The position numbers and the translations under genes are program-made. Of a stretch of 64,000 nucleotides of DNA, positions 1-64,000 are shown piece after piece; the first letter of the stretch is position 1, and every line of letters begins with the position of its first letter. This stretch comes from Halopiger djelfimassiliensis (GTDB lineage: Archaea > Halobacteriota > Halobacteria > Halobacteriales > Natrialbaceae), in contig NZ_HG315685.1 of the NCBI RefSeq assembly GCF_000455365.1, positions 237,514 through 301,513 on the forward strand, read 5' to 3'. A model generated the notes under the pieces. It saw only the letters and a list, made by a program, of their open reading frames with translations, was not told the origin of the DNA and made no database searches.

Positions 1-820
1 CAAGGTCGCGCAGGCCGCGTGTCCGTGCGGCGACGGAAAACGCCGCCTCGCCGAAGGTTTCGTAGAAATTGACGCCGTGATAGGCGGGGTTGGGTTCGGC
101 GATCTCGGGATAGTCGCCCTCGTCCCACGGGAACGATCCGCCGTCGACGAGGACCCCGCCGACCGTCGATCCCGCGCCGTGGATCCACTTGGTCGTCGAG
201 TTCCAGACCAGATCCGCCCCGTGCTCGAGCGGTCGGCACAGGTACGGCGTCGCGAAGGTGTTGTCGACGAACAGCGGCACGTCGTGGTCGTGGGCGATGT
301 CGGCGATACGCTCGATGTCCGGCGTGACGAGCGCGGGGTTGCCGATCGTCTCGAGGTGGACGAACGCGGTGTCGTCGTCGATGGCCTCGGCGTAGGCCTC
401 GTAGTCGAGCGTGTCGACGAATTTGGTCTCGATGCCGCGTTTCGCGACCGTGTGCGTGAGGTAGGTGTAGGTGCCGCCGTACAGCGACGACGAGGAGACG
501 ATGTTGTCGCCGACGTCCGCGAGGATGAACGTCGCCAGATCGAACGCGGCCATCCCGGAGGCCGTCGCGAGCGCGCCGATCCCACCCTCGAGGGTCGCGA
601 TGCGCTCCTCTAGCATCGCGTTGGTCGGGTTCATGATCCGAGAATAGATGTTTCCGGTCTCCTCTAACCCGAACAGGGCGGCCGCGTGATCCGTGTCATC
701 GAACTCGTAGGACGTCGTCTGGTAGATCGGCGGCGCACGCGCACCCGTCGTCGGATCGGACGCCTGTCCGGCGTGGATGCTGTTCGTGGCGAACTCGTGG
801 TCGTCTGAACTGTCTCCCAT
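1..820 (-). CDS. metY: O-acetylhomoserine sulfhydrylase, 5' part (runs off the window)
   Basis: PLP-dependent Cys/Met metabolism enzyme that makes homocysteine (or cysteine) from O-acetylhomoserine and sulfide in the cytoplasm. About 273 N-terminal residues of a family of roughly 430 are in the window; the 3' end lies beyond base 1. The N-terminus ([19 protein letters not shown]) and the PxYQTTSY and SRIMNPTN stretches are typical. The Schiff-base lysine is in [15 protein letters not shown] (about bases 165-210). The ATG at 818-820 fits the family start. In haloarchaea a homoserine O-acetyltransferase (metX) often follows, but that would be outside the window. MetY versus cystathionine gamma-synthase rests on overall resemblance. 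Confidence 0.9.
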
Positions 821-964
821 ACCTACCCGTTATTCTCCACCAGTGTAAAGATGTCTGTAGAACATATTCGGGCCGGCTGATGGACCGACCACCGATCCGC
901 GGAGCGTTCGGGGCTCGAGCCGGTCGGTCGGGGAGCAGTTCGCCGCGAAGGTCCGTCGTGGCCG

Positions 965-1693
965 TCAGCCCCGTCGCGCGAGCAACGCGGCCACGACCGC
1001 CGCGATCGCCGCGATCGTCGCTCCGGCGGTTCCGCCCGGCACCGAGTCCGTGGCGTCGGGGCCGGATTCCGGCTTCGCGTCGTCGTTTCCAGAGCCCGCG
1101 GACGGGCCGTCCGTACCGACGGTCAGCGTCCCCGTCTCGAACGCGGGTTCGACGGGGCTGCCGCCGTCCGCGTCGATCTGTGCGTCCGTGACGTGCAGCG
1201 TCGTCTCGCCGTCGTCGACGCCGGTCACGTCCACGGTCGCCAGCGTGACGTCCGCCGCGCCGGGAGTGATCTCGTCGTTGAGGTCGGCGGCCTCGACGGT
1301 TATCCGCCGGTCGTCGGCGCTCACGATGGGGTCGGTCGTCATCCCGAAGTGATCGGGATAGCTGGCGTTCGTGACGGTCCCGACGCCGTCCTCCTCGAGC
1401 GCGAGGGTGAGTTTGAACCCCGCGAGTCCGTCCGGAACGCCGGTGAGCGCGATGCGGTGTGTTCCGCTCGACTCGGGTTCGGTCGTGACGTCGGTGACGA
1501 CGAGCGTGGGGTCGTCCGCCGTCTCCGCTCCGCCCACAGCACCGACGTTGGCGACACCCGCGCCGGCGGCGATCGGAGCGAACGCGACGCCGGCGACGAG
1601 TCCGACGCCGACCACCAGCAGCGCCAGCCGGCAACGCGTTCGATCCCTCCATCTCGCGTTCGGCGTCGCCGGATCGGAGTGGTGGCTGCCCAT
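965..1693 (-). CDS. membrane-anchored cohesin-like surface protein
   Basis: 242 residues. An N-terminal hydrophobic export segment (about 18-40) is followed by one cohesin-like beta-sandwich (about 58-190), then a Gly/Asp/Pro-rich linker and a C-terminal hydrophobic helix ending LLARRG. The junction reads DSVPGG, a variant of the VPGF sorting signal. The cohesin-like part shares VPDGLAG, TNASYPD, TTDPIVS and VTLATVDV with the cohesin-like domain of the PhoX-like protein encoded just upstream. The ATG at 1693 lies 5 bases after that gene's stop, so the two genes are almost certainly one transcript. Inference: it is a cell-surface partner or scaffold for a dockerin-bearing protein. Ligand binding is untested. 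Confidence 0.8.
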   Translation of the reverse strand: MGSHHSDPATPNARWRDRTRCRLALLVVGVGLVAGVAFAPIAAGAGVANVGAVGGAETADDPTLVVTDVTTEPESSGTHRIALTGVPDGLAGFKLTLALEEDGVGTVTNASYPDHFGMTTDPIVSADDRRITVEAADLNDEITPGAADVTLATVDVTGVDDGETTLHVTDAQIDADGGSPVEPAFETGTLTVGTDGPSAGSGNDDAKPESGPDATDSVPGGTAGATIAAIAAVVAALLARRG

Positions 1694-1698
1694 CGGCC

Positions 1699-4329
1699 TC
1701 ACAGTTCGTCGTACAGCGCCACGACGTCGTCGTAGTCGATGCGGCCGTTGTCGTTGAAGTCGAACGCGTCCTCGTTCAACTGCACGGCGTCGTCTTCGAG
1801 GTGTTCGAACAGCACGACCACGTCGTCGTAGTCCAGGCGGCCGTTGCCGTTGACGTCCTCGAAGCGGCCGTCGTCGTCGGGGTCCGTGGGGGAGCCGACG
1901 CCGCCGCCCCCGCCGCCGACCGGCGGCGGACCGGTGACGACGACGCCGGGACGGGGCTGTGGCTCGAGTGCGGTTCCCGAATCGTCGTCCAGTGCATGGA
2001 CGTCGAGCGTCAGGTCGGTCGTCCCTGCGCCGACGCCCTCGAGTTCGACGGTCGCCAGCGTGACGTCCGTCGCCCCCGACTGGATCTCGTTCTCGAGGTC
2101 CGCAAACCGGAACTCGACCGTCGAGCCGTCGTCGCTGACGACCGGATCGGCGGTGAGTTCGAGTGCGTCCGGGTAGCTGGCGTTCGTGATCGTCGCGACG
2201 TCCGTGTGTTCGACGGTGAGGCTGATGCGACCGCCCGCGAGGCCGTCGGGTATCGACGAAAGCGTCAGGTCGACCTCGCCGGTCGCTTCCTGGCTGACCG
2301 CGAGGGAGTCGACGCCGAGCGTCGCCGGCGGCTCGTAGACCCACAGCGCGTCGTTGGGGTACGAACGGCCGAAGCGACTCTTGTCCTCACAGAGGATGAC
2401 GCGCCCGTCGTCCATCACCATGACGTTGTCGACGTTGATGAGCGAGACGTCCTGCAGGGACTGTGGGTCGCTCGCGTTCGGGCCGACGATGACCGGTTCG
2501 AGCGTCGAGACGTCGTAGTCGGCCTCGAGTTCGGCCCGGTAGAGGACGCCGGTATCGACTTCGTCGAACCGGAGATCGCCGCGATCGTCGGTCATCGCGC
2601 CGCCGAGCGACGAGATTCCGAAGTAGATGAAGTCGCCGGGCTCGGCCTCGTCGTGGGAGTCGATCCCCTCGGCCTTGTTGAACTCGACGCTCGCGCCGAT
2701 CTCCTTTGCGGCGGCGCGGGTTTCGAGAAACGGGACCCGACGGAGCTCCTCGTCGACGCCGTCGGGGCCGCGTTCTTCGTACTGGGCGGCCCACTCGACG
2801 ATCTCCTCGTCGGTGATGTAATCCTGATTGCCGTCGATCGCGACCGCCTCGTCGGCCTCGCGCAGCGCCGTCTCGAGGTCGTCCTCCCAGTCGGTCTCGG
2901 CGTGGGTCTCGAGATAGTCGACCTGCGTGATGTCGTCGTATTCGGCGATCCAGGACTCGATCTCGGCGTTGCTGGCGGTCCCCAGTTCCAGCCACTCGAC
3001 GTCGAGGGTCGTCTCGGCGACCGGGCCGTCGCCGATCTCGGTCGCTTTCATCGCGTACAGCGTCCCGCGGACGTCCATCCGACTCTCGTAGTCGGGGATC
3101 GGCTCGTCGGCGACGAACTTGTAGATCCCCTTCGCGCCGCCGTCGGACGCGAGGTAGACGGTCCGCTCGTCCGGGAGGACTTCCGGACACTCCCAAGCCG
3201 CCCGGCCGAAGACGTGGTGTTTGACCGGGGTCGGCTCGTCGGCGGTCGGGTCGGTGATCTCGACGATGTGTCCGTACCGATAGCGGTTGGGAAACGCCTC
3301 GTCGTCGATCGGCCGAGGCGTGTTCTCCCCCGCGTCCTGATCGACCGGCTCCGCGCCGAGGTGGTAGGCGAGTTTCTCGTTGCCGGTGGTGGCCCACAGC
3401 CCCATGGGGTACCAGGCGTCGTCGCCGAAGATCTCCTCGAGTGCACCCTCGAGCCCCGCGATGTTGGGTCGGTTCCAGAACTCGCTGGCTCCGCGCAGGC
3501 CGACGCCGCTGCCGTCCTCGTGGATGTCGCTGACCGTCGCGGTCCCGTTGACCCGCGGATGGCTGTACTCCTCCTCGGCCGACAGCGGCGTCTCCCACGG
3601 GCTCAGGTCGCCGTAACAGTTGATCTTCGTTCCGCCAATCTCGCGGAACGCTGCGGTGTTCTCGAGCTCCATCGCGTTCTCGAGGTCGGACTCCCAGCCG
3701 TCGTCCTCGCGTCGGATCGGAGTTCGCGTGATCGCACCCGGACGGGTTTCGTTGTTGGTAAAGAGGTACCCCTCGGTTCCGTCCTCGTTCGTCGGGACGA
3801 AGAAGTTCATGTCGGCGACGCCGCCGACGCCGGCGTAGCTTTCGTCGACGACGTCGGCGACGTCCTCGCCGTCGGGGGTCTGTGGGTGGCCCCACCGCTC
3901 GGTCCCGCCGTTTATCGGATCGCCTTCCTGAGCGAGGAACGTGTAGTCGCCGGCGGCAGAGAGCACCTTCCCCTGTTCGCTCTCGGTCCGTGGCGGTTCC
4001 AGATCCTCGAACTCGTCGGTTTTGCCGTTGAAGGTGAACTGAAAGCCCTCGAAGACGCCGACGCCGCCGCGGTCGAACGGCTCGGGATTGTCAGGACTGG
4101 GCGACTGAAGGCTGTAGAGCAGTTCTCCGGTCTCGAAGACGAACGGTCCCGTCACTTCCGCCCCCCTGGCCGTCGTCGAGAACCGTTTGACCTGCCCGTT
4201 TACGTACGGCGCGGTCAGCGTATCGTGCTCGTCCGGCCGCTCGCGCGCACTCGCCATGCCGATCGTTCCCGCGCCGATCGCCGTCGCGATCGACGATGCC
4301 ATCAGCGTCCGCCTCGTAAATTCTACCAT
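1699..4329 (-). CDS. PhoX-like phosphatase with cohesin-like and dockerin-like domains
   Basis: 876 residues. A Tat signal (TRRTLMASS near residue 5, cleavage near MASA) exports the folded enzyme. Residues about 30-650 are a PhoX/DUF839 domain with the hallmark YGDLSPWETPLSAEEEY; family members are Ca/Fe-dependent alkaline phosphatases. Residues about 671-800 are a cohesin-like beta-sandwich, 801-815 a Pro/Gly linker, and 816-876 two Asp-rich repeats (DVNGNGRLDYDD and DFNDNGRIDYDD), each followed by an amphipathic helix, as in type I dockerins. A phosphatase carrying both binding modules is unusual. It shares a transcript with the anchored cohesin-like protein that follows. Phosphatase activity is inferred from the family; other DUF839 proteins are uncharacterised. 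Confidence 0.85.
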   Translation of the reverse strand: MVEFTRRTLMASSIATAIGAGTIGMASARERPDEHDTLTAPYVNGQVKRFSTTARGAEVTGPFVFETGELLYSLQSPSPDNPEPFDRGGVGVFEGFQFTFNGKTDEFEDLEPPRTESEQGKVLSAAGDYTFLAQEGDPINGGTERWGHPQTPDGEDVADVVDESYAGVGGVADMNFFVPTNEDGTEGYLFTNNETRPGAITRTPIRREDDGWESDLENAMELENTAAFREIGGTKINCYGDLSPWETPLSAEEEYSHPRVNGTATVSDIHEDGSGVGLRGASEFWNRPNIAGLEGALEEIFGDDAWYPMGLWATTGNEKLAYHLGAEPVDQDAGENTPRPIDDEAFPNRYRYGHIVEITDPTADEPTPVKHHVFGRAAWECPEVLPDERTVYLASDGGAKGIYKFVADEPIPDYESRMDVRGTLYAMKATEIGDGPVAETTLDVEWLELGTASNAEIESWIAEYDDITQVDYLETHAETDWEDDLETALREADEAVAIDGNQDYITDEEIVEWAAQYEERGPDGVDEELRRVPFLETRAAAKEIGASVEFNKAEGIDSHDEAEPGDFIYFGISSLGGAMTDDRGDLRFDEVDTGVLYRAELEADYDVSTLEPVIVGPNASDPQSLQDVSLINVDNVMVMDDGRVILCEDKSRFGRSYPNDALWVYEPPATLGVDSLAVSQEATGEVDLTLSSIPDGLAGGRISLTVEHTDVATITNASYPDALELTADPVVSDDGSTVEFRFADLENEIQSGATDVTLATVELEGVGAGTTDLTLDVHALDDDSGTALEPQPRPGVVVTGPPPVGGGGGGVGSPTDPDDDGRFEDVNGNGRLDYDDVVVLFEHLEDDAVQLNEDAFDFNDNGRIDYDDVVALYDEL

Positions 4330-4520
4330 ACAGGCGGAAAATACAGAGTCGGTAAATGACGGTTTATAATACCGGTACTGGCACTAGTATAGCTAGCAGA
4401 CGGCTATATAGCGCTCGGTAGTGCGGTCCGGTTCGATCTTCGGCGGTCCGACTCGAACGGCGGCGCGTCGTTGCCGGCGTGTCGCGTCGGCCAGCGGTGC
4501 TCTCGAGGCGGTTGTAGCGG

Positions 4521-4922
4521 TCACTCGAGACCGCGGGCGGCCGCTTCGGTTCGGATCTCCGCGGCGCGGTCGCGGACCCACGAACAGTACCGTTCGATAT
4601 CGGTCGGTGTCGCGCCGTAAAACGATGCGACCCAGTTGACGTCCGCCCATGGACGCGTGACCAGATACGCGGCGAGGGTGTCTTTGCCGCCCTGAACGAC
4701 TTCCGGCGGAATCCCGCGTTCACCGGTGCCCTCCTCGACGAACCCGTTGACGTCGAAGTAGACGTCGGCGTACAGGCGGGCGTCGTCCGGGTCATCGAAC
4801 GTCTCCGGCGTGTGATCCGGGGCCTCGAAGCGGTAGCGATCGCCATCGATTTCGACGATGCGGACGTCCAGAACGTAGTCCTCGACAAGCGATTCGTCGC
4901 AGTCGGCGTCGGCCCGGATCAT
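4521..4922 (-). CDS. conserved haloarchaeal hypothetical protein
   Basis: 133 residues, acidic, with no signal peptide or membrane segment. It has an N-terminal beta-rich part (EDYVLDVRIVEIDGDRYRF) and a C-terminal helical part (GGKDTLAAYLVTRPW, then WVASFYG and IERYCSWVRDRAAEIR). The WVASFYG/IERY region resembles a short helix-turn-helix-like or coiled helix pair, but I assign no function. An in-frame GTG at 4955 would add 11 residues; the ATG at 4922 starts a compact acidic protein and is preferred. It is transcribed alone, away from the fibronectin-like gene. Confidence 0.65.
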   Translation of the reverse strand: MIRADADCDESLVEDYVLDVRIVEIDGDRYRFEAPDHTPETFDDPDDARLYADVYFDVNGFVEEGTGERGIPPEVVQGGKDTLAAYLVTRPWADVNWVASFYGATPTDIERYCSWVRDRAAEIRTEAAARGLE

Positions 4923-5094
4923 CGATTCACCCTCATCGGTCTGAAATCTTTCCACTACTATATTGAATATTGATATGTATGCTATAGCTATCTCCGGAGC
5001 GATCCATACTGCTATCTACCCATATCGACCCGTCTCCGGGACGACCGACGTCGCATCGGCGAGGATAAAACGCGTCCGGACTCAGGAAAGAAGA

Positions 5095-5103
5095 TTATTA
5101 TAT
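5095..5103 (+). promoter_or_regulatory. TATA-like box of the fibronectin-like gene
   Basis: TTATTATAT is centred 29 bases before the ATG at 5128 in an otherwise GC-rich area, the spacing of a leaderless haloarchaeal promoter. It supports 5128 rather than the out-of-frame ATG at 5118. Confidence 0.55.
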
Positions 5104-5127
5104 CACCTGTAATAATTATGGCTTCGT

Positions 5128-6774
5128 ATGGGGAATACAACAGCCGTTACCTTCGGATCGAATCGAACGTGGGTGGCCCTCGTCGTCCTGTTTGCGGCGA
5201 CTGCCGCCCTCGCAGTACCCGCGGCGGCTACGACGACCGACCTCGAGCGAACCGCCGCGGCAGACGCCGACGAGGCCGGCCCGACGGTCCAGACCGCGTG
5301 GGCCGATAGGCTCAACGAGACCGCCTTCGTTGCCGGTGCGAACCTCTCCGACCTCGGCGACGCCAACGAGGCGAGCGTCCGGATCGAGTACCGGGAGAAC
5401 GGGACGGACGACGAGTGGACGACGGCGGACGTCGAACGGGTCAACTCGACGGAGACGGTCATCCTCGAGGTATCCGGCCTCGAGAAAGCGACGGCCTACG
5501 AGTACCGCGCCGTCGCCGAAACGACGTTCGGAACCGACGCCGGCGACGCCGAACTGTACATCACGCCGTACGACCCGCCGACGGTGACGACTGGAACGGC
5601 GGTCGACGTCTCCGAGACCGACGCGACGCTGACGGCGAACGTGAGCGACCTCGCCGAGCGCCCGTCGATGGACGTGTGGTTCTCGTACGCGCCGGCCGAC
5701 AGCGACGAGTTCCGATGGAACTGGAACGAGACGGAAACACAAACCATCGACTCGCCCGCCGTCGTGCGCCAGCCCGTGACGGATCTCGAACCCGGCACGG
5801 AGTACGAGTTCTACGTGAGCGTTCGCGACGCACGCGGTCACGAACAGTACTACTCCGGTGACATCGAAGGGTTCGCGACGGCGTCGCCGATCGCCGTCGA
5901 GACGGGGCCCGAAACGGCCGTCTCGGCGACCAGCGCCACGGTGACCGGCGACGTCGTCGAGTTCGGCGACGGCGCGACGACGTGGTTCGAGTACGGCCCG
6001 GCCGGAACCGACGAACGCGTCGAAACCGATCCGATCGCGCCGAACTCGGCCGGAACCGTCGAGACGACGCTCGGTGATCTCGAGCCGGGAACGACCTACG
6101 AGTTCCGACTCGTCGGCGAGGCGGCCGACGGCGAGACCGACGCCGGATCGTACCGCACGCTCGAGACGGCCGTCGATCCCGTCGTCGAGACGGGGTCCGC
6201 GACGACCGTCGACGAGGAGTCCGCGACGGTGACCGCCGCGCTGACCGACCTCGGCGGTGCCGACGCGGCGACCGTAAGCGTCGAGTACCGAGCCGCTGGT
6301 GCCGACGAGTGGAGCGAAACCGGCGCACAGCGCCTGACCGAACCCGGCACGCTCGAGGCGACGCTGCCGGCGCTCGAACCCGACACGGCCTACGAGTACC
6401 GGGCCGTCGTCGACGCCGGTGTCGTCACCGAAACGGGCGCGGTCGAAACGTTGACCACCGACCGTGCAACGCACGACCCGACCGTCGAGACCCTCTCCGG
6501 GAGCGACGACAGCCCGCCGAACCCACACGCCGAACTGACCGCCGACTGGCGCGTCGCCGACGCGGACGGCGACCTCTCGTCGGTGACGGTCACGATCGAG
6601 TCGAGTAACGGACGGACCGTCGCCGAAAGCGACCAGCGCGTCGACGGAACGACCGCCAGCGGGTCGCTCGAGGAAAGCGTGAAACACGGGGCCGGCGATG
6701 CCTACACCGTCACGCTCGAGGTCGTAGACGACGCCGGAGCCACCGTCACCGAGACGACGACGATCGACGCGTAA
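5128..6774 (+). CDS. secreted protein with repeated fibronectin-III-like domains
   Basis: 548 residues. A Sec-type signal peptide (hydrophobic segment about 17-36, ending PAAA) is followed by four or more repeats of about 85-95 residues of fibronectin-III type. Each ends with a strand like LEPGTTYEFRLV or LEPDTAYEYRAV followed by TLETA or TPYDPPT. The last about 90 residues (from HDPTVETLSG) form a different Ig-like beta domain. No C-terminal membrane helix or VPGF motif is visible, so the protein is probably released or held by another surface protein. Its role may be adhesion or carbohydrate/protein binding; no enzyme domain is seen. The stop is 29 bases from the convergent gpmI stop. Confidence 0.8.
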   Translation: MGNTTAVTFGSNRTWVALVVLFAATAALAVPAAATTTDLERTAAADADEAGPTVQTAWADRLNETAFVAGANLSDLGDANEASVRIEYRENGTDDEWTTADVERVNSTETVILEVSGLEKATAYEYRAVAETTFGTDAGDAELYITPYDPPTVTTGTAVDVSETDATLTANVSDLAERPSMDVWFSYAPADSDEFRWNWNETETQTIDSPAVVRQPVTDLEPGTEYEFYVSVRDARGHEQYYSGDIEGFATASPIAVETGPETAVSATSATVTGDVVEFGDGATTWFEYGPAGTDERVETDPIAPNSAGTVETTLGDLEPGTTYEFRLVGEAADGETDAGSYRTLETAVDPVVETGSATTVDEESATVTAALTDLGGADAATVSVEYRAAGADEWSETGAQRLTEPGTLEATLPALEPDTAYEYRAVVDAGVVTETGAVETLTTDRATHDPTVETLSGSDDSPPNPHAELTADWRVADADGDLSSVTVTIESSNGRTVAESDQRVDGTTASGSLEESVKHGAGDAYTVTLEVVDDAGATVTETTTIDA

Positions 6775-6803
6775 CTGATCCCGTCCGTTTTTCGTGATCC
6801 GTG

Positions 6804-8381
6804 CTACTCGAGCAGCGACTCGCCGGTCATCTCCGGCGGCTGTTCGAGACCGATCAACTCGAGGATGGTCGGCGCGATGTCCGCGAGCGTGCCGCCGCTG
6901 CGGACCGTCCGGCCGCCGTCGGAGTCAGACTCCGACGAGGATCGCGAACCGTCACCGGTTCGCCCACCGCCGTCCGTTCCGTCGCCGTCGACGTAGACGA
7001 GGGGGACGTCATTGTACGTGTGGGCGGTGTGGGGATCCTCCGCCGTTCCCATGTCGTCGGCGTTGCCGTGATCCGCGGTGACGAGGACGTGCGCGCCGTG
7101 GCTCTCGAGGGTCTCGACGAGTCGGCCGAGCTGTTCGTCGACGGCTTCGACGGCCTCGATCGCGGCCTCGTAGTCGCCGGTGTGGCCGACCATGTCCGGA
7201 TTGGCGTAGTTGAGCACGAGCACGTCCGGATCGTCCGAGCGGATCACGTCGATCGCGGCGTCGGTCACCTCGGCCGCGCTCATCTCGGGTTGCAGGTCGT
7301 AGGTCGGAACGTCGGGGCTCTCGACGATCTTCCGGATCTCGCCGTCGAACTCGACCTCGCGGCCCCCGTTGAGGAAGTAGGTGACGTGAGCGTACTTCTC
7401 GGATTCGGCGATCCGTAGCTGCGTCTTGCCGGCGTCCGCGAGCACCTCCCCGAGGACGTTCTCCGGCTGGGTCGGCGGGTACGCCACCGGGAGGTCGAAC
7501 GTCTTGTCGTACTGGGTCATCATCACGACCGCCGCGTCCGGCGGGCTCGTCTCGAACTCGTCGGCCCAGTCGTCGGAGCGGATATCCGCGAGCATGCGGG
7601 TCAGCTGGCGGGCACGGTCCGAGCGGAAGTTGAACCAGACGACCGAATCGCCGTCCTCGAGCGCCGGCCGCTCCGAGATCAGGGTCGGCTCGACGAACTC
7701 GTCGGTCTCGCCGCGGTCGTACGACGCTTCGACCGCTTCGACCGCCGAATCGGCCTCGTACTCGGCCTCGCGGTCGACGATGGCGTCGTAGGCCCGTTTC
7801 GTTCGCTCCCAGTTCTGGTCGCGGTCCATCGCGTAGTACCGGCCCGAGACGGTCGCCACGTGGCCGGTCCCGTGCTCGTCGACGACGCCCTCGAGCGTGC
7901 GCAGGTACTCCCGGCCGCCCGTCGGCGAGGTGTCTCGGCCGTCGGTGATGGCGTGTGTGACGGCCTCGACGCCGCGATCGGCCGCCAGTTCGATCAGCGC
8001 GTGGAGGTGCTCGTGATCCGAGTGAACGCCGCCGTCGCTGACGAGGCCGAGGAAGTGGATTCGGCCGTCGTTTTCGCGTGCGTTGTCGAAGGCCGTATTG
8101 ATCGCGTCGTTCTCCCGGAAGGAGCCGTCCGCGATCGAGTCCGAGATGCGCGTATACTCCTGGTAGACCACGCGGCCGGCCCCGATGTTGAGGTGCCCGA
8201 CCTCGCTGTTTCCCATCTGTCCGTCGGGGAGGCCGACTCGCCTGCCCGATACCTCGAGCGTCCCGTACGCCCCGGCCGTCGCGAGCCGATCGAACGTCGG
8301 GGTATCGGCCGCCTCGATCGCATCCCTGCCGTCGCCGTCACCGAGTCCCCAGCCGTCGAGGACGATCAGCGCAGCTTCCAT
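6804..8381 (-). CDS. gpmI: 2,3-bisphosphoglycerate-independent phosphoglycerate mutase
   Basis: 525 residues. It interconverts 3- and 2-phosphoglycerate in glycolysis and gluconeogenesis with two Mn ions and a phosphoserine. Seen: N-terminal LIVLDGWG, the phosphoserine loop GQMGNSEVGHLNIGAG (Ser about 62), DGRDTSP, FNFRSDRARQLTR, NYANPDMVGHTGD and VTADHGNADDM. These match the alkaline-phosphatase-superfamily mutase of bacteria and halophiles rather than the archaeal ApgM type. A hydrophilic Gly/Ser/Asp insert of about 30 residues lies just before the C-terminal GGTLADIAPTILELIG; it is encoded by paired palindromes (see findings). Confidence 0.97.
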   Translation of the reverse strand: MEAALIVLDGWGLGDGDGRDAIEAADTPTFDRLATAGAYGTLEVSGRRVGLPDGQMGNSEVGHLNIGAGRVVYQEYTRISDSIADGSFRENDAINTAFDNARENDGRIHFLGLVSDGGVHSDHEHLHALIELAADRGVEAVTHAITDGRDTSPTGGREYLRTLEGVVDEHGTGHVATVSGRYYAMDRDQNWERTKRAYDAIVDREAEYEADSAVEAVEASYDRGETDEFVEPTLISERPALEDGDSVVWFNFRSDRARQLTRMLADIRSDDWADEFETSPPDAAVVMMTQYDKTFDLPVAYPPTQPENVLGEVLADAGKTQLRIAESEKYAHVTYFLNGGREVEFDGEIRKIVESPDVPTYDLQPEMSAAEVTDAAIDVIRSDDPDVLVLNYANPDMVGHTGDYEAAIEAVEAVDEQLGRLVETLESHGAHVLVTADHGNADDMGTAEDPHTAHTYNDVPLVYVDGDGTDGGGRTGDGSRSSSESDSDGGRTVRSGGTLADIAPTILELIGLEQPPEMTGESLLE

Positions 8382-8673
8382 GTGCCATCGATACCCACCC
8401 TCGCGTAACTACCTGTCGTTGTTCGTCACGCAGGCACACAGGGTCGACCGACGGTCGTCGAAGCCGTTCGTGCCATCCCGCCGTCCGCGACCTGTGGACC
8501 GGCGATCCACAAAACATTTAGGTGACTTGTTGCATCGACTAACTATCTACCGTCGGGTCCGGCACCCATCCGGCCGCGGCACTCGTCCGCCACACCGCTC
8601 GAGGCGTCTTCGGGCGGTTTCGCCGCCGTCAGGTCCCGTGTCCCGGATCACGACGCGCCACAGCCGATACCTC

Positions 8674-10203
8674 ATGACCGCCCTCCATACGTTTGTCACC
8701 GAAACCGAGCCCGCTCGAACACGGCTCCGTGCGGCCCTCGAGCAACGGTTCGGGATCGACGCGCGTGCGCTGGCGATCTTCCGCATCGCGCTCGGACTCA
8801 TACTGCTCTTCGATACCGTGCACCGATCGCAGGACCTCGTCGCGTTCTACACGGACGCCGGCGTGCTCCCGCGCCAGTTGCACCTCGAGCAATCCGACCG
8901 GCTGGTGCGGTATTCGTTGCATATGCTGTCGGGGGAACCGTGGTTTCAGTTCGTCCTGTTCGCGCTCACGGCGGCGCTCGCCGTGTTGCTGATCGTCGGG
9001 TACCGGACGCGTCTGGTCACGTTGCTCTCGGCGATCCTGCTCATCTCCCTCCACGTACGGAATCCGCTGGTTCTGAACGCCGGGGATCGGTTGTTTCGGG
9101 AGGTGCTCGTTCTGGCGGTGTTCTTGCCGCTTGGCAGTCGGTGGGCGATCGATTCCCGCTCGGACGAGCGGCTGCAGGTAACGAGTCCCGCCACGGTGGC
9201 GACGCTCGTGTACGTGGTGACCCTCTTTTTCAACAACGCGGTCCACAAGACCGACGGCGACACGTGGCTGACCGGCGAAGCGTTACGGTACGCCCTCCGA
9301 CAGGATCACATGACGATCCTGCTTGGCAACTCGGTCGTGAACTATCAGCCCGCACTCGAGATGGGAACGTACGTCTGGTTCGGGCTGCTCGCCTGTTCGC
9401 CGCTGTTGCTCGTCTTCGGCGGTCGCCTTCGGATCGCGTACGTCGCCGTGTTCCTCTCGGCGGCCTGTGGGATGGCGGTGAGCATGGCCGTCGGCCTCTT
9501 TCCGGCGCTTTTGGCGACCCTCCTGCTTTTGTTCCTTCCGGCCCGCGTCTGGGACGCGCTCGAGGCCGCCGGCGTCGTCCTGCTCGAACGCGAAGGTTCG
9601 CTGGCGCGTATTCAGACGGCGGGACGACGCCTCCGGACCCGAATCGGTCGTCCCCGCGGGCTGCGATCCGTGCTGTCGGACCCCGCCCGCCGCCGGCACC
9701 GTCAGGTCTGGACGGTCGTTCTCTGGTGTATGGGCGTCCTCGTCGTCCTGTGGTGTGTCGGACTGTTTGGATTCACGGCACCGTTCGAACCGGTCGAGTC
9801 CGTCGACCCCGAGGAGCATCAGTGGCGGATGTACGCCCCCGATCCGTCCGCGAATTACGGCTGGTACGTCGTCGGCGCGTCCCTCGAGACCGGCGAGGAA
9901 GTGGACGTCCTCCGGGACACCGAACTCGACGACCACCGGACCGTGCCGCCGCCGGACGCGTCGGTAACGCTCCCGAACTTCCGGTGGCGGAAATACATGA
10001 ACTCGCTTAGCGACAGCGAGGACCGCACCGACCGGTTCGCCGCGTACATGTGCGACCATGCGAACGAACAGTTCGAACCGACGGTCGAGTCCGTGACCGT
10101 GACCTACACCAACCATCCGATCGACCTCGAGAACGAAACCGATCCGACGGTGTACGACCGTGGTGAAGCGACGTGTTCTGAATCGCCCCGATCGGAACGC
10201 TGA
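8674..10203 (+). CDS. HTTM-domain membrane protein (vitamin K gamma-carboxylase-like)
   Basis: 509 residues. The N-terminal part (about 25-310) has the HTTM pattern: ALAIFRIALGLILLFDTVHR, a four- or more-helix membrane domain and FRE near GDRLFREVLV. The family includes the transmembrane part of vitamin K-dependent gamma-glutamyl carboxylase, but the prokaryotic role is unknown. At least six hydrophobic helices are visible, then a basic loop, a further helix (TVVLWCMGVLVVLWCVGLFG) and an outward soluble domain of about 130 residues (WRMYAPDPSANYGWYVV). The ATG at 8674 precedes the first conserved helix; the frame is open further upstream without a better start. The DCC-family gene begins 26 bases downstream, a frequent pairing. 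Confidence 0.85.
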   Translation: MTALHTFVTETEPARTRLRAALEQRFGIDARALAIFRIALGLILLFDTVHRSQDLVAFYTDAGVLPRQLHLEQSDRLVRYSLHMLSGEPWFQFVLFALTAALAVLLIVGYRTRLVTLLSAILLISLHVRNPLVLNAGDRLFREVLVLAVFLPLGSRWAIDSRSDERLQVTSPATVATLVYVVTLFFNNAVHKTDGDTWLTGEALRYALRQDHMTILLGNSVVNYQPALEMGTYVWFGLLACSPLLLVFGGRLRIAYVAVFLSAACGMAVSMAVGLFPALLATLLLLFLPARVWDALEAAGVVLLEREGSLARIQTAGRRLRTRIGRPRGLRSVLSDPARRRHRQVWTVVLWCMGVLVVLWCVGLFGFTAPFEPVESVDPEEHQWRMYAPDPSANYGWYVVGASLETGEEVDVLRDTELDDHRTVPPPDASVTLPNFRWRKYMNSLSDSEDRTDRFAAYMCDHANEQFEPTVESVTVTYTNHPIDLENETDPTVYDRGEATCSESPRSER

Positions 10204-10229
10204 ACCCGCTGTCGCTCCAACGAGAACCG

Positions 10230-10646
10230 ATGAGTGAGACCGTTCCGGACGACGACCCGATCGTGCTCTTCGACGGGGTCTGTAACCTCTGTAACGGGCT
10301 CGTGCAGTTCATCGTTCCCCGCGATCCGGACGGGCGGTTCCGCTTCGCGTCGCTGCAGTCGGAAGTCGGCACGGCGTTGCTCGCCGAACACGGCCTGCCG
10401 ACCGACGAACTCGAGTCGGTCGTGTTGATCGAGGGCGAGGACTGTTACGTGAAGTCGGCGGCGGTGCTCCGGATCGCTACGCTCCTCGGTGGCTGGTACC
10501 GGCTGCTCGCGCCGTTTCGGTACGTTCCGCGGCGGCTCCGTGACTGGGCGTACGACGCCGTCGCGGCCCGCCGCTATCGGTGGTTCGGTAGGAAAGATCG
10601 GTGTATGATGCCGACCGGTGACGTCCAGAAGCGGTTCCTCGAGTAG
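10230..10646 (+). CDS. DCC-family thiol-disulfide oxidoreductase-like protein (DUF393)
   Basis: 138 residues, thioredoxin-like fold expected. The DCC signature is clear: VLFDGVCNLCNGLVQF with a CxxC pair near residues 19-22, then FRFASLQS, VKSAAVLRIATLLGG and a C-terminal RYRWFGRK. Family members are predicted redox proteins, with few tested. It follows the HTTM gene by 26 bases and is probably co-transcribed, which suggests the membrane protein and the redox protein act together, perhaps on cofactor or cysteine redox at the membrane. Confidence 0.9.
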   Translation: MSETVPDDDPIVLFDGVCNLCNGLVQFIVPRDPDGRFRFASLQSEVGTALLAEHGLPTDELESVVLIEGEDCYVKSAAVLRIATLLGGWYRLLAPFRYVPRRLRDWAYDAVAARRYRWFGRKDRCMMPTGDVQKRFLE

Positions 10647-10672
10647 TCGTCACCCGGCCGCCGTGGCGGGGG

Positions 10673-10930
10673 TCATCGGTCGTGTTCGAACGTCGTGCCA
10701 CAGTCGCCACAGACGGTCCCGTTGCCGGGTTTGCTCCGCTGGGCGAACACGGATCCACACTCGTCACAGATCATGTAGAGTCGGTGCTCGGGGGGGACGC
10801 CGGCTTCGAACTCCATCGTGATCCAGGCGTCGGGATTGTCCGCTTCGTACAGCGTGACGCCGCCGTTCGACTGCCGCCAGTTGATCGCGGTCCCCTCTCG
10901 GTCGGTAACTTCGATCCCTCGGTTGGACAT
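10673..10930 (-). CDS. DUF7129-type zinc-ribbon protein
   Basis: 85 residues. An N-terminal beta part (GGVTLYEADNPDAWITMEF) is followed by a zinc ribbon with two CxxC knuckles, CDECGSVF and CGDCGTTF, 17 residues apart. The TATA-like TTATAT at about 10961-10966 (minus strand) is too close for the upstream ATG at 10948 and fits the ATG at 10930. Small zinc-ribbon proteins of this kind are common in haloarchaea; some affect growth or biofilm, but this one has no known target. Confidence 0.8.
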   Translation of the reverse strand: MSNRGIEVTDREGTAINWRQSNGGVTLYEADNPDAWITMEFEAGVPPEHRLYMICDECGSVFAQRSKPGNGTVCGDCGTTFEHDR

Positions 10931-11061
10931 CGGGTCATCCGCATCCATTCCGCCCCTTCATATAACTTTTCTGATGATTTTTTACCCGATCTCGAGTTAA
11001 CCCACCTCCGGCGTCGGGGCCGACCACTGGATTTTTGCGGGTGGGGTGGGTGCCACCGGTC

Positions 11062-12336
11062 ATGACGCTCGATCCGGTCCACTTCGACGGCATCGCGCGA
11101 CTCGCGAGACGGATCGACCACGGGGCCGACGAGCGCGATCGCCGCGCCTTCGCCGAGACGGTCTGGGAGGAGTTCCTCGACCCGCTCGTGCTCGACGGCC
11201 GGACGGTCCTCGAACCCGTCGACGAACGCTCCCGTCGGCTGGTCGACTGTGAGGACATCGCGCTCTGTGACCGATCGTTCCCGACCGAACACGGACTCGA
11301 CGCGGGAACGATCAACCCGACGACGTTCAAAAACGGGCTCGTGATCGACATCGCCCAGGCGGCGATGAGCGCGTCGCCGAGCGATCTCGATCTCCACCGC
11401 TCCCGAACCACCGTGATGACGGTCCACTCGAACGACGAGACGATGACCGTCGACGAGACGTGGGGGAAGTTCGACGAGGGATACAGCCGCAGCCGGGCCG
11501 TGAAGATCCCGCCGCTCCCGCGGTTCGCGGAAGGGGTCGTCCACGCGCTCGCGCTGTATCTCGCCGAGAGCAACCACGCCCGCGATCACGCCACGGACGT
11601 CGACGACCTGCTCGTGCTCGACGGGCCGATCTACCCGCGCGGGCTGCTCCGGTGGGCCGATCAACACCCGGATCTCGCCGACTTCCTGCTCGAGGACCCG
11701 CGCCCGACGACCGTTCTCGAGAACTACGTTCGACTCGTCGAGACGTTCGTCGACCGGGACGTACCGCTGGTCGGGTTCGTCAAGAACCCGGCGACCCGCG
11801 TCATTACACAAACGCTGAAAACCAACCGAACCATCGACGTCAGCACCCCGTGGAACGACGACGCCGCCCTGTTTACCCGCCTGCTCGAGCGCGGCGAGTA
11901 CGTCGACGACGTCGACGGCGACCGCTGGGAACGGGATACCTCGGCGCTCACCTACACCAACTGGTTCCGGTCTCGGGGCGGCGTCGACCGTCCACTCTCG
12001 GCCGACGGTGACGCGCTCGGCGTCGACCGACGGCTCCCGCACGAGCACTACGAGGTGACGTTCTTCGTCGTCTACGACCCCCGCGACGATCTCGTCTACC
12101 GGATCGAAGCGCCGTACGCGTTCACCCGCGACCGGGAAACACGGGACCGTCTGGCGAGGCAACTGCTTCAGGACGTAGCGATCGCCCACGGACCGCCGAC
12201 GATCGTCGAGAAAGCCGACGAACTCGCCCGGATCAGCAACGCGGAGAAACGGTCGCTCCGGGAGACCCTCGAGACGCAGTTCGATACCAGTCAGGACCGG
12301 ACCTACGACGACCACCGGTGGGACGAGGCGTACTGA
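11062..12336 (+). CDS. nurA: NurA-type 5'-3' nuclease
   Basis: 424 residues. NurA proteins are RNase H-fold nucleases that resect DNA ends together with the HerA hexameric translocase. The family layout is visible: a basic/acidic N-terminal segment, the strand DDLLVLDGPIYPRG with a catalytic-type Asp and Gly (about 188-201), VGFVKNPATRVITQTL, YTNWFRSRGG, then EVTFFVVYDPRDDLVYRIEAPYAF. The ATG at 11062 replaces an upstream GTG/ATG-poor extension. HerA is not next door, but a HerA-like ATPase gene lies 6.8 kb downstream (19179-21032). Assignment is by pattern; nuclease activity is inferred. Confidence 0.85.
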   Translation: MTLDPVHFDGIARLARRIDHGADERDRRAFAETVWEEFLDPLVLDGRTVLEPVDERSRRLVDCEDIALCDRSFPTEHGLDAGTINPTTFKNGLVIDIAQAAMSASPSDLDLHRSRTTVMTVHSNDETMTVDETWGKFDEGYSRSRAVKIPPLPRFAEGVVHALALYLAESNHARDHATDVDDLLVLDGPIYPRGLLRWADQHPDLADFLLEDPRPTTVLENYVRLVETFVDRDVPLVGFVKNPATRVITQTLKTNRTIDVSTPWNDDAALFTRLLERGEYVDDVDGDRWERDTSALTYTNWFRSRGGVDRPLSADGDALGVDRRLPHEHYEVTFFVVYDPRDDLVYRIEAPYAFTRDRETRDRLARQLLQDVAIAHGPPTIVEKADELARISNAEKRSLRETLETQFDTSQDRTYDDHRWDEAY

Positions 12337-12589
12337 GTCGCCACCGGTGGAACGGGCAAATCGGTCGCGTACTCGATGCTGTACTCGAGCACGACCGGGT
12401 GGACCGTCGGGGATCGGGGCGGTGTGAGTGGGTTCAGGTCGATCGCGCTCCCGACGATAGACCGAACGGCGCTCGAGTCGAGCGCCGGAACCGGATGTTT
12501 CGGCGGGGTGGCGGCCGGAACGTCACGACGCCGCTCGAGCGGCCGTCGGTCCGGGCGCTGTCGACAGGGGGTGTGTCGATGGGGCGTGT

Positions 12590-13549
12590 TTATTCTTCGA
12601 ACAGTACCGATGACCCGTTCTCGGACCAGTCGAGCACTCGGACGTCGCCGTTCTCGATCTCGACGTACGTGTTCTGTGGCCGCGTTGGGAGTTCGGCGGC
12701 CCTGCGCTCGGTCCACGCGCCAGTGTTGACGAAGCGGTCCCCGAGTTCCGTGTAGTGGGTGTGCCCGAAGACGACGAACTCCTCGTACTCGTCGAGCAGT
12801 TCGTTCGTTACCGTGTCCGCCGCTGGCGGCCGCTCGCCGGCAGCGTCGGGTTCGTAGTCGTCATCGTCGACCGGCGGCGGCTGTTCGAGGAGTTCGACGA
12901 TGTCGAGGTTCTCGGTCAGATCGTCCCACGTGTTCTCCTGCGTGGTTGCGGTCTCGTCGTCGTCGTTGATCAGTTCGTAGAACTCGATTATCACCTTCCC
13001 CAGATCGTCGCTGCCGGCACAGAGAAGGGCGCTGGTCAGGTCCGCCTGTTGTGGGTCGGCCCCGTCACCGTGGACAGCGACGAACTCCCGGCCGCCGCTT
13101 TCGAAGTAAAACTCCTCGCCGATGTGCCACGGCGCAGCGAGCGTTGCGGCGTCGTAGTCGTCGCGACCGACGTCGACGAGTCGACGATCGTGGTTTCCGG
13201 CGATGACCACGACCTCGATCCCCGAAGAAACGAGTTCCTCGAGTTGCGTCGTGACGTCGTTGTACTCGAGCAGCGTCGACGACATCCCGCGGTACCAGAA
13301 CTCGAAGAGATCACCGTTGAGCACGAGCGTATCCGGGTCGAGGTCCGGGACGTCCTCGCTGAGGAACTGGACGAACGCGTCGTCGTTCGAATACGGCGAT
13401 CCGAAGTGAACGTCGCTCGCCGCGACGACGTGGTTGTGGTCGGCATCCGCGAGCGCGCCGTCCATCGTCGCGCCGAGTGTCACTGTGCCCGCTGCCAGTC
13501 CGGCAGCTTTCATGTACGACCGTCGATCGAGGTGGGATTCCGGTGTCAT
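12590..13549 (-). CDS. Tat-exported metallophosphoesterase
   Basis: 319 residues. A Tat signal (DRRSYMKAAG at about 8-17) is followed by a calcineurin-like phosphoesterase with all metal motifs: SDVHFGS, LNGDLFEFW, AGNHDRR, VAVHGDGAD and VFGHTHY. These are the D-x-H, G-D, G-N-H-D and G-H-x-H ligands of a di-metal centre. The order resembles LpxH/UDP-2,3-diacylglucosamine hydrolase, but archaea lack lipid A, so the substrate is unknown. An acidic insert (about 185-235) contains NDDDETATTQ and PPPVDDDDYEPD. It diverges from the 5'-nucleotidase gene across an AT-rich intergenic region, so the two may be co-regulated. Confidence 0.88.
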   Translation of the reverse strand: MTPESHLDRRSYMKAAGLAAGTVTLGATMDGALADADHNHVVAASDVHFGSPYSNDDAFVQFLSEDVPDLDPDTLVLNGDLFEFWYRGMSSTLLEYNDVTTQLEELVSSGIEVVVIAGNHDRRLVDVGRDDYDAATLAAPWHIGEEFYFESGGREFVAVHGDGADPQQADLTSALLCAGSDDLGKVIIEFYELINDDDETATTQENTWDDLTENLDIVELLEQPPPVDDDDYEPDAAGERPPAADTVTNELLDEYEEFVVFGHTHYTELGDRFVNTGAWTERRAAELPTRPQNTYVEIENGDVRVLDWSENGSSVLFEE

Positions 13550-13784
13550 AGCGCTAGGTGTCGTCCAGATCGACTGGACAGTAATAGAGCCGACAAATAA
13601 TACATTTAAATTTAATATGTTGAATACGTGCTAAAATACAGGCGTACGTACTGGTCAATATTCCGATGGCGGCAGGGCGGCGGAATCGGTTCCCCTCGAT
13701 AGCCATCCCGTGACAGACGGTGGTTTTCCGCGAGTTCAGTTCCTCGCTATTGGTATCTAATATCAACCGTTCGGTGATTCGGAA

Positions 13785-13794
13785 ACGTATTAGT
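13785..13794 (+). promoter_or_regulatory. TATA-like box of the 5'-nucleotidase gene
   Basis: ACGTATTAGT is centred 28-29 bases before the ATG at 13818. The 268-base divergent region 13550-13817 is clearly AT-rich near 13590-13635 (ATTTAAATTTAATATG), where the promoter of the opposite metallophosphoesterase gene must lie. Confidence 0.5.
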
Positions 13795-13817
13795 GTCCGT
13801 CTCCACCCTCTGTGTCT

Positions 13818-15989
13818 ATGGCTCGAGATTCCGGGGGACGGGACCCCGATCACGCCGCGGACGACGTCGGCCGAAGCCGTCGACGGTTTCTCGGCGCGAC
13901 CGTCGGCGTCTCGGTCGGCGCGCTTTTCCCTGCGACCGCACGCACTGTGGCCGACTCCGACGCGGAAACGGTGACGATCGTCCACGATACGCACTTCCAC
14001 GGCCGTCTCCGCGACGCCGAATCGGACGCGCTGAACATTGCGCGATACTACACGGCCGTCAGGGATATCCTCGACGGCGCGGCGAATTCGCTGTTCGTCG
14101 GCAACGGGGACGATCTGGCCCCGTCGATGCTCGGCCTCGAGTACGAAGGCGAGCATATGATCGAGGCGCTGAACTACATGGACGTCGACGTCAACGGGGT
14201 CGGAAACCACGAGTACGACTTCGGAGCGGACGTGGCGACGTCGCGGTTCGAGGAGAGCGAGTTTCCGTGGGTCGTCGCGAACTTGCTCGATGACGAGGGG
14301 AACGCGGTCCCCGGGACGGAGCGGTGGATCACGCTCGAGACCGGCGACCTGACTGTGGGCGTCTTCGGACTCGTCTCCGGAAGCTTCCACTCGCTGACCG
14401 ACTATCCCGCGGCGTGGTCGGTCCTCGATCCCGTCGAGGGCGCACGGGAGGCGGTCGAGGCGCTCCGTGCGTCGGGTGCCGACGTCGTCGTCGCGGCGTC
14501 ACACGTCACGACGGGGGTCCACGACACGCTCGCCGCCGAGGTCGACGGCCTCGATGCGATCGTCGGCTCCCACTCCGGAGTCGTCTTCGACGAACCGGAC
14601 GTCGTCGACGGGACGATCGTCAGCGAGTTCGGCGACGAGTTCGACCACGTCGGTTCGATCACGCTCGACGCCGACGGGAGCCTCGTCGACTGGCAGCGAA
14701 CCGATCTGCTCGGCCCAGACGCCGAGCCGGCACCCGAAGCCGACGCGTACGAGGAGATCCGTACCCGTTCCGTCGATACGATCGACCCCGATCCGTTCCT
14801 CGCCGACCTGACCGAGGAGTGGGCCGCACAGCTCGAGGCCGAACTCGGGAAGACGGCCTTCGAAAGCGAGGTCGAACTGAACGCGACGTACGACAACTAC
14901 GCGGTCGAGACCAACTGGGGGAACCTCATGACCGACGCGATGCGAACCGTCGGATCGATCGGCGATATCGACGTCGACATCGCCGTCCAGAACGCCGGCG
15001 GCATTCGAAGCGACTCGACGTACGGCCCCGGCGAGATCACCGGCGCTGACGTGTTGAACGTCCTGCCGTTCCCGAACGAAATCGTCGTCGTCGAACTGAC
15101 CGGCGAGGCGGTCGTCGACTACCTCGAGGAGGCGATCCGGTCCCACCCGGCCCCCGACTTCGGCGCACAGCAGGCGGTTCAGGTGTCGGGACTCTCCTAC
15201 GAGTGGACGGGACACGAGGGCGAGACCCGCGTCGAGAACGTCTTCGTCGACGGCGAGCCGATCGATCCCGACGGGACCTACACCCTCGCGCACAACGACT
15301 ACTCCGTCGGCAACTCGGCGGTGCTTTCGGCGGCCGAGGTCGTCCTCGAGTCCGGCCAGCTACAGGGACCGTACGTCCTCGAGCAACTCGAACGGAAGGA
15401 TACCGTCGCCCCGGAACGCGAAAACCGAATCCTTCGCGTCGACGAGGTCGTCGGGGAGGCGTCGGCGTCCCGCGACGGCGACGAGGTGACGCTTACCGCC
15501 GCCGTCCCGAACGGGGCCGAGACGATCGACACCGACTCGTTCCGCGCGGTAATCCGGACCGGCGACGAACTCGCGGCGAAATCGGCCCGCGTCGACGGGG
15601 ATACCGTCGCCGTGACGTTCGACGCGGCCGACCTGACCGCGCTCGCCGAGACCGTCGATTCGCCGGTGATGCGCCTGTTCGGCCGCTACGATCCGGCACA
15701 GGACGCCTGGCCGTACGACTTCGAGGTCCCGACCTCGAGCGGCTACGATCGCTTCGTGCTCCGGGCCGACGTGAGCGCGAGCGCGGTGCTTGGTGACGAT
15801 TCCGACGGGAACGGGACCGGTGACGGCGGATCCGATGATGGTACCGACACCGACGGCGACGGCGTCCCCGGATTCGGACCGCTCGCCGCGCTTGCCGGCG
15901 GTGGCGCCGGAACGTACGCCTACGCCCGCGGCCGGGCGGACGACGAATCGTCCGCAACGACCGACCGGAGCGGCCCCGATCGGCCGTAA
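13818..15989 (+). CDS. Tat-exported, VPGF-anchored bifunctional metallophosphatase/5'-nucleotidase
   Basis: 723 residues, UshA/NT5E family: hydrolyses nucleotides to nucleosides outside the cell. Tat signal SRRRFLGAT at about 23-31. The N-terminal metallophosphatase domain has VHDTHFHG, GNGDD, GVGNHEYDFG and ASHVTTGVHD; the C-terminal substrate domain (about 350-540) has NWGNLMTDAM, QNAGGIRSD and GEITGADVLNVLPF. A beta domain (about 545-655), then a Ser/Gly/Asp linker, DGDGVPGFGPLAALAGGG and a basic tail follow, an archaeosortase-type anchor. A GTG at 13812 would add two residues. It is 7 bases upstream of, and likely co-transcribed with, a cohesin-like anchored protein. Released nucleosides could feed the nucleoside phosphorylase encoded near 52 kb. 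Confidence 0.93.
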   Translation: MARDSGGRDPDHAADDVGRSRRRFLGATVGVSVGALFPATARTVADSDAETVTIVHDTHFHGRLRDAESDALNIARYYTAVRDILDGAANSLFVGNGDDLAPSMLGLEYEGEHMIEALNYMDVDVNGVGNHEYDFGADVATSRFEESEFPWVVANLLDDEGNAVPGTERWITLETGDLTVGVFGLVSGSFHSLTDYPAAWSVLDPVEGAREAVEALRASGADVVVAASHVTTGVHDTLAAEVDGLDAIVGSHSGVVFDEPDVVDGTIVSEFGDEFDHVGSITLDADGSLVDWQRTDLLGPDAEPAPEADAYEEIRTRSVDTIDPDPFLADLTEEWAAQLEAELGKTAFESEVELNATYDNYAVETNWGNLMTDAMRTVGSIGDIDVDIAVQNAGGIRSDSTYGPGEITGADVLNVLPFPNEIVVVELTGEAVVDYLEEAIRSHPAPDFGAQQAVQVSGLSYEWTGHEGETRVENVFVDGEPIDPDGTYTLAHNDYSVGNSAVLSAAEVVLESGQLQGPYVLEQLERKDTVAPERENRILRVDEVVGEASASRDGDEVTLTAAVPNGAETIDTDSFRAVIRTGDELAAKSARVDGDTVAVTFDAADLTALAETVDSPVMRLFGRYDPAQDAWPYDFEVPTSSGYDRFVLRADVSASAVLGDDSDGNGTGDGGSDDGTDTDGDGVPGFGPLAALAGGGAGTYAYARGRADDESSATTDRSGPDRP

Positions 15990-15996
15990 CACGACG

Positions 15997-16788
15997 ATGA
16001 ACGCGATGCCCCGAACGGTTCACGACGATCCGTCGCTCGGGACGCTCGCCGGACGTGCGATCGGGATCTGTCTCGTCGTTCTCGTCGCGGTCGCGGGTAG
16101 CGCGGCCGGGACGGCCGTCGCCGGTGACCGCGTCGCAGTCGTCACGCCGACGCCACAGACGGTCGAGACCGAACCGGGCGAACGGTTCACGGTCACCGTG
16201 ACCATGCAAAGCGACGGCGGCCACGGCGGGGAGGGGATCCGTTCGGTCGACTTCGTCGCCCGGTATCATCCCGACTATCTCGAGATCACCGATGTCGAGC
16301 GGGGACCGTGGCTCGAACAGGGGCCGGAGACCGATGTCCGAGTGGAGCGCACGCTCGCACACGAGGACGGCACCGCCGTTCTCGAGCAACGACGCGAACC
16401 GGTCGCGGACGGGGCGACCGGCGACGCGGTGCTCGCGACGATCACCGCCGAGGTCGCCGAGGACGCCCCGCCCGCGGAACCGACGATCTCGTTCGGCGAA
16501 ACCGGCGTTCAGCCGGCCCGCGGCTGGCCGTTGCCGGTCCACGAGCGGAACGTGACCGTCGAAATTGACGGCGGCGGTGACGAAACTCCCACGTTCGACC
16601 ATCCCGATCCCGACGCGCTCGAGGCCGACGGGACGGACGCGGGGCTGCCCGAGACGCCCGGATCCGAGAACCGCACGACCAACGGGACTGCCGACAGCGC
16701 CGACGGAGATGCCGTTCCCGGGTTCACTGCCACGCTCGCACTGCTGCTTGTCAGCGCCGGTGTTGCCGTCTTCGCTCGCGCAAGCTGA
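15997..16788 (+). CDS. cohesin-like surface protein with VPGF anchor (copy A)
   Basis: 263 residues. A signal peptide (hydrophobic segment about 19-41, ending AVAG) is followed by a cohesin-like domain (about 43-185): VVTPTPQTVETEPGE, a central ARYHPDYLEITDVERGPW, a long loop and a final NVTVEIDGG. A disordered linker follows, then DAVPGFTATLALLLVSAGVA and FARAS, a PGF-CTERM-type sorting signal probably processed by archaeosortase. Two ATGs (15997 and 16006) are possible; the first is 7 bases after the 5'-nucleotidase stop. It is paralogous to the gene at 18337-19122, sharing HPDYLE(I/V)TD(V/I)ERGPWLE. Role inferred: docking module beside the nucleotidase. Confidence 0.8.
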   Translation: MNAMPRTVHDDPSLGTLAGRAIGICLVVLVAVAGSAAGTAVAGDRVAVVTPTPQTVETEPGERFTVTVTMQSDGGHGGEGIRSVDFVARYHPDYLEITDVERGPWLEQGPETDVRVERTLAHEDGTAVLEQRREPVADGATGDAVLATITAEVAEDAPPAEPTISFGETGVQPARGWPLPVHERNVTVEIDGGGDETPTFDHPDPDALEADGTDAGLPETPGSENRTTNGTADSADGDAVPGFTATLALLLVSAGVAVFARAS

Positions 16789-16814
16789 CACTTCCGACGA
16801 CCGGCGATGCGGTG

Positions 16815-17159
16815 TTATTGCTCGGCGCTTGGTTCCTGTTTTTCGACCTCGAACTGGACGTCCGCGGGATCGATGCCGATTCGTGCGAACTGCGTTCGGA
16901 CGTGTTCCTTCGCACCTTCGACGGCCTGGGTTCGCGTATCGAAGCCGCGGGGCATCGGGGATTCGAACGCGAGGTTTACCTCCCGCCCGTCGACGAGTTG
17001 CGTCGTCCCACCGCTGTCGACCTCGTAGAATTCGTCACAGACCCAGACGTACGCGGCGTCCTCGTCGGGCGCGCCGCGAAACGAGGGAGCCCGTTCACCG
17101 CGTTCGTACAGCGTCCCGGTGAGCTCGGTCCCGCCCGCTCGACCGCGTACCATAAGCAT
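16815..17159 (-). CDS. DUF7113 family protein
   Basis: 114 residues, haloarchaeal family of unknown function. Seen: MLMVRGRAGGTELTGTLYER at the start, VWVCDEFYEVDSGG, VNLAFESPMPRGFDTR and a C-terminal helix (AKEHVRTQFARIGI). The second half looks like a small alpha/beta domain. The frame stays open to 17414, but the family start is MLMVRG at 17159, and the AT-rich segment at about 17290-17330 lies upstream. No membrane segment. Confidence 0.8.
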   Translation of the reverse strand: MLMVRGRAGGTELTGTLYERGERAPSFRGAPDEDAAYVWVCDEFYEVDSGGTTQLVDGREVNLAFESPMPRGFDTRTQAVEGAKEHVRTQFARIGIDPADVQFEVEKQEPSAEQ

Positions 17160-17462
17160 GTCCTGACGTACGGCTCCTGAACGCAAAAAGGTCGTGGCAC
17201 CGATCGAACGGTCGGCTTCGGCGACGGCACTCCAGTAACGGATCGCTACGTGATAGCGACATCGAGCGGTCGTCGATCCGAAGTATCCGACTCGATATAT
17301 GATCGTGATATCCACACCGTCGCTCGAGCGTAAACGATCCCTGAGGGTGCCCATTTCTGGCGTTTGGGTCGAGAACTCGACTATTACGGAAGTAATATCA
17401 TCTTCCAGACCCAAATCGTTTTGGAAACGGGCTTATCCCCCTTGCAGCGGTCTGTAGGTGTA
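17160..17462. promoter_or_regulatory. 303-base intergenic region with inverted repeats
   Basis: No convincing gene. It holds a TATA-like CTTATC (17432-17437) 28 bases before the DUF7344 gene; a palindrome ATTAC-GGAA-GTAAT (17383-17396); and a flanking inverted repeat TTTGGGTC (17363-17370) / GACCCAAA (17408-17415). AT-rich ATATATGATCGTGATATC near 17295-17315 could serve the opposite gene. The nested repeats look like operator sites. Confidence 0.45.
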
Positions 17463-18101
17463 ATGAGTTCTGACGCTCACCTCGGCGGTGCCAGCGATCG
17501 GGGGCCACTGAACGACGTCCCGGCGGACCGCTACGATGTCCTTCGACATCCCCGTCGAATCCGCATCCTGGAACTGCTCGATACGAGCGGGCCGCTCTCT
17601 TTGACCGAACTCACGACGGCGGTCATCGACAGCGAAGGCCGGGATGTCGCTGACGGGGAAACGCGACACGAGGTGTACGTCGGTCTCGTCCACAATCATC
17701 TGCCGCGTCTCGCCGAGCACGACGTCGTCGACTGGGACGACGATGACGAGGTTTCCCTTGCCGGCGAACCGCCCGTCCGTCCGGCAACGCTCTCGATGTT
17801 GCTCGAGGTAGCTGCCGAAGACGACGCGGAACTGCTCGATCGACTCGTCCACCCGGTCCGCATCGCGTTGCTCGAGGCACTCGCGTCCGGCGACCGGACG
17901 GAATCGGCGTCGCTCGCGGAACTCGCGTCCGAACTCGCCACGCAGGAACCCGCCGTGCCCGCCGACACGAGGGCGGCGAAGATCACCCTCCACCACTCCC
18001 ATCTCCCCGCGCTCGAGTCGGCCGGCCTCGTCGAGTACGACACCGAGTCCCGACGGATATCGATCGCTCGGATCGACGACGTTCCGATGCTCGTTCGATA
18101 A
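17463..18101 (+). CDS. double DUF7344 winged-helix protein (putative transcription regulator)
   Basis: 212 residues with two winged-helix-like modules, each of the DUF7344 type. The first (about 18-110) starts YDVLRHPRRIRILELLDTSG and has VYVGLVHNHLPRLAEHDVVDWD; the second (about 120-205) has DRLVHPVRIALLEALASG and ITLHHSHLPALESAGLVEYD. Family members are haloarchaeal DNA-binding-fold proteins, often linked to regulation; no ligand is known. The ATG at 17463 follows a TATA-like box at leaderless distance. The inverted repeats upstream suggest autoregulation, or control of the cohesin-like gene that follows (18337). Confidence 0.85.
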   Translation: MSSDAHLGGASDRGPLNDVPADRYDVLRHPRRIRILELLDTSGPLSLTELTTAVIDSEGRDVADGETRHEVYVGLVHNHLPRLAEHDVVDWDDDDEVSLAGEPPVRPATLSMLLEVAAEDDAELLDRLVHPVRIALLEALASGDRTESASLAELASELATQEPAVPADTRAAKITLHHSHLPALESAGLVEYDTESRRISIARIDDVPMLVR

Positions 18102-18171
18102 CCGTTCCCGTTCGCTTGGCCCCGCTTTCTCCCCGTGCTTTCGTCCGCTCCGGAATCCGTCACCAGGAACA

Positions 18172-18179
18172 CATAAAAG
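18172..18179 (+). promoter_or_regulatory. TATA-like box upstream of cohesin-like copy B
   Basis: CATAAAAG is centred about 30 bases before an ATG at 18206 and 160 bases before the cohesin-like gene start at 18337. It implies either a long leader or translation of the short frame 18206-18340, whose TGA overlaps the next ATG. Confidence 0.4.
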
Positions 18180-18336
18180 CGTCTCCGTCCATAGTCGTAC
18201 GACGAATGGTAGTACCCTCGCTCGGTCCGCGGGACTCGGATCGCTCCCACGGACGCGGTCCTCGAAGCCGTATCGTCGCTGTCCGGCCCCGGACTCCCAC
18301 TGCCCCGTTCCCGCGACTCCGAGGTGGCTCGGCCAC

Positions 18337-19122
18337 ATGATCGCCGAGATCACGACGGCAACGCGTGCTGTTGGGACGCTCGTCGCCGTCGTCGTTCTCT
18401 GTGGAACGCTCGTCGCGGGCCTTGCGGCTCCGGCCTTCGCCGCCGATCAGGTGGCGATCGTTTCGCCCGATTCCGAGCACGTCGAAGTCGCGCCCGGCGA
18501 CTCGTTCGAACTCGATGTCGACCTCCGGAGCCAGGGCGGCCACGGCGACGACGGCGTCGCCGGGGTGACCATCGTCTCGCAGTACCACCCGGACTACCTC
18601 GAGGTGACCGACATCGAACGCGGGCCGTGGCTCGAGGGCGGCAACGAGACCGAGATCCACACCGCGACGGCGATCGCCAACGACGAGGGGACGGCGATCC
18701 TCGAACAGTGGCGCGAGCCGGTCGCCGGCGGCGCGACGGGGATCGACACGGTCGCGACGGTGACCGTCGAGGTCGACGAGGACGCCTCGCCCGCGGCGAC
18801 CGAGATCACGTTCGGCGAGAGCGACGTCGATCTCGAAAGCGAGTGGCCGTTGCCCGTCGTCGACGAGCGCACCACGACCGTGACGATCGACGGCGGCGAG
18901 GAGTCGCCCGAGCCGTTCGACCACCCCGACCCGGACGAGTTCGATCCGGCGCGGGATTCCGACTCGGACGAGTCCGGGTCCGACGACGACGCGGCCGAGG
19001 GCGAATCGCCGACCGACGAATCGGACTCGGTACCCGGTTTCACGCCGGGGGCTGTCCTTCTTGCTGGGGGACTCGCGCTTGCAGGGGCCGGCTACGTCAC
19101 ACTCCGACAGCGTTCGGACTGA
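18337..19122 (+). CDS. cohesin-like surface protein with VPGF anchor (copy B)
   Basis: 261 residues. A signal peptide (about 9-38, ending AFAAD) is followed by a cohesin-like domain (about 40-187) with VSPDSEHVEVAPGDSFELD, SQYHPDYLEVTDIERGPW, AILEQWREPVAGGATG and a closing TTTVTIDGG. The linker is very acidic (DSDSDESGSDDDAAEGE), then SVPGFTPGAVLLAGGLALA and a basic tail, a typical PGF-CTERM anchor. It is a clear paralogue of the gene at 15997-16788, about 1.5 kb away, with DUF7113 and DUF7344 genes between. A partner dockerin is not next to it; the only dockerin-like protein in the window is the PhoX-like one. Confidence 0.82.
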   Translation: MIAEITTATRAVGTLVAVVVLCGTLVAGLAAPAFAADQVAIVSPDSEHVEVAPGDSFELDVDLRSQGGHGDDGVAGVTIVSQYHPDYLEVTDIERGPWLEGGNETEIHTATAIANDEGTAILEQWREPVAGGATGIDTVATVTVEVDEDASPAATEITFGESDVDLESEWPLPVVDERTTTVTIDGGEESPEPFDHPDPDEFDPARDSDSDESGSDDDAAEGESPTDESDSVPGFTPGAVLLAGGLALAGAGYVTLRQRSD

Positions 19123-19178
19123 ACGCTCCGTCCGATCGGAGGGAAACGCGTTTTAGTGATGGGTTGGATGGAAGTGAT

Positions 19179-21032
19179 ATGACCGATCTGGGAGACTTCG
19201 GCGAGTTCAACGCCGACTCCGACGCCGATTCCGCCGAGAAGGAGGACGTGACGGCTGACTCGAGCCGGGACGCGTCGGGGTCGTCGCGTTCCGATGGGCC
19301 GACACGTACCGCGGACCGAACCGACGAGTTCGAACCGACAGCCGTCGAACCCAGCGGCGAGGACGTCGGTATCGGCACGATCTGTGTCTCCCAGGGGCTT
19401 CGCGTCGCCGAGGACGGCGACGACACGACGCTGCAGGCGTATATCACCCGTGGCAACCGGTCGTCGATCCGCATCGGGAGCTACCTGCTTGCCCCCTACC
19501 CCGACGGCGAGACGCTGTTTTGCCGGATCACCGGCCTCGAGTACGCCCAGCAGTACCACGCCGACGACGCGACGGAGATCCACGCCCGGCGCGCGATGCG
19601 GACCGACGGCGTCGACGAGGCAGATTACAAGTTCGTGGCATCGCTCGAGCCAGTAGCCGTCCTTTACCGCGATAATGGCGAGTTGAAACGGCGGATGACC
19701 GACCGCGTTCCCAAGCCCCAGACGGTCGTCAAGAAGGCCGACGACACCGACCAGATCAAGACCGGGCTGAAGATGCCCGACGACGGCGTCTTCCTCGGCC
19801 ACCTCTCCGTCGGCGGCGAGAAGGTCCGGACGGCGGCCTCGCCCCCAACCATCGATTACCGGCTGAAAGACGACTACGAGGCCGGCGACCCGCTCGTGTT
19901 CCGACACACGCTGATCGCCGGCGGGACGGGGTCGGGGAAGACCCACGGGGCGAAAAACGTCCTCCGACAGTTCCTCGCCGCGGAACGAACGTATCCGATG
20001 GCGGACGGCCGCGCCGTCCAGCCCGCGGTCGTCCAGTTCGACCCGCAGGACGAGTACGCCCAGATGCACGACGACAACCCCGAACTCGACGACGCGTTCG
20101 CGCGTCGTCTCGAGCGCGAGGGCATCGCCCACGGCGGCGTCGACGATACGACGGCGTTCGTCCCCAAGGTCGGTTCGGCGTCGTACGCGGCGGGCCACCA
20201 CCGCGCGGAGCAGGTCGAGTTCACCATCCCGTTTTCGATGGTCCACGACAACCCGTGGCTGGTCGCGGGCAGCGGGTTGAACGACAACCAGTACGGCGCG
20301 CTGGTGAGCGTCCTCCTCCCACGGTTCCGTCGAGAGTACGGCTCCGAAGCGACCTACGAGGAGTTTACGACGTTCCTCGACGACCCGGCCTTGCGCGAGG
20401 AACTCGACGAGTCGGGGCGGGTCCACGAGGCGACCTTCGACGCCGTCCGCCGGCGCGTGCTGGGGTTCGGTCACGTCTTCGATCAGGACGCCCGCCCGAT
20501 CACCGACCTCGTCGGGGAGTTCGTCCGTCCCGGCGGCCTGAGCGTCGTCCCGACCTACCATATCAACGACACCCGGGCGACCGAGACCGTCGTGCTCGCG
20601 CTCTCGTCGCTGTTGATCGACCAGAAGCTCTCGAACGACCCGACCTACGACCGCATCAAGGAGACGCCGCTCGTCCTCGGGATGGACGAGGCCCACAACT
20701 TCCTGACCGACGCCGACTCGGTACAGGCCGGCAAGGTCATCAAAAAGTTCACCGAGGCCGCAAAGCAGGGTCGCAAGGAACGGCTCGGCCTCTTTCTCAT
20801 CACGCAGGACCCACAGGACATCGACGACGCCGTCTTCAAACAGCTCAACACCACGATCGTCCTCAACTTGGGCGACGAGGACGCCATCAAGAGCGTCAAC
20901 ATCCCCAGCAACCTCGAGTCCAAAGTCCCGTACATGGAGAAAGGGCAGATGGTCGTCTACTCGCCGGATAACTCCGACCCCGTCGAGTTGATCGGGCTCT
21001 CGAAGTGTCTCACTCGCCACGGACGGGGGTAA
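19179..21032 (+). CDS. HerA-type hexameric ATPase/DNA translocase
   Basis: 617 residues. A disordered acidic N-terminus (about 1-60), a HAS-barrel-like beta domain (about 65-130: GTICVSQGLRV, IRIGSYLLAP) and a FtsK/HerA ATPase core. Walker A is AGGTGSGKTHGAKNVLRQF, Walker B PLVLGMDEAHNF, sensor GLFLITQDPQDID; the Gln after LIT and an arginine finger are as in HerA. The C-terminus is KVPYMEKGQMVVYSPD. HerA works with NurA in end resection; here the nurA gene is 6.8 kb away on the same strand. It could also be one of several haloarchaeal HerA paralogues with a separate role. TTTTAGTG at 19151-19158 may be its promoter. Confidence 0.88.
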   Translation: MTDLGDFGEFNADSDADSAEKEDVTADSSRDASGSSRSDGPTRTADRTDEFEPTAVEPSGEDVGIGTICVSQGLRVAEDGDDTTLQAYITRGNRSSIRIGSYLLAPYPDGETLFCRITGLEYAQQYHADDATEIHARRAMRTDGVDEADYKFVASLEPVAVLYRDNGELKRRMTDRVPKPQTVVKKADDTDQIKTGLKMPDDGVFLGHLSVGGEKVRTAASPPTIDYRLKDDYEAGDPLVFRHTLIAGGTGSGKTHGAKNVLRQFLAAERTYPMADGRAVQPAVVQFDPQDEYAQMHDDNPELDDAFARRLEREGIAHGGVDDTTAFVPKVGSASYAAGHHRAEQVEFTIPFSMVHDNPWLVAGSGLNDNQYGALVSVLLPRFRREYGSEATYEEFTTFLDDPALREELDESGRVHEATFDAVRRRVLGFGHVFDQDARPITDLVGEFVRPGGLSVVPTYHINDTRATETVVLALSSLLIDQKLSNDPTYDRIKETPLVLGMDEAHNFLTDADSVQAGKVIKKFTEAAKQGRKERLGLFLITQDPQDIDDAVFKQLNTTIVLNLGDEDAIKSVNIPSNLESKVPYMEKGQMVVYSPDNSDPVELIGLSKCLTRHGRG

Positions 21033-21042
21033 CCCGCGGGCG

Positions 21043-21768
21043 CTACGTCGACTCCCGTTCGGGAGCGGTCATCGCGAGGCTGTACATCTCGCCGACCGCC
21101 GCGGACCCGATTTCGTCGACGAGCCGGTCGGCCCGATCGACGAGCGGCTCCGCGAGCGCCGCGGGAAGCGTCGCCGTGTGCCGTCGGACGACGTCGGCGT
21201 GGGCCTCGAGGAGGTCGCTCGTCCACGGGACCGGCTCGAGGATCGTCCGGGTTCGGTCGAGACGCCAGCCGTAGCCGGCGAACAGCCGTTCCAGTCCCGC
21301 CACGGGGTAGAAGGTAAGCGCCGGTCGCCCCGCAGCCAGTTCGGCGGCCGCGTTCTCGACGGCGAAGAGCCGTCGAACCGGACTCGAGCCCGGAAGCGGC
21401 GCGTAGTCGTCGACGACGAGACAGCCGCCGGGAGCGACGACCCGCGTCAATTCCGCCGCGACGGTGGCGGCGTCGGCCGGCGGGAGGACGTTGAACAGGG
21501 CGTGGGCCGTGACGACGTCGACGGCGTCGTCCGGCAGCGGAATCGACCGCAGATCCGCCCGCAGGATCGACCCCCGGTCGTCGCCGGCGACGCGGTCGCG
21601 AACGTCGCGTGCGTGTTCGGCGTCGTCCGTCAGGGCGTATACCTCGGCCGCACCCGCCTCGAGCAGCCCGACCGTGGCGTTTCCGACACCGGCTCCCGCC
21701 TCGAGACAGACCCGGCCATCGATCGTGCGATCCGCGAGCGCCCGCCGGACCGTTCGGGGGACGTCCAT
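21043..21768 (-). CDS. class I SAM-dependent methyltransferase
   Basis: 241 residues with a Rossmann methyltransferase core. Motif I is CLEAGAGVGNATVGLLEAG (about 21-39), motif II VYALTDD, motif III-like ILRADLRSIPLPDDAVDVV, then LTRVVAPGGCLVVDD. The C-terminal helical part (about 170-241) may bind the acceptor; the substrate is unknown. It converges on the HerA-like gene, with stops 10 bases apart. Its start is 61 bases from the end of the FRG gene on the same strand, so co-transcription is possible. Confidence 0.88.
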   Translation of the reverse strand: MDVPRTVRRALADRTIDGRVCLEAGAGVGNATVGLLEAGAAEVYALTDDAEHARDVRDRVAGDDRGSILRADLRSIPLPDDAVDVVTAHALFNVLPPADAATVAAELTRVVAPGGCLVVDDYAPLPGSSPVRRLFAVENAAAELAAGRPALTFYPVAGLERLFAGYGWRLDRTRTILEPVPWTSDLLEAHADVVRRHTATLPAALAEPLVDRADRLVDEIGSAAVGEMYSLAMTAPEREST

Positions 21769-21829
21769 ACGTTGCTGCTTTTGAGGGCCGATATCAGTCT
21801 GTATACTTCCGCTCGGGCCCGAGGGCCGG

Positions 21830-22729
21830 TCACTCCGGGGACGGCTGGTAGTACTGCTTGAGCCACGTCGTCAACCCGTCGAGCCCGGGAAACAGCGTCC
21901 GGTGGTTGACGTTCAGCTGGTCGAGTTTGTCGCGGAACTCGAGCTTCCGATCGCCCGGGACGACGATCTTCCGATAGCAGTCGGGTCGGTCCTCGAGCCA
22001 CCGATCGAGCACCAGCCGCGGGTCCGACTGGAAGGAGAAGACGGCGGACTGATTGACGATGCGGTCGTCGATCGCCGGCGGTCTGAAAAACAGTACGTAC
22101 TGATCCTCCTCAGGTCTGTCGTCGACGCCCCACATCTCCCGCCAGATCTCGGTGATCCGGGACACGTCGTTGAGATCGCGGATCGAGGCCGTATCCACCG
22201 CCCGCTCGCTCGCCTCGTACTCGAGGGTCGCGTTCGAGAGGAGGTGAACGTCGAACATGTTCATCTCCGTCACCTCGAGGACCTCCTGATAGTGGTCGGG
22301 GATGTCGGCGTGCAGCGTCCGGTAATCGACGGCCCAGATCGCCCCGTCGTGGTCGGTGTCGCCGCTTTGGACCGCGAAGTAGGCCGCGACAAGCGGCGAG
22401 AACGACCAGTCGAGCAACCGGGTCGGCAGGCCGTAGTGCTGGGCGATCGAGAGCAGGTGCCAGACCGACCGCGGTTCGTCGATCTCGTCCATCGCGTACT
22501 GTGCGAAGTTTCGGAGCAACAGCGGCTCGAGTTTCCACTCTCCCGTGTCGCCGACGAAGCGTTTGATCGACGTCTCGAGGGTAAAGCTCTCGTCGGGGAC
22601 GCCGCGAAACACGTAGGGAGCACGGTGGCGGCCGATGTCGGCCATCCACATCTCCCGGGAGAGGAGTTCGTGTAGCTCCGTCCACGTTTCGGCTCGAACG
22701 ACCGACGGTGAGGACTCGGTATCGGTCAT
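21830..22729 (-). CDS. FRG-domain protein
   Basis: 299 residues. The FRG domain (about 35-140) is marked by YVFRGVPDESFTLETSI and the strongly conserved LSIAQHYGLPTRLLDWSFSP followed by VAAYFAV. FRG proteins (named for Phe-Arg-Gly) are widespread, often in phage-defence or mobile regions, and are suspected nucleotide- or nucleic-acid-acting enzymes; biochemistry is sparse. The second half (about 200-290) contains FFRPPAIDDRIVNQSAVFSF and KIVVPGDRKLEFRDKL, also typical. No toxin or immunity partner is adjacent; neighbours are the methyltransferase and HerA-like ATPase. Confidence 0.85.
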   Translation of the reverse strand: MTDTESSPSVVRAETWTELHELLSREMWMADIGRHRAPYVFRGVPDESFTLETSIKRFVGDTGEWKLEPLLLRNFAQYAMDEIDEPRSVWHLLSIAQHYGLPTRLLDWSFSPLVAAYFAVQSGDTDHDGAIWAVDYRTLHADIPDHYQEVLEVTEMNMFDVHLLSNATLEYEASERAVDTASIRDLNDVSRITEIWREMWGVDDRPEEDQYVLFFRPPAIDDRIVNQSAVFSFQSDPRLVLDRWLEDRPDCYRKIVVPGDRKLEFRDKLDQLNVNHRTLFPGLDGLTTWLKQYYQPSPE

Positions 22730-22849
22730 CGGTAGCTGATGTGGTGTGCGTGGCGTCGGCGACCGCGGTCCGGAGTCGGCTTCGTCACGCCGTCGGTTCC
22801 ACGCCGACGGTCATAGTTCCGCGGCAGGAACGTGCTCGTCGCGAGCCGA

Positions 22850-23458
22850 TCACGCCGACGGAAGCAGCGTTCGCTCGAAGAAGTCACCGACGGCGTCGGC
22901 GACCGTCCCGTGCTGGCCGACGAAGAAGTGATCGGCCGAAAGCGCCACGACGCCGTCGTCCCGATCCCGCGCGAGGTCGACGACGGGTTCCCAGTCGGCG
23001 GTAGTATCCCGCTTGCCGTACAGTACAGTGACGGGACACTCGAGGACGGGCAACGCCTCACAAACGTCGAGATCGTCGTCGAGTTGCGCCGTCGGTGCGA
23101 GAGCGGCGACGGCCGCAACCGCGCGGTCGACGGTCGCGGTCGCGAGTATCGCCAGCGAAGCGCCGAAACTGAACCCGAAGACGCCGACGCGGTCGTACCG
23201 GTCGTCGGCCCAGCGGATGGCGTTGCGAACGTCCTCGCGTTCGCCGTGGCCGCCGTCCCACGCCCCGTAATCGAAACGGAGGCAGGCGATCCCCGCCTCC
23301 CGAAGCGTCTCCTCGACCGCCACGAGTCGCCGGTCGCTCCGGGAACCGCCGTGTTGCGGATGAGGTGGGCAGGCGACGACGATCGCGTCCGCGTCGTCGT
23401 CCGGTTCCTCGAGCACGCCGCGAACGTCTCTCCGTCCGGGTACGAGTACGTCCGTCAC
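22850..23458 (-). CDS. alpha/beta hydrolase (dienelactone-hydrolase-like)
   Basis: 202 residues. Seen: IVVACPPHPQHGGSRSD (oxyanion region), FDYGAWDGGHGE, a nucleophile elbow GFSFGAS (Ser about 97), an acid near YGKRDTTADW and the catalytic His in SADHFFVGQHG. The full alpha/beta hydrolase triad is thus present; the substrate is unknown. The start is a GTG at 23458. An earlier in-frame GTG at 23497 lies in the AT-rich AATATTGAT that looks like the TATA box, so the downstream start is preferred. Confidence 0.8.
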   Translation of the reverse strand: MTDVLVPGRRDVRGVLEEPDDDADAIVVACPPHPQHGGSRSDRRLVAVEETLREAGIACLRFDYGAWDGGHGEREDVRNAIRWADDRYDRVGVFGFSFGASLAILATATVDRAVAAVAALAPTAQLDDDLDVCEALPVLECPVTVLYGKRDTTADWEPVVDLARDRDDGVVALSADHFFVGQHGTVADAVGDFFERTLLPSA

Positions 23459-23584
23459 ACCGGCACTAGCACAGGGCTCGACAATCAATATTGCCACCGC
23501 GTTCCCGTCCGAAACGGCAACCCAGAGAGGGCCTCGTAACGCCCGACAGCGATCGATTTCGCGTCCGACTGTCGTTGATGTGAT

Positions 23585-23594
23585 GTTTTTAAGG
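23585..23594 (+). promoter_or_regulatory. TATA-like box of pspA
   Basis: GTTTTTAAGG is centred 28 bases before the ATG at 23617, the expected position for a leaderless transcript. Confidence 0.6.
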
Positions 23595-23616
23595 GTGCCG
23601 AGCGTTACGTACGAGT

Positions 23617-24432
23617 ATGGGCATCCTCTCTCGGACCTCCTACGTCATCCGGTCGAAGATCAACTCGGTGCTCAACCGGGCCGAGGACCCGACCGAGACG
23701 CTCGATTACTCCTACGAGCAGATGCGCGACCAGCTCCAGCAGGTCAAACGCGGCATCGCCGACCTCACCACCCAGAAAAAGCGCCTCGAGATGCAAAAGC
23801 GACGGCTCGAGGACAACGTCGAGAAACACAACGAACAGGCACGCACCGCCGTCCAGCAGGGCCGGGAGGATCTGGCTCGACGCGCCCTCGAGAAGAAGAA
23901 GACGAAGATGAACCAGATCGAGGACCTCGATCGCCAGATTTCGGACCTCCAGAGCCAGCAGGACAGTTTGATCGACCAGAAAAACGAGCTCCAGACCCGC
24001 ATCGAGGAGTTCCGTACCAAAAAGGAGACCATGAAAGCCCGCTACGAGGCCGCCGAGGCGAGCTCGACGGTTTCCGAGGCGATGACGGCCACGGGCGAGG
24101 AGTTCGAGGACGTCGGCCGGGCCATCGAACGCGCCGAGGAACAGACCGAGGACATGGAAGCACGGGCCGCGGCGCTCGACGAACTCCACGAAACCGGGGC
24201 GTTCGACGACGTCCTCTCGGACAAAGACCAGATCGACCGCGAACTCGAGGAGCTCTCGACCGGCAGCGGCGTCGAAGCCGAGCTCGAGACGCTCAAGTCC
24301 GAGGTCGGCGAGGGCGATACCGAACCGGCGACCGAACCCGAGTCCGGCGTCGACGAACCGGACCTCGAAGGCGACGTGGACGAAGACGTCGAGGCCGAAC
24401 TCGCGGAACTGCAGGACGAAGAAAACGCATAG
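23617..24432 (+). CDS. pspA: PspA/IM30 (Vipp1-like) membrane-stress protein
   Basis: 271 residues, ESCRT-III superfamily membrane remodelling/protecting protein. N-terminal amphipathic helix and SRTSYVIRSKINSVLNRAED, then DYSYEQMRDQLQQVKRGI and long coiled coils (about 45-150) rich in Lys/Gln/Glu. A very acidic C-terminal tail (from about 215) is a haloarchaeal trait. In haloarchaea this protein accumulates under salt or membrane stress. It is transcribed alone, close to the cluster of four membrane-protein paralogues downstream. Confidence 0.93.
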   Translation: MGILSRTSYVIRSKINSVLNRAEDPTETLDYSYEQMRDQLQQVKRGIADLTTQKKRLEMQKRRLEDNVEKHNEQARTAVQQGREDLARRALEKKKTKMNQIEDLDRQISDLQSQQDSLIDQKNELQTRIEEFRTKKETMKARYEAAEASSTVSEAMTATGEEFEDVGRAIERAEEQTEDMEARAAALDELHETGAFDDVLSDKDQIDRELEELSTGSGVEAELETLKSEVGEGDTEPATEPESGVDEPDLEGDVDEDVEAELAELQDEENA

Positions 24433-24645
24433 TCCGACACCGATTCGGGCCGCCGTTGCGGTCGATTCGGTACACGGGTTCGATTTTCGCGTCCCGCTCG
24501 TCGGTGCGCTTCGTGATGGGGGGTTCGTTACAGCGGTAGCGGATAGCGACGTGTGCGGCTGCGGTCGTTCCCGACCGGATTCCGACGGTTCCGGCGGCGA
24601 CCGGCTCGGCGGACGGCGGTGGCGGATCACGTCCCGGTCCGGCGA

Positions 24646-25155
24646 TCACGCGGGGGTGCCCAGAACGGTGATGTCGTAGTCGGCGACGTCCGCGGGGGAC
24701 TCGAGAACGATCACCTGAAACGCCCACGTCTCGCCGCCCTCGAGGTCGCCGATACTGGCGAGATACCTCCCGAGGGCGTTGCCGGCAGCGTCGTAGACGC
24801 GCGTCCGGACTTCGACCAGTTGGATCCGGTCGCTGCCCGTGTTTTCGACGTGCCCTTGGACGGTCGAGCCGAGATAGCCGTCCTCGACGACGAACTCGTG
24901 GTCGGTCAGCGAGAGCGTCTCGAGCGGCGTCACCGCGTCGCTCGGTTCGCGCTCGGCGAGGGCTTCCGCCGTCGCCATCTCGGTCGCCGATCGGTTGGAG
25001 ACGTTACTGGCGTTTCGCTCGCCGACGGTGCCGTCCTCGTATCTCGGCTCGCCGTCGAGGCCGCCGGTTCCGATACAGCCGGCGGCGACGGCTCCGATGG
25101 CCGTGCCGAGCGACGCGAGCACGTACCGTCGACTCGGCGACCGTGAGCGAGTCAT
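24646..25155 (-). CDS. Tat lipoprotein with FxLYD-like domain
   Basis: 169 residues. A Tat/lipobox signal, SRRYVLASLGTAIGAVAAGC, places the lipidated Cys near residue 27. The C-terminal beta domain (about 78-165), with GYLGSTVQGHVENTGSD, VEVRTRVYDAAGNAL and WAFQVIVLESPADVADYDI, is like the FxLYD family of surface proteins. Function unknown; it may sense or bind something at the cell surface. Start ATG at 25155. Upstream, 25156-25359 is a bidirectional region between it and the first membrane paralogue. Confidence 0.85.
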   Translation of the reverse strand: MTRSRSPSRRYVLASLGTAIGAVAAGCIGTGGLDGEPRYEDGTVGERNASNVSNRSATEMATAEALAEREPSDAVTPLETLSLTDHEFVVEDGYLGSTVQGHVENTGSDRIQLVEVRTRVYDAAGNALGRYLASIGDLEGGETWAFQVIVLESPADVADYDITVLGTPA

Positions 25156-25359
25156 TGCCGTCCGTCCGTCCGCGAGTCGGTTCCGTCACCGTGCATGTGT
25201 CGGCCCGACACCGCGGACGCATTTCAGTGTAGGCCCTGAAGGGGCAGCTATCGTCCTCGATCGCCGGCGTCACTCCCGTGTCCGTCGGTCCCGTCCGAGC
25301 CGGCTCCGTTATTGTGTGCAACGCAGGCCCTTATTGTCGGGTCCGTTGAACGCGTCGCC

Positions 25360-26409
25360 ATGGGGTCCTCCGAGACGGACGAGACGCTCGAGTCCTACGG
25401 GGCAGACGTCGGAGCGCGGGCCGGATCGCTGACCCGGTTTCACGAGTGGGTGCTGGTCGAGGGCAACCGGCTGAGCGTCGCGGCCGCCCTCTCGGTCGTG
25501 GTCTTCGCCGGTCTGATCGCGCTGTACGAACTCGGCCTCGTCAGCTTCCTCAACCCGAACTCCATGACGCGCGTGGCAAGCGGCATGATCGCCGGCACCT
25601 TCTCGCTCGTTACGCTCGTCGTTTCGGTCAACCAGCTCATCCTCTCACAGGAGTTCAGCGCGGCCGGCAGCGCCCGCGACCGACTCGAGGGCGTCGTGGA
25701 GTTTCGCGAGGACGTCGCCGACGAAGCGGCCGTTCCCGCGACGCCGGCAGCGCCCACGAACGTCCTCGGATTGATCGTCGAGTCGATCCATCACGACGCC
25801 GCTGCGCTCGCCGACGCCGTCACGGATCATAGCGCGACGGATCGCGAGACGATCGTTCGGTACGTAAACAGCGTCCAGCAGCGGACCGACGAGATCGAAG
25901 CCACGCTCGAGCAGGCCGAATTCGGCACCTTTTCCGCCCTTTCGGCCGCGATCAACTACGACGAGGCCTGGCAGCTGTACGCCGCGACTCACCTGCGCGG
26001 CGAGTACGCCGACTCGCTGCCGCCGGCGGCGCTCGAGCGACTCGACGACCTGATCGAGTCCCTGCGGCTGTTTCACGTCGCCCGCGAGCAGTACAAGACG
26101 ACCTATCTACAGCGGGAACTCACCCGATTCTCCCAGTTGACGATCTACTGTGGGGTGCCGTCGATCCTGTCGGCCGTCTTCGTCGGGCTCCTGTACGCCG
26201 ACGTTACCGGCCCGAGCATCAGCGTTGCAGTGCTCCCCTACGTCGTGATCGTGTTGACGATCGTCGTTTTCTCGCCGCTTTTCCTCCTCGTCTCCTATAT
26301 CCTCCGTACCGCGACGATCACGCGTCGAACCGCGTCGATCGGCCCGATGATCCCCCAGAAGGATCCCGAAGCGGGACCGTTCGAGGTGCACTACGGCGAG
26401 GAGCGGTAG
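25360..26409 (+). CDS. four-TM membrane protein of unknown function (paralogue 1 of 4)
   Basis: 349 residues. Layout: short cytosolic start, LVEGNRLSVAA followed by TM1 (about 38-57), TM2 ending SVNQLILSQEFSA (about 72-95), a soluble domain of about 140 residues, then REQYKTTYLQRELTRFSQLT leading into TM3 (about 265-285) and TM4 (about 293-320) and YILRTATITRRTASIGPMI. The same order occurs in the three next genes. I recognise the family only as a haloarchaeal membrane protein. Its stop codon abuts the stop of the opposite paralogue with no base between. Start ATG at 25360. Confidence 0.8.
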   Translation: MGSSETDETLESYGADVGARAGSLTRFHEWVLVEGNRLSVAAALSVVVFAGLIALYELGLVSFLNPNSMTRVASGMIAGTFSLVTLVVSVNQLILSQEFSAAGSARDRLEGVVEFREDVADEAAVPATPAAPTNVLGLIVESIHHDAAALADAVTDHSATDRETIVRYVNSVQQRTDEIEATLEQAEFGTFSALSAAINYDEAWQLYAATHLRGEYADSLPPAALERLDDLIESLRLFHVAREQYKTTYLQRELTRFSQLTIYCGVPSILSAVFVGLLYADVTGPSISVAVLPYVVIVLTIVVFSPLFLLVSYILRTATITRRTASIGPMIPQKDPEAGPFEVHYGEER

Positions 26410-27456
26410 TCACTCCCACTCGATGTCCGATCCGCGGTCGGTCTCGCGCAGGATGAACGGGCCGATCGCGAGCGTCCACTTCGCGACGGTGACGATCCGG
26501 AGAATATACGAGAGGAAGATCGAAAACGGCGTCACGCCGACCGCAAAGCCGAGGCCGACGACCAGTAGTCCGTGATCGATTCCGGCCGTCGTCCCGGCCA
26601 CGTCGCCGGTCTCGAAGATCAGGATCATGTACGCCGCGACCGCCAGCGCGGGCAACGAGACGTACACCAGCGCCCGCGAGATGTTGATGATCTCCCACCG
26701 GAAGTACAGCGTCTTGAAGTGTTCGCGGGCGGGACCGAAGAACTCGAGATCGCCGAGCAAGTCGTCGAACGCCGCGAGCGTCTCCTCGGAGAGCGTTTCG
26801 GCGTGGCGGTTACGGACCCGGCGGCCGGTGTAGATCTTCCAGGAGTAGTTGTACTTCAGGGCCGAGGCCACCACGTCGAACGTACCGAACTGCTTTCCCT
26901 CGAGGTCGGGCGCGACGCGTTCCGCGTCCGCGATGACTGCGTCGGCGTACTCGCGGACGTCCTCGCGTACCGATTCGTCGAGGTCGGATTCGGCTTCGAG
27001 ACGGTCGAGCACCTCCCGGGCGTGGTCGCCGGTCGTTTCGACGAGTCCCCGCAGGAACGTGGAGGGCTCCGGCGGGCTGGTATCCCGTCCGACGGCGTCT
27101 TCGACGTCCCGTCGGAACGCCATCGCGTCGGTCATCCGTTCGCGCTGATCGCCGAGGGGGCCGAGTTCTTGCGAGAGCACCAGCTGGTTGAACGTCAGGA
27201 CGAGGCTGACGCCCATGATGATCCCGATGATGACCGGCGTAAACAGCGCAAAGACCGGATCGGGGTCGAACAGCTTCGCGATCGATCCGGGGCCGAACTG
27301 GCCGAGCGCGACGAGCAACGCGTACGCGGCCGCAATCATCGTACCAGCGACGAGTAACCGGTTTCCCGTTACCAGAAACCACACGACCGGCGCGCCGCCG
27401 CGGACGCGGTCCTCGATCGTGTTCGCGGTCTCGTCGTGCCCCCCTGATTCGCTCAT
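26410..27456 (-). CDS. four-TM membrane protein of unknown function (paralogue 2 of 4)
   Basis: 348 residues, same family. Landmarks: VTGNRLLVAGTMIAAAYALL, FNQLVLSQELGPLGDQRERM, QFGTFDVVASALKYNYSWKI, AREHFKTLYFRWEIINISRA and YILRIVTVAKWTLAIGPFI. It is closest to paralogue 4 (shared SPPEP, FGPAREHFKTLYF, LAxGPFILRE). It is the only one on the minus strand, and its stop (26410-26412) directly follows paralogue 1's stop. The start at 27456 (MSESGG) is preferred over a GTG/ATG extension to 27507. It diverges from paralogue 3 over about 130 bases. Confidence 0.8.
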   Translation of the reverse strand: MSESGGHDETANTIEDRVRGGAPVVWFLVTGNRLLVAGTMIAAAYALLVALGQFGPGSIAKLFDPDPVFALFTPVIIGIIMGVSLVLTFNQLVLSQELGPLGDQRERMTDAMAFRRDVEDAVGRDTSPPEPSTFLRGLVETTGDHAREVLDRLEAESDLDESVREDVREYADAVIADAERVAPDLEGKQFGTFDVVASALKYNYSWKIYTGRRVRNRHAETLSEETLAAFDDLLGDLEFFGPAREHFKTLYFRWEIINISRALVYVSLPALAVAAYMILIFETGDVAGTTAGIDHGLLVVGLGFAVGVTPFSIFLSYILRIVTVAKWTLAIGPFILRETDRGSDIEWE

Positions 27457-27587
27457 ACAGGACGTACCGACCAGCACTGTTCGTACAAATGTTGCCGTCG
27501 TTTGCACGCAGCAAACCGGCCACGGACCGACGTGTAGCGGCTGCGTACCGCGCGTACGTTTTTTGGCCCGTCCATCGAACGCGCAGT

Positions 27588-28604
27588 ATGAGCGCCGATC
27601 GGACGATCGACGAGGAGGTGAGCCGGAGCGACCTCGTTCACGAGCGCCTTCGGGAGTCGCCGCTCAAACGCTGGGTGTTGCTCGACGGGAACCGGTACGT
27701 CCTCTCCGCGTTGTTCGCGGGAATCGTCTTTCTCACGTGTGCCGGTATCGGCTTCGCCGGCTACGTCCCCGTCACCGATCCGGCAACTGCGACGACGCTC
27801 GTCTCATCGATCGTCGGCGGGACGCTGCCGTTTATCACGATCGTCCTCGCGATCAACCAGCTCGTCCTCGCACAGGAGCTCGGCTGGCCCGGCGATCTCG
27901 AGGAGCGATTCGAGTCGATGGCGTCGTTCCGACGGGAGGTCGAAACGCTGACGGGTGAGTCCGTCAGCCCGGCTGCGCCGGCCGATTTCCTTCAGCTCAT
28001 CGTCGAAACCACCGCAGAGCATGCGGAGACGCTGCGTCCGGTCGCGGACCGGGTCGACGATCCGGCGCTCGCCGCGCTACTCGAGGACTTCGTCGACGCG
28101 GTCACACAGGAGGGGGCGGTCGTCAGCGACTCGCTCGCGGATGCGGATTTCGGGACGTTCGAGACGCTGTCGGCGGTGCTCGGTCACTTCAACGGCGCAC
28201 ACCTCTACGCGGCCCGGACGATACGGACCGACCACGCCGACGAGCTACCCGCCGAGGCCGTCGAGACGCTCGAGTTCCTCGTGGAGGTGCTCGGCTACGT
28301 CGCGATCGCCCGCCAGACGTTCAAGACGCTGTACATGCAGTACGAACTCGCGTTTCTCTCGCAGTTGCTCCTCGTCGTCGGCTTTCCGACGTTGCTCGGC
28401 GGCGGGATCTTCCTGATGACCTACGGTTCGATCATCGAGGCCGTCGGCGATCCGACCGTGCTCGTTCTCGTCGTCAGCGCCGTCGTTACGTTCGTCTTCC
28501 TTCCGTTTATCGTGCTGCTTGTCTATACGTTCCGTATCGCGTCGATCGCGAGCCGGACGGCCGACTTCGGCCCGTTCGTCCCGCGTGTCGAGTTCGAGGA
28601 CTGA
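27588..28604 (+). CDS. four-TM membrane protein of unknown function (paralogue 3 of 4)
   Basis: 338 residues, same family: LLDGNRYVLSALFAGIVFL, AINQLVLAQELGWPGDLEER, SPAAPADFLQLIVE, FGTFETLSAVLGHFNGAHLY, ARQTFKTLYMQYELAFLSQL and a C-terminal TYTFRIASIASRTADFGPF. TM3 and TM4 carry more Gly and Val than in paralogue 4. ATG at 27588 with TTTTTT at 27559-27564 (about 27 bases upstream) as a likely promoter. Followed after 66 bases by paralogue 4, so possibly co-transcribed with it. Confidence 0.8.
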   Translation: MSADRTIDEEVSRSDLVHERLRESPLKRWVLLDGNRYVLSALFAGIVFLTCAGIGFAGYVPVTDPATATTLVSSIVGGTLPFITIVLAINQLVLAQELGWPGDLEERFESMASFRREVETLTGESVSPAAPADFLQLIVETTAEHAETLRPVADRVDDPALAALLEDFVDAVTQEGAVVSDSLADADFGTFETLSAVLGHFNGAHLYAARTIRTDHADELPAEAVETLEFLVEVLGYVAIARQTFKTLYMQYELAFLSQLLLVVGFPTLLGGGIFLMTYGSIIEAVGDPTVLVLVVSAVVTFVFLPFIVLLVYTFRIASIASRTADFGPFVPRVEFED

Positions 28605-28670
28605 TCGTCCCGAGCCGTCGATTCCCGGCCCACATCTTTTGTTTACCGACGTGGTCGTCCGTCACGGTCG

Positions 28671-29765
28671 ATGGGTGATTCGGATCACGGCTCGCTCGCG
28701 GACGCAACCACGAGCGGGAACGAGAGCGGGCGTTCGGACGCGAATGCAAGCGACGAATCGGACGAGGAATCCGGGCAAGACAGGCTCGGTGGCCTGCGGC
28801 TGTGGCTGTTGCTCCGGGTGAACCGCTGGGTCTTCGCCGGTGCGATTCTGGCGATCGTGTTCGTAGCCCTCGTGGCCATGAGCCGGGCCGAACTGACGCC
28901 GTTCCGACGGATCGTCGAGCAGCAGGACGGGATCGAGTTCCTCTTCTCGGCGTTTATCGGTGCGATCATCACGGGGACCTCGATCGTCGTCACGATCAAC
29001 CAACTGGTCCTCTCGCAGGAACTGGGTGCGGTCGGCAAACAGCGCGAGCGCATGCACGAATCGATGCAGTTCCGGCGGGACATCGAGGACACGATCGACG
29101 AGGACACGAGTCCCCCCGAACCCGCGGCGTTTCTCTACGAACTCGTCGACGGCGTCGAGAAGCGTGCGACCGAACTCGAGGCGACGATGGAAGACGAACG
29201 GGACGAGGAACTACAGGCGAAGATCAGCGATTACGTCGACGACGCCGTCGGCAACGCACGGACCGTCAAGGACGATCTCGAGGAATCCCAGTTCGGCAGC
29301 TTCGACGTGATCTGGAACGCGCTCAACTTCAACTACTCGCGGAAGATCTACGACGCGCGCAAGATCCGGGCCGATCACACGGAATCGCTCTCGGACGAGG
29401 CAAACGAGAAGATCGACCACGTGATCGAGACGCTCCAGTTTTTCGGTCCCGCCCGCGAGCACTTCAAGACGCTGTACTTCCAGTGGGAACTGATCAACCT
29501 CTCGCGGGCGCTGCTGTACATCGCGATTCCCGCCCTGACGGTCATGGCGATGATGATCATGTACGTCGACGGGACCGCCCTTCCCGGGACGACGGCCGGA
29601 GTTGACAACCTCGTCTGGCTGACTAGCGCCGGGTTCGTCGTCGGCATCGCCCCGTTCGTCGTCTTTACGGTGTATATCCTCCGGATCGCGACGGTCGCGA
29701 AACGAACCCTCGCGATGGGGCCGTTCATCTTACGGGAGTCCCAGCGGGATCAAGACCTCGGCTGA
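28671..29765 (+). CDS. four-TM membrane protein of unknown function (paralogue 4 of 4)
   Basis: 364 residues. A Ser/Asp/Glu-rich N-terminus (about 1-40) precedes LRVNRWVFAGAILAIVFVAL, then TINQLVLSQELGAVGKQRERM, DTSPPEPAAFLYELVD, a coiled soluble domain, QFGSFDVIWNALNFNYSRKI, AREHFKTLYFQWELINLSRA and YILRIATVAKRTLAMGPFI. It ends 4 bases before the convergent RIC gene stop. The conserved NQLVLSQE and EHFKTLYF motifs face the soluble side next to TM2 and TM3, which suggests a shared oligomer interface or regulatory surface; no enzyme motif is seen. Confidence 0.8.
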   Translation: MGDSDHGSLADATTSGNESGRSDANASDESDEESGQDRLGGLRLWLLLRVNRWVFAGAILAIVFVALVAMSRAELTPFRRIVEQQDGIEFLFSAFIGAIITGTSIVVTINQLVLSQELGAVGKQRERMHESMQFRRDIEDTIDEDTSPPEPAAFLYELVDGVEKRATELEATMEDERDEELQAKISDYVDDAVGNARTVKDDLEESQFGSFDVIWNALNFNYSRKIYDARKIRADHTESLSDEANEKIDHVIETLQFFGPAREHFKTLYFQWELINLSRALLYIAIPALTVMAMMIMYVDGTALPGTTAGVDNLVWLTSAGFVVGIAPFVVFTVYILRIATVAKRTLAMGPFILRESQRDQDLG

Positions 29766-29769
29766 GCGG

Positions 29770-30471
29770 TCAGTCCAGTTTCGATTCGGCCTTCGGGAAG
29801 AGGACGTTGTTCTCCCGGTGGACGTGCATGTGGGTGTTTCGCTCGAGCTCCGCCAGTCGGTCGAGCATGGAGCGGTAGCTGGTACAGGCGTCGTCCGGGA
29901 CTGCGTAGCCGTCGGTGAGTTCCTCGAGTCGTTCGAGGCGGGCCGCGGTTTCGTCGTGGTCGGCCTCGAGCTGGTCGATCTCCTCCCACAGCGTCTCCCG
30001 CTCCGCGACCGTAAGTTCGACTCCGGTGTCGAGTTTCTTGATGATCGGGAACGCGGTCTGTTCCTCGTCGTCGATGTGGGTCGACAGCTCCGCGGCGAGG
30101 TCGCGAAACTCCGTCTCGACCTTCCGCAACGAGGGATGTGCGTCCCCGTGGACGCGGGCGACCTTCTCGACGAGCGCCTCCAGTTCCGGCAACTCGGTTC
30201 GAAGATAGCGATGGTGCTCCCAGACGATGAGATTCGCCAACTGCGTCAGCGACTCCCACCCGCGTTCCCGCCCGTCGCCCTCCGATCGGGCGGCTTCCAG
30301 CCGATCGCACACGTCGGCGACCTCGAGTCCCGCGTCGGCACACGCGGTCGCCAACGAGACCGTCCCCCCACAGCAGTAATCGATATCGAGGGACTCGAAG
30401 ACGCGGGCGAAGTCGGGGTTGTCTTCGACGAGCTGTCCGAGCTGCCGTTCCGGATCGATCGTAGCGTTCAT
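29770..30471 (-). CDS. ric: di-iron iron-sulfur cluster repair protein (RIC/YtfE/ScdA family)
   Basis: 233 residues. N-terminal ScdA domain with DIDYCCGGTVSLATACADAG (CC pair about 33-34), then a hemerythrin-like four-helix bundle: VWEHHRYLR, HPSLRKVETEFRDLAAELS, HIDDEEQTAFPIIKKLD, ADHDETAARL and HMHVHRENNVLFPKAE. The His/Glu ligands of the non-haem di-iron site are present. Family members repair Fe-S clusters damaged by nitric oxide or oxidants. Transcribed alone. Confidence 0.93.
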   Translation of the reverse strand: MNATIDPERQLGQLVEDNPDFARVFESLDIDYCCGGTVSLATACADAGLEVADVCDRLEAARSEGDGRERGWESLTQLANLIVWEHHRYLRTELPELEALVEKVARVHGDAHPSLRKVETEFRDLAAELSTHIDDEEQTAFPIIKKLDTGVELTVAERETLWEEIDQLEADHDETAARLERLEELTDGYAVPDDACTSYRSMLDRLAELERNTHMHVHRENNVLFPKAESKLD

Positions 30472-30619
30472 GGATTCGTGGTCGGGTCAGGTCCGCCGAA
30501 ACGCGTCGATCGCGCCGGCGGATCACCAGTGAGACATCCCATCCCGTCCGATCGAGCCGTTACCACCGGACCGCAAAAACCGTCGTCCCGAACGTGATCG
30601 CAAACCGGCGATCGGCGGT

Positions 30620-30964
30620 CTACAGCGGTGCGCCTGCGAGGACGAGTTTCGCCCGCTCGTCGCCACGGTTGTGGATCTGCCGGCGCTCCTCGGGATCGAT
30701 CCGTACCGCGTCGTCGGTCTCGAGCGTGACGGTTTCGCCGGCGTCGGGCAGTTCGACCTCGACCGTTCCCGAGACGACGTAGTAAATCTCTTCCTGCCCG
30801 GTTCCGGTCTCGTCGTGTTCCTTTCCCTTCCCGTCGGGCTCGAGTTCGAGGATCGAGAACCCGAGGTGTTCGCTTCCGAGTTCCTCTTTCAGAAACCACA
30901 TGCCGCCCCACTTTTCGGGAACGACCGAGTCCGGATCGGTCTTGGCTGCGGTGTCGTAGCCCAT
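30620..30964 (-). CDS. cupin-domain protein
   Basis: 114 residues, single small beta-barrel. The two cupin motifs read EHDETGTGQEEIYYVVSGTVEVEL and DAVRIDPEERRQIHNRGDE; His and Glu metal ligands are present, although the usual HxH is weaker (KEHDET). Function unknown; such haloarchaeal cupins may bind a small ligand or act as sugar or quercetin-type cupins. The frame continues upstream but MGYDTAAK at 30964 is the family start. Confidence 0.8.
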   Translation of the reverse strand: MGYDTAAKTDPDSVVPEKWGGMWFLKEELGSEHLGFSILELEPDGKGKEHDETGTGQEEIYYVVSGTVEVELPDAGETVTLETDDAVRIDPEERRQIHNRGDERAKLVLAGAPL

Positions 30965-31102
30965 ACTCGAGCGTACGGGTGCGACGGACAAAGCAATAGT
31001 GAAACCGGAACTCGAGGTCCACGTTCGGAGGATCGCTCCGGCCTCGGTACAAATCCGACGACTGTTAGGGGTTCGGCACGTACCGCCGTCCGTGACCGTC
31101 GC

Positions 31103-31546
31103 GTGATCCTCGTCATCTGCGGTCCGCCGGGGGCGGGCAAGACGACCATCACGAATCGCGTGTGTCGGCGGCTCGAGGAGCGTGACACGGCGGTTCGGAT
31201 CCACCGCTCCGACGCCTTCTCGAGTCGGACCTACGAGCAGCTGTACGAGCGGGTCGTGGCCGATCCGGTGGCCGCCGTCACCATCGTTGACGGGACGTTC
31301 TATCGTCGCGAGTGGCAGGCCCGGTTTCGGACCCTCGACGACGTCCGGTTCGTCCACGTTACCGCGAGCCTGGAGACCTGTCTCGAACGCAACCGAACGC
31401 GTTCGGATCCGATCGACGAGCAGGGGGTCCACGTGATCCACCGGGAGTTCGACGAGCCCGAGGCGGCGCTTCGAATCGACACCGACGACTGTTCCGCGGC
31501 GACGGCGGCCGACCGGATCGTCGACGCCGTCACGGCGTGGATCTGA
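31103..31546 (+). CDS. small P-loop kinase-like protein (APS-kinase-like)
   Basis: 147 residues. P-loop CGPPGAGKTTITNRV (about 6-20), then HRSDAFSSRTYEQLYERVV and a Walker-B-like VDGTFYRREWQARF, plus VHVTASLETCLERNRTR, a lid typical of adenylylsulfate-kinase-like and tRNA-associated kinases. It may phosphorylate a small molecule or RNA; the substrate is unknown. It starts with a GTG at 31103 immediately before VILVICGPPG; the frame continues upstream without a better start. Divergent from the cupin gene. Confidence 0.75.
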   Translation: MILVICGPPGAGKTTITNRVCRRLEERDTAVRIHRSDAFSSRTYEQLYERVVADPVAAVTIVDGTFYRREWQARFRTLDDVRFVHVTASLETCLERNRTRSDPIDEQGVHVIHREFDEPEAALRIDTDDCSAATAADRIVDAVTAWI

Positions 31547-31675
31547 CTCGCGGCCGTGACGAACACAGCGGTCGTGGCAGGTCGGCTCGGTCCGATAGCG
31601 TTCCGCCGTCCGCTGGCCGGTCGGAACAGTCGGGGACACCGCCTCGGGATCGAATCGGAACCCTCGACCCGCGAT

Positions 31676-31683
31676 AATTTTAT
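31676..31683 (+). promoter_or_regulatory. TATA-like box before the secreted protein gene
   Basis: AATTTTAT is centred 30 bases before the ATG at 31710. The ATG at 31689 is too near for this promoter, so it argues for the shorter start. Confidence 0.5.
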
Positions 31684-31709
31684 GTCCTATGATAATGCAA
31701 CATACTGTG

Positions 31710-32282
31710 ATGCTCACGCACAACGTCCGTACGCTTCTGATCGCAGTTACGATCGGATCGCTAATCGTCCTCTCGGGCGTCGCTGCCGGCGTCGCCGACA
31801 GTCCAGCGGCCCCGACAACTGATGACGCCGTCGAGACGGTCGTGGAACCCGCTCCATCGTCGAACCACGACCGCGCCCCGTCCGCGGCCGAATCCAACCG
31901 CACGACGTACGACTCGCTGTCGGCCCTGCGAAACGCGACGAACCGCTCGGTTCCCTCGCCCGACGTGCCCGACGGATACAACTTCACGGTGGGACACCTC
32001 GTCGACGGCGACGATCATTACTCGATCATCCTCGAGTACGCGGCCGACGACGAGACGTTCACCGTCGCGAAACGCTTCGGCGTCGAGACGGACTACGACG
32101 ACAACGACAGGTTCGAAGCGGTCGAAGTCGGTGACCACACCGGGTACTACGCGGAGTTCGAGTACGGCGGGACCAGCACGTCACTCCTCAGCCTCGAGTG
32201 TGCGAACGCTACCTACAGCGTTTCCGGCGATCTCACGAAGGACGGCAGCATCGACGTCGCCGAGTCGCTCACCTGCGAGTGA
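31710..32282 (+). CDS. secreted haloarchaeal protein of unknown function
   Basis: 190 residues. Sec signal (RTLLIAVTIGSLIVLSGVAAG, about 6-26), a Ser/Pro-rich linker and a beta domain (about 80-190) with VPDGYNFTVGHLVDGDDHYS, FTVAKRFGVETDYDD, YYAEFEYGGTSTSLLSLEC and YSVSGDLTKDGSIDVAESLTC. The end pattern recalls DUF4367-type domains that follow lipoprotein-like regulators. No anchor. The start at 31710 is chosen from promoter spacing. Confidence 0.7.
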   Translation: MLTHNVRTLLIAVTIGSLIVLSGVAAGVADSPAAPTTDDAVETVVEPAPSSNHDRAPSAAESNRTTYDSLSALRNATNRSVPSPDVPDGYNFTVGHLVDGDDHYSIILEYAADDETFTVAKRFGVETDYDDNDRFEAVEVGDHTGYYAEFEYGGTSTSLLSLECANATYSVSGDLTKDGSIDVAESLTCE

Positions 32283-32303
32283 CCGGTCGACTTGCCGGCT
32301 GAG

Positions 32304-33209
32304 CTAGCGTTGCAGGCGCTCGCGCACCGGAAACTCGTCCGGCCGCCGCTCCGGGGTCAGCGTCTCGGGAAGGACGTCCCATCCGAGCGCGTCCTCTCCG
32401 GGCCGGGCGTCGGTTTCGAAGCCGGGTTCGTCCGGCGGCCGCTGGTCACGGGACGCCGCCGGCGGTGCGTCGTGGGCGTAGACGCTGTCCGGATGTTCGA
32501 CCGTCCAGACGTGCATCATACAGGGTGTCCGACACGGATACTCGAGGTCGCCCTCCTCGAACTCGCGCTCGTAGACCTGTCGGTAGTACCACCACGCGAA
32601 CCGACTGGGGAGTCCGGCGTGGTAGTGCCACGGCGCACACCGATCCGGGTGATCGTCGGGGCGGGGCTCCCGTTGGCGATCGGATCGGGTTCGCTCGTCG
32701 TAGACGGCGGGCGGCTCGACCGGCTCCCCTTGCCGGGTCGCGACGAACATGACGCCGATCGACCGCCAGGAGTCGTCGTCGACCAGTACCGCTTCCGGGC
32801 GTTCGGGGTCCAGCACCGCGTCGTCGCCGATGTGGTCCGGGTGCAGCCAGTGGGACCAGCCGTCCTCCTCGGTCACGTCGAACGAATCGAAGTACGGTTT
32901 GAACCCCGCGTCGATCAGCGTGCCGACGTTCGGATAGTCGGTCTCGAGCACCTCCTGTACCGCGGCCCGGAGTTCGACCGTGGCCGGGTGGTCGTCGGCG
33001 CAGCCTTCCGAGCTCGTTCCCGCACAGTGGCCCATGCTCGGCCGTAGCGTCGCCTCCGGACAGCCCGGCGGAGACCCAACGTCGGCTCGGTCCGCCCTTC
33101 CGGTCGCCCCCACGTTCCCTACGGCCGGTACGGCGAGTGCACTCCCCGACGTGCGCAGGAGCGTTCGACGCGAGACCCCGTCGTTTCCGATCCTGTCACT
33201 GTCTGTCAT
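32304..33209 (-). CDS. Tat-exported haloarchaeal hypothetical protein
   Basis: 301 residues. Tat signal SRRTLLRTSGSALAVPAVG at about 13-31. The mature part is rich in Asp, His and aromatic residues with Cys pairs (PGCPEATL, SSEGC, YPCRTPCMMHVW), WSHWLHPDHIGDD, APWHYHAGLPSRFAWWYYRQ and HVWTVEHPDSVYAHDAPPA. Its His/Cys content suggests metal binding or disulfides, but I know no named domain. ATG at 33209 (MTDSDR) rather than the upstream ATG at 33224. The stop is 22 bases from the convergent secreted gene's stop. Confidence 0.7.
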   Translation of the reverse strand: MTDSDRIGNDGVSRRTLLRTSGSALAVPAVGNVGATGRADRADVGSPPGCPEATLRPSMGHCAGTSSEGCADDHPATVELRAAVQEVLETDYPNVGTLIDAGFKPYFDSFDVTEEDGWSHWLHPDHIGDDAVLDPERPEAVLVDDDSWRSIGVMFVATRQGEPVEPPAVYDERTRSDRQREPRPDDHPDRCAPWHYHAGLPSRFAWWYYRQVYEREFEEGDLEYPCRTPCMMHVWTVEHPDSVYAHDAPPAASRDQRPPDEPGFETDARPGEDALGWDVLPETLTPERRPDEFPVRERLQR

Positions 33210-33299
33210 ATCAACAGGGCACACACCACCGACCGTTGTAAATCGTTTTGGCGGTCGGCGTGACTGTGTGGTCGACGGAAAAGCGAGTCCGGCCGTCGG

Positions 33300-34340
33300 T
33301 CACTTAAGCGTCGCACCGGTTCCCGGCCGCTCGAGGGCCGCGAGCGCGATCCGGCCGTCGGGCATCGGGACGCCGTCGTAGGGGTCGTCGGCGAGCAACA
33401 GCGAGCCGTCGAGGTCGGCGTAGTCGAGCAGCGGCGCGAGGTGACAGGCCGCAGCGATCGAGGCGTTGGACTCGTTCATACAGCCACACATCACCTCGAG
33501 TCCGTGGGCGCGGGCGGCGTGGATCATCCGGACCGCCTCCCGCAGCCCGCCGCATTTCATGAGCTTGATGTTGGCGATGTCACACCGGTCCGCGATCCGC
33601 GGAACGTCCGCGAGCGTGATACACGATTCGTCGGCCGCGATCGGTAGCGGTGATCGCTCGTAGACGAACCGCAATCCGTCGGGATCGTCCGCTGGGACCG
33701 GCTGTTCGACGAACGCGAGGTCGTACTCGGCGAGACGCTCGATCTTCGAAACGGCTTCCCGGGGCGTCCAGGCCTCGTTGGCGTCGACGAACAGCCGAAC
33801 GTCGGGCGCGACCGAGCGGATCGTCTCGACGATTTCGACGTCGCGACCGGTGCCGAGTTTGACTTTCAGCGTCCCGTAGCCGCGTTCGAGGGCCGTTTCC
33901 GTCTTCTCGCGCATCACCGCCGTCTCGTCGAGACCGATCGTGTAGGAGGTCTCCGTCGTCTCCGCGGGGTCGAGTCCCCAGTACCGATAGAGGGGTACCT
34001 CGAGCCGTTTGGCGACGAGGTCGTGCAACGCGATGCTCACCGCGGTCCGTGCGGCCGGGTTCCGTTCGACGGTCTCGCGAAGCCGTCGCTCGATCCGGGC
34101 GAGCTGGTGGGGATCGCCAACGTCCTCGACGACGGCGAGCAGATCCGGCATGACCGCCTCGACCGTCGCCGCGGTTTCGCCGTAGTGAGACGACGGCCCG
34201 GCGGCACCGATCCCGACGTTCCCCTCGCCGTCCTCGACGCGGACGGTCACGACCTCGGTCTCGGTCGTCGTTCCGCGGGAGATCGTGAACGGATACTCGA
34301 GCGGAAGCGATCGCCGCTGAAACGTCGTCTCGATCGTCAT
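33300..34340 (-). CDS. dgcA: N-acetyl-D-glutamate racemase (DgcA; dipeptide-epimerase-like, enolase superfamily)
   Basis: 346 residues, enolase superfamily muconate-lactonizing-type. Seen: PLEYPFTISRGTTTETEV at the N-terminus, YGTLKVKLG with the general-base Lys pair, LFVDANEAW, FVEQPVPADD, IAADESC metal ligands and NIKLMKCGGL with the second catalytic Lys. The closest classic family is L-Ala-D/L-Glu epimerase. Its 4-base ATGA overlap with a DUF1611 gene matches the DgcN-DgcA pair described for D-glutamate catabolism in marine proteobacteria and halophilic archaea, in which DgcA racemises N-acetyl-D-Glu. The call rests on this pairing. Confidence 0.8.
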   Translation of the reverse strand: MTIETTFQRRSLPLEYPFTISRGTTTETEVVTVRVEDGEGNVGIGAAGPSSHYGETAATVEAVMPDLLAVVEDVGDPHQLARIERRLRETVERNPAARTAVSIALHDLVAKRLEVPLYRYWGLDPAETTETSYTIGLDETAVMREKTETALERGYGTLKVKLGTGRDVEIVETIRSVAPDVRLFVDANEAWTPREAVSKIERLAEYDLAFVEQPVPADDPDGLRFVYERSPLPIAADESCITLADVPRIADRCDIANIKLMKCGGLREAVRMIHAARAHGLEVMCGCMNESNASIAAACHLAPLLDYADLDGSLLLADDPYDGVPMPDGRIALAALERPGTGATLK

Positions 34341-35353
34341 AGCAGGGCCTCCAGCAGCGGGTCGGTGTCGTAGCGGATGACGTCCGTCGCAGGGGCTCCG
34401 AGCGCGTCGCCGTACTCGTCGACCGCCCGTTCGGCCGCGTCGGCCTCGAGACCGGCGGTGTTGAGCGCGCCGGCGACGACGTCGGCTTCGGCGACCGGTT
34501 CGGCCAGCCGTTCGTAGAGATCGACGTAGGCGGGGATCGACGGCAGCGAGAAGGACTCGTAGCCGTGGATCGCGTCCCGGCCGGCGACGTGACAGAGCAC
34601 GAGCTTGTCGGGCATCGCGCCGTGGAGGATTCCGCACGTGACCGCCGAGTACGCGGGGTGGACGATACTGCCCTGTCCCTCGACGAAGAGGTAGTCGTGT
34701 TCGTCGCCCTTCTCGAGGATCATCTCCTCGACCGCGCCGGCGGTGAAATCCGAGACGACCCGGTCGATCGGGTTCCCCCAGCCCTCGATCATGATCCCGG
34801 TCTGGCCGGTCGGGATTACGGCCGCGTCGTAGCCCGCTTCACGGGCGTCGCGGGCGAGTTCCATCGAGACGGTCATCTTGCCGACCGAGCAGTCGGTGCC
34901 GACGGTCAGGATCACGTCGGCGTCGACCTCGGCGGCGACCCCCTCGCTGACCGTCAGATCCGCGGGCGGTTTCCGGACGTCCCACAGTTCACAGTCGTTT
35001 TCCGCGGCGAGTCGGGCGAACTCGTCGTCGTCCTCGAGGAAGTAATGGAGGCCGGCGATGACGTCACAGCCGTACTCGAGGGCCGTCCGGACGTCCTCGC
35101 GCCAGCTCTCCTCGAAGCCGCCGCCGATGGGCGCGACGCCGATCAGCAGGGCGTCGACCGACCCCGGCTCGAGGTCGGCCATCCCCTCGACGATCGGGGC
35201 GTCCTGTACGTCGGGAACGAAGTCGGTGACGCGGTTGCCGGCCGTCTCGCGGTCGAGGACGGCGGTGGCCTCGTAGTCGGCGTACCGGAGCACGCCCAGT
35301 GCCGTCTTGGCCCGGTCCGGGAACTTCTCGTGTGCCAGAATTGCGACGCGCAT
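34337..35353 (-). CDS. dgcN: D-glutamate N-acetyltransferase (DgcN; DUF1611)
   Basis: 338 residues. N-terminal Rossmann-like half (MRVAILAHEKF, LLIGVAPIGGGF, IAGLHYFLEDDDEFARLA) and C-terminal P-loop half with a Walker-A-like LTVGTDCSVGKMTVSMELAR, ATP-type strand IPTGQTGIMIEGWG and YLFVEGQGSIVHPAYS. This is DUF1611. DgcN acetylates D-Glu for DgcA, the next gene, by the known pathway; the stop TGA overlaps DgcA's ATG, implying translational coupling. DgcN acetyl-CoA use is from the literature; the P-loop role here is unproved. Confidence 0.8.
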   Translation of the reverse strand: MRVAILAHEKFPDRAKTALGVLRYADYEATAVLDRETAGNRVTDFVPDVQDAPIVEGMADLEPGSVDALLIGVAPIGGGFEESWREDVRTALEYGCDVIAGLHYFLEDDDEFARLAAENDCELWDVRKPPADLTVSEGVAAEVDADVILTVGTDCSVGKMTVSMELARDAREAGYDAAVIPTGQTGIMIEGWGNPIDRVVSDFTAGAVEEMILEKGDEHDYLFVEGQGSIVHPAYSAVTCGILHGAMPDKLVLCHVAGRDAIHGYESFSLPSIPAYVDLYERLAEPVAEADVVAGALNTAGLEADAAERAVDEYGDALGAPATDVIRYDTDPLLEALL

Positions 35354-35405
35354 ACGACGACATGAACGAGGCCGTACTTAACGATAGATGTCGGCGAACG
35401 GAACC

Positions 35406-36344
35406 TCACAGCACTGTCAGGTCGGTCGTCCAGAACGAGCGATGGGCGTCTTCGATGGCCGATTTCGGATCGCCGGTCGCGTCGACGGCGGCGGTCGCGT
35501 CGGGTTCGAGGGTCGTCTCCGCCGCGAGCGCGTCGAGGACGCCCCGCTGGCCGACCAGAAAGAGCCGATCGGCGTCGGTTTCCGCGACGGTCTCGACGAG
35601 CGTCTCCCGGGCGCGCTCGAGGTGGTCGTCGATCTGGTCGTCGCGGATCCGCTCGAACCGCGACTGCGAGAAGCCGCCTTTCGAGTGGTTGCCTTTCACG
35701 TCGCTCTCGAACCCGCGGTAGTCGAGCCGGTCGCCGTCAGCGTAGCTCCCGACGGCAAACAGGTCGGCACGAACCAGTGCGAGCACGTATCGGCCGGTCG
35801 GCAGGAACCACTCGCGGTCGAGGACGAACCGATCGTCCCAGCCGGACTCGTGGTCGGGCCGGATCGGCGGCTCGAGCGCGACGGAGACGAGGCCGGCGTC
35901 GTCGACACAGCACAGGCAGGGGGCGGCGTCGTCGACGAGCGCGGTTCGGTCGCCGAGTACGTCGTCGAGATCGGTCTCGAGGTCCCCCTTGAGGTCGTCG
36001 ACGCCGTCGTCGACGACGGCCGTCAGCGCACCCTCCTCGGCCGTCCGGAACGACGTGAGCCGATCGACGACCTCCTCGAGGCGAGCACCGCGGATCGTCT
36101 CGTGCCGTCGACACTCGACGTCGGCGTCCCCGTCGTCGACGCGCTCGAGTTCGCCCTCGAGCTGCGCGATGCGGTCCTCGAGCCGGTTGATCCGCTCTTC
36201 GGCCTCCTGTCTGGCGGTCGTCGCCTCGGCCCGACGATCGGATTCGGCCTCGTATCGCGCCCGCAGGCGCTCGTTTTCGTCCTCGAGTTCGTCGATACGG
36301 TCTTTGAGCGACGCACGCCCGAGCAACTCGTCGACGTCGAACAT
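35406..36344 (-). CDS. Vms1/Ankzf1-family peptidyl-tRNA hydrolase (aRF1-like)
   Basis: 312 residues. A coiled-coil N-terminus (about 13-85, heptads in DRIDELEDENERL and EERINRLEDRIAQLEGEL) is followed by a VLRF1-type domain with YRGFESDVKGNHSKGGFSQS. The GGFSQ motif with its Gln is the release-factor-like catalytic loop; RFERIRDDQIDDHLERARETL and LFLVGQRGVLDAL follow. In eukaryotes Vms1 releases nascent chains from stalled 60S subunits in ribosome quality control. Archaeal homologues are presumed to do the same. Start ATG at 36344. Confidence 0.82.
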   Translation of the reverse strand: MFDVDELLGRASLKDRIDELEDENERLRARYEAESDRRAEATTARQEAEERINRLEDRIAQLEGELERVDDGDADVECRRHETIRGARLEEVVDRLTSFRTAEEGALTAVVDDGVDDLKGDLETDLDDVLGDRTALVDDAAPCLCCVDDAGLVSVALEPPIRPDHESGWDDRFVLDREWFLPTGRYVLALVRADLFAVGSYADGDRLDYRGFESDVKGNHSKGGFSQSRFERIRDDQIDDHLERARETLVETVAETDADRLFLVGQRGVLDALAAETTLEPDATAAVDATGDPKSAIEDAHRSFWTTDLTVL

Positions 36345-36373
36345 CCGGCCGAAAACGCGAAGCGAGAGTACTT

Positions 36374-36784
36374 CTAGGTTCCGGCGTTCGGATACTCGTC
36401 GCTCGGGTCGAACCCGGAGCCGGAATCCGTGTCGCCGCCCGCTGGGGACCCGCCGATGAACTCGAGTAACTGCCGGGCCCGTCCGCGCCGGGCGAGCCAC
36501 ACCTCCCGCAGCGACGGCGGGTTCCGTACCTCCGTATCGTCGAGCAGCCACGCCGGCAGCGCAAGCGTGTTCGCCGGGACGCTCTCGTCGCCGTGGACCG
36601 GGAAGTGTCGCGACTCGAGTTTCATCACCAGCGGCGCGTCGAGCCGTTCGACGCCGTCGCCGGTGGCGTACACTTCCTCGTTGATGCGTTCGTGTTGCCC
36701 GCTGTGCATGAGTGCCCGATCCGCGTCGGTCGGGGTCACGTAGAGGCGTCCGAGATAGTAGCTCCGCGAGAACACCTCGAACAT
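36374..36784 (-). CDS. DUF5802 family protein
   Basis: 136 residues. The conserved MFEVFSRSYYLGRLYVTPTD start, INEEVYATGDGVERLDAPLVMKL, HFPVHGD and LALPAWLLD match the haloarchaeal DUF5802 family (unknown function). A Gly/Asp/Pro-rich tail follows (about 110-136). Start ATG at 36784; the open frame goes on to 36814 but the family starts at MFEV. It precedes the Vms1-like gene by 29 bases on the same strand. Confidence 0.82.
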   Translation of the reverse strand: MFEVFSRSYYLGRLYVTPTDADRALMHSGQHERINEEVYATGDGVERLDAPLVMKLESRHFPVHGDESVPANTLALPAWLLDDTEVRNPPSLREVWLARRGRARQLLEFIGGSPAGGDTDSGSGFDPSDEYPNAGT

Positions 36785-37005
36785 GGTAACTATACACATG
36801 GTCCGGAGAGACATAACTATTTGCGAACAGACTTATACCGGATCGCTATCAGCGTAGTCACAGCCCGGGTTGCCACGTGTCGGTCGTCGATCGAACGGAC
36901 GTGTCGCGAACTTCGTCCAACGAGGGGCAGTATGGGCCGCTTAAACGCTCCAAGCGGTTCTCGTGGTTCGAGAGGGACGATTGAACGATCCGAACGAAGG
37001 TTCGA

Positions 37006-37012
37006 CTTTTTA
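37006..37012 (+). promoter_or_regulatory. TATA-like box of the repeat-rich secreted protein
   Basis: CTTTTTA is centred 31 bases before the ATG at 37040. The region 36785-37039 otherwise holds no gene. Confidence 0.5.
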
Positions 37013-37039
37013 GGAGGTTCCGTTCTGTACTCGAATACG

Positions 37040-37999
37040 ATGAGGACCATCCGGTCGATCGCCCTCCTTGTGCTGGTCGCCGTCGTCGGGCTCACCGTCG
37101 CTCCCGTCGCGAGCGCCGCGTTCGGGAACGTCATCGCCGACGACGGTTCGGACGCCGAGGTGGAGACCAACACGACGGCTTCGAACACGACCGAGACGAC
37201 CGTTTCGACGTTCATGCAGGCAAGCGCCGCTGACGCGGAAACGAGCGTCGAAACCGGGCTGTTCGAAGCGGAGTACGAGCAAGCTGACGACGCGACTCGC
37301 GCGGCTATCGTCGCCGATCGAACCGACGACCTCGAGACCACACTCGAGTCGCTCGAGGCCGAACGCGACGAGCTTCGGGAGCGGAAGGGGACGCTCCCGG
37401 AGGCACAATATCAGGCGCGGATGACCCGGCTGGCAGTCGAGATTCCGGCGCTGGAACGGTCGGCCGAGCGGACCAAACCGCGTGCCAACGAGACCGGCGT
37501 CGACGAACGCCGGCTCGACACGTTGCAAGAACGCGCATCGGAACTCGCCGGTCCCGACGTCACCGCGTTCGCCCCGGGTCACGCGGACGACGATCGGCAT
37601 CCCGGCGGCGGACCGCCGGACGACCGCGGACCGGACGGAACGCCGCCGGGCCAGCAGTCGACAAACGGGGCGTCCGAGGAGCGACCGCCGGGCAACGATC
37701 GGGACTCCGGCCCCTCGACTGGAGCCGGCGAGAACGCGGGCAAGGCCGGCGATGCACCCGGCAAGTCGGAATCCGAAGCGGCCGGTGAATCGAACTCGAG
37801 GGCTGAGACGGACCAGTCGTCACCCGGCAAGAACGCAGGCTCCAGCGACTCGAACGGCAACGCCGACTCGTCGGGCAACGGCGGGGGCGGCTCGAACGGC
37901 AACGCCGGCTCGTCTGACAATGGCGGGGGCGGCTCGAACGGCAACGCCGGCTCGTCGGGCAACGGCAACGCCGGCTCGTCGGCCGTCGGAGCCAGGTAA
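37040..37999 (+). CDS. secreted protein with coiled coil and Gly/Asn/Ser repeat tail
   Basis: 319 residues. Signal peptide (about 5-27, ending VASAA), Thr-rich segment, a coiled coil (about 85-170: DDLETTLESLEAERDELRER, then RLAVEIPALERSAERTK), and a disordered tail (about 195-319) rich in Gly, Asn, Ser, Pro and Asp. The tail contains a tandem DNA repeat of 42 bases (37868-37909, 37910-37951 and a partial copy to 37975) encoding SSxNGGGGSNGNAG. Function unknown. It probably acts outside the cell or on the S-layer side; no anchor is seen. Confidence 0.75.
   Translation: MRTIRSIALLVLVAVVGLTVAPVASAAFGNVIADDGSDAEVETNTTASNTTETTVSTFMQASAADAETSVETGLFEAEYEQADDATRAAIVADRTDDLETTLESLEAERDELRERKGTLPEAQYQARMTRLAVEIPALERSAERTKPRANETGVDERRLDTLQERASELAGPDVTAFAPGHADDDRHPGGGPPDDRGPDGTPPGQQSTNGASEERPPGNDRDSGPSTGAGENAGKAGDAPGKSESEAAGESNSRAETDQSSPGKNAGSSDSNGNADSSGNGGGGSNGNAGSSDNGGGGSNGNAGSSGNGNAGSSAVGAR
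37868..37975 (+). repeat. 42-base tandem repeat inside a coding region
   Basis: Two full 42-base units (37868-37909 and 37910-37951) differ at only a few bases; a shorter third unit ends at 37975. They encode a Gly/Asn/Ser-rich spacer in the secreted protein tail. Slippage could change length in frame. Confidence 0.8.
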
Positions 38000-38107
38000 T
38001 CCGTCGGCACACGCGCTCGAGCGGGACGGAACCGTTCGCAGTCGGGCCGTGGCATGCTCTCTGGCGAGAAGACACGCTTTTCAGCGCCGACACCATACCT
38101 GCCTACG

Positions 38108-38767
38108 ATGGACTCCGCCGCGTTGTTGGATCTGCTGGGCAATGAAAACCGGAGACGGATCCTCCAACTACTCGCCCGCAAACCCTGTTACGTTACCGAA
38201 ATCTCGGAGTATCTCGGCGTGAGTCCCAAGGCGGTCATCGAGCACCTTCGAAAGCTCGAAGAGGCGGGGCTGATCGAGAGTCGGGTCGACGACCAGCGAC
38301 GGAAGTACTTCCACATCGCCCGAAACGTTCGGCTCGAAGTGAACGTCTCGCCGTACGGGTTCGCGAGCAAGAGCGCCTATCCCGAAAACAGCAGTTTCGA
38401 CGTGACGACCTGTCGGCACCTTTCGCTCGACGTCTCTTGGGAGGGCACGGACGAACTCGACGACCTGCTGCGAGCGCTCGAGGACCTCGAACAGCTCGAA
38501 AACGAGCTCTCGCTGGCCCAGCGATGGGTTCAGGGGCGGCTCTGTGACGTGCTCGATCAGATCTCCGAAACCGTCGGTGCCGGCCCCGAGAGTCGCATCT
38601 ACGCCGATCTGCTGGCGAGTATTCGCTCCGACCCCAAGTCGGTCGGCAAGCTCAGCGCGGATATCGACGTCCCCCGGGAGATCGTCGCCGAACTGCTGGA
38701 GGCGATGGCCGACGAGGGGATCGTCCAGCGAACCGAACGGGGCTGGGAACTGACGACGAACGCGTAA
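38108..38767 (+). CDS. ArsR-type winged-helix transcriptional regulator
   Basis: 219 residues. N-terminal winged helix: LLDLLGNENRRRILQLLARK, YVTEISEYLGVSPKAVIEHL (recognition helix) and KLEEAGLIESRVDDQRRKYFH. The C-terminal part has a dimerisation coil (ELDDLLRALEDLEQLENELSL) and a second winged-helix-like segment (SVGKLSADIDVPREIVAELL). This two-part layout is frequent in haloarchaeal ArsR/PadR-like regulators. ATG at 38108 (MDSAALL). No ligand can be named. It converges with the DUF456 gene, 9 bases between stops. Confidence 0.88.
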   Translation: MDSAALLDLLGNENRRRILQLLARKPCYVTEISEYLGVSPKAVIEHLRKLEEAGLIESRVDDQRRKYFHIARNVRLEVNVSPYGFASKSAYPENSSFDVTTCRHLSLDVSWEGTDELDDLLRALEDLEQLENELSLAQRWVQGRLCDVLDQISETVGAGPESRIYADLLASIRSDPKSVGKLSADIDVPREIVAELLEAMADEGIVQRTERGWELTTNA

Positions 38768-38776
38768 CCGCCGGCG

Positions 38777-39373
38777 TCACTCGACGTCGCGGGACAGCCC
38801 GTCGCGCAGGTCCCGTCCGAAGTAGTAGCCGCCGACCGACGAAACCAGACCGACGGCCGCCCCGACGGCGAGGACGGCCGACCCGGAGCCGGCCACCGCG
38901 ATGACCGCATGATCGAATACTGCAGCCGCCGCGCCGACGGACGCTCCGGCGGCAGTCATCTCGAGGTACCGCCGTCTGGATGCGATCAGCCCCGCGAGGA
39001 AGGCAACGAGGAACGTTCCCACCGCTCGACCGCCGATCGGGACGACGGTATCGCCGGCGATCAGTCCGAGGCCGACGACGAGGACGAGCGCGAGAAACGC
39101 CTTCGGCGAGAAGTATCGCTCCAGCGAGAGCCGGTCGGCGAGTCCGGAGTGTCGCAACGACCCGGACTCGCCCGCAGCCCCGTCGACGGAGTCGGCAGCC
39201 GGGCTGGTTCCGTCCCGCTCGTGGGGACGCGGCCCGGTCAGTGGCTCCCCGCCGCTCTCGCCGACCCCGCTTCCGGAGTCCGAAAGGAGCCGATCCGTCT
39301 CCTCGAGGAGTTCGTCGGTCGAGGCGGGTTCGGCATCCCGGCTCTCGGTCACCTCGTCCGAGGGGTCGCCCAT
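38777..39373 (-). CDS. DUF456-type membrane protein
   Basis: 198 residues. A disordered acidic N-terminus (about 1-85; MGDPSDEVTESRDAEP, EELLEETDRLL-like) is followed by four hydrophobic helices from about 97: FLALVLVVGLGLIAGDTVV, VGTFLVAFLAGLIASRRR, ASVGAAAAVFDHAVIAV and VLAVGAAVGLVSSVGG, with a C-terminal YYFGRDLRDGL. Haloarchaeal proteins of this shape are labelled DUF456. Function unknown. Start ATG at 39373 after an open frame to 39400. Confidence 0.75.
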   Translation of the reverse strand: MGDPSDEVTESRDAEPASTDELLEETDRLLSDSGSGVGESGGEPLTGPRPHERDGTSPAADSVDGAAGESGSLRHSGLADRLSLERYFSPKAFLALVLVVGLGLIAGDTVVPIGGRAVGTFLVAFLAGLIASRRRYLEMTAAGASVGAAAAVFDHAVIAVAGSGSAVLAVGAAVGLVSSVGGYYFGRDLRDGLSRDVE

Positions 39374-39570
39374 GCGTTCGACTACGCCGGCTGTCGCCAT
39401 GGACCTTTCGATTCAACTACACGAACCCTCCTCGAACGTTACAGATCGCAGGGCTGACCGCTCGGTTCGCTTGCCGCCGGTCCGGTCTTCGACTGTCAGT
39501 TCGAGTTCGGCGGCGTCCGTCGCCCGAAACGTGACCACGTTTTTTCACGGTCGGGATGGGAGGAACGCGA

Positions 39571-39768
39571 GTGAACGTCGATCTCGTCGCCGTCGGCATC
39601 CTCGCCGTCGCGATCGGCATCGGGTTTCTCGCTGCCGCGCGCCACTTCTACCCCCGGCTCGGGCTTTCGGAGGACTCGCTCGCGTCGATCCGCCTGTTGA
39701 CGGCGTTGCTCGTCGGCGTGCTCGTTTTGACCGGGCTGGGACTCGTCGCCGTCGGCGTCCTCACGTAG
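39571..39768 (+). CDS. small two-TM membrane protein
   Basis: 65 residues, two hydrophobic helices: DLVAVGILAVAIGIGFLAAA and LLTALLVGVLVLTGLGLVAV, joined by RHFYPRLGLSEDSLASI. It could start with a GTG at 39571, which has GGAGG 9 bases upstream and a T-rich box at 39539-39545, or an ATG at 39556. Too short for a family call; gene reality rests on the clean two-helix pattern and position before gatD. Confidence 0.6.
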   Translation: MNVDLVAVGILAVAIGIGFLAAARHFYPRLGLSEDSLASIRLLTALLVGVLVLTGLGLVAVGVLT

Positions 39769-39823
39769 CCCCGACCGCGGGGGAAAGCGTGCCTTCAAGT
39801 CCGATGGCGCGCAACGCTGTCGT

Positions 39824-41071
39824 ATGAATCCAGGCGATCGCGTTCGCGTCGACCGCGCGGATCGCACGTACGAAGGCGTGTTGCTTCCCTCCAGCACGGA
39901 CGACCACCTCGTAGTGAAACTCGAGGGCGGGTACAACGTCGGCGTCGACCGCGCCGAGGCCGACGTCTCGGTTCTCGCGGAGGACGTTTACGAGATCGAC
40001 GGCACCGGCGGCGACGAGGGGACGAGTTCCGAGGTCGAGTTCGACGACGATCTCCCGACGATCTCGCTGATCTCGACCGGCGGCACGATCGCTTCGACCG
40101 TCGACTACCGTACCGGTGCCGTCACGGCCCAGTTCGACGCCGAGGACGTCCTTCGGGCGGTCCCCGACCTCGCGGGCCGGGCGAACTACCGCGGGCGGGT
40201 CGTCGCGAACATCCTCTCGGAGAACATGGAGCCGCCGATCTGGCAGTCCCTCGCCGAAGCGGTCGCCGAGGAGATCGAGGCCGGGGCCGACGGCGTCGTC
40301 GTCATGCACGGGACCGACACGATGCAGTACTCCGCGTCGGCGCTCTCGTTTATGCTCGAGACGCCGGTTCCGATCGTCTTTACGGGTTCACAGCGGTCGG
40401 CCGACCGCCCGTCCTCGGACAACGTGATGAACGCCGTCTGTGCCGTCGAGGCCGCAAAGAGCGACTGTGCCGAGGTGCTCGTCTGTATGCACGCCTCCGA
40501 GAGCGACGACGGCTGTGCGCTCCACCGCGGCACGCGCGTCCGGAAGAACCACACTTCGCGTCGTGATGCCTTCGAAACCATCGGCGCGAAACCCCTCGGA
40601 ACCGTCGACTACGGGACGACCGCGGTCGAGTTCCGCCGCGAGTATCAGTCCCGCGGTGCGGTCGATCTCGCCGTCGAGCCCGCCCTCGAGACCGACGTCG
40701 AACTGCTGAAGTTCACGCCCGGCATGGACCCCGCGTTCCTCGACGTCGTCGAGGGTGCCGAAGGACTCGTCATCGAGGGCACCGGACTCGGACACGTTCA
40801 CACCGACCTCGTGCCGCGCCTCGAGGAGTTGATCGCGGACGGAACGACGGTCGTCATGACCAGCCAGTGTCTCGAGGGCCGGGTCTGTGACCGGGTCTAC
40901 GACACCGGTCGCGACCTGCTCGAGGCCGGCGTCCTCGAGGCCGGCGATACCCTGCCCGGGACGGCGAAAGTCAAGCTGATGTGGGCGCTTGCAAACGCCG
41001 AAGACGTCCCGGCGGCGATGGAGACATCGCTTGTCGGCGAGATTCAGGACCGATCGGTTCCCTGGACGTAA
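39824..41071 (+). CDS. gatD: glutamyl-tRNA(Gln) amidotransferase subunit D
   Basis: 415 residues. GatD releases ammonia from Gln/Asn for the GatDE tRNA-dependent amidotransferase, which makes Gln-tRNA(Gln) in archaea lacking GlnRS. N-terminal beta domain (about 1-70) precedes the asparaginase-type core: ISLISTGGTIASTVDYRTGA with the first catalytic Thr, HGTDTMQYSASALSF with the Thr-Asp pair, and KNHTSRRDAFETI. The GatE partner is not in the window, as is usual for haloarchaea. The following GNAT gene starts 26 bases downstream on the same strand. Confidence 0.95.
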   Translation: MNPGDRVRVDRADRTYEGVLLPSSTDDHLVVKLEGGYNVGVDRAEADVSVLAEDVYEIDGTGGDEGTSSEVEFDDDLPTISLISTGGTIASTVDYRTGAVTAQFDAEDVLRAVPDLAGRANYRGRVVANILSENMEPPIWQSLAEAVAEEIEAGADGVVVMHGTDTMQYSASALSFMLETPVPIVFTGSQRSADRPSSDNVMNAVCAVEAAKSDCAEVLVCMHASESDDGCALHRGTRVRKNHTSRRDAFETIGAKPLGTVDYGTTAVEFRREYQSRGAVDLAVEPALETDVELLKFTPGMDPAFLDVVEGAEGLVIEGTGLGHVHTDLVPRLEELIADGTTVVMTSQCLEGRVCDRVYDTGRDLLEAGVLEAGDTLPGTAKVKLMWALANAEDVPAAMETSLVGEIQDRSVPWT

Positions 41072-41097
41072 CACGAGTACGACGATCTCGATCCGCT

Positions 41098-42030
41098 ATG
41101 AACATTCGCAGAGCGACCCACGACGATCGCGAAGCTGTCATCGAATTTACCAGCGAGATCTGGACGGACCGCGGGGGTGATTACATTCCGGAGATCTACG
41201 ACGAATGGATCGAAGACGACACCGAGTACGGCAAGAAGACGTTTCTCGCCGAGATCGACGGGAACGCCGCCGGAATCGTCCAAGCGGTGATGCTCACGCC
41301 CGACGAGGCGTGGTTTCAGGGGATTCGTGTCGCCCCCGACTACCGTCGGCGAGGAGTCAGTCAGCGACTCATCGAGGCCTGCTTCGAGTGGGCCCGCGAC
41401 CGCGGTGCGACGACCGGTCGAGTGATGATCTTCTCGTGGAACACGGCGTCGCTCGGCTCCGCGCGAGCCGGCGGGTTCGAACCGGTGTCGGAGTTTCGGT
41501 TCGTCCACCCCGACCCCGATCACCGCGCCGAAATCCCGGCCTCGTGGACGGTCTCGAACGATCCGGCTGCGGCGTGGCGATACTGGACCCACTGTGACGC
41601 ACGCGAGCAGCTGTGCGGGCTTGGTCTCGCGCCGGAGGAGTCCTGGGCGATCCGGGAGCTCACCCGCGAGGATTTCCACGCGTTTGCCGACGAAACGGCG
41701 GTCTTCGCGGTCGAAGGGGACGATGGACTCGCGGGGGCTGCCTACCGGACTCGAACCGGCGAACGGTCGATCATCGAGGACGAGACGAACGACGACGAGG
41801 CGACGGAGGCCTACGCCGAGTACGGGCTCGCGGCCTGGGACGACGACACCGCGGCCCGGGCGCTGTTCGCCGCGATCGCTCGCGATGCGGCGTCCCTCGA
41901 GGTCGATCGCACCCGCGTTCTGGTCCCCGAGCGTGCGCGGTACGTGACCGATGCCGCGGCCGTTGGAGCCGAAATCGCGGACGAACCGGACTTCGTGCTC
42001 GCGGCGGATCTCACGCGATCGGTACCGTAA
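41098..42030 (+). CDS. GNAT N-acetyltransferase
   Basis: 310 residues. N-terminal GNAT core: IRRATHDDREAVIEFTSEIW, FLAEIDGNAAGIVQAVML, and the acetyl-CoA loop IRVAPDYRRRGVSQRLIEAC with WARDRGATTGRV. The C-terminal half (about 165-310) looks like a second, diverged GNAT-like half (VFAVEGDDGLAGAAYR). Substrate unknown. ATG at 41098 is 26 bases after gatD's stop. The stop is 18 bases from the convergent SAMP-like gene's stop. Confidence 0.85.
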   Translation: MNIRRATHDDREAVIEFTSEIWTDRGGDYIPEIYDEWIEDDTEYGKKTFLAEIDGNAAGIVQAVMLTPDEAWFQGIRVAPDYRRRGVSQRLIEACFEWARDRGATTGRVMIFSWNTASLGSARAGGFEPVSEFRFVHPDPDHRAEIPASWTVSNDPAAAWRYWTHCDAREQLCGLGLAPEESWAIRELTREDFHAFADETAVFAVEGDDGLAGAAYRTRTGERSIIEDETNDDEATEAYAEYGLAAWDDDTAARALFAAIARDAASLEVDRTRVLVPERARYVTDAAAVGAEIADEPDFVLAADLTRSVP

Positions 42031-42048
42031 CCCCGCGAGCTGTCCCGG

Positions 42049-42333
42049 TCAGCCGCCGCTGACCGGGGGAAACAGCGCCAGTTCGTCGTCCGCCTCGAGT
42101 TCCGTCTCGAGACCGTCTTCCTCGACGAGAACGTTCGTTCCGTTCCGAAGCACGTTGATCTGCGATCGGAGGTTGCCGTCGCTATCGAGTACCCGCCCCT
42201 CGATGTCGGGGTGCTCGTCGACGAGTTCCTCGAGCGCGTCCCCGACGGTATCGCCGGCCGAGGCCTCGACCGTGACGCGTTTGTCGCCCGCCCGTTCGGC
42301 GAGGTCGGCGAACAGTTTCCACTCCGTGGACAT
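42049..42333 (-). CDS. ubiquitin-like small archaeal modifier / MoaD-ThiS-like protein
   Basis: 94 residues, beta-grasp fold. It ends with the diglycine tail PPVSGG needed for adenylation and isopeptide or thiocarboxylate chemistry; the body has WKLFADLAERAG, VGDALEELVDEHPDIEGRV and a typical MoaD C-terminal LALFPPVSGG. Family members act both as protein modifiers (SAMP1 in Haloferax) and as sulfur carriers for molybdopterin. The E1 (UbaA) is not nearby. Start ATG at 42333. It follows the TrkA-C pair by 31 bases on the same strand. Confidence 0.9.
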   Translation of the reverse strand: MSTEWKLFADLAERAGDKRVTVEASAGDTVGDALEELVDEHPDIEGRVLDSDGNLRSQINVLRNGTNVLVEEDGLETELEADDELALFPPVSGG

Positions 42334-42364
42334 ATCCGTCGGTACCGGTGCCGACGGCAAGTAG

Positions 42365-43555
42365 CTACCGCTCTTCCGTGTTCGACCCGTCCCACTCCGC
42401 GAGACGTCGCAGCGATTCTGGTCGACCCAGTACGTGGGCCGTATCCCCCGCCTGCAGACGCGTTTCTCCGTCGGGCAACGCGACGATGGTCCCCTCACCG
42501 GGGTCGTCCTTGCCGGTGCCCTCGCGGTCTCGCTCGAGTGCAAGGACCACCACCGGCAGGGAGTCGACTGCCGTCCCCACGAGGGGATCGGCGGCGTCGA
42601 TGGTCCGCGTCGTGACCGTCTCGTTGGCCGCCCGGAGCAGCGAGACGAGTTCGCGCTCGCCGCCGGGCGTGCCGGGGAGGGTTACGAGCCGATACGCGGC
42701 GTCGGTCTCGAGGTCGGCGGCGTCGTCGGCGTCGATGGCGACGGTCGCGGTCTCGCCCGCGATGCCCCGGAGTTCTCCCTCCGCGAGCCGGCGCGTCGAC
42801 TCGCCGTCGGTGAGCCAGATGCGGACGGCATCGCCGGGGCTCGCGTCGGGCGCGGGATCACCCCGAAGCGCGACGGCGACGGTCCCCGGGGCGAGCGTCG
42901 GTCCGATCCCAGCCGGCCGGCCGCCGACCGCGAGCGATTCGACCGTTCCGTCGGCGGCGATTTCGACGTCGACGTGTCCGATCCCGTAATCGCGCTCGAG
43001 GCGGTCGATCAGTCGGTCGCGTAACTGCTCGGTCGAGAGTCGACGGGGAAAGAGAAACGTCTGGCCCGCCAGCTCGGCCGTCGTGGTTGGGTCGACGGGG
43101 TCGTAGCCGTCGACCTCGTCGATCTCCGCGGGGAGTTCGACGGCGACGACGCGTCCCGCTGCACGGACCAGTTGGCCGACGTCGTCGATGGTCCGCGAGC
43201 CGGCCATCCAGAAGACGTTCCGCGCGAGGTAATCGCCCACTCGGCGGCCCCCGTCGGCGGCGATCGCGCTGGCGAGAAACGCGACGATGGTAAAAACTGC
43301 AGTTTCGGGGTCGAGCAGCGACGTCCTGCCGATGATCGCGTCCTGTAACGCGCTCTGGGTGTTCAGCCAGAGCGCCACCGGCGCGATGCCGACCAGAATC
43401 GCCACGCCCTCCGGGATCGAATCGGCGCTGTACCACCGGAACGCGACCGCCGCACCGGTCGCGGTGCCGCCGGCAAGCAGGGTAAACAGGAGGAGCCACA
43501 CGATCACATCGGACGGGGTCTCGGCCGGGAGCGGTATCGCCTGTGTGACGATCAT
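42365..43555 (-). CDS. TrkA-C (RCK_C) membrane protein 2
   Basis: 396 residues. Three N-terminal hydrophobic helices (about 18-40, 48-67, 83-101) are followed by an extended soluble region with two TrkA-C-like segments. The first is GYDPVDPTTTAELAGQTFLF and RLERDYGIGHVDVEIA; the second ends VALPDGETRLQAGDTAHVLGRPE. RCK_C domains bind ions or nucleotides and control K+ transport. The gene overlaps the preceding partner by 4 bases (ATGA, 43552-43555), so the two are translated together. Stop at 42365. Confidence 0.82.
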   Translation of the reverse strand: MIVTQAIPLPAETPSDVIVWLLLFTLLAGGTATGAAVAFRWYSADSIPEGVAILVGIAPVALWLNTQSALQDAIIGRTSLLDPETAVFTIVAFLASAIAADGGRRVGDYLARNVFWMAGSRTIDDVGQLVRAAGRVVAVELPAEIDEVDGYDPVDPTTTAELAGQTFLFPRRLSTEQLRDRLIDRLERDYGIGHVDVEIAADGTVESLAVGGRPAGIGPTLAPGTVAVALRGDPAPDASPGDAVRIWLTDGESTRRLAEGELRGIAGETATVAIDADDAADLETDAAYRLVTLPGTPGGERELVSLLRAANETVTTRTIDAADPLVGTAVDSLPVVVLALERDREGTGKDDPGEGTIVALPDGETRLQAGDTAHVLGRPESLRRLAEWDGSNTEER

Positions 43556-44790
43556 TGTGCGATCTCCCCCGCGAACGTCTCGACCGACTCCTCCGGGCCC
43601 GCGACGAAGACCTCGTCGCCGGGCTCGAGACGGCGCTCGATGTCGGGGGCGAACACCCACCCGTGTCGGCGACTGCCGGTCTCACTGGTCTGGTGACGTG
43701 TCGCGAGGATCGTTACGTCGGCCGCGACGGTTTCGTCGACCGGCTCGGCCGAACCGACGGTGAGACGGCGGATCACGTAGCCGGCCTGCTTGACCAGCGC
43801 GAAGGCCTCGAACTCCCGGCTCGTGCCGCGCGAGCGGACGATCAGGCGCGGCCGATCCGCCTCGAGGAGGGATTTGACGTCCCAGCGAGGGACGGCGACG
43901 GTCACCCGGCCCGGGCCGCCGGCGGTCGTCCGACTCGGCTTCGCAGCCGGGACGACCGGGTCCGTCTCGCCGCCGTCGGCTGCGGTCGGTTCGGGAGCGA
44001 CCGCCGGCGCGACCGTTTCATTGCCGTCCCCGTCGCTTTCGCTTCGGGCGCTCAGAACCGTCCCGGTGATCGATCGACCGGCGGTTCGAATCGCAACCGC
44101 ATCGCCGCGAGCCAGCCCGGTCGGGACGAGCGTCGTCAGCGAGACCGCATGCGTTCGTTCCGGGACCCGCTGTGAGAGGATTCCCGTGGGCGGGGCTGCC
44201 GCGATGGTCGCACTGGCCCGCTCGTCGATGGTCACGTCGACGTCCGTGAGGTCGTGGTCGGTTCGCAGCCGTTCCTCGAGTCGAGCCTCGAGTTCCGACA
44301 GCGGGAGGTCGGCCGGAAGCCGCCAGGAGCCGTCCTTGAGGGTGTTCCGGAGTTCGGACGACAGCGGCGGATAGCCTTCCATGTCACGGACCTCGCCGGT
44401 TGGCCGAACCGTCACCTGTCCCATCGATCCGACGAGTTCGACGACGTCGGCCGACAGCGTTCGCTGGCGGATCGCGGTCAGCGAGAGCCGGTGGGGCAGT
44501 TCAGCGCCGAGTTTGTCACCCTGATTGTGGGCATAGAGCGCGAGCATGAGTACGACCAGAACCGCGACCAGCAATCGCGGCGACTGAGCGATCGTCGGTT
44601 CGACGAGTCCGAGAAGTCCCCCCTGAATGCTGGCGATCGATAGCGCGAGCACGACGACACCGAACCCGGGCAGCGTCACGCCGGTAAAGTATCGGACGAG
44701 AAAGCCGAGCGAACCGGCGACGAACGCGGGAACGATACCGGTCAGGAGACCGAGATAGAGCCCGAGCAGTATTTCGACCGGAAGCGCCAT
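43552..44790 (-). CDS. TrkA-C (RCK_C) membrane protein 1
   Basis: 412 residues. Hydrophobic helices: VEILLGLYLGLLTGIVPAFV, FTGVTLPGFGVVVLALSIAS and LLVAVLVVLMLALYAHNQ. A soluble part has VRPTGEVRDMEGYPPLSSEL, VDVTIDERASATIAA and VRSRGTSREFEAF, and a C-terminal RCK_C/TrkA-C module (LEPGDEVFVAGPEESVETF). The companion gene overlaps it by 4 bases. Together they resemble haloarchaeal potassium-transport-associated pairs; the transport partner could be the channel encoded divergently from it (44899). Confidence 0.82.
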   Translation of the reverse strand: MALPVEILLGLYLGLLTGIVPAFVAGSLGFLVRYFTGVTLPGFGVVVLALSIASIQGGLLGLVEPTIAQSPRLLVAVLVVLMLALYAHNQGDKLGAELPHRLSLTAIRQRTLSADVVELVGSMGQVTVRPTGEVRDMEGYPPLSSELRNTLKDGSWRLPADLPLSELEARLEERLRTDHDLTDVDVTIDERASATIAAAPPTGILSQRVPERTHAVSLTTLVPTGLARGDAVAIRTAGRSITGTVLSARSESDGDGNETVAPAVAPEPTAADGGETDPVVPAAKPSRTTAGGPGRVTVAVPRWDVKSLLEADRPRLIVRSRGTSREFEAFALVKQAGYVIRRLTVGSAEPVDETVAADVTILATRHQTSETGSRRHGWVFAPDIERRLEPGDEVFVAGPEESVETFAGEIAQ

Positions 44791-44869
44791 TGTGGGCCGG
44801 TTGTGCGGGATCGATAAACGTGTACCGGAAGGCCGGCCTCGAACGACTCGGCGATACGAGAGCGAAGAC

Positions 44870-44877
44870 GTTTATAA
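44870..44877 (+). promoter_or_regulatory. TATA-like box of the potassium channel gene
   Basis: TTTATAAC lies about 26 bases before the ATG at 44899 in the divergent region 44791-44898. Confidence 0.6.
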
Positions 44878-44898
44878 CGGCGAGGCAGAGCGGAGTGT

Positions 44899-46086
44899 AT
44901 GGTCGACGACCGGTCGGCTCGAGCGCGGCGTCCGAACATCCGGCGACGGGTGCGTTCGATGCGAGCGGCCGTGGTGCTCGCGCTGACCGTCGCGTTGCTG
45001 TCGGTCGCGACGGCGATCGTCAACATCGGAATCGACACCGTCGACGGGCCGCTCGCAGCGTACGTTCCCGAAATCGTCCAGAACGCCGCCGGGTTCACGG
45101 GGGCGCTCACCGGGTTCCTGATGGTCGGGAGCGCACTCGCTCTTCGGCGCGGGCTCCGCGTCGGCTGGTGGGCGACCCTGCTGTTACTGCCGCTGACCGC
45201 GGCGCAGGGCCTCCTTCAGGCGAGCCGGTACTCGGTGCCGTTGATCGTCCTCTCGCTGGTGACGATCCCGGTGTTGCTGTTCAGCCGCGATCGGTTCACC
45301 GGTTCGGTCTCGCTGAGTACGACACAGATCGCCGCCGGATCCGCGCTCATCGGCGTTCAGCTGTACGGGACGATCGGCGGCTACGCGCTGCGCGAGCACT
45401 TCGAGGGGATCAGTAGCATCCTCGACGCCTTCTATTTCACGCTGATCACCTCGAGCACGGTCGGGTACGGCGACATCACGCCGGACCCGGCCTCGACCGA
45501 AGGAATGCTGTTTACGATGTCCGTGCTCGTCCTCGGGGTGGCCAGTTTCGGTATCGCCATCGGTGCGCTGGTCGGCCCGGCGATCCAGGCCAGAATCACG
45601 AAAACACTCGGAAGAATGACCGATTCGGAACTCCAGACGCTCGAGGACCACATCCTCGTCCTCGGCTACGGCGAACTGACGGAACCGATCGTCGACGAAC
45701 TCGCGCGGTCCGACGAGGCGTTCGTCGTCGTCACCGACGACCGCGACGTGGCGGCGACGCTCTCGGAACGCGACATCGCCGTCGTTACGGGCGATCCGAG
45801 CGACGAGGGGCCCCTTCAGCGGGCGAAGATCGACCGCACGCGTGCGATCGTCGTCGCCACGAACCGCGACGCCCAGGACGCGCTCGCGATCCTGACCGCA
45901 CGCCAACTCGCGCCCGAGACCCGCATCGTCGCCGCCGCGACCGACCGCGAGAACGCCCGGAAACTCGAGCGGGCGGGCGCGGATACCGTCATCAGCCCGT
46001 CGGTGCTCGGCGGCCACTTGCTGGTGCGTTCGGCCCTCGGCAGCGAGGATACGGATCTGATCGATCGGATCATGAGCGACGAGTGA
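44899..46086 (+). CDS. potassium channel with RCK (TrkA-N) domain
   Basis: 395 residues. Six hydrophobic helices from about 25 to 230; the pore loop between the last two reads DAFYFTLITSSTVGYGDITP, with the K+ selectivity filter TVGYGD. The cytosolic RCK domain (about 250-395) has DHILVLGYGELTEPIVDELA (nucleotide motif), VTGDPSDEGPLQRAKIDRTRAI and GADTVISPSVLGGHLL. This is the archetype of MthK-like or Kch-like channels. K+ is the main osmolyte of haloarchaea. It is divergent from the TrkA-C pair and convergent with the HPP/USP gene. Confidence 0.93.
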   Translation: MVDDRSARARRPNIRRRVRSMRAAVVLALTVALLSVATAIVNIGIDTVDGPLAAYVPEIVQNAAGFTGALTGFLMVGSALALRRGLRVGWWATLLLLPLTAAQGLLQASRYSVPLIVLSLVTIPVLLFSRDRFTGSVSLSTTQIAAGSALIGVQLYGTIGGYALREHFEGISSILDAFYFTLITSSTVGYGDITPDPASTEGMLFTMSVLVLGVASFGIAIGALVGPAIQARITKTLGRMTDSELQTLEDHILVLGYGELTEPIVDELARSDEAFVVVTDDRDVAATLSERDIAVVTGDPSDEGPLQRAKIDRTRAIVVATNRDAQDALAILTARQLAPETRIVAAATDRENARKLERAGADTVISPSVLGGHLLVRSALGSEDTDLIDRIMSDE

Positions 46087-46114
46087 GGAAAACCCCATAT
46101 CGGACGCGACGGGG

Positions 46115-47635
46115 CTACCGGCTGCGACCGCGATGGACGATCGCGACGTCGGTCTCGAGGTCGCGGAGCTTTCGGAACGTCGGCGGGGAGACGAACCGCG
46201 AGGCGGCCGATCGGTCGGTACTCGAGCCGACGAAGACCACGTCGTACTGGAGCGCGACCCGCGACAGGTAGTGGTCGACCGATGCGGTGACGACGTGAGT
46301 CTCGAACCGGCCGGAGAAAGCGTCGACCAGCGCCGCGAGCGTACTCTCGGCCGATCGACGCTGCGATTCGCGATCGATGCACGTACAGACGCTCGTGGGT
46401 CGCCGATCGCCGGTGACTCGCAGTGCGAAGTCGACCATCGCACGGGCGGTATCGCCGGCACCACGAACGGCCACGAGACCGCGGGACCACCGGTGACGAC
46501 CGTCGTTCGAACGGAACGCGATGACGTCGATCTCGCTTTCGAACAGCCCCTTGATGAACGCGGAGAGCCCGCCGCGGTCGCCCTCGGCGTAGGGGGCGAC
46601 GATGAGATCGCAGTTGTTTCGCCGTGCGGTCTGGAGGACCAGGTCCGACGAGCGGCGATCGCTGCTTGCGACGACGACTTCGCAGGGGACGTCGTACGCA
46701 GTCTCGAGGTCGTCAGCGAGGGACTCGAGGGTCCCGACGAGATCGGTTGCGGCCCCGTCGGCGGTCCGTGTACCGACACCGATCGCGGGGGCATCACTGT
46801 CAGCGCTATCGTCGTCGACCGCTTCGGCGGCTCCCCGTACCGCCGTTCCGTCGGCGGATTCGGTGCCGTTTCGTCCGGACATCTCCGTTACGACGCCGAA
46901 GAGGACGACCTTTCCGGCCTCGTGTGCGCCGGCGAGTTCGGCGGCAAAGCGGGCGACGGTCTCCGTCCCAGCGTGCTCGCCGTCCCACATCGGAACGAGC
47001 ACGTGATCGTCTCCCTTGGTCGTCTGGTAGAGGTACTGCGCTCGCTCCTCGTAGAAGCGGTCGCGCCAGACGACGAACGCAGCCGCGACGAACGAACTCG
47101 AGACGACGATGCCGAGCACGTAGGCGAGTTGCGCGTTGCCGGTGACCAACACGAGCAACGCGGTCGAAAACGCCGTCGGCTCCTCGAGATCGAGCGCCCA
47201 GGTGACGACACCGGTAAAGAAAACACCCAGGGCGGCACCGCCTGCGCTGATCGTGCCGCCGTTCAGCCCTGCCGCCGTAGCGCCGCCGTTCAAGCCCGCA
47301 ACAGCGGCCAGTTCGAGGGCGAGCCAGCCACAGAGCGCGCCGACGGTCATTCCGCCGACGAACTTCCCCGGCGTGGAGTATCGGCCCTCGGGATCGGCAA
47401 AGAGCGTGTACGTTCCGGAAGCCAGCGGCGGAAACACGAGAAAGGAGACGGCGGCGGTCGCGTTCGACAACCACGTCACCGCGGCGATCAAAAGCGGCAC
47501 GAACACGAGCACCGAGAGGTGCAAGAGGTTGCCAGTCTGCTCGACCCACCGCAGGAACGCGTCGAGTTCGCGCCGCTCCAGCCGTCGCAGTCGGTGTGCT
47601 CCCACACGGAACCACCGTCGGACCTGCTCGAGCAT
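46115..47635 (-). CDS. HPP-domain membrane protein fused to two universal-stress-like domains
   Basis: 506 residues. An HPP-like membrane domain (about 30-205): LLHLSVLVFVPLLIAAVTWL, VSFLVFPPLASGTYTLFADP and GKFVGGMTVGALCGWLALEL, with a short Gly/Asn repeat AAGLNGGATAAGLNGGTISA. Two universal-stress-protein-like domains follow: about 215-365 (HVLVPMWDGEHAGTETVARF, DLIVAPYAEGD) and about 380-500 (STLAALVDAF, VVFVGSSTDRSAASRF). HPP-USP fusions are known in haloarchaea; the role may be transport or osmotic signalling. Start ATG at 47635. Confidence 0.85.
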   Translation of the reverse strand: MLEQVRRWFRVGAHRLRRLERRELDAFLRWVEQTGNLLHLSVLVFVPLLIAAVTWLSNATAAVSFLVFPPLASGTYTLFADPEGRYSTPGKFVGGMTVGALCGWLALELAAVAGLNGGATAAGLNGGTISAGGAALGVFFTGVVTWALDLEEPTAFSTALLVLVTGNAQLAYVLGIVVSSSFVAAAFVVWRDRFYEERAQYLYQTTKGDDHVLVPMWDGEHAGTETVARFAAELAGAHEAGKVVLFGVVTEMSGRNGTESADGTAVRGAAEAVDDDSADSDAPAIGVGTRTADGAATDLVGTLESLADDLETAYDVPCEVVVASSDRRSSDLVLQTARRNNCDLIVAPYAEGDRGGLSAFIKGLFESEIDVIAFRSNDGRHRWSRGLVAVRGAGDTARAMVDFALRVTGDRRPTSVCTCIDRESQRRSAESTLAALVDAFSGRFETHVVTASVDHYLSRVALQYDVVFVGSSTDRSAASRFVSPPTFRKLRDLETDVAIVHRGRSR

Positions 47636-47728
47636 AGGTTCCGTTGCTCTCGACCCGACGAAAGCTGTTCGGATTCCCGTCGAAGCCGGCCGGTTTGATG
47701 GAGCGCTAGCGGCTCCGAGATCGATCCG

Positions 47729-48364
47729 CTACTCCGGGGCACCCTCGAGGATCGCGACGCCGCTCGAGGCTCCGATTCGCTCGGCTCCGGCATCGATCAT
47801 GGCCATCGCGTCGTCGTAGCTGCCGATGCCGCCGCTGGCTTTCACGGGGAGGTACTCGCTCATCAGTTCGACGTCGGCGACGGTCGCGCCGCCGTCCGCG
47901 AAGCCGGTCGAGGTCTTGACCATCGCCGCGTCGGCCGCGACGGCGGCCTCGCAGGCGCGGCGTTTCTCCGCGTCGGTCAACAGTGCGGTCTCGATGATCA
48001 CCTTCACCGGAATCGGGACCGCGGCGACGAGTTCCGCGAGTTCGGCCCTGACGACGTCGTCCTCGCCGGCTTTCAGCCGGCCAACGTTGATCACGACGTC
48101 GAGTTCGTCCGCGCCGGCCTTCCAGGCGCGGACGCCCTCGCGACGTTTGACGCCGGAGGCGTTCTGTCCGTGCGGAAAACCGATCACCGTCGCGAGCGTC
48201 ACGTCCGGCGCGTAGTCGGCGGCTTCCGCGACCGCGTAGGGTGGAATGCAGGCGTTCATGCCGTTCGCTCGAGCGGCATCGAGGACGTCACGAACGTCGG
48301 CGGTCGTCGTCTCGGGGCCGAGGACGGTGTGGTCGATCCGGGATGCGAGTTCGCTGCGGTTCAT
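47729..48364 (-). CDS. deoC: deoxyribose-phosphate aldolase
   Basis: 211 residues. DeoC cleaves 2-deoxyribose-5-phosphate to glyceraldehyde-3-phosphate and acetaldehyde. TIM barrel with [59 protein letters not shown] and the Schiff-base Lys in [35 protein letters not shown] closes the barrel. It diverges from the R15P isomerase gene, with back-to-back TATA-like boxes in 71 bases. It likely serves nucleoside breakdown along with the phosphorylase, kinase and isomerase downstream. Confidence 0.95.
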
Positions 48365-48387
48365 GGCGGACCGACTCGGCGGACGGC

Positions 48388-48412
48388 CAAAAATCCGCCC
48401 GATCCCTTTTGG
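48388..48412. promoter_or_regulatory. back-to-back TATA-like boxes of deoC and R15P isomerase
   Basis: On the minus strand ATTTTTGG (plus 48388-48395) is about 27 bases before the deoC ATG; on the plus strand CCTTTTGG (about 48404-48411) is about 28 bases before the ATG at 48436. The two divergent catabolic genes therefore share a tight control region. Confidence 0.5.
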
Positions 48413-48435
48413 GGCGTGGTTCGTAATTGTGTCCC

Positions 48436-49470
48436 ATGGATTCGGATGAACCCGCTCCCGCGGTCGACCCGGCAGTCACGGCCACCGCCGAGGACATCGC
48501 GGCGATGCGGATCCGCGGGGCGGCGACCATCGCCGACGCGGCTGCGGCGGCGCTTGCCACACAGGCCGAACGGTCCGAGGCCGCCAGTCCCGAGGCGTTC
48601 AGGCGACAGCTCAGGGCCGCCGCGGCGGAACTCTACGAGACGCGACCGACCGCGGTGAGTCTCCCGAACGCCCTTCGGTACGTCCTCCGGGGGATGGACG
48701 GCGACACCGTCGCGGAACTCGAGTCGTCGACGGTCGCCCGCGCCGAGGCGTTTCGGACCGACCTCGAGCAGGCCCAGCGTCGGCTCGGCGAGGTCGGAGC
48801 GAACAGACTCCGGGACGGCGACGTGGTGATGACCCACTGTCACTCGACGGATGCCCTCTCGTGTATCGAGGCCGCGCTCGATGCGGGCAAACACGTCTCG
48901 GCGATCGTCAAGGAAACCAGACCCAGAAAACAGGGCCACATCACGGCACGGCAGTTACGCGAGTGGGGCGTGCCGGTGACGCTGATCGTCGACAACGCGG
49001 CGCGTCGGTACCTCGACCGGGCGGATCACGTGCTGGTCGGCGCGGACAGCATCGCCGCGGACGGCAGCGTCATCAACAAGATCGGTACCAGCGGGCTGGC
49101 GGTCAACGCCCGCGAGCGTGGCGTGCCGGTGATGGTGGCGGCCCAGACGATCAAGCTCCACCCGGACACGATGACGGGCCATACCGTCGAGATCGAATCC
49201 CGCGCCGAGTCGGAGGTCCTCTCCGAGGAGGAACGGGCCGACATCACCGCCGCAGGGACCGCAAGCGAGGCCGGTGACGGCTCCGGGGACGGTCGTGGAG
49301 ACGACCACGCGGGACTCGAGGTGGAAAACCCCGCCTTCGACGTCACGCCGCCGCGGTACGTCGACGCGATCGTCACCGAACGGGGGCAGTTCCCCCCCGA
49401 AAGCATCGTGACGCTCATGCGGGAATTGTTCGGCGAGACGACCGAGGAACCCTGGGAGACGAGGGGATAA
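48436..49470 (+). CDS. ribose-1,5-bisphosphate isomerase
   Basis: 344 residues, eIF2B-alpha/MtnA-like family. The reaction is ribose-1,5-bisphosphate to ribulose-1,5-bisphosphate. Seen: [40 protein letters not shown] with the catalytic-type Cys, [37 protein letters not shown] with the catalytic Asp, and [13 protein letters not shown]. An acidic Gly/Asp-rich insert (about 277-300) interrupts the C-terminal part before [23 protein letters not shown] at 48436; a GTG at 48427 is less likely. It forms the pentose bisphosphate group with the PfkB kinase and nucleoside phosphorylase. Confidence 0.93.
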
Positions 49471-49570
49471 CCGGTCGCTATTTCCGACATTATCTTCGAC
49501 AGGACGTTTCAAATAACATACTGGTTATCGATCGGAAAGTGTTTGTCCCTGGTGTGTGCCAATAAGAAGT

Positions 49571-50389
49571 ATGGTATTACCTGAGGGGTTCGTCCTGCCG
49601 CCATGGTACCTTCTCGGTCCGCTCCTCGTGATCCTCGGTGGGACCATCGCGTTCCTGTGGGCGCTCGAGCCACAGGTGACCGATCGAACGGTCCTTGCGT
49701 TCGCGCCGTGGATGCTGTTTGGCTCGACGTTGCACGTGCTGTATCGGATCGACGCCTATCCGGACACCATCGCGGTGTTGTTCTCCGCGCCGAGTGTTTA
49801 CCTGGTGACGGCGGTTATCGGGGGTCTCGTTTGGGTCCTCGGCCTGTTGCTCCATGCAGCGGGGCTGCAACCGACCGAGCGGATTCTGGGAGTGACCGGT
49901 ACCGCGTTCTTCGCCGTCTTCGCGATGTTCGCGATCATCAGCAGCTGGGAGCAGGGTACGTTCCAGCCGTTCTGGCCCGTTATCGCCGTGGTCGTTTCCG
50001 GGGTCGTCACTTCCCTCGCCTGGGTGGCACTCAGCCTCTGGTTTACCGATGTCGCCGCGACGACGGGTGTCACCGGGGCCATCGTCGTCTTCGGGCACGT
50101 CCTCGACGGCGTTTCGACGGCCATCGGCTTCGACGTCCTCGGTGGAGGCGAAGACGTTCCCCTCTCGCAGCTGATCCTCGAGGCCGGCCGGTCGCTGCCG
50201 ACCGCGGAGTACATCGGTGCCGGGTGGCTGTTCGTTCTGGTGAAAGTCGTTCTCGCGTTGCTCATCCTCGGACTCTTCAGGGAGTACGTTCAGGAGCGTC
50301 CGCGCCAGGGACGGTTCCTGCTCGCGTTGATCGCCGCCGTCGGGCTCGGACCCGGGGTCCACAACGTCTTGCTCTTCGTCGTCGCCTAG
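49571..50389 (+). CDS. DUF63 membrane protein
   Basis: 272 residues. Seven or so hydrophobic helices: YLLGPLLVILGGTIAFLWAL, VYLVTAVIGGLVWVLGLLLH, FFAVFAMFAIIS, VIAVVVSGVVTSLAWVAL and LLALIAAVGLGPGVHNVLLF. Conserved FAPWMLFGSTLHVLYRIDAY and VFGHVLDGVSTAIGFDVLG match archaeal DUF63. Function unknown. The ATG at 49571 (MVLPEGF) is preferred to a GTG at 49556. It lies between the isomerase and the kinase on the same strand. Confidence 0.88.
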   Translation: MVLPEGFVLPPWYLLGPLLVILGGTIAFLWALEPQVTDRTVLAFAPWMLFGSTLHVLYRIDAYPDTIAVLFSAPSVYLVTAVIGGLVWVLGLLLHAAGLQPTERILGVTGTAFFAVFAMFAIISSWEQGTFQPFWPVIAVVVSGVVTSLAWVALSLWFTDVAATTGVTGAIVVFGHVLDGVSTAIGFDVLGGGEDVPLSQLILEAGRSLPTAEYIGAGWLFVLVKVVLALLILGLFREYVQERPRQGRFLLALIAAVGLGPGVHNVLLFVVA

Positions 50390-50425
50390 ACTTTTCTCGT
50401 CGGCGCTCGACGTTTCGACCGTCGA

Positions 50426-51328
50426 ATGGTCAGGGTACTTACCGCCGGCCACGTCAACTGGGACGTGACGCTTCGGGTCGATCGGCTCCCCGAAGCCGAC
50501 GGCGAGGCGTCGATCCGTTCACAGCGACAGTCCGGCGGCGGCAGCGCCGGCAACGTCGCCGCGGCGCTTGCCGGCCTCGAGATCGACACCGGGGTGATCG
50601 GCAGCGTTGGCGACGACGACAACGGCCTGCTCGCCAGACGCGAACTCGAAGCGGCGGGCGTCTCGCTCGAGGGGCTTCAGGTCGTCGAGGGGGCGAACAC
50701 CGCCGTAAAGTATCTGCTGGTCGACGACGACGGCGAGGTCGCGGTGCTTGGCAACGACGGCGTCAACGAGGCCGTCGCCCCTGCGGATCTCGACCGATCG
50801 CGGATCCGCGCCGCCGACCACGTCCATCTTACGAGCCAGCGTCCGGACACCGCTGCAGCCATCGCGAGGACGGCAACCGACGCCGGCATCCCCGTCAGCT
50901 TCGATCCGGGTCGCCGACTCGGCGACCGCGACTACAGCGCGGCGCTGGCCGTGGCCGATATCGTTTTCGCCAACGATCGCGAAATCGCCGCGCTGCTTGA
51001 GGACGAGTACGTCGGCTCCGATTTCAGCGATCGCATCGTCGTCGTCAAACACGGGCGCGACGGGGCGGAAGTCCACACGCCGCGTGGCTCCTACGAGCAC
51101 CCCGGGTTCGAGGTCGAGTCGGTCGACACCGCGGGTGCCGGCGACGCCTTCGCTGCGGGGTTTATCGCGGCGACGCTTGCGGACGGGGGCGACTCCCTCG
51201 ACGGAATCGACATCGAGCGTGCACTCGAGTATGCGAACGCGTGTGGCGCTCTCACCGCCAGCCGTGTCGGCACACGCAGCGTCCCGACTGCGGAGGACGT
51301 GACGGACTTTCTCACCACCCAGTTTTAA
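50426..51328 (+). CDS. PfkB-family sugar kinase (likely ribose-1-phosphate kinase)
   Basis: 300 residues, ribokinase fold. Substrate side: GGGSAGNVAAALAGLEIDTG; ATP/anion-hole motif DTAGAGDAFAAGFIAATLAD with the catalytic Asp. Dimer-lid strands at the N-terminus (VNWDVTLRVDRLPEADGE). In halophilic archaea a PfkB enzyme turns ribose-1-phosphate from nucleoside phosphorolysis into ribose-1,5-bisphosphate for the R15P isomerase. The nearby isomerase (48436) and phosphorylase (51886) support that assignment, but sequence alone cannot exclude another nucleoside or sugar kinase. Start ATG at 50426, 36 bases after DUF63. Confidence 0.85.
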   Translation: MVRVLTAGHVNWDVTLRVDRLPEADGEASIRSQRQSGGGSAGNVAAALAGLEIDTGVIGSVGDDDNGLLARRELEAAGVSLEGLQVVEGANTAVKYLLVDDDGEVAVLGNDGVNEAVAPADLDRSRIRAADHVHLTSQRPDTAAAIARTATDAGIPVSFDPGRRLGDRDYSAALAVADIVFANDREIAALLEDEYVGSDFSDRIVVVKHGRDGAEVHTPRGSYEHPGFEVESVDTAGAGDAFAAGFIAATLADGGDSLDGIDIERALEYANACGALTASRVGTRSVPTAEDVTDFLTTQF

Positions 51329-51467
51329 TGGCATCCGGTTGCGGAAATTGTACGGAACCGCGTTCCCGCTGTCGTTCTCACCGGGTGTTGTCTGACGGTA
51401 AGTATATAGGCCGCGACGTTGGCCACTCGGGTAGACAGTCACGGAGACGTGACGGAGAGAGAGAGAC

Positions 51468-51770
51468 ATGACGGAACGAAGGATACGCGAGTCCAACGGA
51501 TGCGATCTCGGTCGGCGCGTCCGGTACGAACGGACGGAAGACGAACCCCCGAGTATCGCCGTTGCAACCGCACTGGCCCACTACCGCGACGAGGAGGTCA
51601 CCGCGGCCAGTACCCGGTTGTACGACTACATCGACCCCGAAGCCCTCGATGCCCTCTTTGCCGAGTCCGGTCGAAGTGGCGCTCGATCGGCCGATCTCGT
51701 CGAGTTCGATGTCGATGAGGCAACGGTTGCCGTCCGACCCGGTCGCGTCGACGTGTTTCCCGCCGACTGA
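51468..51770 (+). CDS. HalOD1 output-domain protein
   Basis: 100 residues with a single HalOD1 domain: SIAVATALAHYRDEEVTAAS, LYDYIDPEALDALFAES and VEFDVDEATVAVRPGRVDVF. HalOD1 is a haloarchaeal output module found alone or after sensor domains; partners are unknown. TATAT at about 51400-51407 is the likely promoter. The sequence GGAGAGAGAGAGAC right before the ATG at 51468 may act as a ribosome-binding stretch. Confidence 0.82.
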   Translation: MTERRIRESNGCDLGRRVRYERTEDEPPSIAVATALAHYRDEEVTAASTRLYDYIDPEALDALFAESGRSGARSADLVEFDVDEATVAVRPGRVDVFPAD

Positions 51771-51885
51771 TCGGTCCCGATAGCCAGCGTGAAACGGGGG
51801 TCACGTCGAACCGCAGGTCGCCGAAACGAGTCCCCCGTTTTCCGCTCTCGAACCTTTTTTCTCGCCACCCGGGGAACCCGGAGGT

Positions 51886-52614
51886 ATGGCAACGCAGCCA
51901 CACCTGCTGGTCGAGGACGGAGATCTGACCGATATCGCGCTCGTCCCGGGCGATCCCGGGCGGGTCGACCGGATCGCCGACCACTGCGACGAGGCCGAGA
52001 CGATCGCTCGAAACCGCGAGTACAAGGTCGTCAACGCGACCTACGAGGGACGACCGCTGACCATCTGTTCGACGGGGATCGGCTGTCCGTCGGCAGCGAT
52101 CGCCGTCGAGGAGCTGGCGAACGTCGGCGTCGAGACGTTCATCCGCGTCGGCACGACCGGCGCGTTGCAGTCGGGTATCGAGATCGGCGACATGATCGTC
52201 GCAAACGGGGCCGCGAAAAACGAGGGGACCTCGAAGCGCTACGAGGACGTTTCCTATCCCGCGGTGCCGGATTACGACGTCCTCTCGTCGCTGGTCGAGT
52301 CCGCGGAGGCAAACGACGAGGAGGTTCACGTCGGCCCCATCGCTTCCGACGACGCCTACTACGCGGAAACGGACGCGTACGTCGCCGACTGGGAGGATGC
52401 CGGCATGCTATCGGTCGAGATGGAAGCCGCCGCGATCTTCTCGTTGACCCGCCGCAAGGGACTGCGAGCCGGGGCGATCTGTACCGTCGACGGCAACCTC
52501 GTGGAGGGGACCCAGAAGGGAACCGCCACCGAAGACGACGAACTCCCCGAGAAAGCCAAAAACAACGTCGGCCGCGCGATCGACATCGCGCTCGAGGCCG
52601 CGACCGATCTGTAG
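51886..52614 (+). CDS. nucleoside (uridine) phosphorylase
   Basis: 242 residues, PNP/UDP family. It splits nucleosides with phosphate to base and ribose-1-phosphate. Seen: IALVPGDPGRVDRIADHCDE, the phosphate loop STGIGCPSAAIAVEEL, FIRVGTTGALQSGIEIGDM, VEMEAAAIFSLTRRKGLRAG with the ribose-binding Glu/Met, and a C-terminal IDIALEAATDL. Uridine-type recognition is likely from VEMEAAAIF. It could supply ribose-1-phosphate to the PfkB kinase. TTTTTTCTCG at about 51855-51864 is a likely promoter. Confidence 0.94.
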   Translation: MATQPHLLVEDGDLTDIALVPGDPGRVDRIADHCDEAETIARNREYKVVNATYEGRPLTICSTGIGCPSAAIAVEELANVGVETFIRVGTTGALQSGIEIGDMIVANGAAKNEGTSKRYEDVSYPAVPDYDVLSSLVESAEANDEEVHVGPIASDDAYYAETDAYVADWEDAGMLSVEMEAAAIFSLTRRKGLRAGAICTVDGNLVEGTQKGTATEDDELPEKAKNNVGRAIDIALEAATDL

Positions 52615-52619
52615 GTCGG

Positions 52620-53414
52620 TCACTCGGTTAGCTGGTGAGCGAGTTTCGTCGTTCGGTCGGTCAGTTCTTCCGTCGTCGCCGAAGCGTCCTGTAGCGTCTC
52701 GTTGATCGCCGAGAACAACACGTCGAACGCGACGGCCCCGTCGTCTCGCCGCCACTCGTCCGTGGAATGGTGGGGGAGAGCACAGGCCGAACAGGCACCT
52801 TCCGACGCGTCTTCGGTCTCGAACGGTTCGAAACAGCAGTGACAGCAGTCGACTCCTGCGACGACCCGTTCGCCGAGTTCGACGAGCGTCCGGACGTGTG
52901 ACTGCAGTTCCGCCGCCGTCTCCCGGAACGCCGAAAGCAACGGTCGGACGTCGGGGTCCAGCGCCGACTCCTCGACGGCTGCGAGCCGCTCGAGGCGAGC
53001 CTCGACGGCGTCGGTCGCGAGCAGGAGGTCCTGTCGGTGCTCGACGTACTCGGTGCTGTCGTCGGGACGCTCGCCTTCGTCGTCGGGAAACGACGTCGAA
53101 AGCGACGCGAAGGAGGCGACATCTGAGATGGCTTCGCCCTGAATACGGGTCGTCTCGTGGACGACGCGAAACAGTCCGTCGCTGGTCGGTGGCGTCGGCT
53201 CCGTCGCATCCGTGGGCGTCCGCAGCGTCGAGAAACAGCCTTCACAGAGCGTCACAAGGGCGCTCTCGTGGACCGTCCCCTCGAGCGGAACGTCGCCGAC
53301 GGGGTAGGTCCGGAGGGACTCGAAATCGTCGGCAGCGGCGTCACAGAGGCGACACGTGGACGCGTCTCGTTCGAATACGGCTCGGCGATCGGCACGCCAG
53401 TCGCGGGAGGTCAC
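52620..53414 (-). CDS. degenerate HNH-like zinc-finger protein
   Basis: 264 residues. N-terminal VTSRDWRADRRAVFERDAST plus CRLC ... VTLCEGC arranged as in HNH endonucleases, but the usual DHIVP and NLVTLC..CH residues are replaced (TYPVGDVP, HESALVTLC, CFSTL), so catalysis is doubtful. A central helical domain (about 115-190) follows, then a second zinc site CCHCCFEPF and CSACALPHH, and a helical tail. The GTG at 53414 starts the conserved part; a TTG at 53441 is possible. Its stop is 5 bases from the phosphorylase stop. Function unknown; it may bind nucleic acid. Confidence 0.65.
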   Translation of the reverse strand: MTSRDWRADRRAVFERDASTCRLCDAAADDFESLRTYPVGDVPLEGTVHESALVTLCEGCFSTLRTPTDATEPTPPTSDGLFRVVHETTRIQGEAISDVASFASLSTSFPDDEGERPDDSTEYVEHRQDLLLATDAVEARLERLAAVEESALDPDVRPLLSAFRETAAELQSHVRTLVELGERVVAGVDCCHCCFEPFETEDASEGACSACALPHHSTDEWRRDDGAVAFDVLFSAINETLQDASATTEELTDRTTKLAHQLTE

Positions 53415-53556
53415 GAGCGAGCGAAGACAGCGCGGCGACAAAAACGCTCCGGCTGGGGCGGCCGAAGCCCCTCGATTGACCGTCGGCTGACAGCTCGGCG
53501 GTCGATATCTTTCAGCTCCACCCGGTATATAACCCGTCTCCGCCCGTAGTGGGCGT

Positions 53557-54255
53557 ATGGCGAAGCCACCGAACGATCCGGATGACCCGGACGACCGGAC
53601 GGAATCGGACGCCCAGCCGTCCGCGACGACCGAGTTCGAACTCGAGCGGACGTACCGCCGCGAGGACCTGTCCGCCGTCTTCCGCGAGTTCGCGGCCGCC
53701 TTCGAGGACGGCCGTCCGATCCGGATGCGCGGCGACGATCGAAGCGTCAGGATCGTGCTCCCGGATCGAGTCGTCGCCGAGTTCGAGGTCGAGACGGCAG
53801 TCGCCGACGATCCGGAGGATGCCCCGCCGGCCGCCGAACTGGAACTGGAACTCGAGTGGAACGATGCGGACGGCTCGAGCGTTCAGATAACCGAACGCGG
53901 GGCCGACACGGACGCCGGCGCGAGCGGCGAGTCGGCCGAAGTGGTCGAACCGTCGGCCGATCCCGCGACGGCGGCGATGCCGCTCGAAGGCGTTCCCGGC
54001 CCGAGCGGGTCGGCTGCCGGCGACGCCGCGGCGACCGGCTCCGAGCCATCGAAACCCGAGCGGACCAGCCGCTTCGAGATCTATCGGGATCGAGCCGACG
54101 AGTGGCGCTGGCGGCTTGTCCACTGGAACGGGAACATCATCGCCGACAGCGGAGAGGGGTACGCGTCGCGACACAATGCCAAACGCGCCGCCCGGAGCGT
54201 GATGCGAAGCGCGCCGACTGCGAGCATCGAGCAGCGGGACGAAACGCCGGACTGA
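53557..54255 (+). CDS. amphi-Trp domain fused to a DUF1508/YegP-like domain
   Basis: 232 residues. Domain 1 (about 24-115), ELERTYRREDLSAVFREFAA and AEFEVETAVADDPED, is the haloarchaeal amphi-Trp fold. A Pro/Ala/Glu-rich linker (about 115-168) leads to domain 2 (about 170-222), SRFEIYRDRADEWRWRLVHW then IIADSGEGYASRHNAKRAAR, which is DUF1508/YegP. Both are small beta modules of unknown function that may bind nucleic acid or protein. ATG at 53557. The stop is 10 bases from the DUF547 gene's stop. Confidence 0.85.
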   Translation: MAKPPNDPDDPDDRTESDAQPSATTEFELERTYRREDLSAVFREFAAAFEDGRPIRMRGDDRSVRIVLPDRVVAEFEVETAVADDPEDAPPAAELELELEWNDADGSSVQITERGADTDAGASGESAEVVEPSADPATAAMPLEGVPGPSGSAAGDAAATGSEPSKPERTSRFEIYRDRADEWRWRLVHWNGNIIADSGEGYASRHNAKRAARSVMRSAPTASIEQRDETPD

Positions 54256-54265
54256 GACGGTGCGG

Positions 54266-55012
54266 TTACGGGCGCAGTTCGTCCAGTTCCAGATCCAGAT
54301 CGAAATCCGGTGCCCGGTCGAACGCCTCGTACTCGAGCGACGGGGTCACGTCGTCCGGGACCGCGTTGTACTTTTTGAGAAAGGAGACGATGCCGCGTCT
54401 CCCCCCGAAGTCCCCTCGATACCGGCGAAAGAGTCGGGGGATCGTCGCGACCCGCCGCTCCGGATCGTAGTCGACGTTTTCCTCGAGGAACCACTCGATG
54501 GCGATGTCCAGTTCCTCGTCGACGTCGGCCGGCGAGTAGACGGTGATCGGCGGGCAGTTCTCGCCGCCGCGACTCAGCGCGAAGTGGATCCGGGGATCGC
54601 AGTCCTCGAGTCGGAACCGTCGCTCGAACGAGGTCGGAAACGGACGCGGGAGGTAACCGAACCCCCACCGGTGTTTCGAACTCCGCAGGAGGCCGTGTTC
54701 GATGTCGTTGAGGCTCACCCAGGTTCCGCCGATCGGAATCCGATCCCGGGCGAAGAACTTCCAGCGGTCGAGGATCCCGCTCAGCCCGTCGCTCTCGAGC
54801 AACGACGGCTCCGACTCCAGCAGCAACTGGCCGTAGGCGTTGTAACAGTTGAGCCAGAAGGAGAGCTTTCGCTCGCGGCTGGCCAGTGCCCGTTCGAGTC
54901 GCGACCGCTCGAGCGTCGCGAGTTGGTCCCGCAACCAGTCGGCATCGCCCTCGGTTTTGACCGTATACAGGAGATCGGCCGAGAGGGAGAGGGGATCGAG
55001 CTGGGTCGACAT
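54266..55012 (-). CDS. DUF547 protein
   Basis: 248 residues. DUF547 signature residues: KLSFWLNCYNAYGQLLL, FFARDRIPIGGTWVSLNDIE, PRIHFALSRGGENCPPITVY and a C-terminal KKYNAVPDDVTPSLEYEAFD. The Cys in NCPP and His in RIHFAL resemble a papain/transglutaminase-type site. It may be a hydrolase or transferase, but no substrate is known. No signal peptide, so it is cytosolic. Start ATG at 55012. Divergent from the AI-2E gene. Confidence 0.85.
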   Translation of the reverse strand: MSTQLDPLSLSADLLYTVKTEGDADWLRDQLATLERSRLERALASRERKLSFWLNCYNAYGQLLLESEPSLLESDGLSGILDRWKFFARDRIPIGGTWVSLNDIEHGLLRSSKHRWGFGYLPRPFPTSFERRFRLEDCDPRIHFALSRGGENCPPITVYSPADVDEELDIAIEWFLEENVDYDPERRVATIPRLFRRYRGDFGGRRGIVSFLKKYNAVPDDVTPSLEYEAFDRAPDFDLDLELDELRP

Positions 55013-55127
55013 TCATATTCGACTTCGTGTAGCAGACTCTTGAATCCGTGTGGTATGTTGGCACGACAGTTTCGTCGCCGGACAGGTCTGGCCCGGTTTT
55101 ATCCCGACGAAAGTGGATACGATCCGT

Positions 55128-56144
55128 GTGAACCGTAGCAAGGGGTTTCTCCTGGCGCTTATCCTGCTCTTTGCGTATCTCTCGTGGCAACTGGTCGCGC
55201 CGTTTCTGCAGTACGTTCTCGCCGCGATCCTGACGGCGTTTGTCCTCTCCCCGCTTCAGAACCGTCTCGAGACCCGGTTTTCGCCGGGTCTATCGGCGTT
55301 CATACTGGTCGCCCTTACGGTCGTCGGCGTTATCGTTCCGTTCGTCCTCATTGCCGCGGCGGTCGCCGGCGACGCCGCACGAATCCTGCAGGATGTCGAC
55401 CCCGAATCCCTCCAGCTTGCCGAACTCGAATCGCGGATCGAAGCGACGACGGGCGTCGAGGTCGATCTGGCGGAGACGCTGACCGGCTCCGCACAGGAGG
55501 TCGGTACCGTCGTGCTCGAGCAGTCGACGGCGTGGTTCGGCGCGATCACGCACGCGTTGGTCGGTATCGGATTAGCCCTCTTTCTGCTCTACTACCTGCT
55601 CAAGGACGGAACGGCGTTGGTCCGCTGGCTTCGGGACGTGACGCCCCTCCCCGAGGACATACAGGACGATTTCTACGGTGCACTCGACGAGGTCATGTGG
55701 GCCGTGCTGGCGGGTCACGTCCTGATCGCGATCATTCAGGGGTTCATCGCCGGGCTGGGGCTGGTGGCGACCGGCATCCCGAACGCCGCGTTCTGGACGG
55801 TCGTCATGATCGTCCTCGCGTTGATACCGCTCGTCGGCTCCTTTCTCGTGTGGGGGCCTGCCGTCGGCTACCTCTTTTTGACCGGCGAGCCGGTCCTCGG
55901 GGTGGCGCTTTTCGTCTACGGCTCCCTCGTCGTCGGGGTGGCAGACGACTACCTGCGGCCGATCCTCGTGGATCGCTACGCGAAACTGAACCCCGCGATC
56001 ATCATCCTCGGTGTCCTCGGCGGTCTCTACGCGTTCGGCGTCATGGGGCTGTTCTTCGGCCCCGTCGTCCTCGGTGCTCTGATCGCGACGATCAACGTCG
56101 CCGACGACTACTACGAGCGACGCGCCGCCGAGTCCGAACCCTGA
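55128..56144 (+). CDS. AI-2E family transporter
   Basis: 338 residues with about eight hydrophobic helices. The start has LLALILLFAYLSWQLVAPFL, LAAILTAFVLSPLQNRLETR and AFILVALTVVGVIVPFVLI; the second half has WAVLAGHVLIAIIQGFIAGL, VVMIVLALIPLVGSFLVWGP and LGVLGGLYAFGVMGLFFGPV, the conserved core. Family members export small molecules or move ions; the substrate is unknown here. A GTG at 55128 (VNRSKGF) fits TTTTAT at 55097-55102; GTG at 55113 and ATG at 55050 are alternatives. Confidence 0.88.
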   Translation: MNRSKGFLLALILLFAYLSWQLVAPFLQYVLAAILTAFVLSPLQNRLETRFSPGLSAFILVALTVVGVIVPFVLIAAAVAGDAARILQDVDPESLQLAELESRIEATTGVEVDLAETLTGSAQEVGTVVLEQSTAWFGAITHALVGIGLALFLLYYLLKDGTALVRWLRDVTPLPEDIQDDFYGALDEVMWAVLAGHVLIAIIQGFIAGLGLVATGIPNAAFWTVVMIVLALIPLVGSFLVWGPAVGYLFLTGEPVLGVALFVYGSLVVGVADDYLRPILVDRYAKLNPAIIILGVLGGLYAFGVMGLFFGPVVLGALIATINVADDYYERRAAESEP

Positions 56145-56247
56145 CCGACACCGGCGGCGATTTTCCCCTCGAGCGGGACCGTCACGATACGTTCGATCCG
56201 GATTCGTCGCGCTTTTGCCCCGCGAGACCCGATACCCGTTCGAGCGA

Positions 56248-57501
56248 ATGGCCCGGTACCACATCGAAACCTACGGCTGTACGTCCAATCGCGGGGAGAG
56301 TCGCGAGATCGAGCGACGGCTCCGCGACGCGGGCCACCACCGGGTCGACGGTCCCGAGGAGGCCGACGTTGCCATCCTCAACACCTGTACCGTCGTCGAG
56401 AAGACCGAGCGGAACATGCTCCGGCGGGCCGAGGAACTGGCCGACGAGACGGCCGACCTCTTCATCACGGGCTGTATGGCCCTCGCACAGGGTGCGGAGT
56501 TTCGCGAGGCCGACATCGACGGACAGGTGCTCCACTGGGACGAGGTCCCCGAGGCCGTCACCAACGGCGAGTGTCCCACGACGACCCCCGACGCCGAACC
56601 CGTCCTCGACGGCGTCGTCGGCATCCTCCCCATCGCGCGGGGCTGTATGTCCGACTGCTCGTACTGTATCACCAAACACGCGACGGGCAAGATCGACTCC
56701 CCGTCGATCGAGGAAAACGTCGAGAAAGCCCGCGCCCTGATCCACGCCGGTGCGAAGGAACTGCGCATCACGGGACAGGACACCGGCGTCTACGGCTGGG
56801 ACGAGGGCGAACGCAAACTCCATCGGCTGCTCGAGCGCATCTGTGAGATCGACGGCGAGTTCCGGGTCCGCGTCGGGATGGCCAACCCGAAGGGCGTCCA
56901 CGGCATCCGCGAGGAACTCGCCGACGTCTTCGCCGACCACGAGGAACTCTACGACTTCCTGCACGCGCCCGTCCAGTCCGGATCGAACGACGTCCTCGGC
57001 GACATGCGCCGCCAGCATCAGGTCGAGGAGTACGTCGAGGTCGTCGAGACCTTCGACGAGGCGCTCGAGTACTGGACGCTCTCGACCGACTTCATCGTCG
57101 GCTTCCCGACCGAAACCGACCACGACCACGCACAGTCGATGGCCCTGCTCCGGGAAACCCGGCCGGAGAAGATCAACGTCACCCGATTCTCCAAGCGGCC
57201 GGGAACCGACGCCGCCGACCTGAAGGGGCTGGGCGGCACGGTCAAGAAGGAGCGTTCGAAGGAGATGAGCGCGCTCAAACGCGATATCGTCGGCGAAGCC
57301 TACGCCGAGATGGTCGGCGAGCGCCGCGAGGACGTGCTGGTCGTCGAGGAGGGGACCGCCGACTCCGTGAAGTGTCGCGATTCGGCCTACCGGCAGCTCA
57401 TCGTCCAGAACGCGAGCGAGTACGGCCTCGAACCCGGCGATTTCGTCGACCTCGAGGTGACGGCCCACGAGACGATGTACGCGTTCGGCGAGCCGATCTG
57501 A
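56248..57501 (+). CDS. tRNA t6A37 methylthiotransferase (MtaB/CDKAL1-like)
   Basis: 417 residues. Converts t6A37 to ms2t6A37 in tRNA. The N-terminal UPF0004 domain with three Cys for the second cluster: IETYGCTSNRGESREIE, LNTCTVVEKTERNML and FITGCMALAQ. Radical-SAM cluster Cys in IARGCMSDCSYCITKHATGK. SAM-side motifs follow (ELRITGQDTGVYGWD, PVQSGSNDVLGDMRRQHQ, DFIVGFPTETDHDH) and a C-terminal TRAM-like domain (about 355-415). The ATG at 56248 precedes ARYHIETYGC. Archaeal members of this subgroup are the CDKAL1-like type. Confidence 0.95.
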   Translation: MARYHIETYGCTSNRGESREIERRLRDAGHHRVDGPEEADVAILNTCTVVEKTERNMLRRAEELADETADLFITGCMALAQGAEFREADIDGQVLHWDEVPEAVTNGECPTTTPDAEPVLDGVVGILPIARGCMSDCSYCITKHATGKIDSPSIEENVEKARALIHAGAKELRITGQDTGVYGWDEGERKLHRLLERICEIDGEFRVRVGMANPKGVHGIREELADVFADHEELYDFLHAPVQSGSNDVLGDMRRQHQVEEYVEVVETFDEALEYWTLSTDFIVGFPTETDHDHAQSMALLRETRPEKINVTRFSKRPGTDAADLKGLGGTVKKERSKEMSALKRDIVGEAYAEMVGERREDVLVVEEGTADSVKCRDSAYRQLIVQNASEYGLEPGDFVDLEVTAHETMYAFGEPI

Positions 57502-57512
57502 GACGGCGGCCG

Positions 57513-57719
57513 TCAGGACCGGTCGGCGATCCGTTCGACCGCGACGACGAGCCGGTAGAACAGGTGCAAAAACACCAGGGCAACCACGAGCACGGCCCAG
57601 TACTGTCCGTTCCCGGTGAGCACGGCGTATACAGTGACGGCGACGAGGCCGAATCCGAAGACGAGCCACCGCACCATCGGGACTTCATAGAGCGAGTGGT
57701 CCGGCGAGCGGTCTGCCAT
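57513..57719 (-). CDS. small two-TM membrane protein
   Basis: 68 residues. Helices: MVRWLVFGFGLVAVTVYAVL and YWAVLVVALVFLHLFYRLVV. Haloarchaeal hypothetical with no known role. Convergent with the methylthiotransferase, 11 bases between stops, and divergent from the glutaredoxin-like gene. Confidence 0.75.
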   Translation of the reverse strand: MADRSPDHSLYEVPMVRWLVFGFGLVAVTVYAVLTGNGQYWAVLVVALVFLHLFYRLVVAVERIADRS

Positions 57720-57845
57720 ACCCGTGTGTTCGCTTTTCGGCTAATAACAGTTCTGATACTGTCACGTCCGCGTTCGACGCGTCCCGGACGGAATCCCTCG
57801 AGCGACCGCCCCATCCTTTTGGCGAGCGCGCCCGAACGGCCGCGT

Positions 57846-58082
57846 ATGGTTACGCTGTACCGACTCGAGGGCTGTCCGTACTGTGAGCGCGTCGTGGATC
57901 GACTCGAGGAACTCGGGGTCGACTACGAGAGCGTCCGGGTCGAGGGCCTGCACTCGAAGCGCGACGAGGTCAAACGCGTTTCGGGCCAGCGGCAGGTGCC
58001 AGTACTCGTCGACGAGGAGTACGGCGTCACGATGGCCGAATCGGAACGCATTCTCGAGTACCTCGAGACGACCTACGCCTGA
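57846..58082 (+). CDS. glutaredoxin-like protein
   Basis: 78 residues. Thioredoxin fold with the redox motif GCPYCERVVDRLEELGV (CPYC, about 10-13), QVPVLVDEEYGVTMAES with the cis-Pro, and the C-terminal RILEYLETTYA helix. A small thiol-disulfide enzyme; haloarchaea use gamma-glutamylcysteine rather than glutathione. ATG at 57846. The frame upstream is open but out of family. Confidence 0.92.
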   Translation: MVTLYRLEGCPYCERVVDRLEELGVDYESVRVEGLHSKRDEVKRVSGQRQVPVLVDEEYGVTMAESERILEYLETTYA

Positions 58083-58120
58083 GTTCGGGTTCCCGGACGG
58101 CGTCGACGAGCACGCGATTC

Positions 58121-58660
58121 CTACTCGAAGACGACGGCGTGGTCGTCGTCGGAGACGACGGCCCCGTCCTGATCGGCGAACGCGTCGTGGAGGTGATCGT
58201 AGGTTTCTTCGAGGGCTTCGACGATCACCGTGGTATCGCTGATGACGGGCATGAAGTTCGTATCGCCCTGCCAGCGCGGAACGACGTGGGTGTGGAGGTG
58301 GTCGTCGATGGACCCGCCGGCACCGTCGCCGAGGTTTAGCCCGGCGTTGAACCCGTCCGGTCCGAACGCCTCCTCGAGCGCGTCGAACGTCCGCTGTTTC
58401 AGGCGGGCGTGATCGAGCAGGACATCGTCGTCGAGGACGGTGTAGTCGCCGGTGTGCGTATGGGGGATCACCATCGCGTGGCCCGGGTTGTACGGGTAGT
58501 TGTTCAGCATGACGAACGCGTGGTCGCTGCGCGCGACGAGCAAGTGCTCCCGGTCGTCGTCGCGCTCGGGCAGCTCACAGAAGAGGCACTCCTCGATGTC
58601 GGGGTTTTTTTCCTCGCGTCTGATCCACTCGATCCGCCACGGTGCGAACACCTGCTCCAT
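58121..58660 (-). CDS. HIT-family hydrolase
   Basis: 179 residues. Zinc-type N-terminal CLFC (with ELPERDDD), VMLNNYPYNPGHAMVIPHTH, and the catalytic HIT motif DDHLHTHVVPRW. HIT proteins hydrolyse or transfer nucleotidyl groups; this group resembles Ap4A phosphorylase-like or FHIT-type enzymes. ATG at 58660 (MEQVFAPWRIEWI). A segment of about 280 bases upstream (58661-58946) holds no gene apart from the promoter of the next one. Confidence 0.92.
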   Translation of the reverse strand: MEQVFAPWRIEWIRREEKNPDIEECLFCELPERDDDREHLLVARSDHAFVMLNNYPYNPGHAMVIPHTHTGDYTVLDDDVLLDHARLKQRTFDALEEAFGPDGFNAGLNLGDGAGGSIDDHLHTHVVPRWQGDTNFMPVISDTTVIVEALEETYDHLHDAFADQDGAVVSDDDHAVVFE

Positions 58661-58913
58661 ATCCCTCACGACTCGAGTCGTCCCTATACTGGTTGCGTCT
58701 CGCGGACCCGTCCTCGCCCCGAGCCGTCGTCGACTCGGCCGATCGGTTCGCCCGGACGAGTCGTGTCGAAATAGCGAGTGGTAATGAGTAGTTATCAAGA
58801 ACTGACAGTTGGGGAATAGTACTGTTAGCTGAGTAGTTGGACGATATTGAACGATCTCAGCACGTCTCACCTCGCGGAATCCGGGACGACTCAGTTCTCG
58901 AAACGAAGGGTGT

Positions 58914-58920
58914 CTTTAAG
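58914..58920 (+). promoter_or_regulatory. TATA-like box of the zinc-ribbon gene
   Basis: CTTTAAG is centred 30 bases before the ATG at 58947 and fits a leaderless transcript. Confidence 0.55.
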
Positions 58921-58946
58921 ACTGCACTATTGCAAGTAATCTCTCA

Positions 58947-59147
58947 ATGGCAACGACAGACGACTCCTTTAACGGGATGACCGAACACTGCGATGACTGC
59001 GATCTGGAAACGCTACACGAAGTCTCGGTACAGATCAGGACCGAGAGCATCAAGGAGGAGAACGCCCAGTTCTCCCGTGAACCGTACCGCGTCAGTGAAT
59101 GTCAGCGCTGTGGGAATCGGACGAGCCAGCGGATGAACAACGCCTGA
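58947..59147 (+). CDS. DUF7835-type zinc-ribbon protein
   Basis: 66 residues. Two CxxC knuckles, EHCDDCDLETLHEVSVQI and SECQRCGNRTSQRMNNA, with a beta hairpin between (KEENAQFSREPYRV). Common haloarchaeal small zinc protein; function unknown, probably nucleic-acid or protein binding. Leaderless promoter upstream. Confidence 0.8.
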   Translation: MATTDDSFNGMTEHCDDCDLETLHEVSVQIRTESIKEENAQFSREPYRVSECQRCGNRTSQRMNNA

Positions 59148-59265
59148 CTCGCTCACGCGGTCCACGAACCAGTAAACCGCCCTCGACGTTCGGTTTCCCG
59201 CTCTCGACGATCCTTCGTTGATCGTCACCTCCACTCGTCGTTTCCGACGGCCGTGTTCGATCCGC

Positions 59266-60162
59266 TTACGCGGTCGTTACCTCACATCCGTCTTCGGTGA
59301 CGATGATCGTATGCTCTTTCTGACTCACGAGGTAGCCGTCGTCCTCTTTGAGGACCGGATAGCCGTGGACGATGTCGTTGCGCTTGAGTCGACGGAGCGC
59401 CATCTCCGCACGGTCGGTCTCGAGCCAGCGGGTTGCAAACGGGAGCGTCCGGAACTCCTCGGTGATCTGTTCGAGGGCCGTCCGCGCCTGTCTGTTCCGA
59501 ACGGTGCCCTCCCGCTCGAGCGCGAAGATCTCCTCGCTTGCGCCTTCGGTGACCTTTCCGCCGCCGTCGGTCGCGAACGGCTCGATCGCAACGACGTCGC
59601 CGACCTCGAGCGTCGTCCCCTGAGAGACGGCGCGGTTGGGAATGTTAGGGCTGGTGTGTTGCTCCCAGTGTCCCAGTCCGTGACCGGTGAGGTTGACGAC
59701 CGGGTTGTAGCCGTAGCCGTCGATGACGTCCTCGATTTCGGCTCCGATGTCGCCGGTATCGACGCCCGGCTCGACGAGTTCGAGGGCGGCCTCGAGGGCC
59801 TCTTCGGAGGCTTCGGCGAGTTCCGGAGTCCCCGAAAGGTCGACGGTGATCGCGGTGTCGGCGAGCCAGCCGTCGATGTGGACGCCGATGTCCAGATTGA
59901 CCATCTCCTCGCCGAAGGTCGTCTCGTCGCCGACCGACGGCGTCGCGTGGGCCGCCTCCTCGTCGATCGAGATGTTGACCGGGAACGCCGGTTTGCCGCC
60001 GAGTTCTCGGATCCGATCCTCGGCGTACTCGGCGATCTCGAGGTGGCTCGCGCCGACCTCGACGCGTTCGGCTGTCTCTTCGCGTACCTGTGCGAGGATC
60101 TCCCCCGCTTTGCGGTGTTTCTCGTACTTCTCGGACTCGAGGTCCACCTCGGATTCGGCCAT
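59266..60162 (-). CDS. map: methionine aminopeptidase, type II
   Basis: 298 residues. Removes N-terminal Met. Pita-bread fold with Asp/His/Glu metal ligands: VNLDIGVHIDGWLADTAITV, LTGHGLGHWEQHTSPNIPN, VVAIEPFATDGGGKVTEGAS and the C-terminal HTIIVTEDGCEVTTA. The 298-residue length and the insert after the second motif mark the archaeal type II form. ATG at 60162. Confidence 0.95.
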   Translation of the reverse strand: MAESEVDLESEKYEKHRKAGEILAQVREETAERVEVGASHLEIAEYAEDRIRELGGKPAFPVNISIDEEAAHATPSVGDETTFGEEMVNLDIGVHIDGWLADTAITVDLSGTPELAEASEEALEAALELVEPGVDTGDIGAEIEDVIDGYGYNPVVNLTGHGLGHWEQHTSPNIPNRAVSQGTTLEVGDVVAIEPFATDGGGKVTEGASEEIFALEREGTVRNRQARTALEQITEEFRTLPFATRWLETDRAEMALRRLKRNDIVHGYPVLKEDDGYLVSQKEHTIIVTEDGCEVTTA

Positions 60163-60248
60163 GCAACGGGGTTGTACCGGTCGACAAAAAGAGGTTCCGT
60201 CTCGAACCGGAGCCGTGTCCCGTCGGAACCGCCACGCGTCGACGCGAC

Positions 60249-60380
60249 TTACGCCGACCGGAGCGCGTCCCGGTCGATCCAGTTACAGGCGGGACAGGTG
60301 TCGAGTCCCTGTACGTTCGAGAGTGTCGCGTCACAGCGCGGGCACTGTCGCGCGGCGTGGTGTGTCGGTCGTCGCATCAT
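60249..60380 (-). CDS. 43-residue zinc-finger protein (HVO_A0556-like)
   Basis: 43 residues: [11 protein letters not shown], then CPRC, 14 residues and [15 protein letters not shown], i.e. two CxxC knuckles as in small haloarchaeal zinc-finger proteins. ATG at 60378-60380 (a second ATG follows). AT-rich ATAATAAAAGTATG (minus-strand promoter) lies just upstream near 60400-60420. Too short for secure function; the Cys spacing and promoter support a real gene. Confidence 0.7.
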
Positions 60381-60704
60381 TGTCGAAGTAGTTACTCACG
60401 ACGATAATAAAAGTATGCTACGACGATCGTCGAATCCCAGTGGCCGTCCGCGAGGCCGACCGGGTTCGCTGCCGTCGCCTCGTAACCGATCGTTCACGGA
60501 GGTAACCCGGGATAGGTGCCGGAAACGACGCGAAACAGTCACGATGAATTATGTCGCTTCGGCGGATCGATCCAGTCGGCGTGAGAGACGCCACCGGACT
60601 CGAGACGGTCCGGCTCGATTCGACGGTCGTGGAACGCACGCACCCTCGAGGTCGGCGGAACCGAGGCCGATGGCGGGTGGAGCCGCCGATCTCGAGGACG
60701 TTAC
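60381..60704. other. 324-base stretch without a convincing gene
   Basis: It holds the promoter area of the small zinc-finger gene at its left end. A frame starting at 60551 runs into the mobile element, but it has no family features. The right end is the TTAC (60701-60704) that served as the insertion target; the flank just left of it is the original downstream sequence of the asparaginase-like gene. Confidence 0.5.
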
Positions 60705-61160
60705 AGGAGGAACAGCACAATGCCACGGCCTTCAGGCCGTGGATACGTGCGTAAGCATGATTGGGCTGTATCCCGTAGACGGCAGTACCGGAGTTCCCAC
60801 GTCGAGAAATGCGGTCTTTGACCACACCAGAGCTTCGCTCTGACTTCTCGCGTGGTAACAAATCCGACCGAACCAGCCCGCCACGTCCCGGCCCACGGGT
60901 CGGACGCGAATGGCGGTACCCAGCAGGCTGAACACCCTGCCGTGGAACGGAACGCGGTGTTCCGTGTTGAAGTGCCCGGCGCGTCCGGGTGGGAAGGCCC
61001 CGTTGACAGGGCTGTACGCGCTGTACACCACGCCCCCGGTAATAATTGGGCGGGCACCGTCGAAGGGAGGACGCGAAAGCGTACTTCGCTCCCGAGGAAA
61101 CGCACAACCTTGAACTCCGCTTTGCGGATTCCCGCGACTTTAGGCGCGGGAGGATGTCAA
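60705..61160 (+). mobile_element. 456-bp IS200/IS605-type relic (TnpB-less)
   Basis: Left end preceded by TTAC (60701-60704) and carrying hairpin CCACGGCC-TTCA-GGCCGTGG (60723-60742); right end with hairpin TCCCGCG-ACTTTAGG-CGCGGGA (61130-61151) and terminal GATGTCAA, so TCAA is at 61157-61160. TTAC and TCAA are the left and right cleavage tetranucleotides known for ISHp608-type TnpA. The inside has no intact TnpA or TnpB frame, only degraded sequence. It resembles the non-autonomous palindrome-associated derivatives (PATEs) of haloarchaea. Confidence 0.8.
61116..61160 (+). ncRNA. candidate omega/reRNA scaffold at the relic right end
   Basis: Two adjacent hairpins, TCCGC-TTT-GCGGA (61116-61128) and the right-end hairpin (61130-61151), precede the TCAA end, as in the 3' scaffold of TnpB guide RNAs, also seen as sense-overlapping transcripts of haloarchaeal IS1341-type elements. 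The guide would be the following bases (61161 on). Expression unproved. Confidence 0.35.
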
Positions 61161-62047
61161 TGGTCTTTTGCCCGTGCCGTCTGCATCGCGTCGCTGTTGT
61201 ACGCCGATCCGAGAGTTCCACGCGCGTCGATAGCGATGACGCCGGCGGTCGAACCGGTGAGTTCGGCGAACTCCTCGATCGCGAGTTCGGTTGCCGACTG
61301 GGCATCGCGTCCGCGTTCGATGTGTCCGGCGACGCGTCTCGAGAGCGTCACCCGGGCGATGTCTTCGCCGGCTCCGGTCGCGCTGACCGCGGCCGCCGGC
61401 GAACAGTAAAAGCCCGATCCGACCTGTGGGACGTCACCCACGCGGCCGGCGAGGGCGAGCCACCGGCCGCCGGTCGAAGTCGCCGCCGCCAGCCGGTCGC
61501 CGTCGAACGCGACCGAGCCGACCGTATCGTGATCTCGCGGCCCGTCGTCGCGCCCGTCCGGGTCCGAACGGCCGAACCGCTCGTTGATCCAGTCGAGTTC
61601 GCTCCTGATCCCGCCCGTCGGCGGCTCGAGGTCGGCCCATTTCTCACGCGTTCGCTCCGCCCAGAGGTCGACGTCCGTTTCGATTCCGGCGCTTTCCGCC
61701 AGCGAGACGGCGTGGTCGCCCGAGAGGAAGCCGTGGGGCGTCTCCTCCATGACGACCCGGGCGACGCTGACCGCGCGTTCGACCCCCGGCATCGAACAGG
61801 CCGCTCCGACCGCGCGGTCGTCGGTCATGATCCCCGCATCGGTACGGATCTCGCCGTCGCTCTGGACCGCGCTTCCGACGCCGGCGTTGAACCGGGGTGA
61901 CGACTCGAGGACGTTAAGCGCCGCTTCGACTGCATCGACCGTCTCCGTCTGCGCTGTGCCGGTTTCGGCCGCGCGCTCGAGGACGGCGCGTCTGGACTCG
62001 GGATCGTCCGGAGCGCTTCCGGCACCGCCGTGGACGAGTACCTGCAT
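61157..62047 (-). CDS. isoaspartyl peptidase / L-asparaginase (Ntn-hydrolase)
   Basis: 296 residues. Ntn-hydrolase family 2 asparaginase: MQVLVHGGAGSAPDDP, NAGVGSAVQSDGEIRTDAGI, the nucleophile Thr in HDTVGSVAFDGDRLAAATST (autocleavage before Thr, about 178), GRVGDVPQVGSGFYC and TGAGEDIARVTLSRR. It removes Asn side-chain amide or isoaspartyl residues. Its last codon (CAT) ends in one base and its stop (TGA) wholly in three bases of the mobile relic; joining the flanks gives CAG-TAA instead, so the ancestral protein ended in Gln. Confidence 0.92.
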   Translation of the reverse strand: MQVLVHGGAGSAPDDPESRRAVLERAAETGTAQTETVDAVEAALNVLESSPRFNAGVGSAVQSDGEIRTDAGIMTDDRAVGAACSMPGVERAVSVARVVMEETPHGFLSGDHAVSLAESAGIETDVDLWAERTREKWADLEPPTGGIRSELDWINERFGRSDPDGRDDGPRDHDTVGSVAFDGDRLAAATSTGGRWLALAGRVGDVPQVGSGFYCSPAAAVSATGAGEDIARVTLSRRVAGHIERGRDAQSATELAIEEFAELTGSTAGVIAIDARGTLGSAYNSDAMQTARAKDH

Positions 62048-62123
62048 ACGCCATCCTGTCGGCCGAGGAAGGTAATGGATTTCGAGTCGCCGCGACGGCG
62101 GCGACAAATCCCCTACACTTACG

Positions 62124-62462
62124 ATGACAGCTTGTGTACCGGCGACGAGGATGACGCCGCTTGTCGTGCTCGTCGTGTTCTGTGCGACCATGGCAGTGAT
62201 CGCCCTCGGGCGACTGGTCGTCACCGACGAGCGAGATGCCATCGACATCGGAACGGCCCTGATCGTCGTCGGAATTACGCTGTTTACCGTACTGTGGGTC
62301 GCGCTCGTGGAATCGTGGCTGTCCGCGATCACGCGGGGACTGGTCGCGGTTACCGGTACCGTCGCCTGCTGTGGCGGGACGGCCATGCTCGTCCGATACT
62401 GGAACGTCCCGTCCTGCGACGTTCGCCGGGACGACGTCGACGGGGACGACACCCACCCCTAA
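62124..62462 (+). CDS. small three-TM membrane protein
   Basis: 112 residues. Helices: LVVLVVFCATMAVIALGRLV, ALIVVGITLFTVLWVALVES and ITRGLVAVTGTVACCGG. A Cys pair in VACCGG, acidic tail. No family recognised. Starts at ATG 62124 or 62151 (MTPLVV). Divergent from the asparaginase gene. Confidence 0.65.
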   Translation: MTACVPATRMTPLVVLVVFCATMAVIALGRLVVTDERDAIDIGTALIVVGITLFTVLWVALVESWLSAITRGLVAVTGTVACCGGTAMLVRYWNVPSCDVRRDDVDGDDTHP

Positions 62463-62646
62463 CGGTTGCCGGCGACGATTCCGGTCGACTCGCCCCCGTC
62501 TCGAGTCGGCTGTTCGATCCCTCGGGCCGTCGGGTGAAGTTGCGGTTTTCCCCGAAGGGGCCCCGTCATTCGACGAATGTTTATATTCTGTCCCCCGTGA
62601 AGAACGGTTCTCCTGCAACTTTCGCCGCCGCGATGGAAATGGTAGA

Positions 62647-62654
62647 CCTTTTAC
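62647..62654 (+). promoter_or_regulatory. TATA-like box of icd
   Basis: CCTTTTAC is centred 30 bases before the ATG at 62681. A second AT-rich site GTTTATATTC at 62579-62588 could be an alternative or an activator-linked site. Confidence 0.55.
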
Positions 62655-62680
62655 CCGAGTCGAAGCACCGTACAGACGAG

Positions 62681-63943
<1,263 letters not shown>

Positions 63944-64000
63944 CGGCTCTCACGGGTTTTCGACCCGCTCGAATTTCTTCGCTTCCGAACGACGCGGCTG

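Follow-up and report, generated by a model that had tools for sequence, protein, structure and literature searches.

Cellulosomes, the multi-enzyme complexes that bacteria build with the plug-and-socket of dockerin and cohesin modules, are described for anaerobic bacteria and fungi (PMC12484212, the main text of which does not use the word 'archaea'). Archaeal cohesin–dockerin pairs are also known and were verified to bind (PMC9012536). The same source cites the view that archaea with cohesins or dockerins lack large scaffoldins, although it reports proteins with up to five cohesins, together with dockerin cargo, in anaerobic methanotrophs (ANME). In Clostridium perfringens, glycoside hydrolases carry their own cohesin modules (PDB 2w1n, 2jh2, 2vo8), with pairing of cohesin and dockerin between such enzymes, a pairing that was not examined here. 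In haloarchaea, the dockerin of a GH26 enzyme has been said to take part in substrate binding (PMC10963439), a reading that is repeated in PMC13260240. Our searches of open-licence PMC, in which most records were considered as listings and the text of PMC10267330, PMC10963439, PMC4569967, PMC13260240, PMC12484212, PMC11557425, PMC10301127, PMC11239784, and PMC9726719 was queried or consulted, returned no description of haloarchaeal cohesins or cellulosomes.

Here, we examine a pair of adjacent genes in a 64,000-nucleotide stretch (hereafter ‘the window’) of the genome of the salt-loving archaeon Halopiger djelfimassiliensis (GCF_000455365.1, contig NZ_HG315685.1, positions 237,514 to 301,513). 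An initial annotation, made from the sequence alone, had described a Tat-exported PhoX phosphatase (here P0001) with a cohesin-like module and a two-repeat dockerin-like tail, followed 5 bases later by a membrane-anchored protein with a cohesin-like domain (here P0002), and had proposed that the enzyme attaches to the anchored partner and could self-associate. The observation is confirmed. The interpretation is supported: the domain reading is right by fold, profile, and conservation, and the proposed role is the best-supported explanation, although binding was not measured and no model of the complex was made. Two corrections are required. The initial annotation held that an archaeal cohesin–dockerin system on a phosphatase would be a new kind of surface enzyme complex, but an archaeal pair as such is not new; and the larger finding lies outside the annotated coordinates, in that the same module family forms large, apparently unrecognised multi-cohesin, cellulase-bearing clusters in other haloarchaea.

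Features of the phosphatase and anchor genes (window coordinates; all on the minus strand)
Coordinates	Feature	Residues	Remarks
1699..4329	PhoX–cohesin–dockerin protein (P0001)	876 aa	
4246..4329	Tat-type signal, TRRTLMAS then hydrophobic stretch	1-28	Read by eye; no signal-peptide program was run
2374..3672	PhoX catalytic domain as matched by Pfam	220-652	Contains NCYGDLSPW
1930..2313	Cohesin module of the phosphatase	673-800	
1885..1929	Pro/Gly-rich linker between cohesin and dockerin		Lowest model confidence
1702..1884	Dockerin	816-876	
1822..1857	Dockerin Ca-loop 1, DVNGNGRLDYDD		
1726..1761	Dockerin Ca-loop 2, DFNDNGRIDYDD		
965..1693	Anchored cohesin protein (P0002)	242 aa	
1559..1636	N-terminal hydrophobic export/signal segment of P0002		Read by eye
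1115..1498	Cohesin module of the anchor protein		
968..1048	C-terminal membrane segment, DSVPGG...ALLARRG		Variant of the PGF-bearing tail of relatives

The two genes are separated by the 5 bases 1694-1698, between stop and ATG. A reading of P0002 from a GTG at 2344 was rejected, as that frame is only the mechanical longest one, whereas the ATG at 1693 fits relatives. The catalytic part of P0001 matches PF05787 at 88.9 bits (E 5.7e-25; cutoff 24), and its motif NCYGDLSPW aligns with NCANGKTPW of the PDB PhoX around the Cys at chain position 179 (Cys179 binds iron), although that stretch alone scores only 4.8 bits; phosphatase activity was not assayed. The profile search for PF00404 that the initial annotation had called for placed a dockerin at residues 824-872, at 18.1 bits in an hmmscan of the protein and at 23.0 bits in a search of the genome. 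With a cutoff of 22.9 bits, these scores fall on either side of the line, and Pfam alone thus leaves membership undecided. The best solved-structure match by sequence is a CelS dockerin (E 0.042). The tail has the duplicated Ca-loop with helix, in about 60 residues, expected of a type I dockerin, with helices in the predicted structure. At least two loops are present in 149 of 153 dockerin stretches scored over 40 bits (some genes were counted twice through overlapping loci). We do not use the loop motif by itself as evidence, since 493 of 20000 shuffles of this Asp/Asn/Gly-rich stretch also give at least two.

The cohesin-like modules are barely visible to sequence profiles. The search for PF00963, likewise proposed in advance, gave no match in P0001 or P0002 at E<=1, and no Pfam or NCBIfam family was found in P0002; among 35 family modules, 5 match PF00963 at E<=1 (best 3.1e-4), and the best PDB profile hit is a scaffoldin C cohesin (E 0.026). 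We therefore refer to a diverged cohesin-fold family rather than to a member of PF00963. Nonetheless, the two window modules match each other at 41% identity (E 1.5e-23), and a fold search with the structure predictions suggested beforehand overturned the rejection to which Pfam and NCBIfam alone would have led. The AlphaFold model of the P0002 module has pLDDT 94.4 and pTM 0.87, and the 50 Foldseek PDB rows examined, of 109 at E<=0.001, are all chains with a cohesin (best E 9.1e-9). In a VIA-align search with this model, Z reaches 15.7, with the C. perfringens modules at 15.2-15.5 and the Archaeoglobus cohesin 2xdh at 15.6 (rmsd 2.0 over 124 residues); the first other entry appears only at rank 50 (Z 10.8), counting as a cohesin rank 27 (2o4e), which is titled only as a protein–protein interaction module of a C. 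perfringens GH84. The P0001 module reaches Z 14.4, but two non-cohesin entries (9ifr, Z 10.4; 7wrk, Z 9.7) rank among the weaker cohesins for the model of the cohesin–dockerin tail. That model has pTM 0.63 and a linker block of pLDDT 43 and hence shows no docked state. At its C-terminus, P0002 has a hydrophobic stretch followed by RR (read by eye); 26 of 29 related anchors carry ‘PGF’ there, whereas the window protein reads VPGG and gives no PGF-CTERM hit.

The pairing of the two genes is conserved. Of the 29 best-scoring non-self loci, 29 show a cohesin–dockerin tail beside an anchored cohesin, and of 18 loci from named genomes, partly the same genomes, 17 show both genes. PhoX is matched in 61 of 125 family genomes, which we divided by hand into 44 with the long (cohesin–dockerin) PhoX (three with broken frames: G019, G064, and G072 in our numbering of genomes), 16 with only a short PhoX, and one (G006) with only a distant PhoX. 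By the listed coordinates, 43 of the 44 have an anchor match beside the long PhoX (the exception is G022), whereas 0 of the 16 have an anchor of this type. Three of these 16, however, have some cohesin match with a more sensitive profile (G055, two modules; G087, E 4.1e-16; G001, E 2.3e-6), of which G087 and G001 were not looked at. Both modules occur in 55 of the 125 family genomes, with 5 having only the cohesin and 3 only the dockerin (G039, G110, and G118, E 4.9e-20 to 4.0e-13). In 391 genomes of the class, at E<=1e-8, 146 have both, 4 only the cohesin, and 17 only the dockerin. These counts are lower bounds, since a capped number of candidates was scored per genome, two of the profiles (A1 and A4) contain the window and fetched loci, which match by construction, and much of the co-occurrence comes from genes that are neighbours, partly fused. 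In the Halopiger genome itself, only one dockerin of this type was found; a second PF00404 hit, a subtilase, was not taken as a partner because the family dockerin profile does not find it.

Dockerin and anchor cohesin also diverge together. In 29 of 30 PhoX systems (L025 was dropped, as too little enzyme sequence precedes its cohesin), their divergence correlates at r 0.80 (partial r 0.78 given the enzyme; 0 of 5000 permutations), far more than that of the dockerin (r 0.35) or the anchor cohesin (r 0.30) with the enzyme part. Dockerin and own cohesin correlate at r 0.77, and own and anchor cohesins at r 0.82. A broader comparison over 41 systems (r 0.95) largely reflects the split between phosphatase and cellulase systems (within them, r 0.80, 0 of 5000 permutations, and r 0.77, 5 of 5000), and we therefore rely on the PhoX-only test with the enzyme part as control. 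Correlated divergence could also arise if the contiguous stretch of cohesin, dockerin, and anchor is exchanged as one DNA cassette.

In other haloarchaea, the same modules form cellulosome-like clusters. Multi-cohesin proteins, with up to 10 cohesins in one protein, lie beside 4 to 14 dockerin proteins in the fetched stretches of G008 (strain KZCA124), G007, G085, G066, G068, G069, G011, and G059, and such a protein is also found in HArcel1. Dockerins are borne by GH5, GH9, GH10, and GH43 enzymes; enzymes were identified by Pfam in samples from G008, G007 (one PL14), G066, G011, G085, and HArcel1, and those of G068, G069, and G059 were not scanned. A separate anchored cohesin was called in G008, G007, G085, G066, G068, G069, and HArcel1 but not in the fetched G011 and G059 stretches; gene starts in loci L038-L083 come from our own codon-score caller and are approximate. 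The genome identified as Halococcoides cellulosivorans has 71 dockerin matches. Whether the scaffolds carry a carbohydrate-binding module is left undecided: CBM5/12 scores 24.0 and 23.6 bits in G066 and G011, against a cutoff of 26.2, and Pfam finds none in the G008 protein at E<=0.01, while CBM6 is listed for the G007 counterpart (PMC10963439). Isolation of a physical complex was outside this analysis; published observations on HArcel strains are consistent with one, in that activity on insoluble cellulose was seen only with cells, but CMC-degrading endoglucanases were in both cells and supernatant (PMC4569967).

We consider it likely that the window genes form a minimal cohesin–dockerin surface-display system. 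In this view, PhoX is exported and its Ca-loop dockerin plugs into the cohesin of the neighbouring protein, which is held in the membrane by its C-terminal segment, so that a phosphate-scavenging enzyme stays at the cell surface. Because the phosphatase also has a cohesin of the same family, further copies could plausibly attach through it and form a chain, a step that we put forward only tentatively. Our computations show both folds, the conservation of the pair, the joint presence or absence of long PhoX and anchor, and the correlated divergence of dockerin and cohesins; Ca-dependent binding, surface location, phosphatase activity, and chain formation are inferences.

Three other readings were weighed. 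That the EF-hand tail is a Ca-binding stabiliser or substrate-binding domain, the cohesin-fold modules being spacers and nothing docking, draws on the published statements about haloarchaeal dockerins, the borderline Pfam score, and the genomes with this dockerin and no cohesin match (3 of 58 in the family, 17 of 163 in the class sample). We consider it unlikely, as the modules are cohesins by fold, anchor and long PhoX go together, one protein carries 10 cohesins beside dockerin enzymes, and dockerin divergence tracks the anchor cohesin, not the enzyme. Equally unlikely is closure in cis, in which the dockerin folds back on the cohesin of its own chain and no complex forms: the two modules share a chain with a short linker and co-diverge, but the dockerin co-diverges at least as well with the anchor cohesin encoded by another gene, that gene is kept in 43 of 44 genomes, and the tail model shows no rigid docked arrangement, which is weak evidence.

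A third possibility, which shares the first step of our favoured explanation and thus overlaps with it, is that the dockerin binds P0002 while the phosphatase's own cohesin serves another dockerin or is a structural remnant, so that no phosphatase chains form. The modest identity of the two window cohesins is in its favour, as is the finding that 18 PhoX-type anchor modules are 60-69% identical to that of P0002 but four own modules of other systems only 34-40%. Against it, with only one dockerin of this type found in the genome, the own cohesin has no other partner of this type there, and own and anchor cohesins co-diverge. This reading is possible; docking of P0001 to its own cohesin was not tested.

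More broadly, the evidence is compatible with the window pair being a minimal, self-extending, single-enzyme member of a cohesin–dockerin family spread over haloarchaea, the same family building true cellulosomes in extremely halophilic archaea, with multi-cohesin scaffolds, layered scaffolds that carry their own dockerin, anchored cohesins, and many dockerin modules per genome. We regard this as about as likely as not; if true, it would explain why activity on insoluble cellulose is cell-bound in these organisms. The finding offers a testable answer to how haloarchaea that degrade insoluble cellulose keep the activity on the cell, and it questions the reading of their dockerins as substrate-binding. 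The use of the plug-and-socket for a phosphatase points to a general surface-display system, and a salt-proof cohesin–dockerin pair would also be a useful tool.

Among described systems, the glycoside hydrolase clusters of Natronoglomus mannanivorans and strain KZCA124 (PMC10963439) are apparently the same clusters as ours: gene order and four lengths (759, 589, 577, and 578 aa) of the published table agree with G007, and the listed 1,755-aa ‘GH5/CBM6’ and 258-aa ‘S-layer glycoprotein’ stand where our 8-cohesin protein and anchored cohesin stand, but the main text of that paper does not mention cohesin, cellulosome, or scaffold. The non-cellulosomal cohesin of Archaeoglobus fulgidus (2xdh) shares the archaeal cohesin fold with the P0002 module at only 18% identity, and we know of no PhoX cargo there, although this was not searched. 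The ANME proteins likewise combine several cohesins with dockerin cargo, but they belong to anaerobic methanotrophs, the common cargo named is ABC-transporter binding proteins, and no glycoside hydrolase clusters are named in the passages considered (PMC9012536). The C. perfringens enzymes resemble P0001 in carrying their own cohesin but are glycoside hydrolases of a bacterium. Finally, the haloarchaeal clusters share with clostridial type I cellulosomes the cohesin fold, two-loop dockerins, and a multi-cohesin protein plus dockerin enzymes, mostly with an anchored cohesin; haloarchaea, however, are described as mostly aerobic heterotrophs (PMC10267330), anchoring is by a C-terminal membrane segment, and the window system, with one enzyme and one cohesin per protein, lacks the multi-cohesin scaffold and the several dockerin glycosidases of a cellulosome.

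Two adjacent genes on the minus strand of the window, separated by 5 bases, encode an 876-aa protein and, downstream of it, a 242-aa protein, here called P0002 (see the table below). The first has a Tat-type N-terminus (read by eye), a PhoX domain (PF05787, 88.9 bits), a beta-sandwich module, a Pro/Gly-rich linker, and a C-terminal dockerin with two Ca-loops. A profile of it and six relatives matches solved PhoX structures (E 7e-10). The second has an N-terminal hydrophobic segment, a module homologous to that of the first (41% identity, E 1.5e-23), and a C-terminal membrane segment. The initial annotation, which had described a PhoX-like phosphatase with cohesin- and dockerin-like modules of its own next to a membrane-anchored cohesin-like protein, was right about the parts.

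Location and nature of the features discussed (coordinates without a prefix refer to the window; L-numbers denote fetched loci, G-numbers genomes)
Location	Strand	Residues	Feature
1699-4329	-	1-876	876-aa PhoX phosphatase
within 1699-4329	-	220-652	PhoX domain (PF05787)
within 1699-4329	-	673-800	beta-sandwich (cohesin-like) module
within 1699-4329	-	816-876	C-terminal dockerin with two Ca-loops
965-1693	-		242-aa anchored protein (P0002)
4521-4955	-		144-aa gene without a Pfam match
5128-6774	+		protein made of fibronectin type III-like domains
12590-13549	-		calcineurin-like phosphoesterase
13812-15989	+		5'-nucleotidase-like protein
15997-16788	+		small protein with PF00963 match, 39.7 bits
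18337-19122	+		small protein with PF00963 match, 21.2 bits
L057:5246-9667	-		subtilase with internal PF00404 dockerin, same genome as the window
L044:8777-12938, L045:8981-13169, L046:5414-9608			large proteins with a cohesin-dockerin tail in G002, G004, and G005
L052:9433-10013	+		anchor gene split over two frames in G067
L039:15311-17014, L041:17971-19707, L042:10387-12000, L055:14638-16347			similar-ended protein of about 570 aa without dockerin

A profile search for the Pfam cohesin family PF00963 and a structure prediction of the module had both been named in advance as tests of this reading, and they gave different answers. By sequence, the module is hardly recognizable as a cohesin: neither protein matches PF00963, 5 of 35 related modules match it at E<=1 (best 3.1e-4), and the best profile hit among solved structures is a scaffoldin C cohesin at E 0.026. 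By predicted structure, the assignment is clear. The P0002 module is modelled with pLDDT 94.4 and pTM 0.87, and all 50 listed Foldseek matches are cohesin-bearing chains (best E 9.1e-9). In a further comparison with VIA-align, ranks 1-49 are cohesins, with Z from 15.7 down to 11.1 and the Archaeoglobus cohesin 2xdh at Z 15.6, whereas the first other entry is at Z 10.8. The phosphatase's own module also matches cohesins best (Z up to 14.4), although in that case two other entries appear among the weaker rows, at Z 10.4 and 9.7.

Within the family to which the window's organism belongs, 52 of 125 genomes match P0002, and the 29 best-scoring non-self loci (29 of 29) show a cohesin–dockerin tail beside an anchored cohesin. 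A scan of named genomes yielded 18 loci, in Natrialba, Natrinema, Halopiger, Halostagnicola, Haloterrigena, Halovivax, Halomicrobium, and two other archaea; 17 of the 18 show both genes, although some of these genomes are the same as in the family search. PhoX itself matches in 61 of 125 genomes, of which 44 have the long form, 16 have only short forms (open frames of 682-766 aa) without the tail, and one has a distant relative. An anchor match lies beside the PhoX gene in 43 of the 44 (the exception being genome G022), and P0002 finds none of this type in the 16. Among these, G055 has a weak match to a two-cohesin protein and, with the more sensitive profile, G087 (E 4.1e-16) and G001 (E 2.3e-6) also have a cohesin match, which was not examined further. 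One short form (G094) is 85% identical to the window in the enzyme part, so tail and anchor seem to be gained or lost together, independently of the enzyme. In G067, the anchor gene beside two PhoX copies is split over two frames, reflecting either a pseudogene or a sequencing error. The 144-aa gene beside PhoX has similar short counterparts at that position in loci L052, L053, and L054, and the protein with fibronectin type III-like domains lies on the other strand, upstream of the PhoX gene.

To examine whether the parts fit each other, distances were compared over 29 PhoX systems (one of 30 was dropped). Dockerin distances correlate with anchor-cohesin distances at r 0.80 and with own-cohesin distances at r 0.77, but with the last 200 residues of the enzyme on the same chain at only 0.35; the partial r for dockerin and anchor given the enzyme is 0.78, with 0 of 5000 permutations as high. 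In the four genomes in which both a phosphatase and a cellulase system were compared (G008, G011, G059, and G066), cohesins and dockerins are each closer on average to the same system in other genomes than to the other system at home, by a small margin for the cellulase-type cohesins (0.62-0.67 against 0.65-0.76). This is what partner specificity predicts, but exchange of the contiguous DNA as a cassette could give the same pattern. The tail looks like a transferable module: in genomes G002, G004, and G005, it sits on another large protein beside an anchored cohesin, and the G004 copy has ABC_transp_aux, DUF4350, and SNase domains.

Taken together, the computation establishes the domains, the conservation of the pair, the joint gain or loss of tail and anchor, and the correlated divergence of the parts. 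What follows from there is inference: the phosphatase is secreted, its dockerin takes Ca and binds the anchored cohesin, and the enzyme is held at the surface, where a second phosphatase may bind the first through its own cohesin. We consider tethering likely, whereas chain formation is a tentative suggestion that we rate as slightly less probable than not. The mechanism proposed in the initial annotation, namely attachment to the anchored partner with possible self-association of the enzyme, is probably right. The calcineurin-like phosphoesterase and the 5'-nucleotidase-like protein lie 8 to 10 kb from the PhoX pair, suggesting a possible phosphate-scavenging neighbourhood. Two more small proteins with PF00963 matches (the second below cutoff) and PGF-type C-termini are also found in the window, the first just after the 5'-nucleotidase-like gene; with the subtilase of the same genome, whose internal PF00404 dockerin scores 40.8 bits, they possibly represent a second, separate cohesin–dockerin system.

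With profiles of the modules, 55 of 125 family genomes have both, 5 have only the cohesin (all weak, E>=7e-8), 3 have only the dockerin (E 4.9e-20 to 4.0e-13), and 62 have neither. In a sample of 391 genomes of the class at E<=1e-8, the corresponding numbers are 146 with both, 4 with cohesin only, 17 with dockerin only, and 224 with neither. The number of candidates scored was capped, so these counts are lower bounds.

The same modules occur in clusters that look like cellulosome loci, which we regard as the larger finding. G008 (Halovivax sp. KZCA124) has a protein with GH5 and 10 cohesin modules, followed by an anchored single cohesin ending in a PGF motif and by 10 dockerin-bearing genes in about 24 kb (one read in two pieces across a locus border), with one more just upstream; those scanned include GH5, GH10, and GH81. 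G007 has 8 modules plus anchor, G085 at least 5 (at a contig end) plus anchor, G066 three plus anchor, G068 and G069 two plus anchor, and G011 and G059 two without an anchor called nearby. In each fetched stretch lie 4 to 14 dockerin proteins, including GH9 in G011 and RGL11 in G066. Per genome, dockerin/cohesin matches are 47/12 (G085), 32/18 (G008), 29/15 (G007), 19/7 (G066), 13/3 (G095), and 13/4 (G096), phosphatase systems included. The similar-ended protein of about 570 aa recurs in the cellulase clusters; its G011 copy has no Pfam match at E<=0.001, while a 578-aa ‘CBM3’ protein is listed at the position of the G007 copy (PMC10963439). G126, a genome of another family of the order identified as Halococcoides cellulosivorans HArcel1, has 71 dockerin matches (70 at E<1e-12, one weak) and 15 cohesin matches. 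Of the seven cohesin proteins read there, four also carry a dockerin, as in layered scaffolds, and two end in a membrane segment. Ten dockerin proteins scanned are four GH5, three GH10, two GH43, and one with lectin domains and a sub-cutoff GH39 match.

The G007- and KZCA124-type clusters have been described (PMC10963439), but the big protein is listed as ‘GH5/CBM6, 1,755 aa’ and its neighbour as a 258-aa ‘S-layer glycoprotein’, a dockerin is called substrate-binding, and the main text mentions neither cohesin nor cellulosome. The substrate-binding reading is repeated elsewhere (PMC13260240). GH5 proteins of up to 2,101 aa with ‘other yet undetectable domains’ have been reported (PMC10267330), in a paper that uses ‘cellulosome’ only in an introduction to bacterial models and a reference. 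Activity on insoluble cellulose was reported to be only cell-bound, while CMC-degrading activity was in cells and supernatant (PMC4569967). Phrase searches for archaeal or haloarchaeal cellulosomes in open-licence PMC found no paper, and the one paper containing haloarchaea, cellulosome, and dockerin (PMC10301127) uses these terms apart. Archaeal cohesin–dockerin pairs as such, and ANME proteins with up to 5 cohesins, are already known (PMC9012536). Against this background, the pair described here is new in its form, a PhoX phosphatase bearing both modules beside an anchored cohesin, rather than in kind, and its real weight is the haloarchaeal cohesin–dockerin family to which it leads.

Follow-up and report, generated by a model that had tools for sequence, protein, structure and literature searches.

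A candidate membrane partner of PspA in haloarchaea: a nameless four-TM protein family and its four-gene array beside pspA in Halopiger djelfimassiliensis

Four paralogous genes downstream of pspA

The window analysed here, a stretch of 64,000 nucleotides from Halopiger djelfimassiliensis, carries at positions 25360-29765 an array of four complete open reading frames that encode proteins of a single four-TM family. P0001 (25360..26409, plus strand, 349 aa) and P0004 (28671..29765, plus strand, 364 aa) were assigned to the family by open reading frame, alignment, tree and AlphaFold2 model; P0003 (27588..28604, plus strand, 338 aa) by open reading frame, alignment and tree; and P0002 (26410..27456, minus strand, 348 aa) by open reading frame, alignment and a Halopiger orthologue in the same orientation. 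P0002 runs antiparallel to the other three: it lies tail to tail with P0001, their stop codons abutting, and head to head with P0003, their start codons 131 bp apart. P0004 follows P0003 in the same direction after a gap of 66 bp.

Full-length alignment of the paralogues gave 28-33% identity to P0001, and 47% between P0002 and P0004. Searching the organism's own genome with P0002 recovered the other array members at E = 2e-95, 3e-45 and 6e-41, values that exclude chance as the cause of the likeness, together with a fifth family member on a separate contig (G000:C3:176220-177161, E = 2e-39). The first-pass annotation had described four neighbouring paralogues of the same design, and the complete reading frames, the end-to-end alignment and the within-genome E-values bear this out. 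The motifs that it quoted hold for the family as a whole but are not literally present in all four proteins, since their exact forms differ between paralogues: QFGTF is exact in P0002 only, the other three having EFGTF, DFGTF and QFGSF; P0002 and P0004 have an exact EHFKTLYF; and GPFI is replaced by GPMI or GPFV in P0001 and P0003.

Upstream of the array lies pspA (23617..24432, plus strand), whose product matches PF04012 (E = 6.2e-33) and is the proposed partner of the family. PspA/IM30/Vipp1 proteins form the prokaryotic branch of the ESCRT-III superfamily of membrane-remodelling proteins. Divergent from pspA is an alpha/beta-hydrolase-like gene (22850..23497, minus strand; Peptidase_S15/DLH matches), which clustered with the pspA/four-TM locus at 51 loci; across haloarchaea, it is a frequent companion of pspA and the four-TM gene, even after reordering. 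Between pspA and P0001 sits a lipoprotein-like gene (24646..25155, minus strand) whose N-terminus has a twin Arg and a Cys; it has a weak match to DUF3426, below the cut-off, and was found at 40 loci, being conserved mainly in Natrialbaceae. Because this opposite-strand gene intervenes, pspA does not form an operon with the array in the window. Two further genes were observed nearby: an FRG-domain gene (21830-22729, minus strand; PF08867, E = 1e-24), and a gene for a ScdA_N and hemerythrin protein of the iron-sulfur repair type (29770-30471, minus strand), which is convergent with P0004 with 4 bp between them.

To what extent the four genes are a local product could be read from a family tree of 105 rows, built by a quick method, and from gene order in related genomes. 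In the tree, P0001 is found in a pspA-linked clade of 21 rows, most of them from Natrialbaceae; P0002 pairs with a Halopiger copy; P0003 lies with Haladaptatus in a deep, divergent clade of four rows; and the clade of P0004 contains the majority of the pspA-adjacent copies, including other pspA-linked ones from Natrialbaceae. Halopiger goleimassiliensis has orthologues of all four (71-78% identity), with order and orientation kept, plus one extra member, and the array is partly present in Haloterrigena, Natrinema and Halobiforma. An earlier suggestion of local expansion is contradicted by these separate deep clades and by an array common to Halopiger and, in part, to other Natrialbaceae; tree and synteny likewise rule out recent tandem duplication. 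Judged by tree and gene order, the four genes are ancient paralogues rather than a fresh expansion.

Distribution of the family and its linkage with pspA

Searches of Pfam, NCBIfam, PADLOC and PHROGs with the four proteins returned no model that names them, the matches being weak, sub-threshold and different between paralogues; Pfam matches among 94 relatives were likewise weak and inconsistent. A PDB sequence search with the 94-member profile gave nothing below E = 0.16, and Foldseek found no match in PDB or BFVD at E up to 0.001. The top rows of VIA-align (designed helical bundles, a pectin methylesterase inhibitor, PilJ and TTYH) covered mostly the four-helix bundle, a common arrangement, and were set aside. 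The sequence and profile searches thus agree with the initial statement that the proteins belong to no recognised transporter or enzyme family, and the profile search proposed at that stage matched no well-known channel or transporter. The family remains nameless; it is defined here family-wide, and one earlier sentence concerns a very probable member, Hvo2637 of Haloferax.

Family members were present in 274 of 292 sampled haloarchaeal genomes, which had between one and eight matches each, and 73 of 77 genera were represented. A collection-wide genome scan, in which the best 80 of 274 confirmed stretches were examined, yielded haloarchaeal sequences throughout; given that number, rare family members may exist elsewhere. 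Outside haloarchaea, one genome within the sampled phylum (G309) carries a full copy, at 7037-8086 of locus L121 (G309:C2:315000-330000). This genome is AT-rich, has transposase-like genes beside the family copy and yielded no detectable PspA, and in the tree its copy grouped with a haloarchaeal plasmid copy; on these grounds, it was probably acquired laterally. Plasmid carriage is common, with 69 haloarchaeal plasmid records holding family members. No relatives were found in the viral contigs and phage records searched, and a viral origin was rejected on this ground. Accessory copies (at L129, L131, L020 and other loci) are often found near HPP-family, TIGR00341, AI-2E-type and universal-stress-protein genes, and broken family remnants (G029:C1:899617-902139; G028:C1:688902-689374) suggest that such copies may turn over.

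pspA itself was found in 287 of the 292 haloarchaeal genomes, mostly in one or two copies. Among the matches listed, 62 of the 79 genomes with both genes placed have a family copy within 8 kb of pspA (38/40 Natrialbaceae genomes and 24/39 others), compared with a chance expectation of a few per cent, a figure that we estimated from the size of the interval and the number of copies. At 62 of 72 examined loci the nearest family member lies downstream of pspA on the same strand, a proportion biased by the choice of loci, some of which were picked for similarity to the window proteins. In several lineages outside Natrialbaceae the family gene follows pspA in the same direction after only 26-136 bp, a spacing that appears operon-like; such pairs were seen in Haloprofundus, Halegenticoccus, Halarchaeum, Halorientalis, Halolamina, one Haloferax genome and several further genomes. 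The Haloferax genome (G040), in which the family member is 136 bp downstream of pspA, was assigned to that genus by a 19 kb stretch with ~92% identity to Haloferax gibbonsii and H. alexandrinus plasmids. In Haloarcula, pspA and the family gene are convergent with genes in between, so that the link is kept despite the altered arrangement. The upstream pspA, first offered as a hint, therefore proved a sound clue: the link is conserved across lineages, and is operon-like in many.

The two genes also occur apart. Three haloarchaea (G039, G127 and G217), in addition to G309, have the family without detectable pspA, and in G039 a copy still lies beside the hydrolase gene, where no pspA was found; in sixteen genomes pspA is present and the family is missing; and many accessory copies, including the fifth copy of the present genome, are far from pspA or on plasmids. 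Both are near-universal in haloarchaea, and their presence and absence are weakly correlated (Fisher p = 0.03). Since each gene is found without the other, the partnership cannot be strict, and shared neighbourhood is by itself no proof of contact between PspA and the family protein.

In a different explanation, the family is a stand-alone membrane-stress sensor or osmosensor whose own cytosolic helical domain acts on other partners, for instance a small DUF4177 protein, and whose position beside pspA is inherited. Deep clades without pspA in the tree and a still visible ancestral order round pspA-hydrolase-pyrG would fit this, as would the DUF4177 gene that directly precedes the family gene, with a 4-bp overlap, on plasmids of Haloterrigena, Natronosalvus, Halocatena and Halococcus and suggests that the DUF4177 protein may be a second partner for one subclade. 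However, the pspA link is kept where other flanks have changed, close same-strand spacing is common, and the present genome has no DUF4177 match at the threshold used, which speaks against such a partner here. We consider this explanation unlikely. DUF4177/family pairs on haloarchaeal plasmids are located at L132 5630-6849, L133 5630-6849, L130 5582-6849 and L131 1640-2889.

Predicted topology and a conserved cytosolic face

AlphaFold2 models of P0001 (pLDDT 88, pTM 0.81) and P0004 (pLDDT 86, pTM 0.79) agree in the order TM1, TM2, long helix, helical bundle, TM3 and TM4, with the last bundle helix continuing straight into TM3. Two plasmid rows were left out of the folding alignment A3. From their four hydrophobic segments and the modelled helices, the proteins are integral to the membrane. 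The segments that precede TM1 and TM3 and the one that follows TM4 carry net positive charge, and the loops TM1-TM2 and TM3-TM4 are negative; by the positive-inside rule this pattern, together with the models, points to a topology in which the bundle and both the N- and the C-terminus are predicted to be cytosolic.

Sequence conservation is concentrated on the same side. There are 39 columns whose conservation reaches 90% or more of the sequences; 24 of these fall no more than 12 residues from one of the four cytosolic TM ends (p = 1e-5), and the outer TM ends have none nearby. Conserved residues at the cytosolic ends comprise R52, NQ..SxE117, K266/E273, R338 and GP350-351 (P0004 numbering), and these columns make the cytosolic membrane interface the likely functional site. 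One could imagine instead an effector embedded in the membrane that by itself stabilises or orders the archaeal lipid bilayer, with no signalling or channel role, and the all-helical amphiphilic design and the frequent membrane or stress neighbours, HPP and universal stress proteins among them, would agree with it. Conservation nevertheless peaks at the cytosolic face rather than in lipid-facing or outer parts, suggesting a specific binding or coupling site, and we regard an effector of this kind as very unlikely.

The main rival explanation takes its lead from the architecture: the family would be a bestrophin-like oligomeric ion channel, with four TM helices round a pore and a cytosolic helical vestibule, passing ions (perhaps chloride) in osmotic adjustment, and the PspA next door would answer the same stress without being a physical partner. 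The order of parts, two TM helices, a cytosolic helical part and two TM helices, and the topology proposed above match bacterial bestrophins (PF25539), and VIA-align gave weak whole-length matches to Klebsiella bestrophin (4wd7_C, Z 6.9, 212 residues aligned, rmsd 7.9; 6iv1_C, Z 7.3). By the tool's own account, however, Z values of ~7 are in the chance range for helical proteins; these were not above unrelated helical rows, the rmsd was high (about 8-9), and Foldseek gave no significant match. A role in salt management would fit a family that is nearly restricted to haloarchaea, multicopy and often found on plasmids, and copies without PspA exist, as a channel would allow.

Sequence comparison speaks against this relationship. 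Alignment by hhalign with ten bacterial bestrophins (PF25539-type) gave probabilities of 0.1-0.2%, and free profile alignment was no better than with locally shuffled columns; a likeness seen by eye at TM3 and the end of TM4 (SY...PF) failed both controls. The conserved TM2 segment NQLVLSQE is unlike the bestrophin consensus at that place. The bestrophin profiles PF01062, PF25539 and PF14023 had no hmmscan match in the four proteins or the 94 relatives, and PF25539 was absent from the 295 genomes sampled in the phylum. That the family is a bestrophin is thus not supported by the sequence tests; a channel-like function is possible, and the full account, with PspA as a bystander, seems to us quite unlikely.

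A proposed membrane partner of PspA

Because the family is linked to pspA in operon-like fashion, sits in the membrane and is conserved on its cytosolic face, its core lineage is best read as a haloarchaeal membrane partner of PspA, acting as an anchor or a stress sensor, a reading to which we assign a probability of roughly 0.45. The helical bundle and the conserved cytosolic TM ends might recruit PspA to the membrane, or might hold PspA and release it under membrane stress; either recruitment or release would let PspA assemble where it is needed. The family would in this way fill the role of bacterial PspB/PspC, LiaI/LiaF or PspM. Most haloarchaea have a single family gene beside pspA; in Natrialbaceae the same position is held by an array of old paralogues, which might each respond to a stress of their own or assemble into mixed oligomers. 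What the analysis demonstrates is the family, its distribution, its linkage with pspA, the modelled architecture and where the conserved residues lie; the mechanism, the contact with PspA and any sharing of tasks between paralogues are inferred. A more far-reaching version, which we offer tentatively and hold to be doubtful, would be a Psp system of the haloarchaea's own, in which a new four-TM sensor controls an ESCRT-III-like PspA and the Natrialbaceae array supplies stress-specific inputs or mixed oligomers.

Archaeal Psp networks have been described as largely unknown (PMC9239133), and according to a review, Haloferax PspA increases at high salt (PMC3235422). In the literature on haloarchaeal PspA partners we found only one sentence, which notes that in Haloferax volcanii the gene downstream of pspA encodes a transmembrane protein, Hvo2637 (Popp et al., 2022; PMC9239133); it was given weak bPH_4 and EphA2_TM domains and no family name, and paralogue arrays were not addressed. 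Hvo2637 occupies the same position as the Haloferax gene 136 bp downstream of pspA, and from this position, rather than from sequence, it is very probably an orthologue of the four-TM family, although the family matches neither of the domains assigned there. Beyond that report, the present analysis adds the definition of the family, its near-universality and the breadth and tightness of its pspA link, as well as the array of old paralogues, the predicted topology with its conserved face, and the counter-examples to strict partnership. A near-universal, nameless membrane protein beside pspA offers genetic work on haloarchaea, in Haloferax volcanii for instance, a direct candidate for bringing PspA to the archaeal membrane or keeping it there.

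Bacterial Psp systems employ unrelated membrane proteins, PspB/PspC, LiaI/LiaF and PspM, as partners (PMC11237479, PMC9239133). No PspB/PspC, LiaI-LiaF-TM or PspM model of Pfam or NCBIfam matched the four proteins at E up to 1, and none was among the listed Pfam matches of the 94 relatives. Like PspB/PspC, LiaI/LiaF, PspM and YdjG/H, the haloarchaeal family consists of integral membrane proteins that are encoded with a PspA homologue and proposed to recruit or regulate it; unlike them, with their other TM arrangements, it has a cytosolic bundle between two TM pairs.
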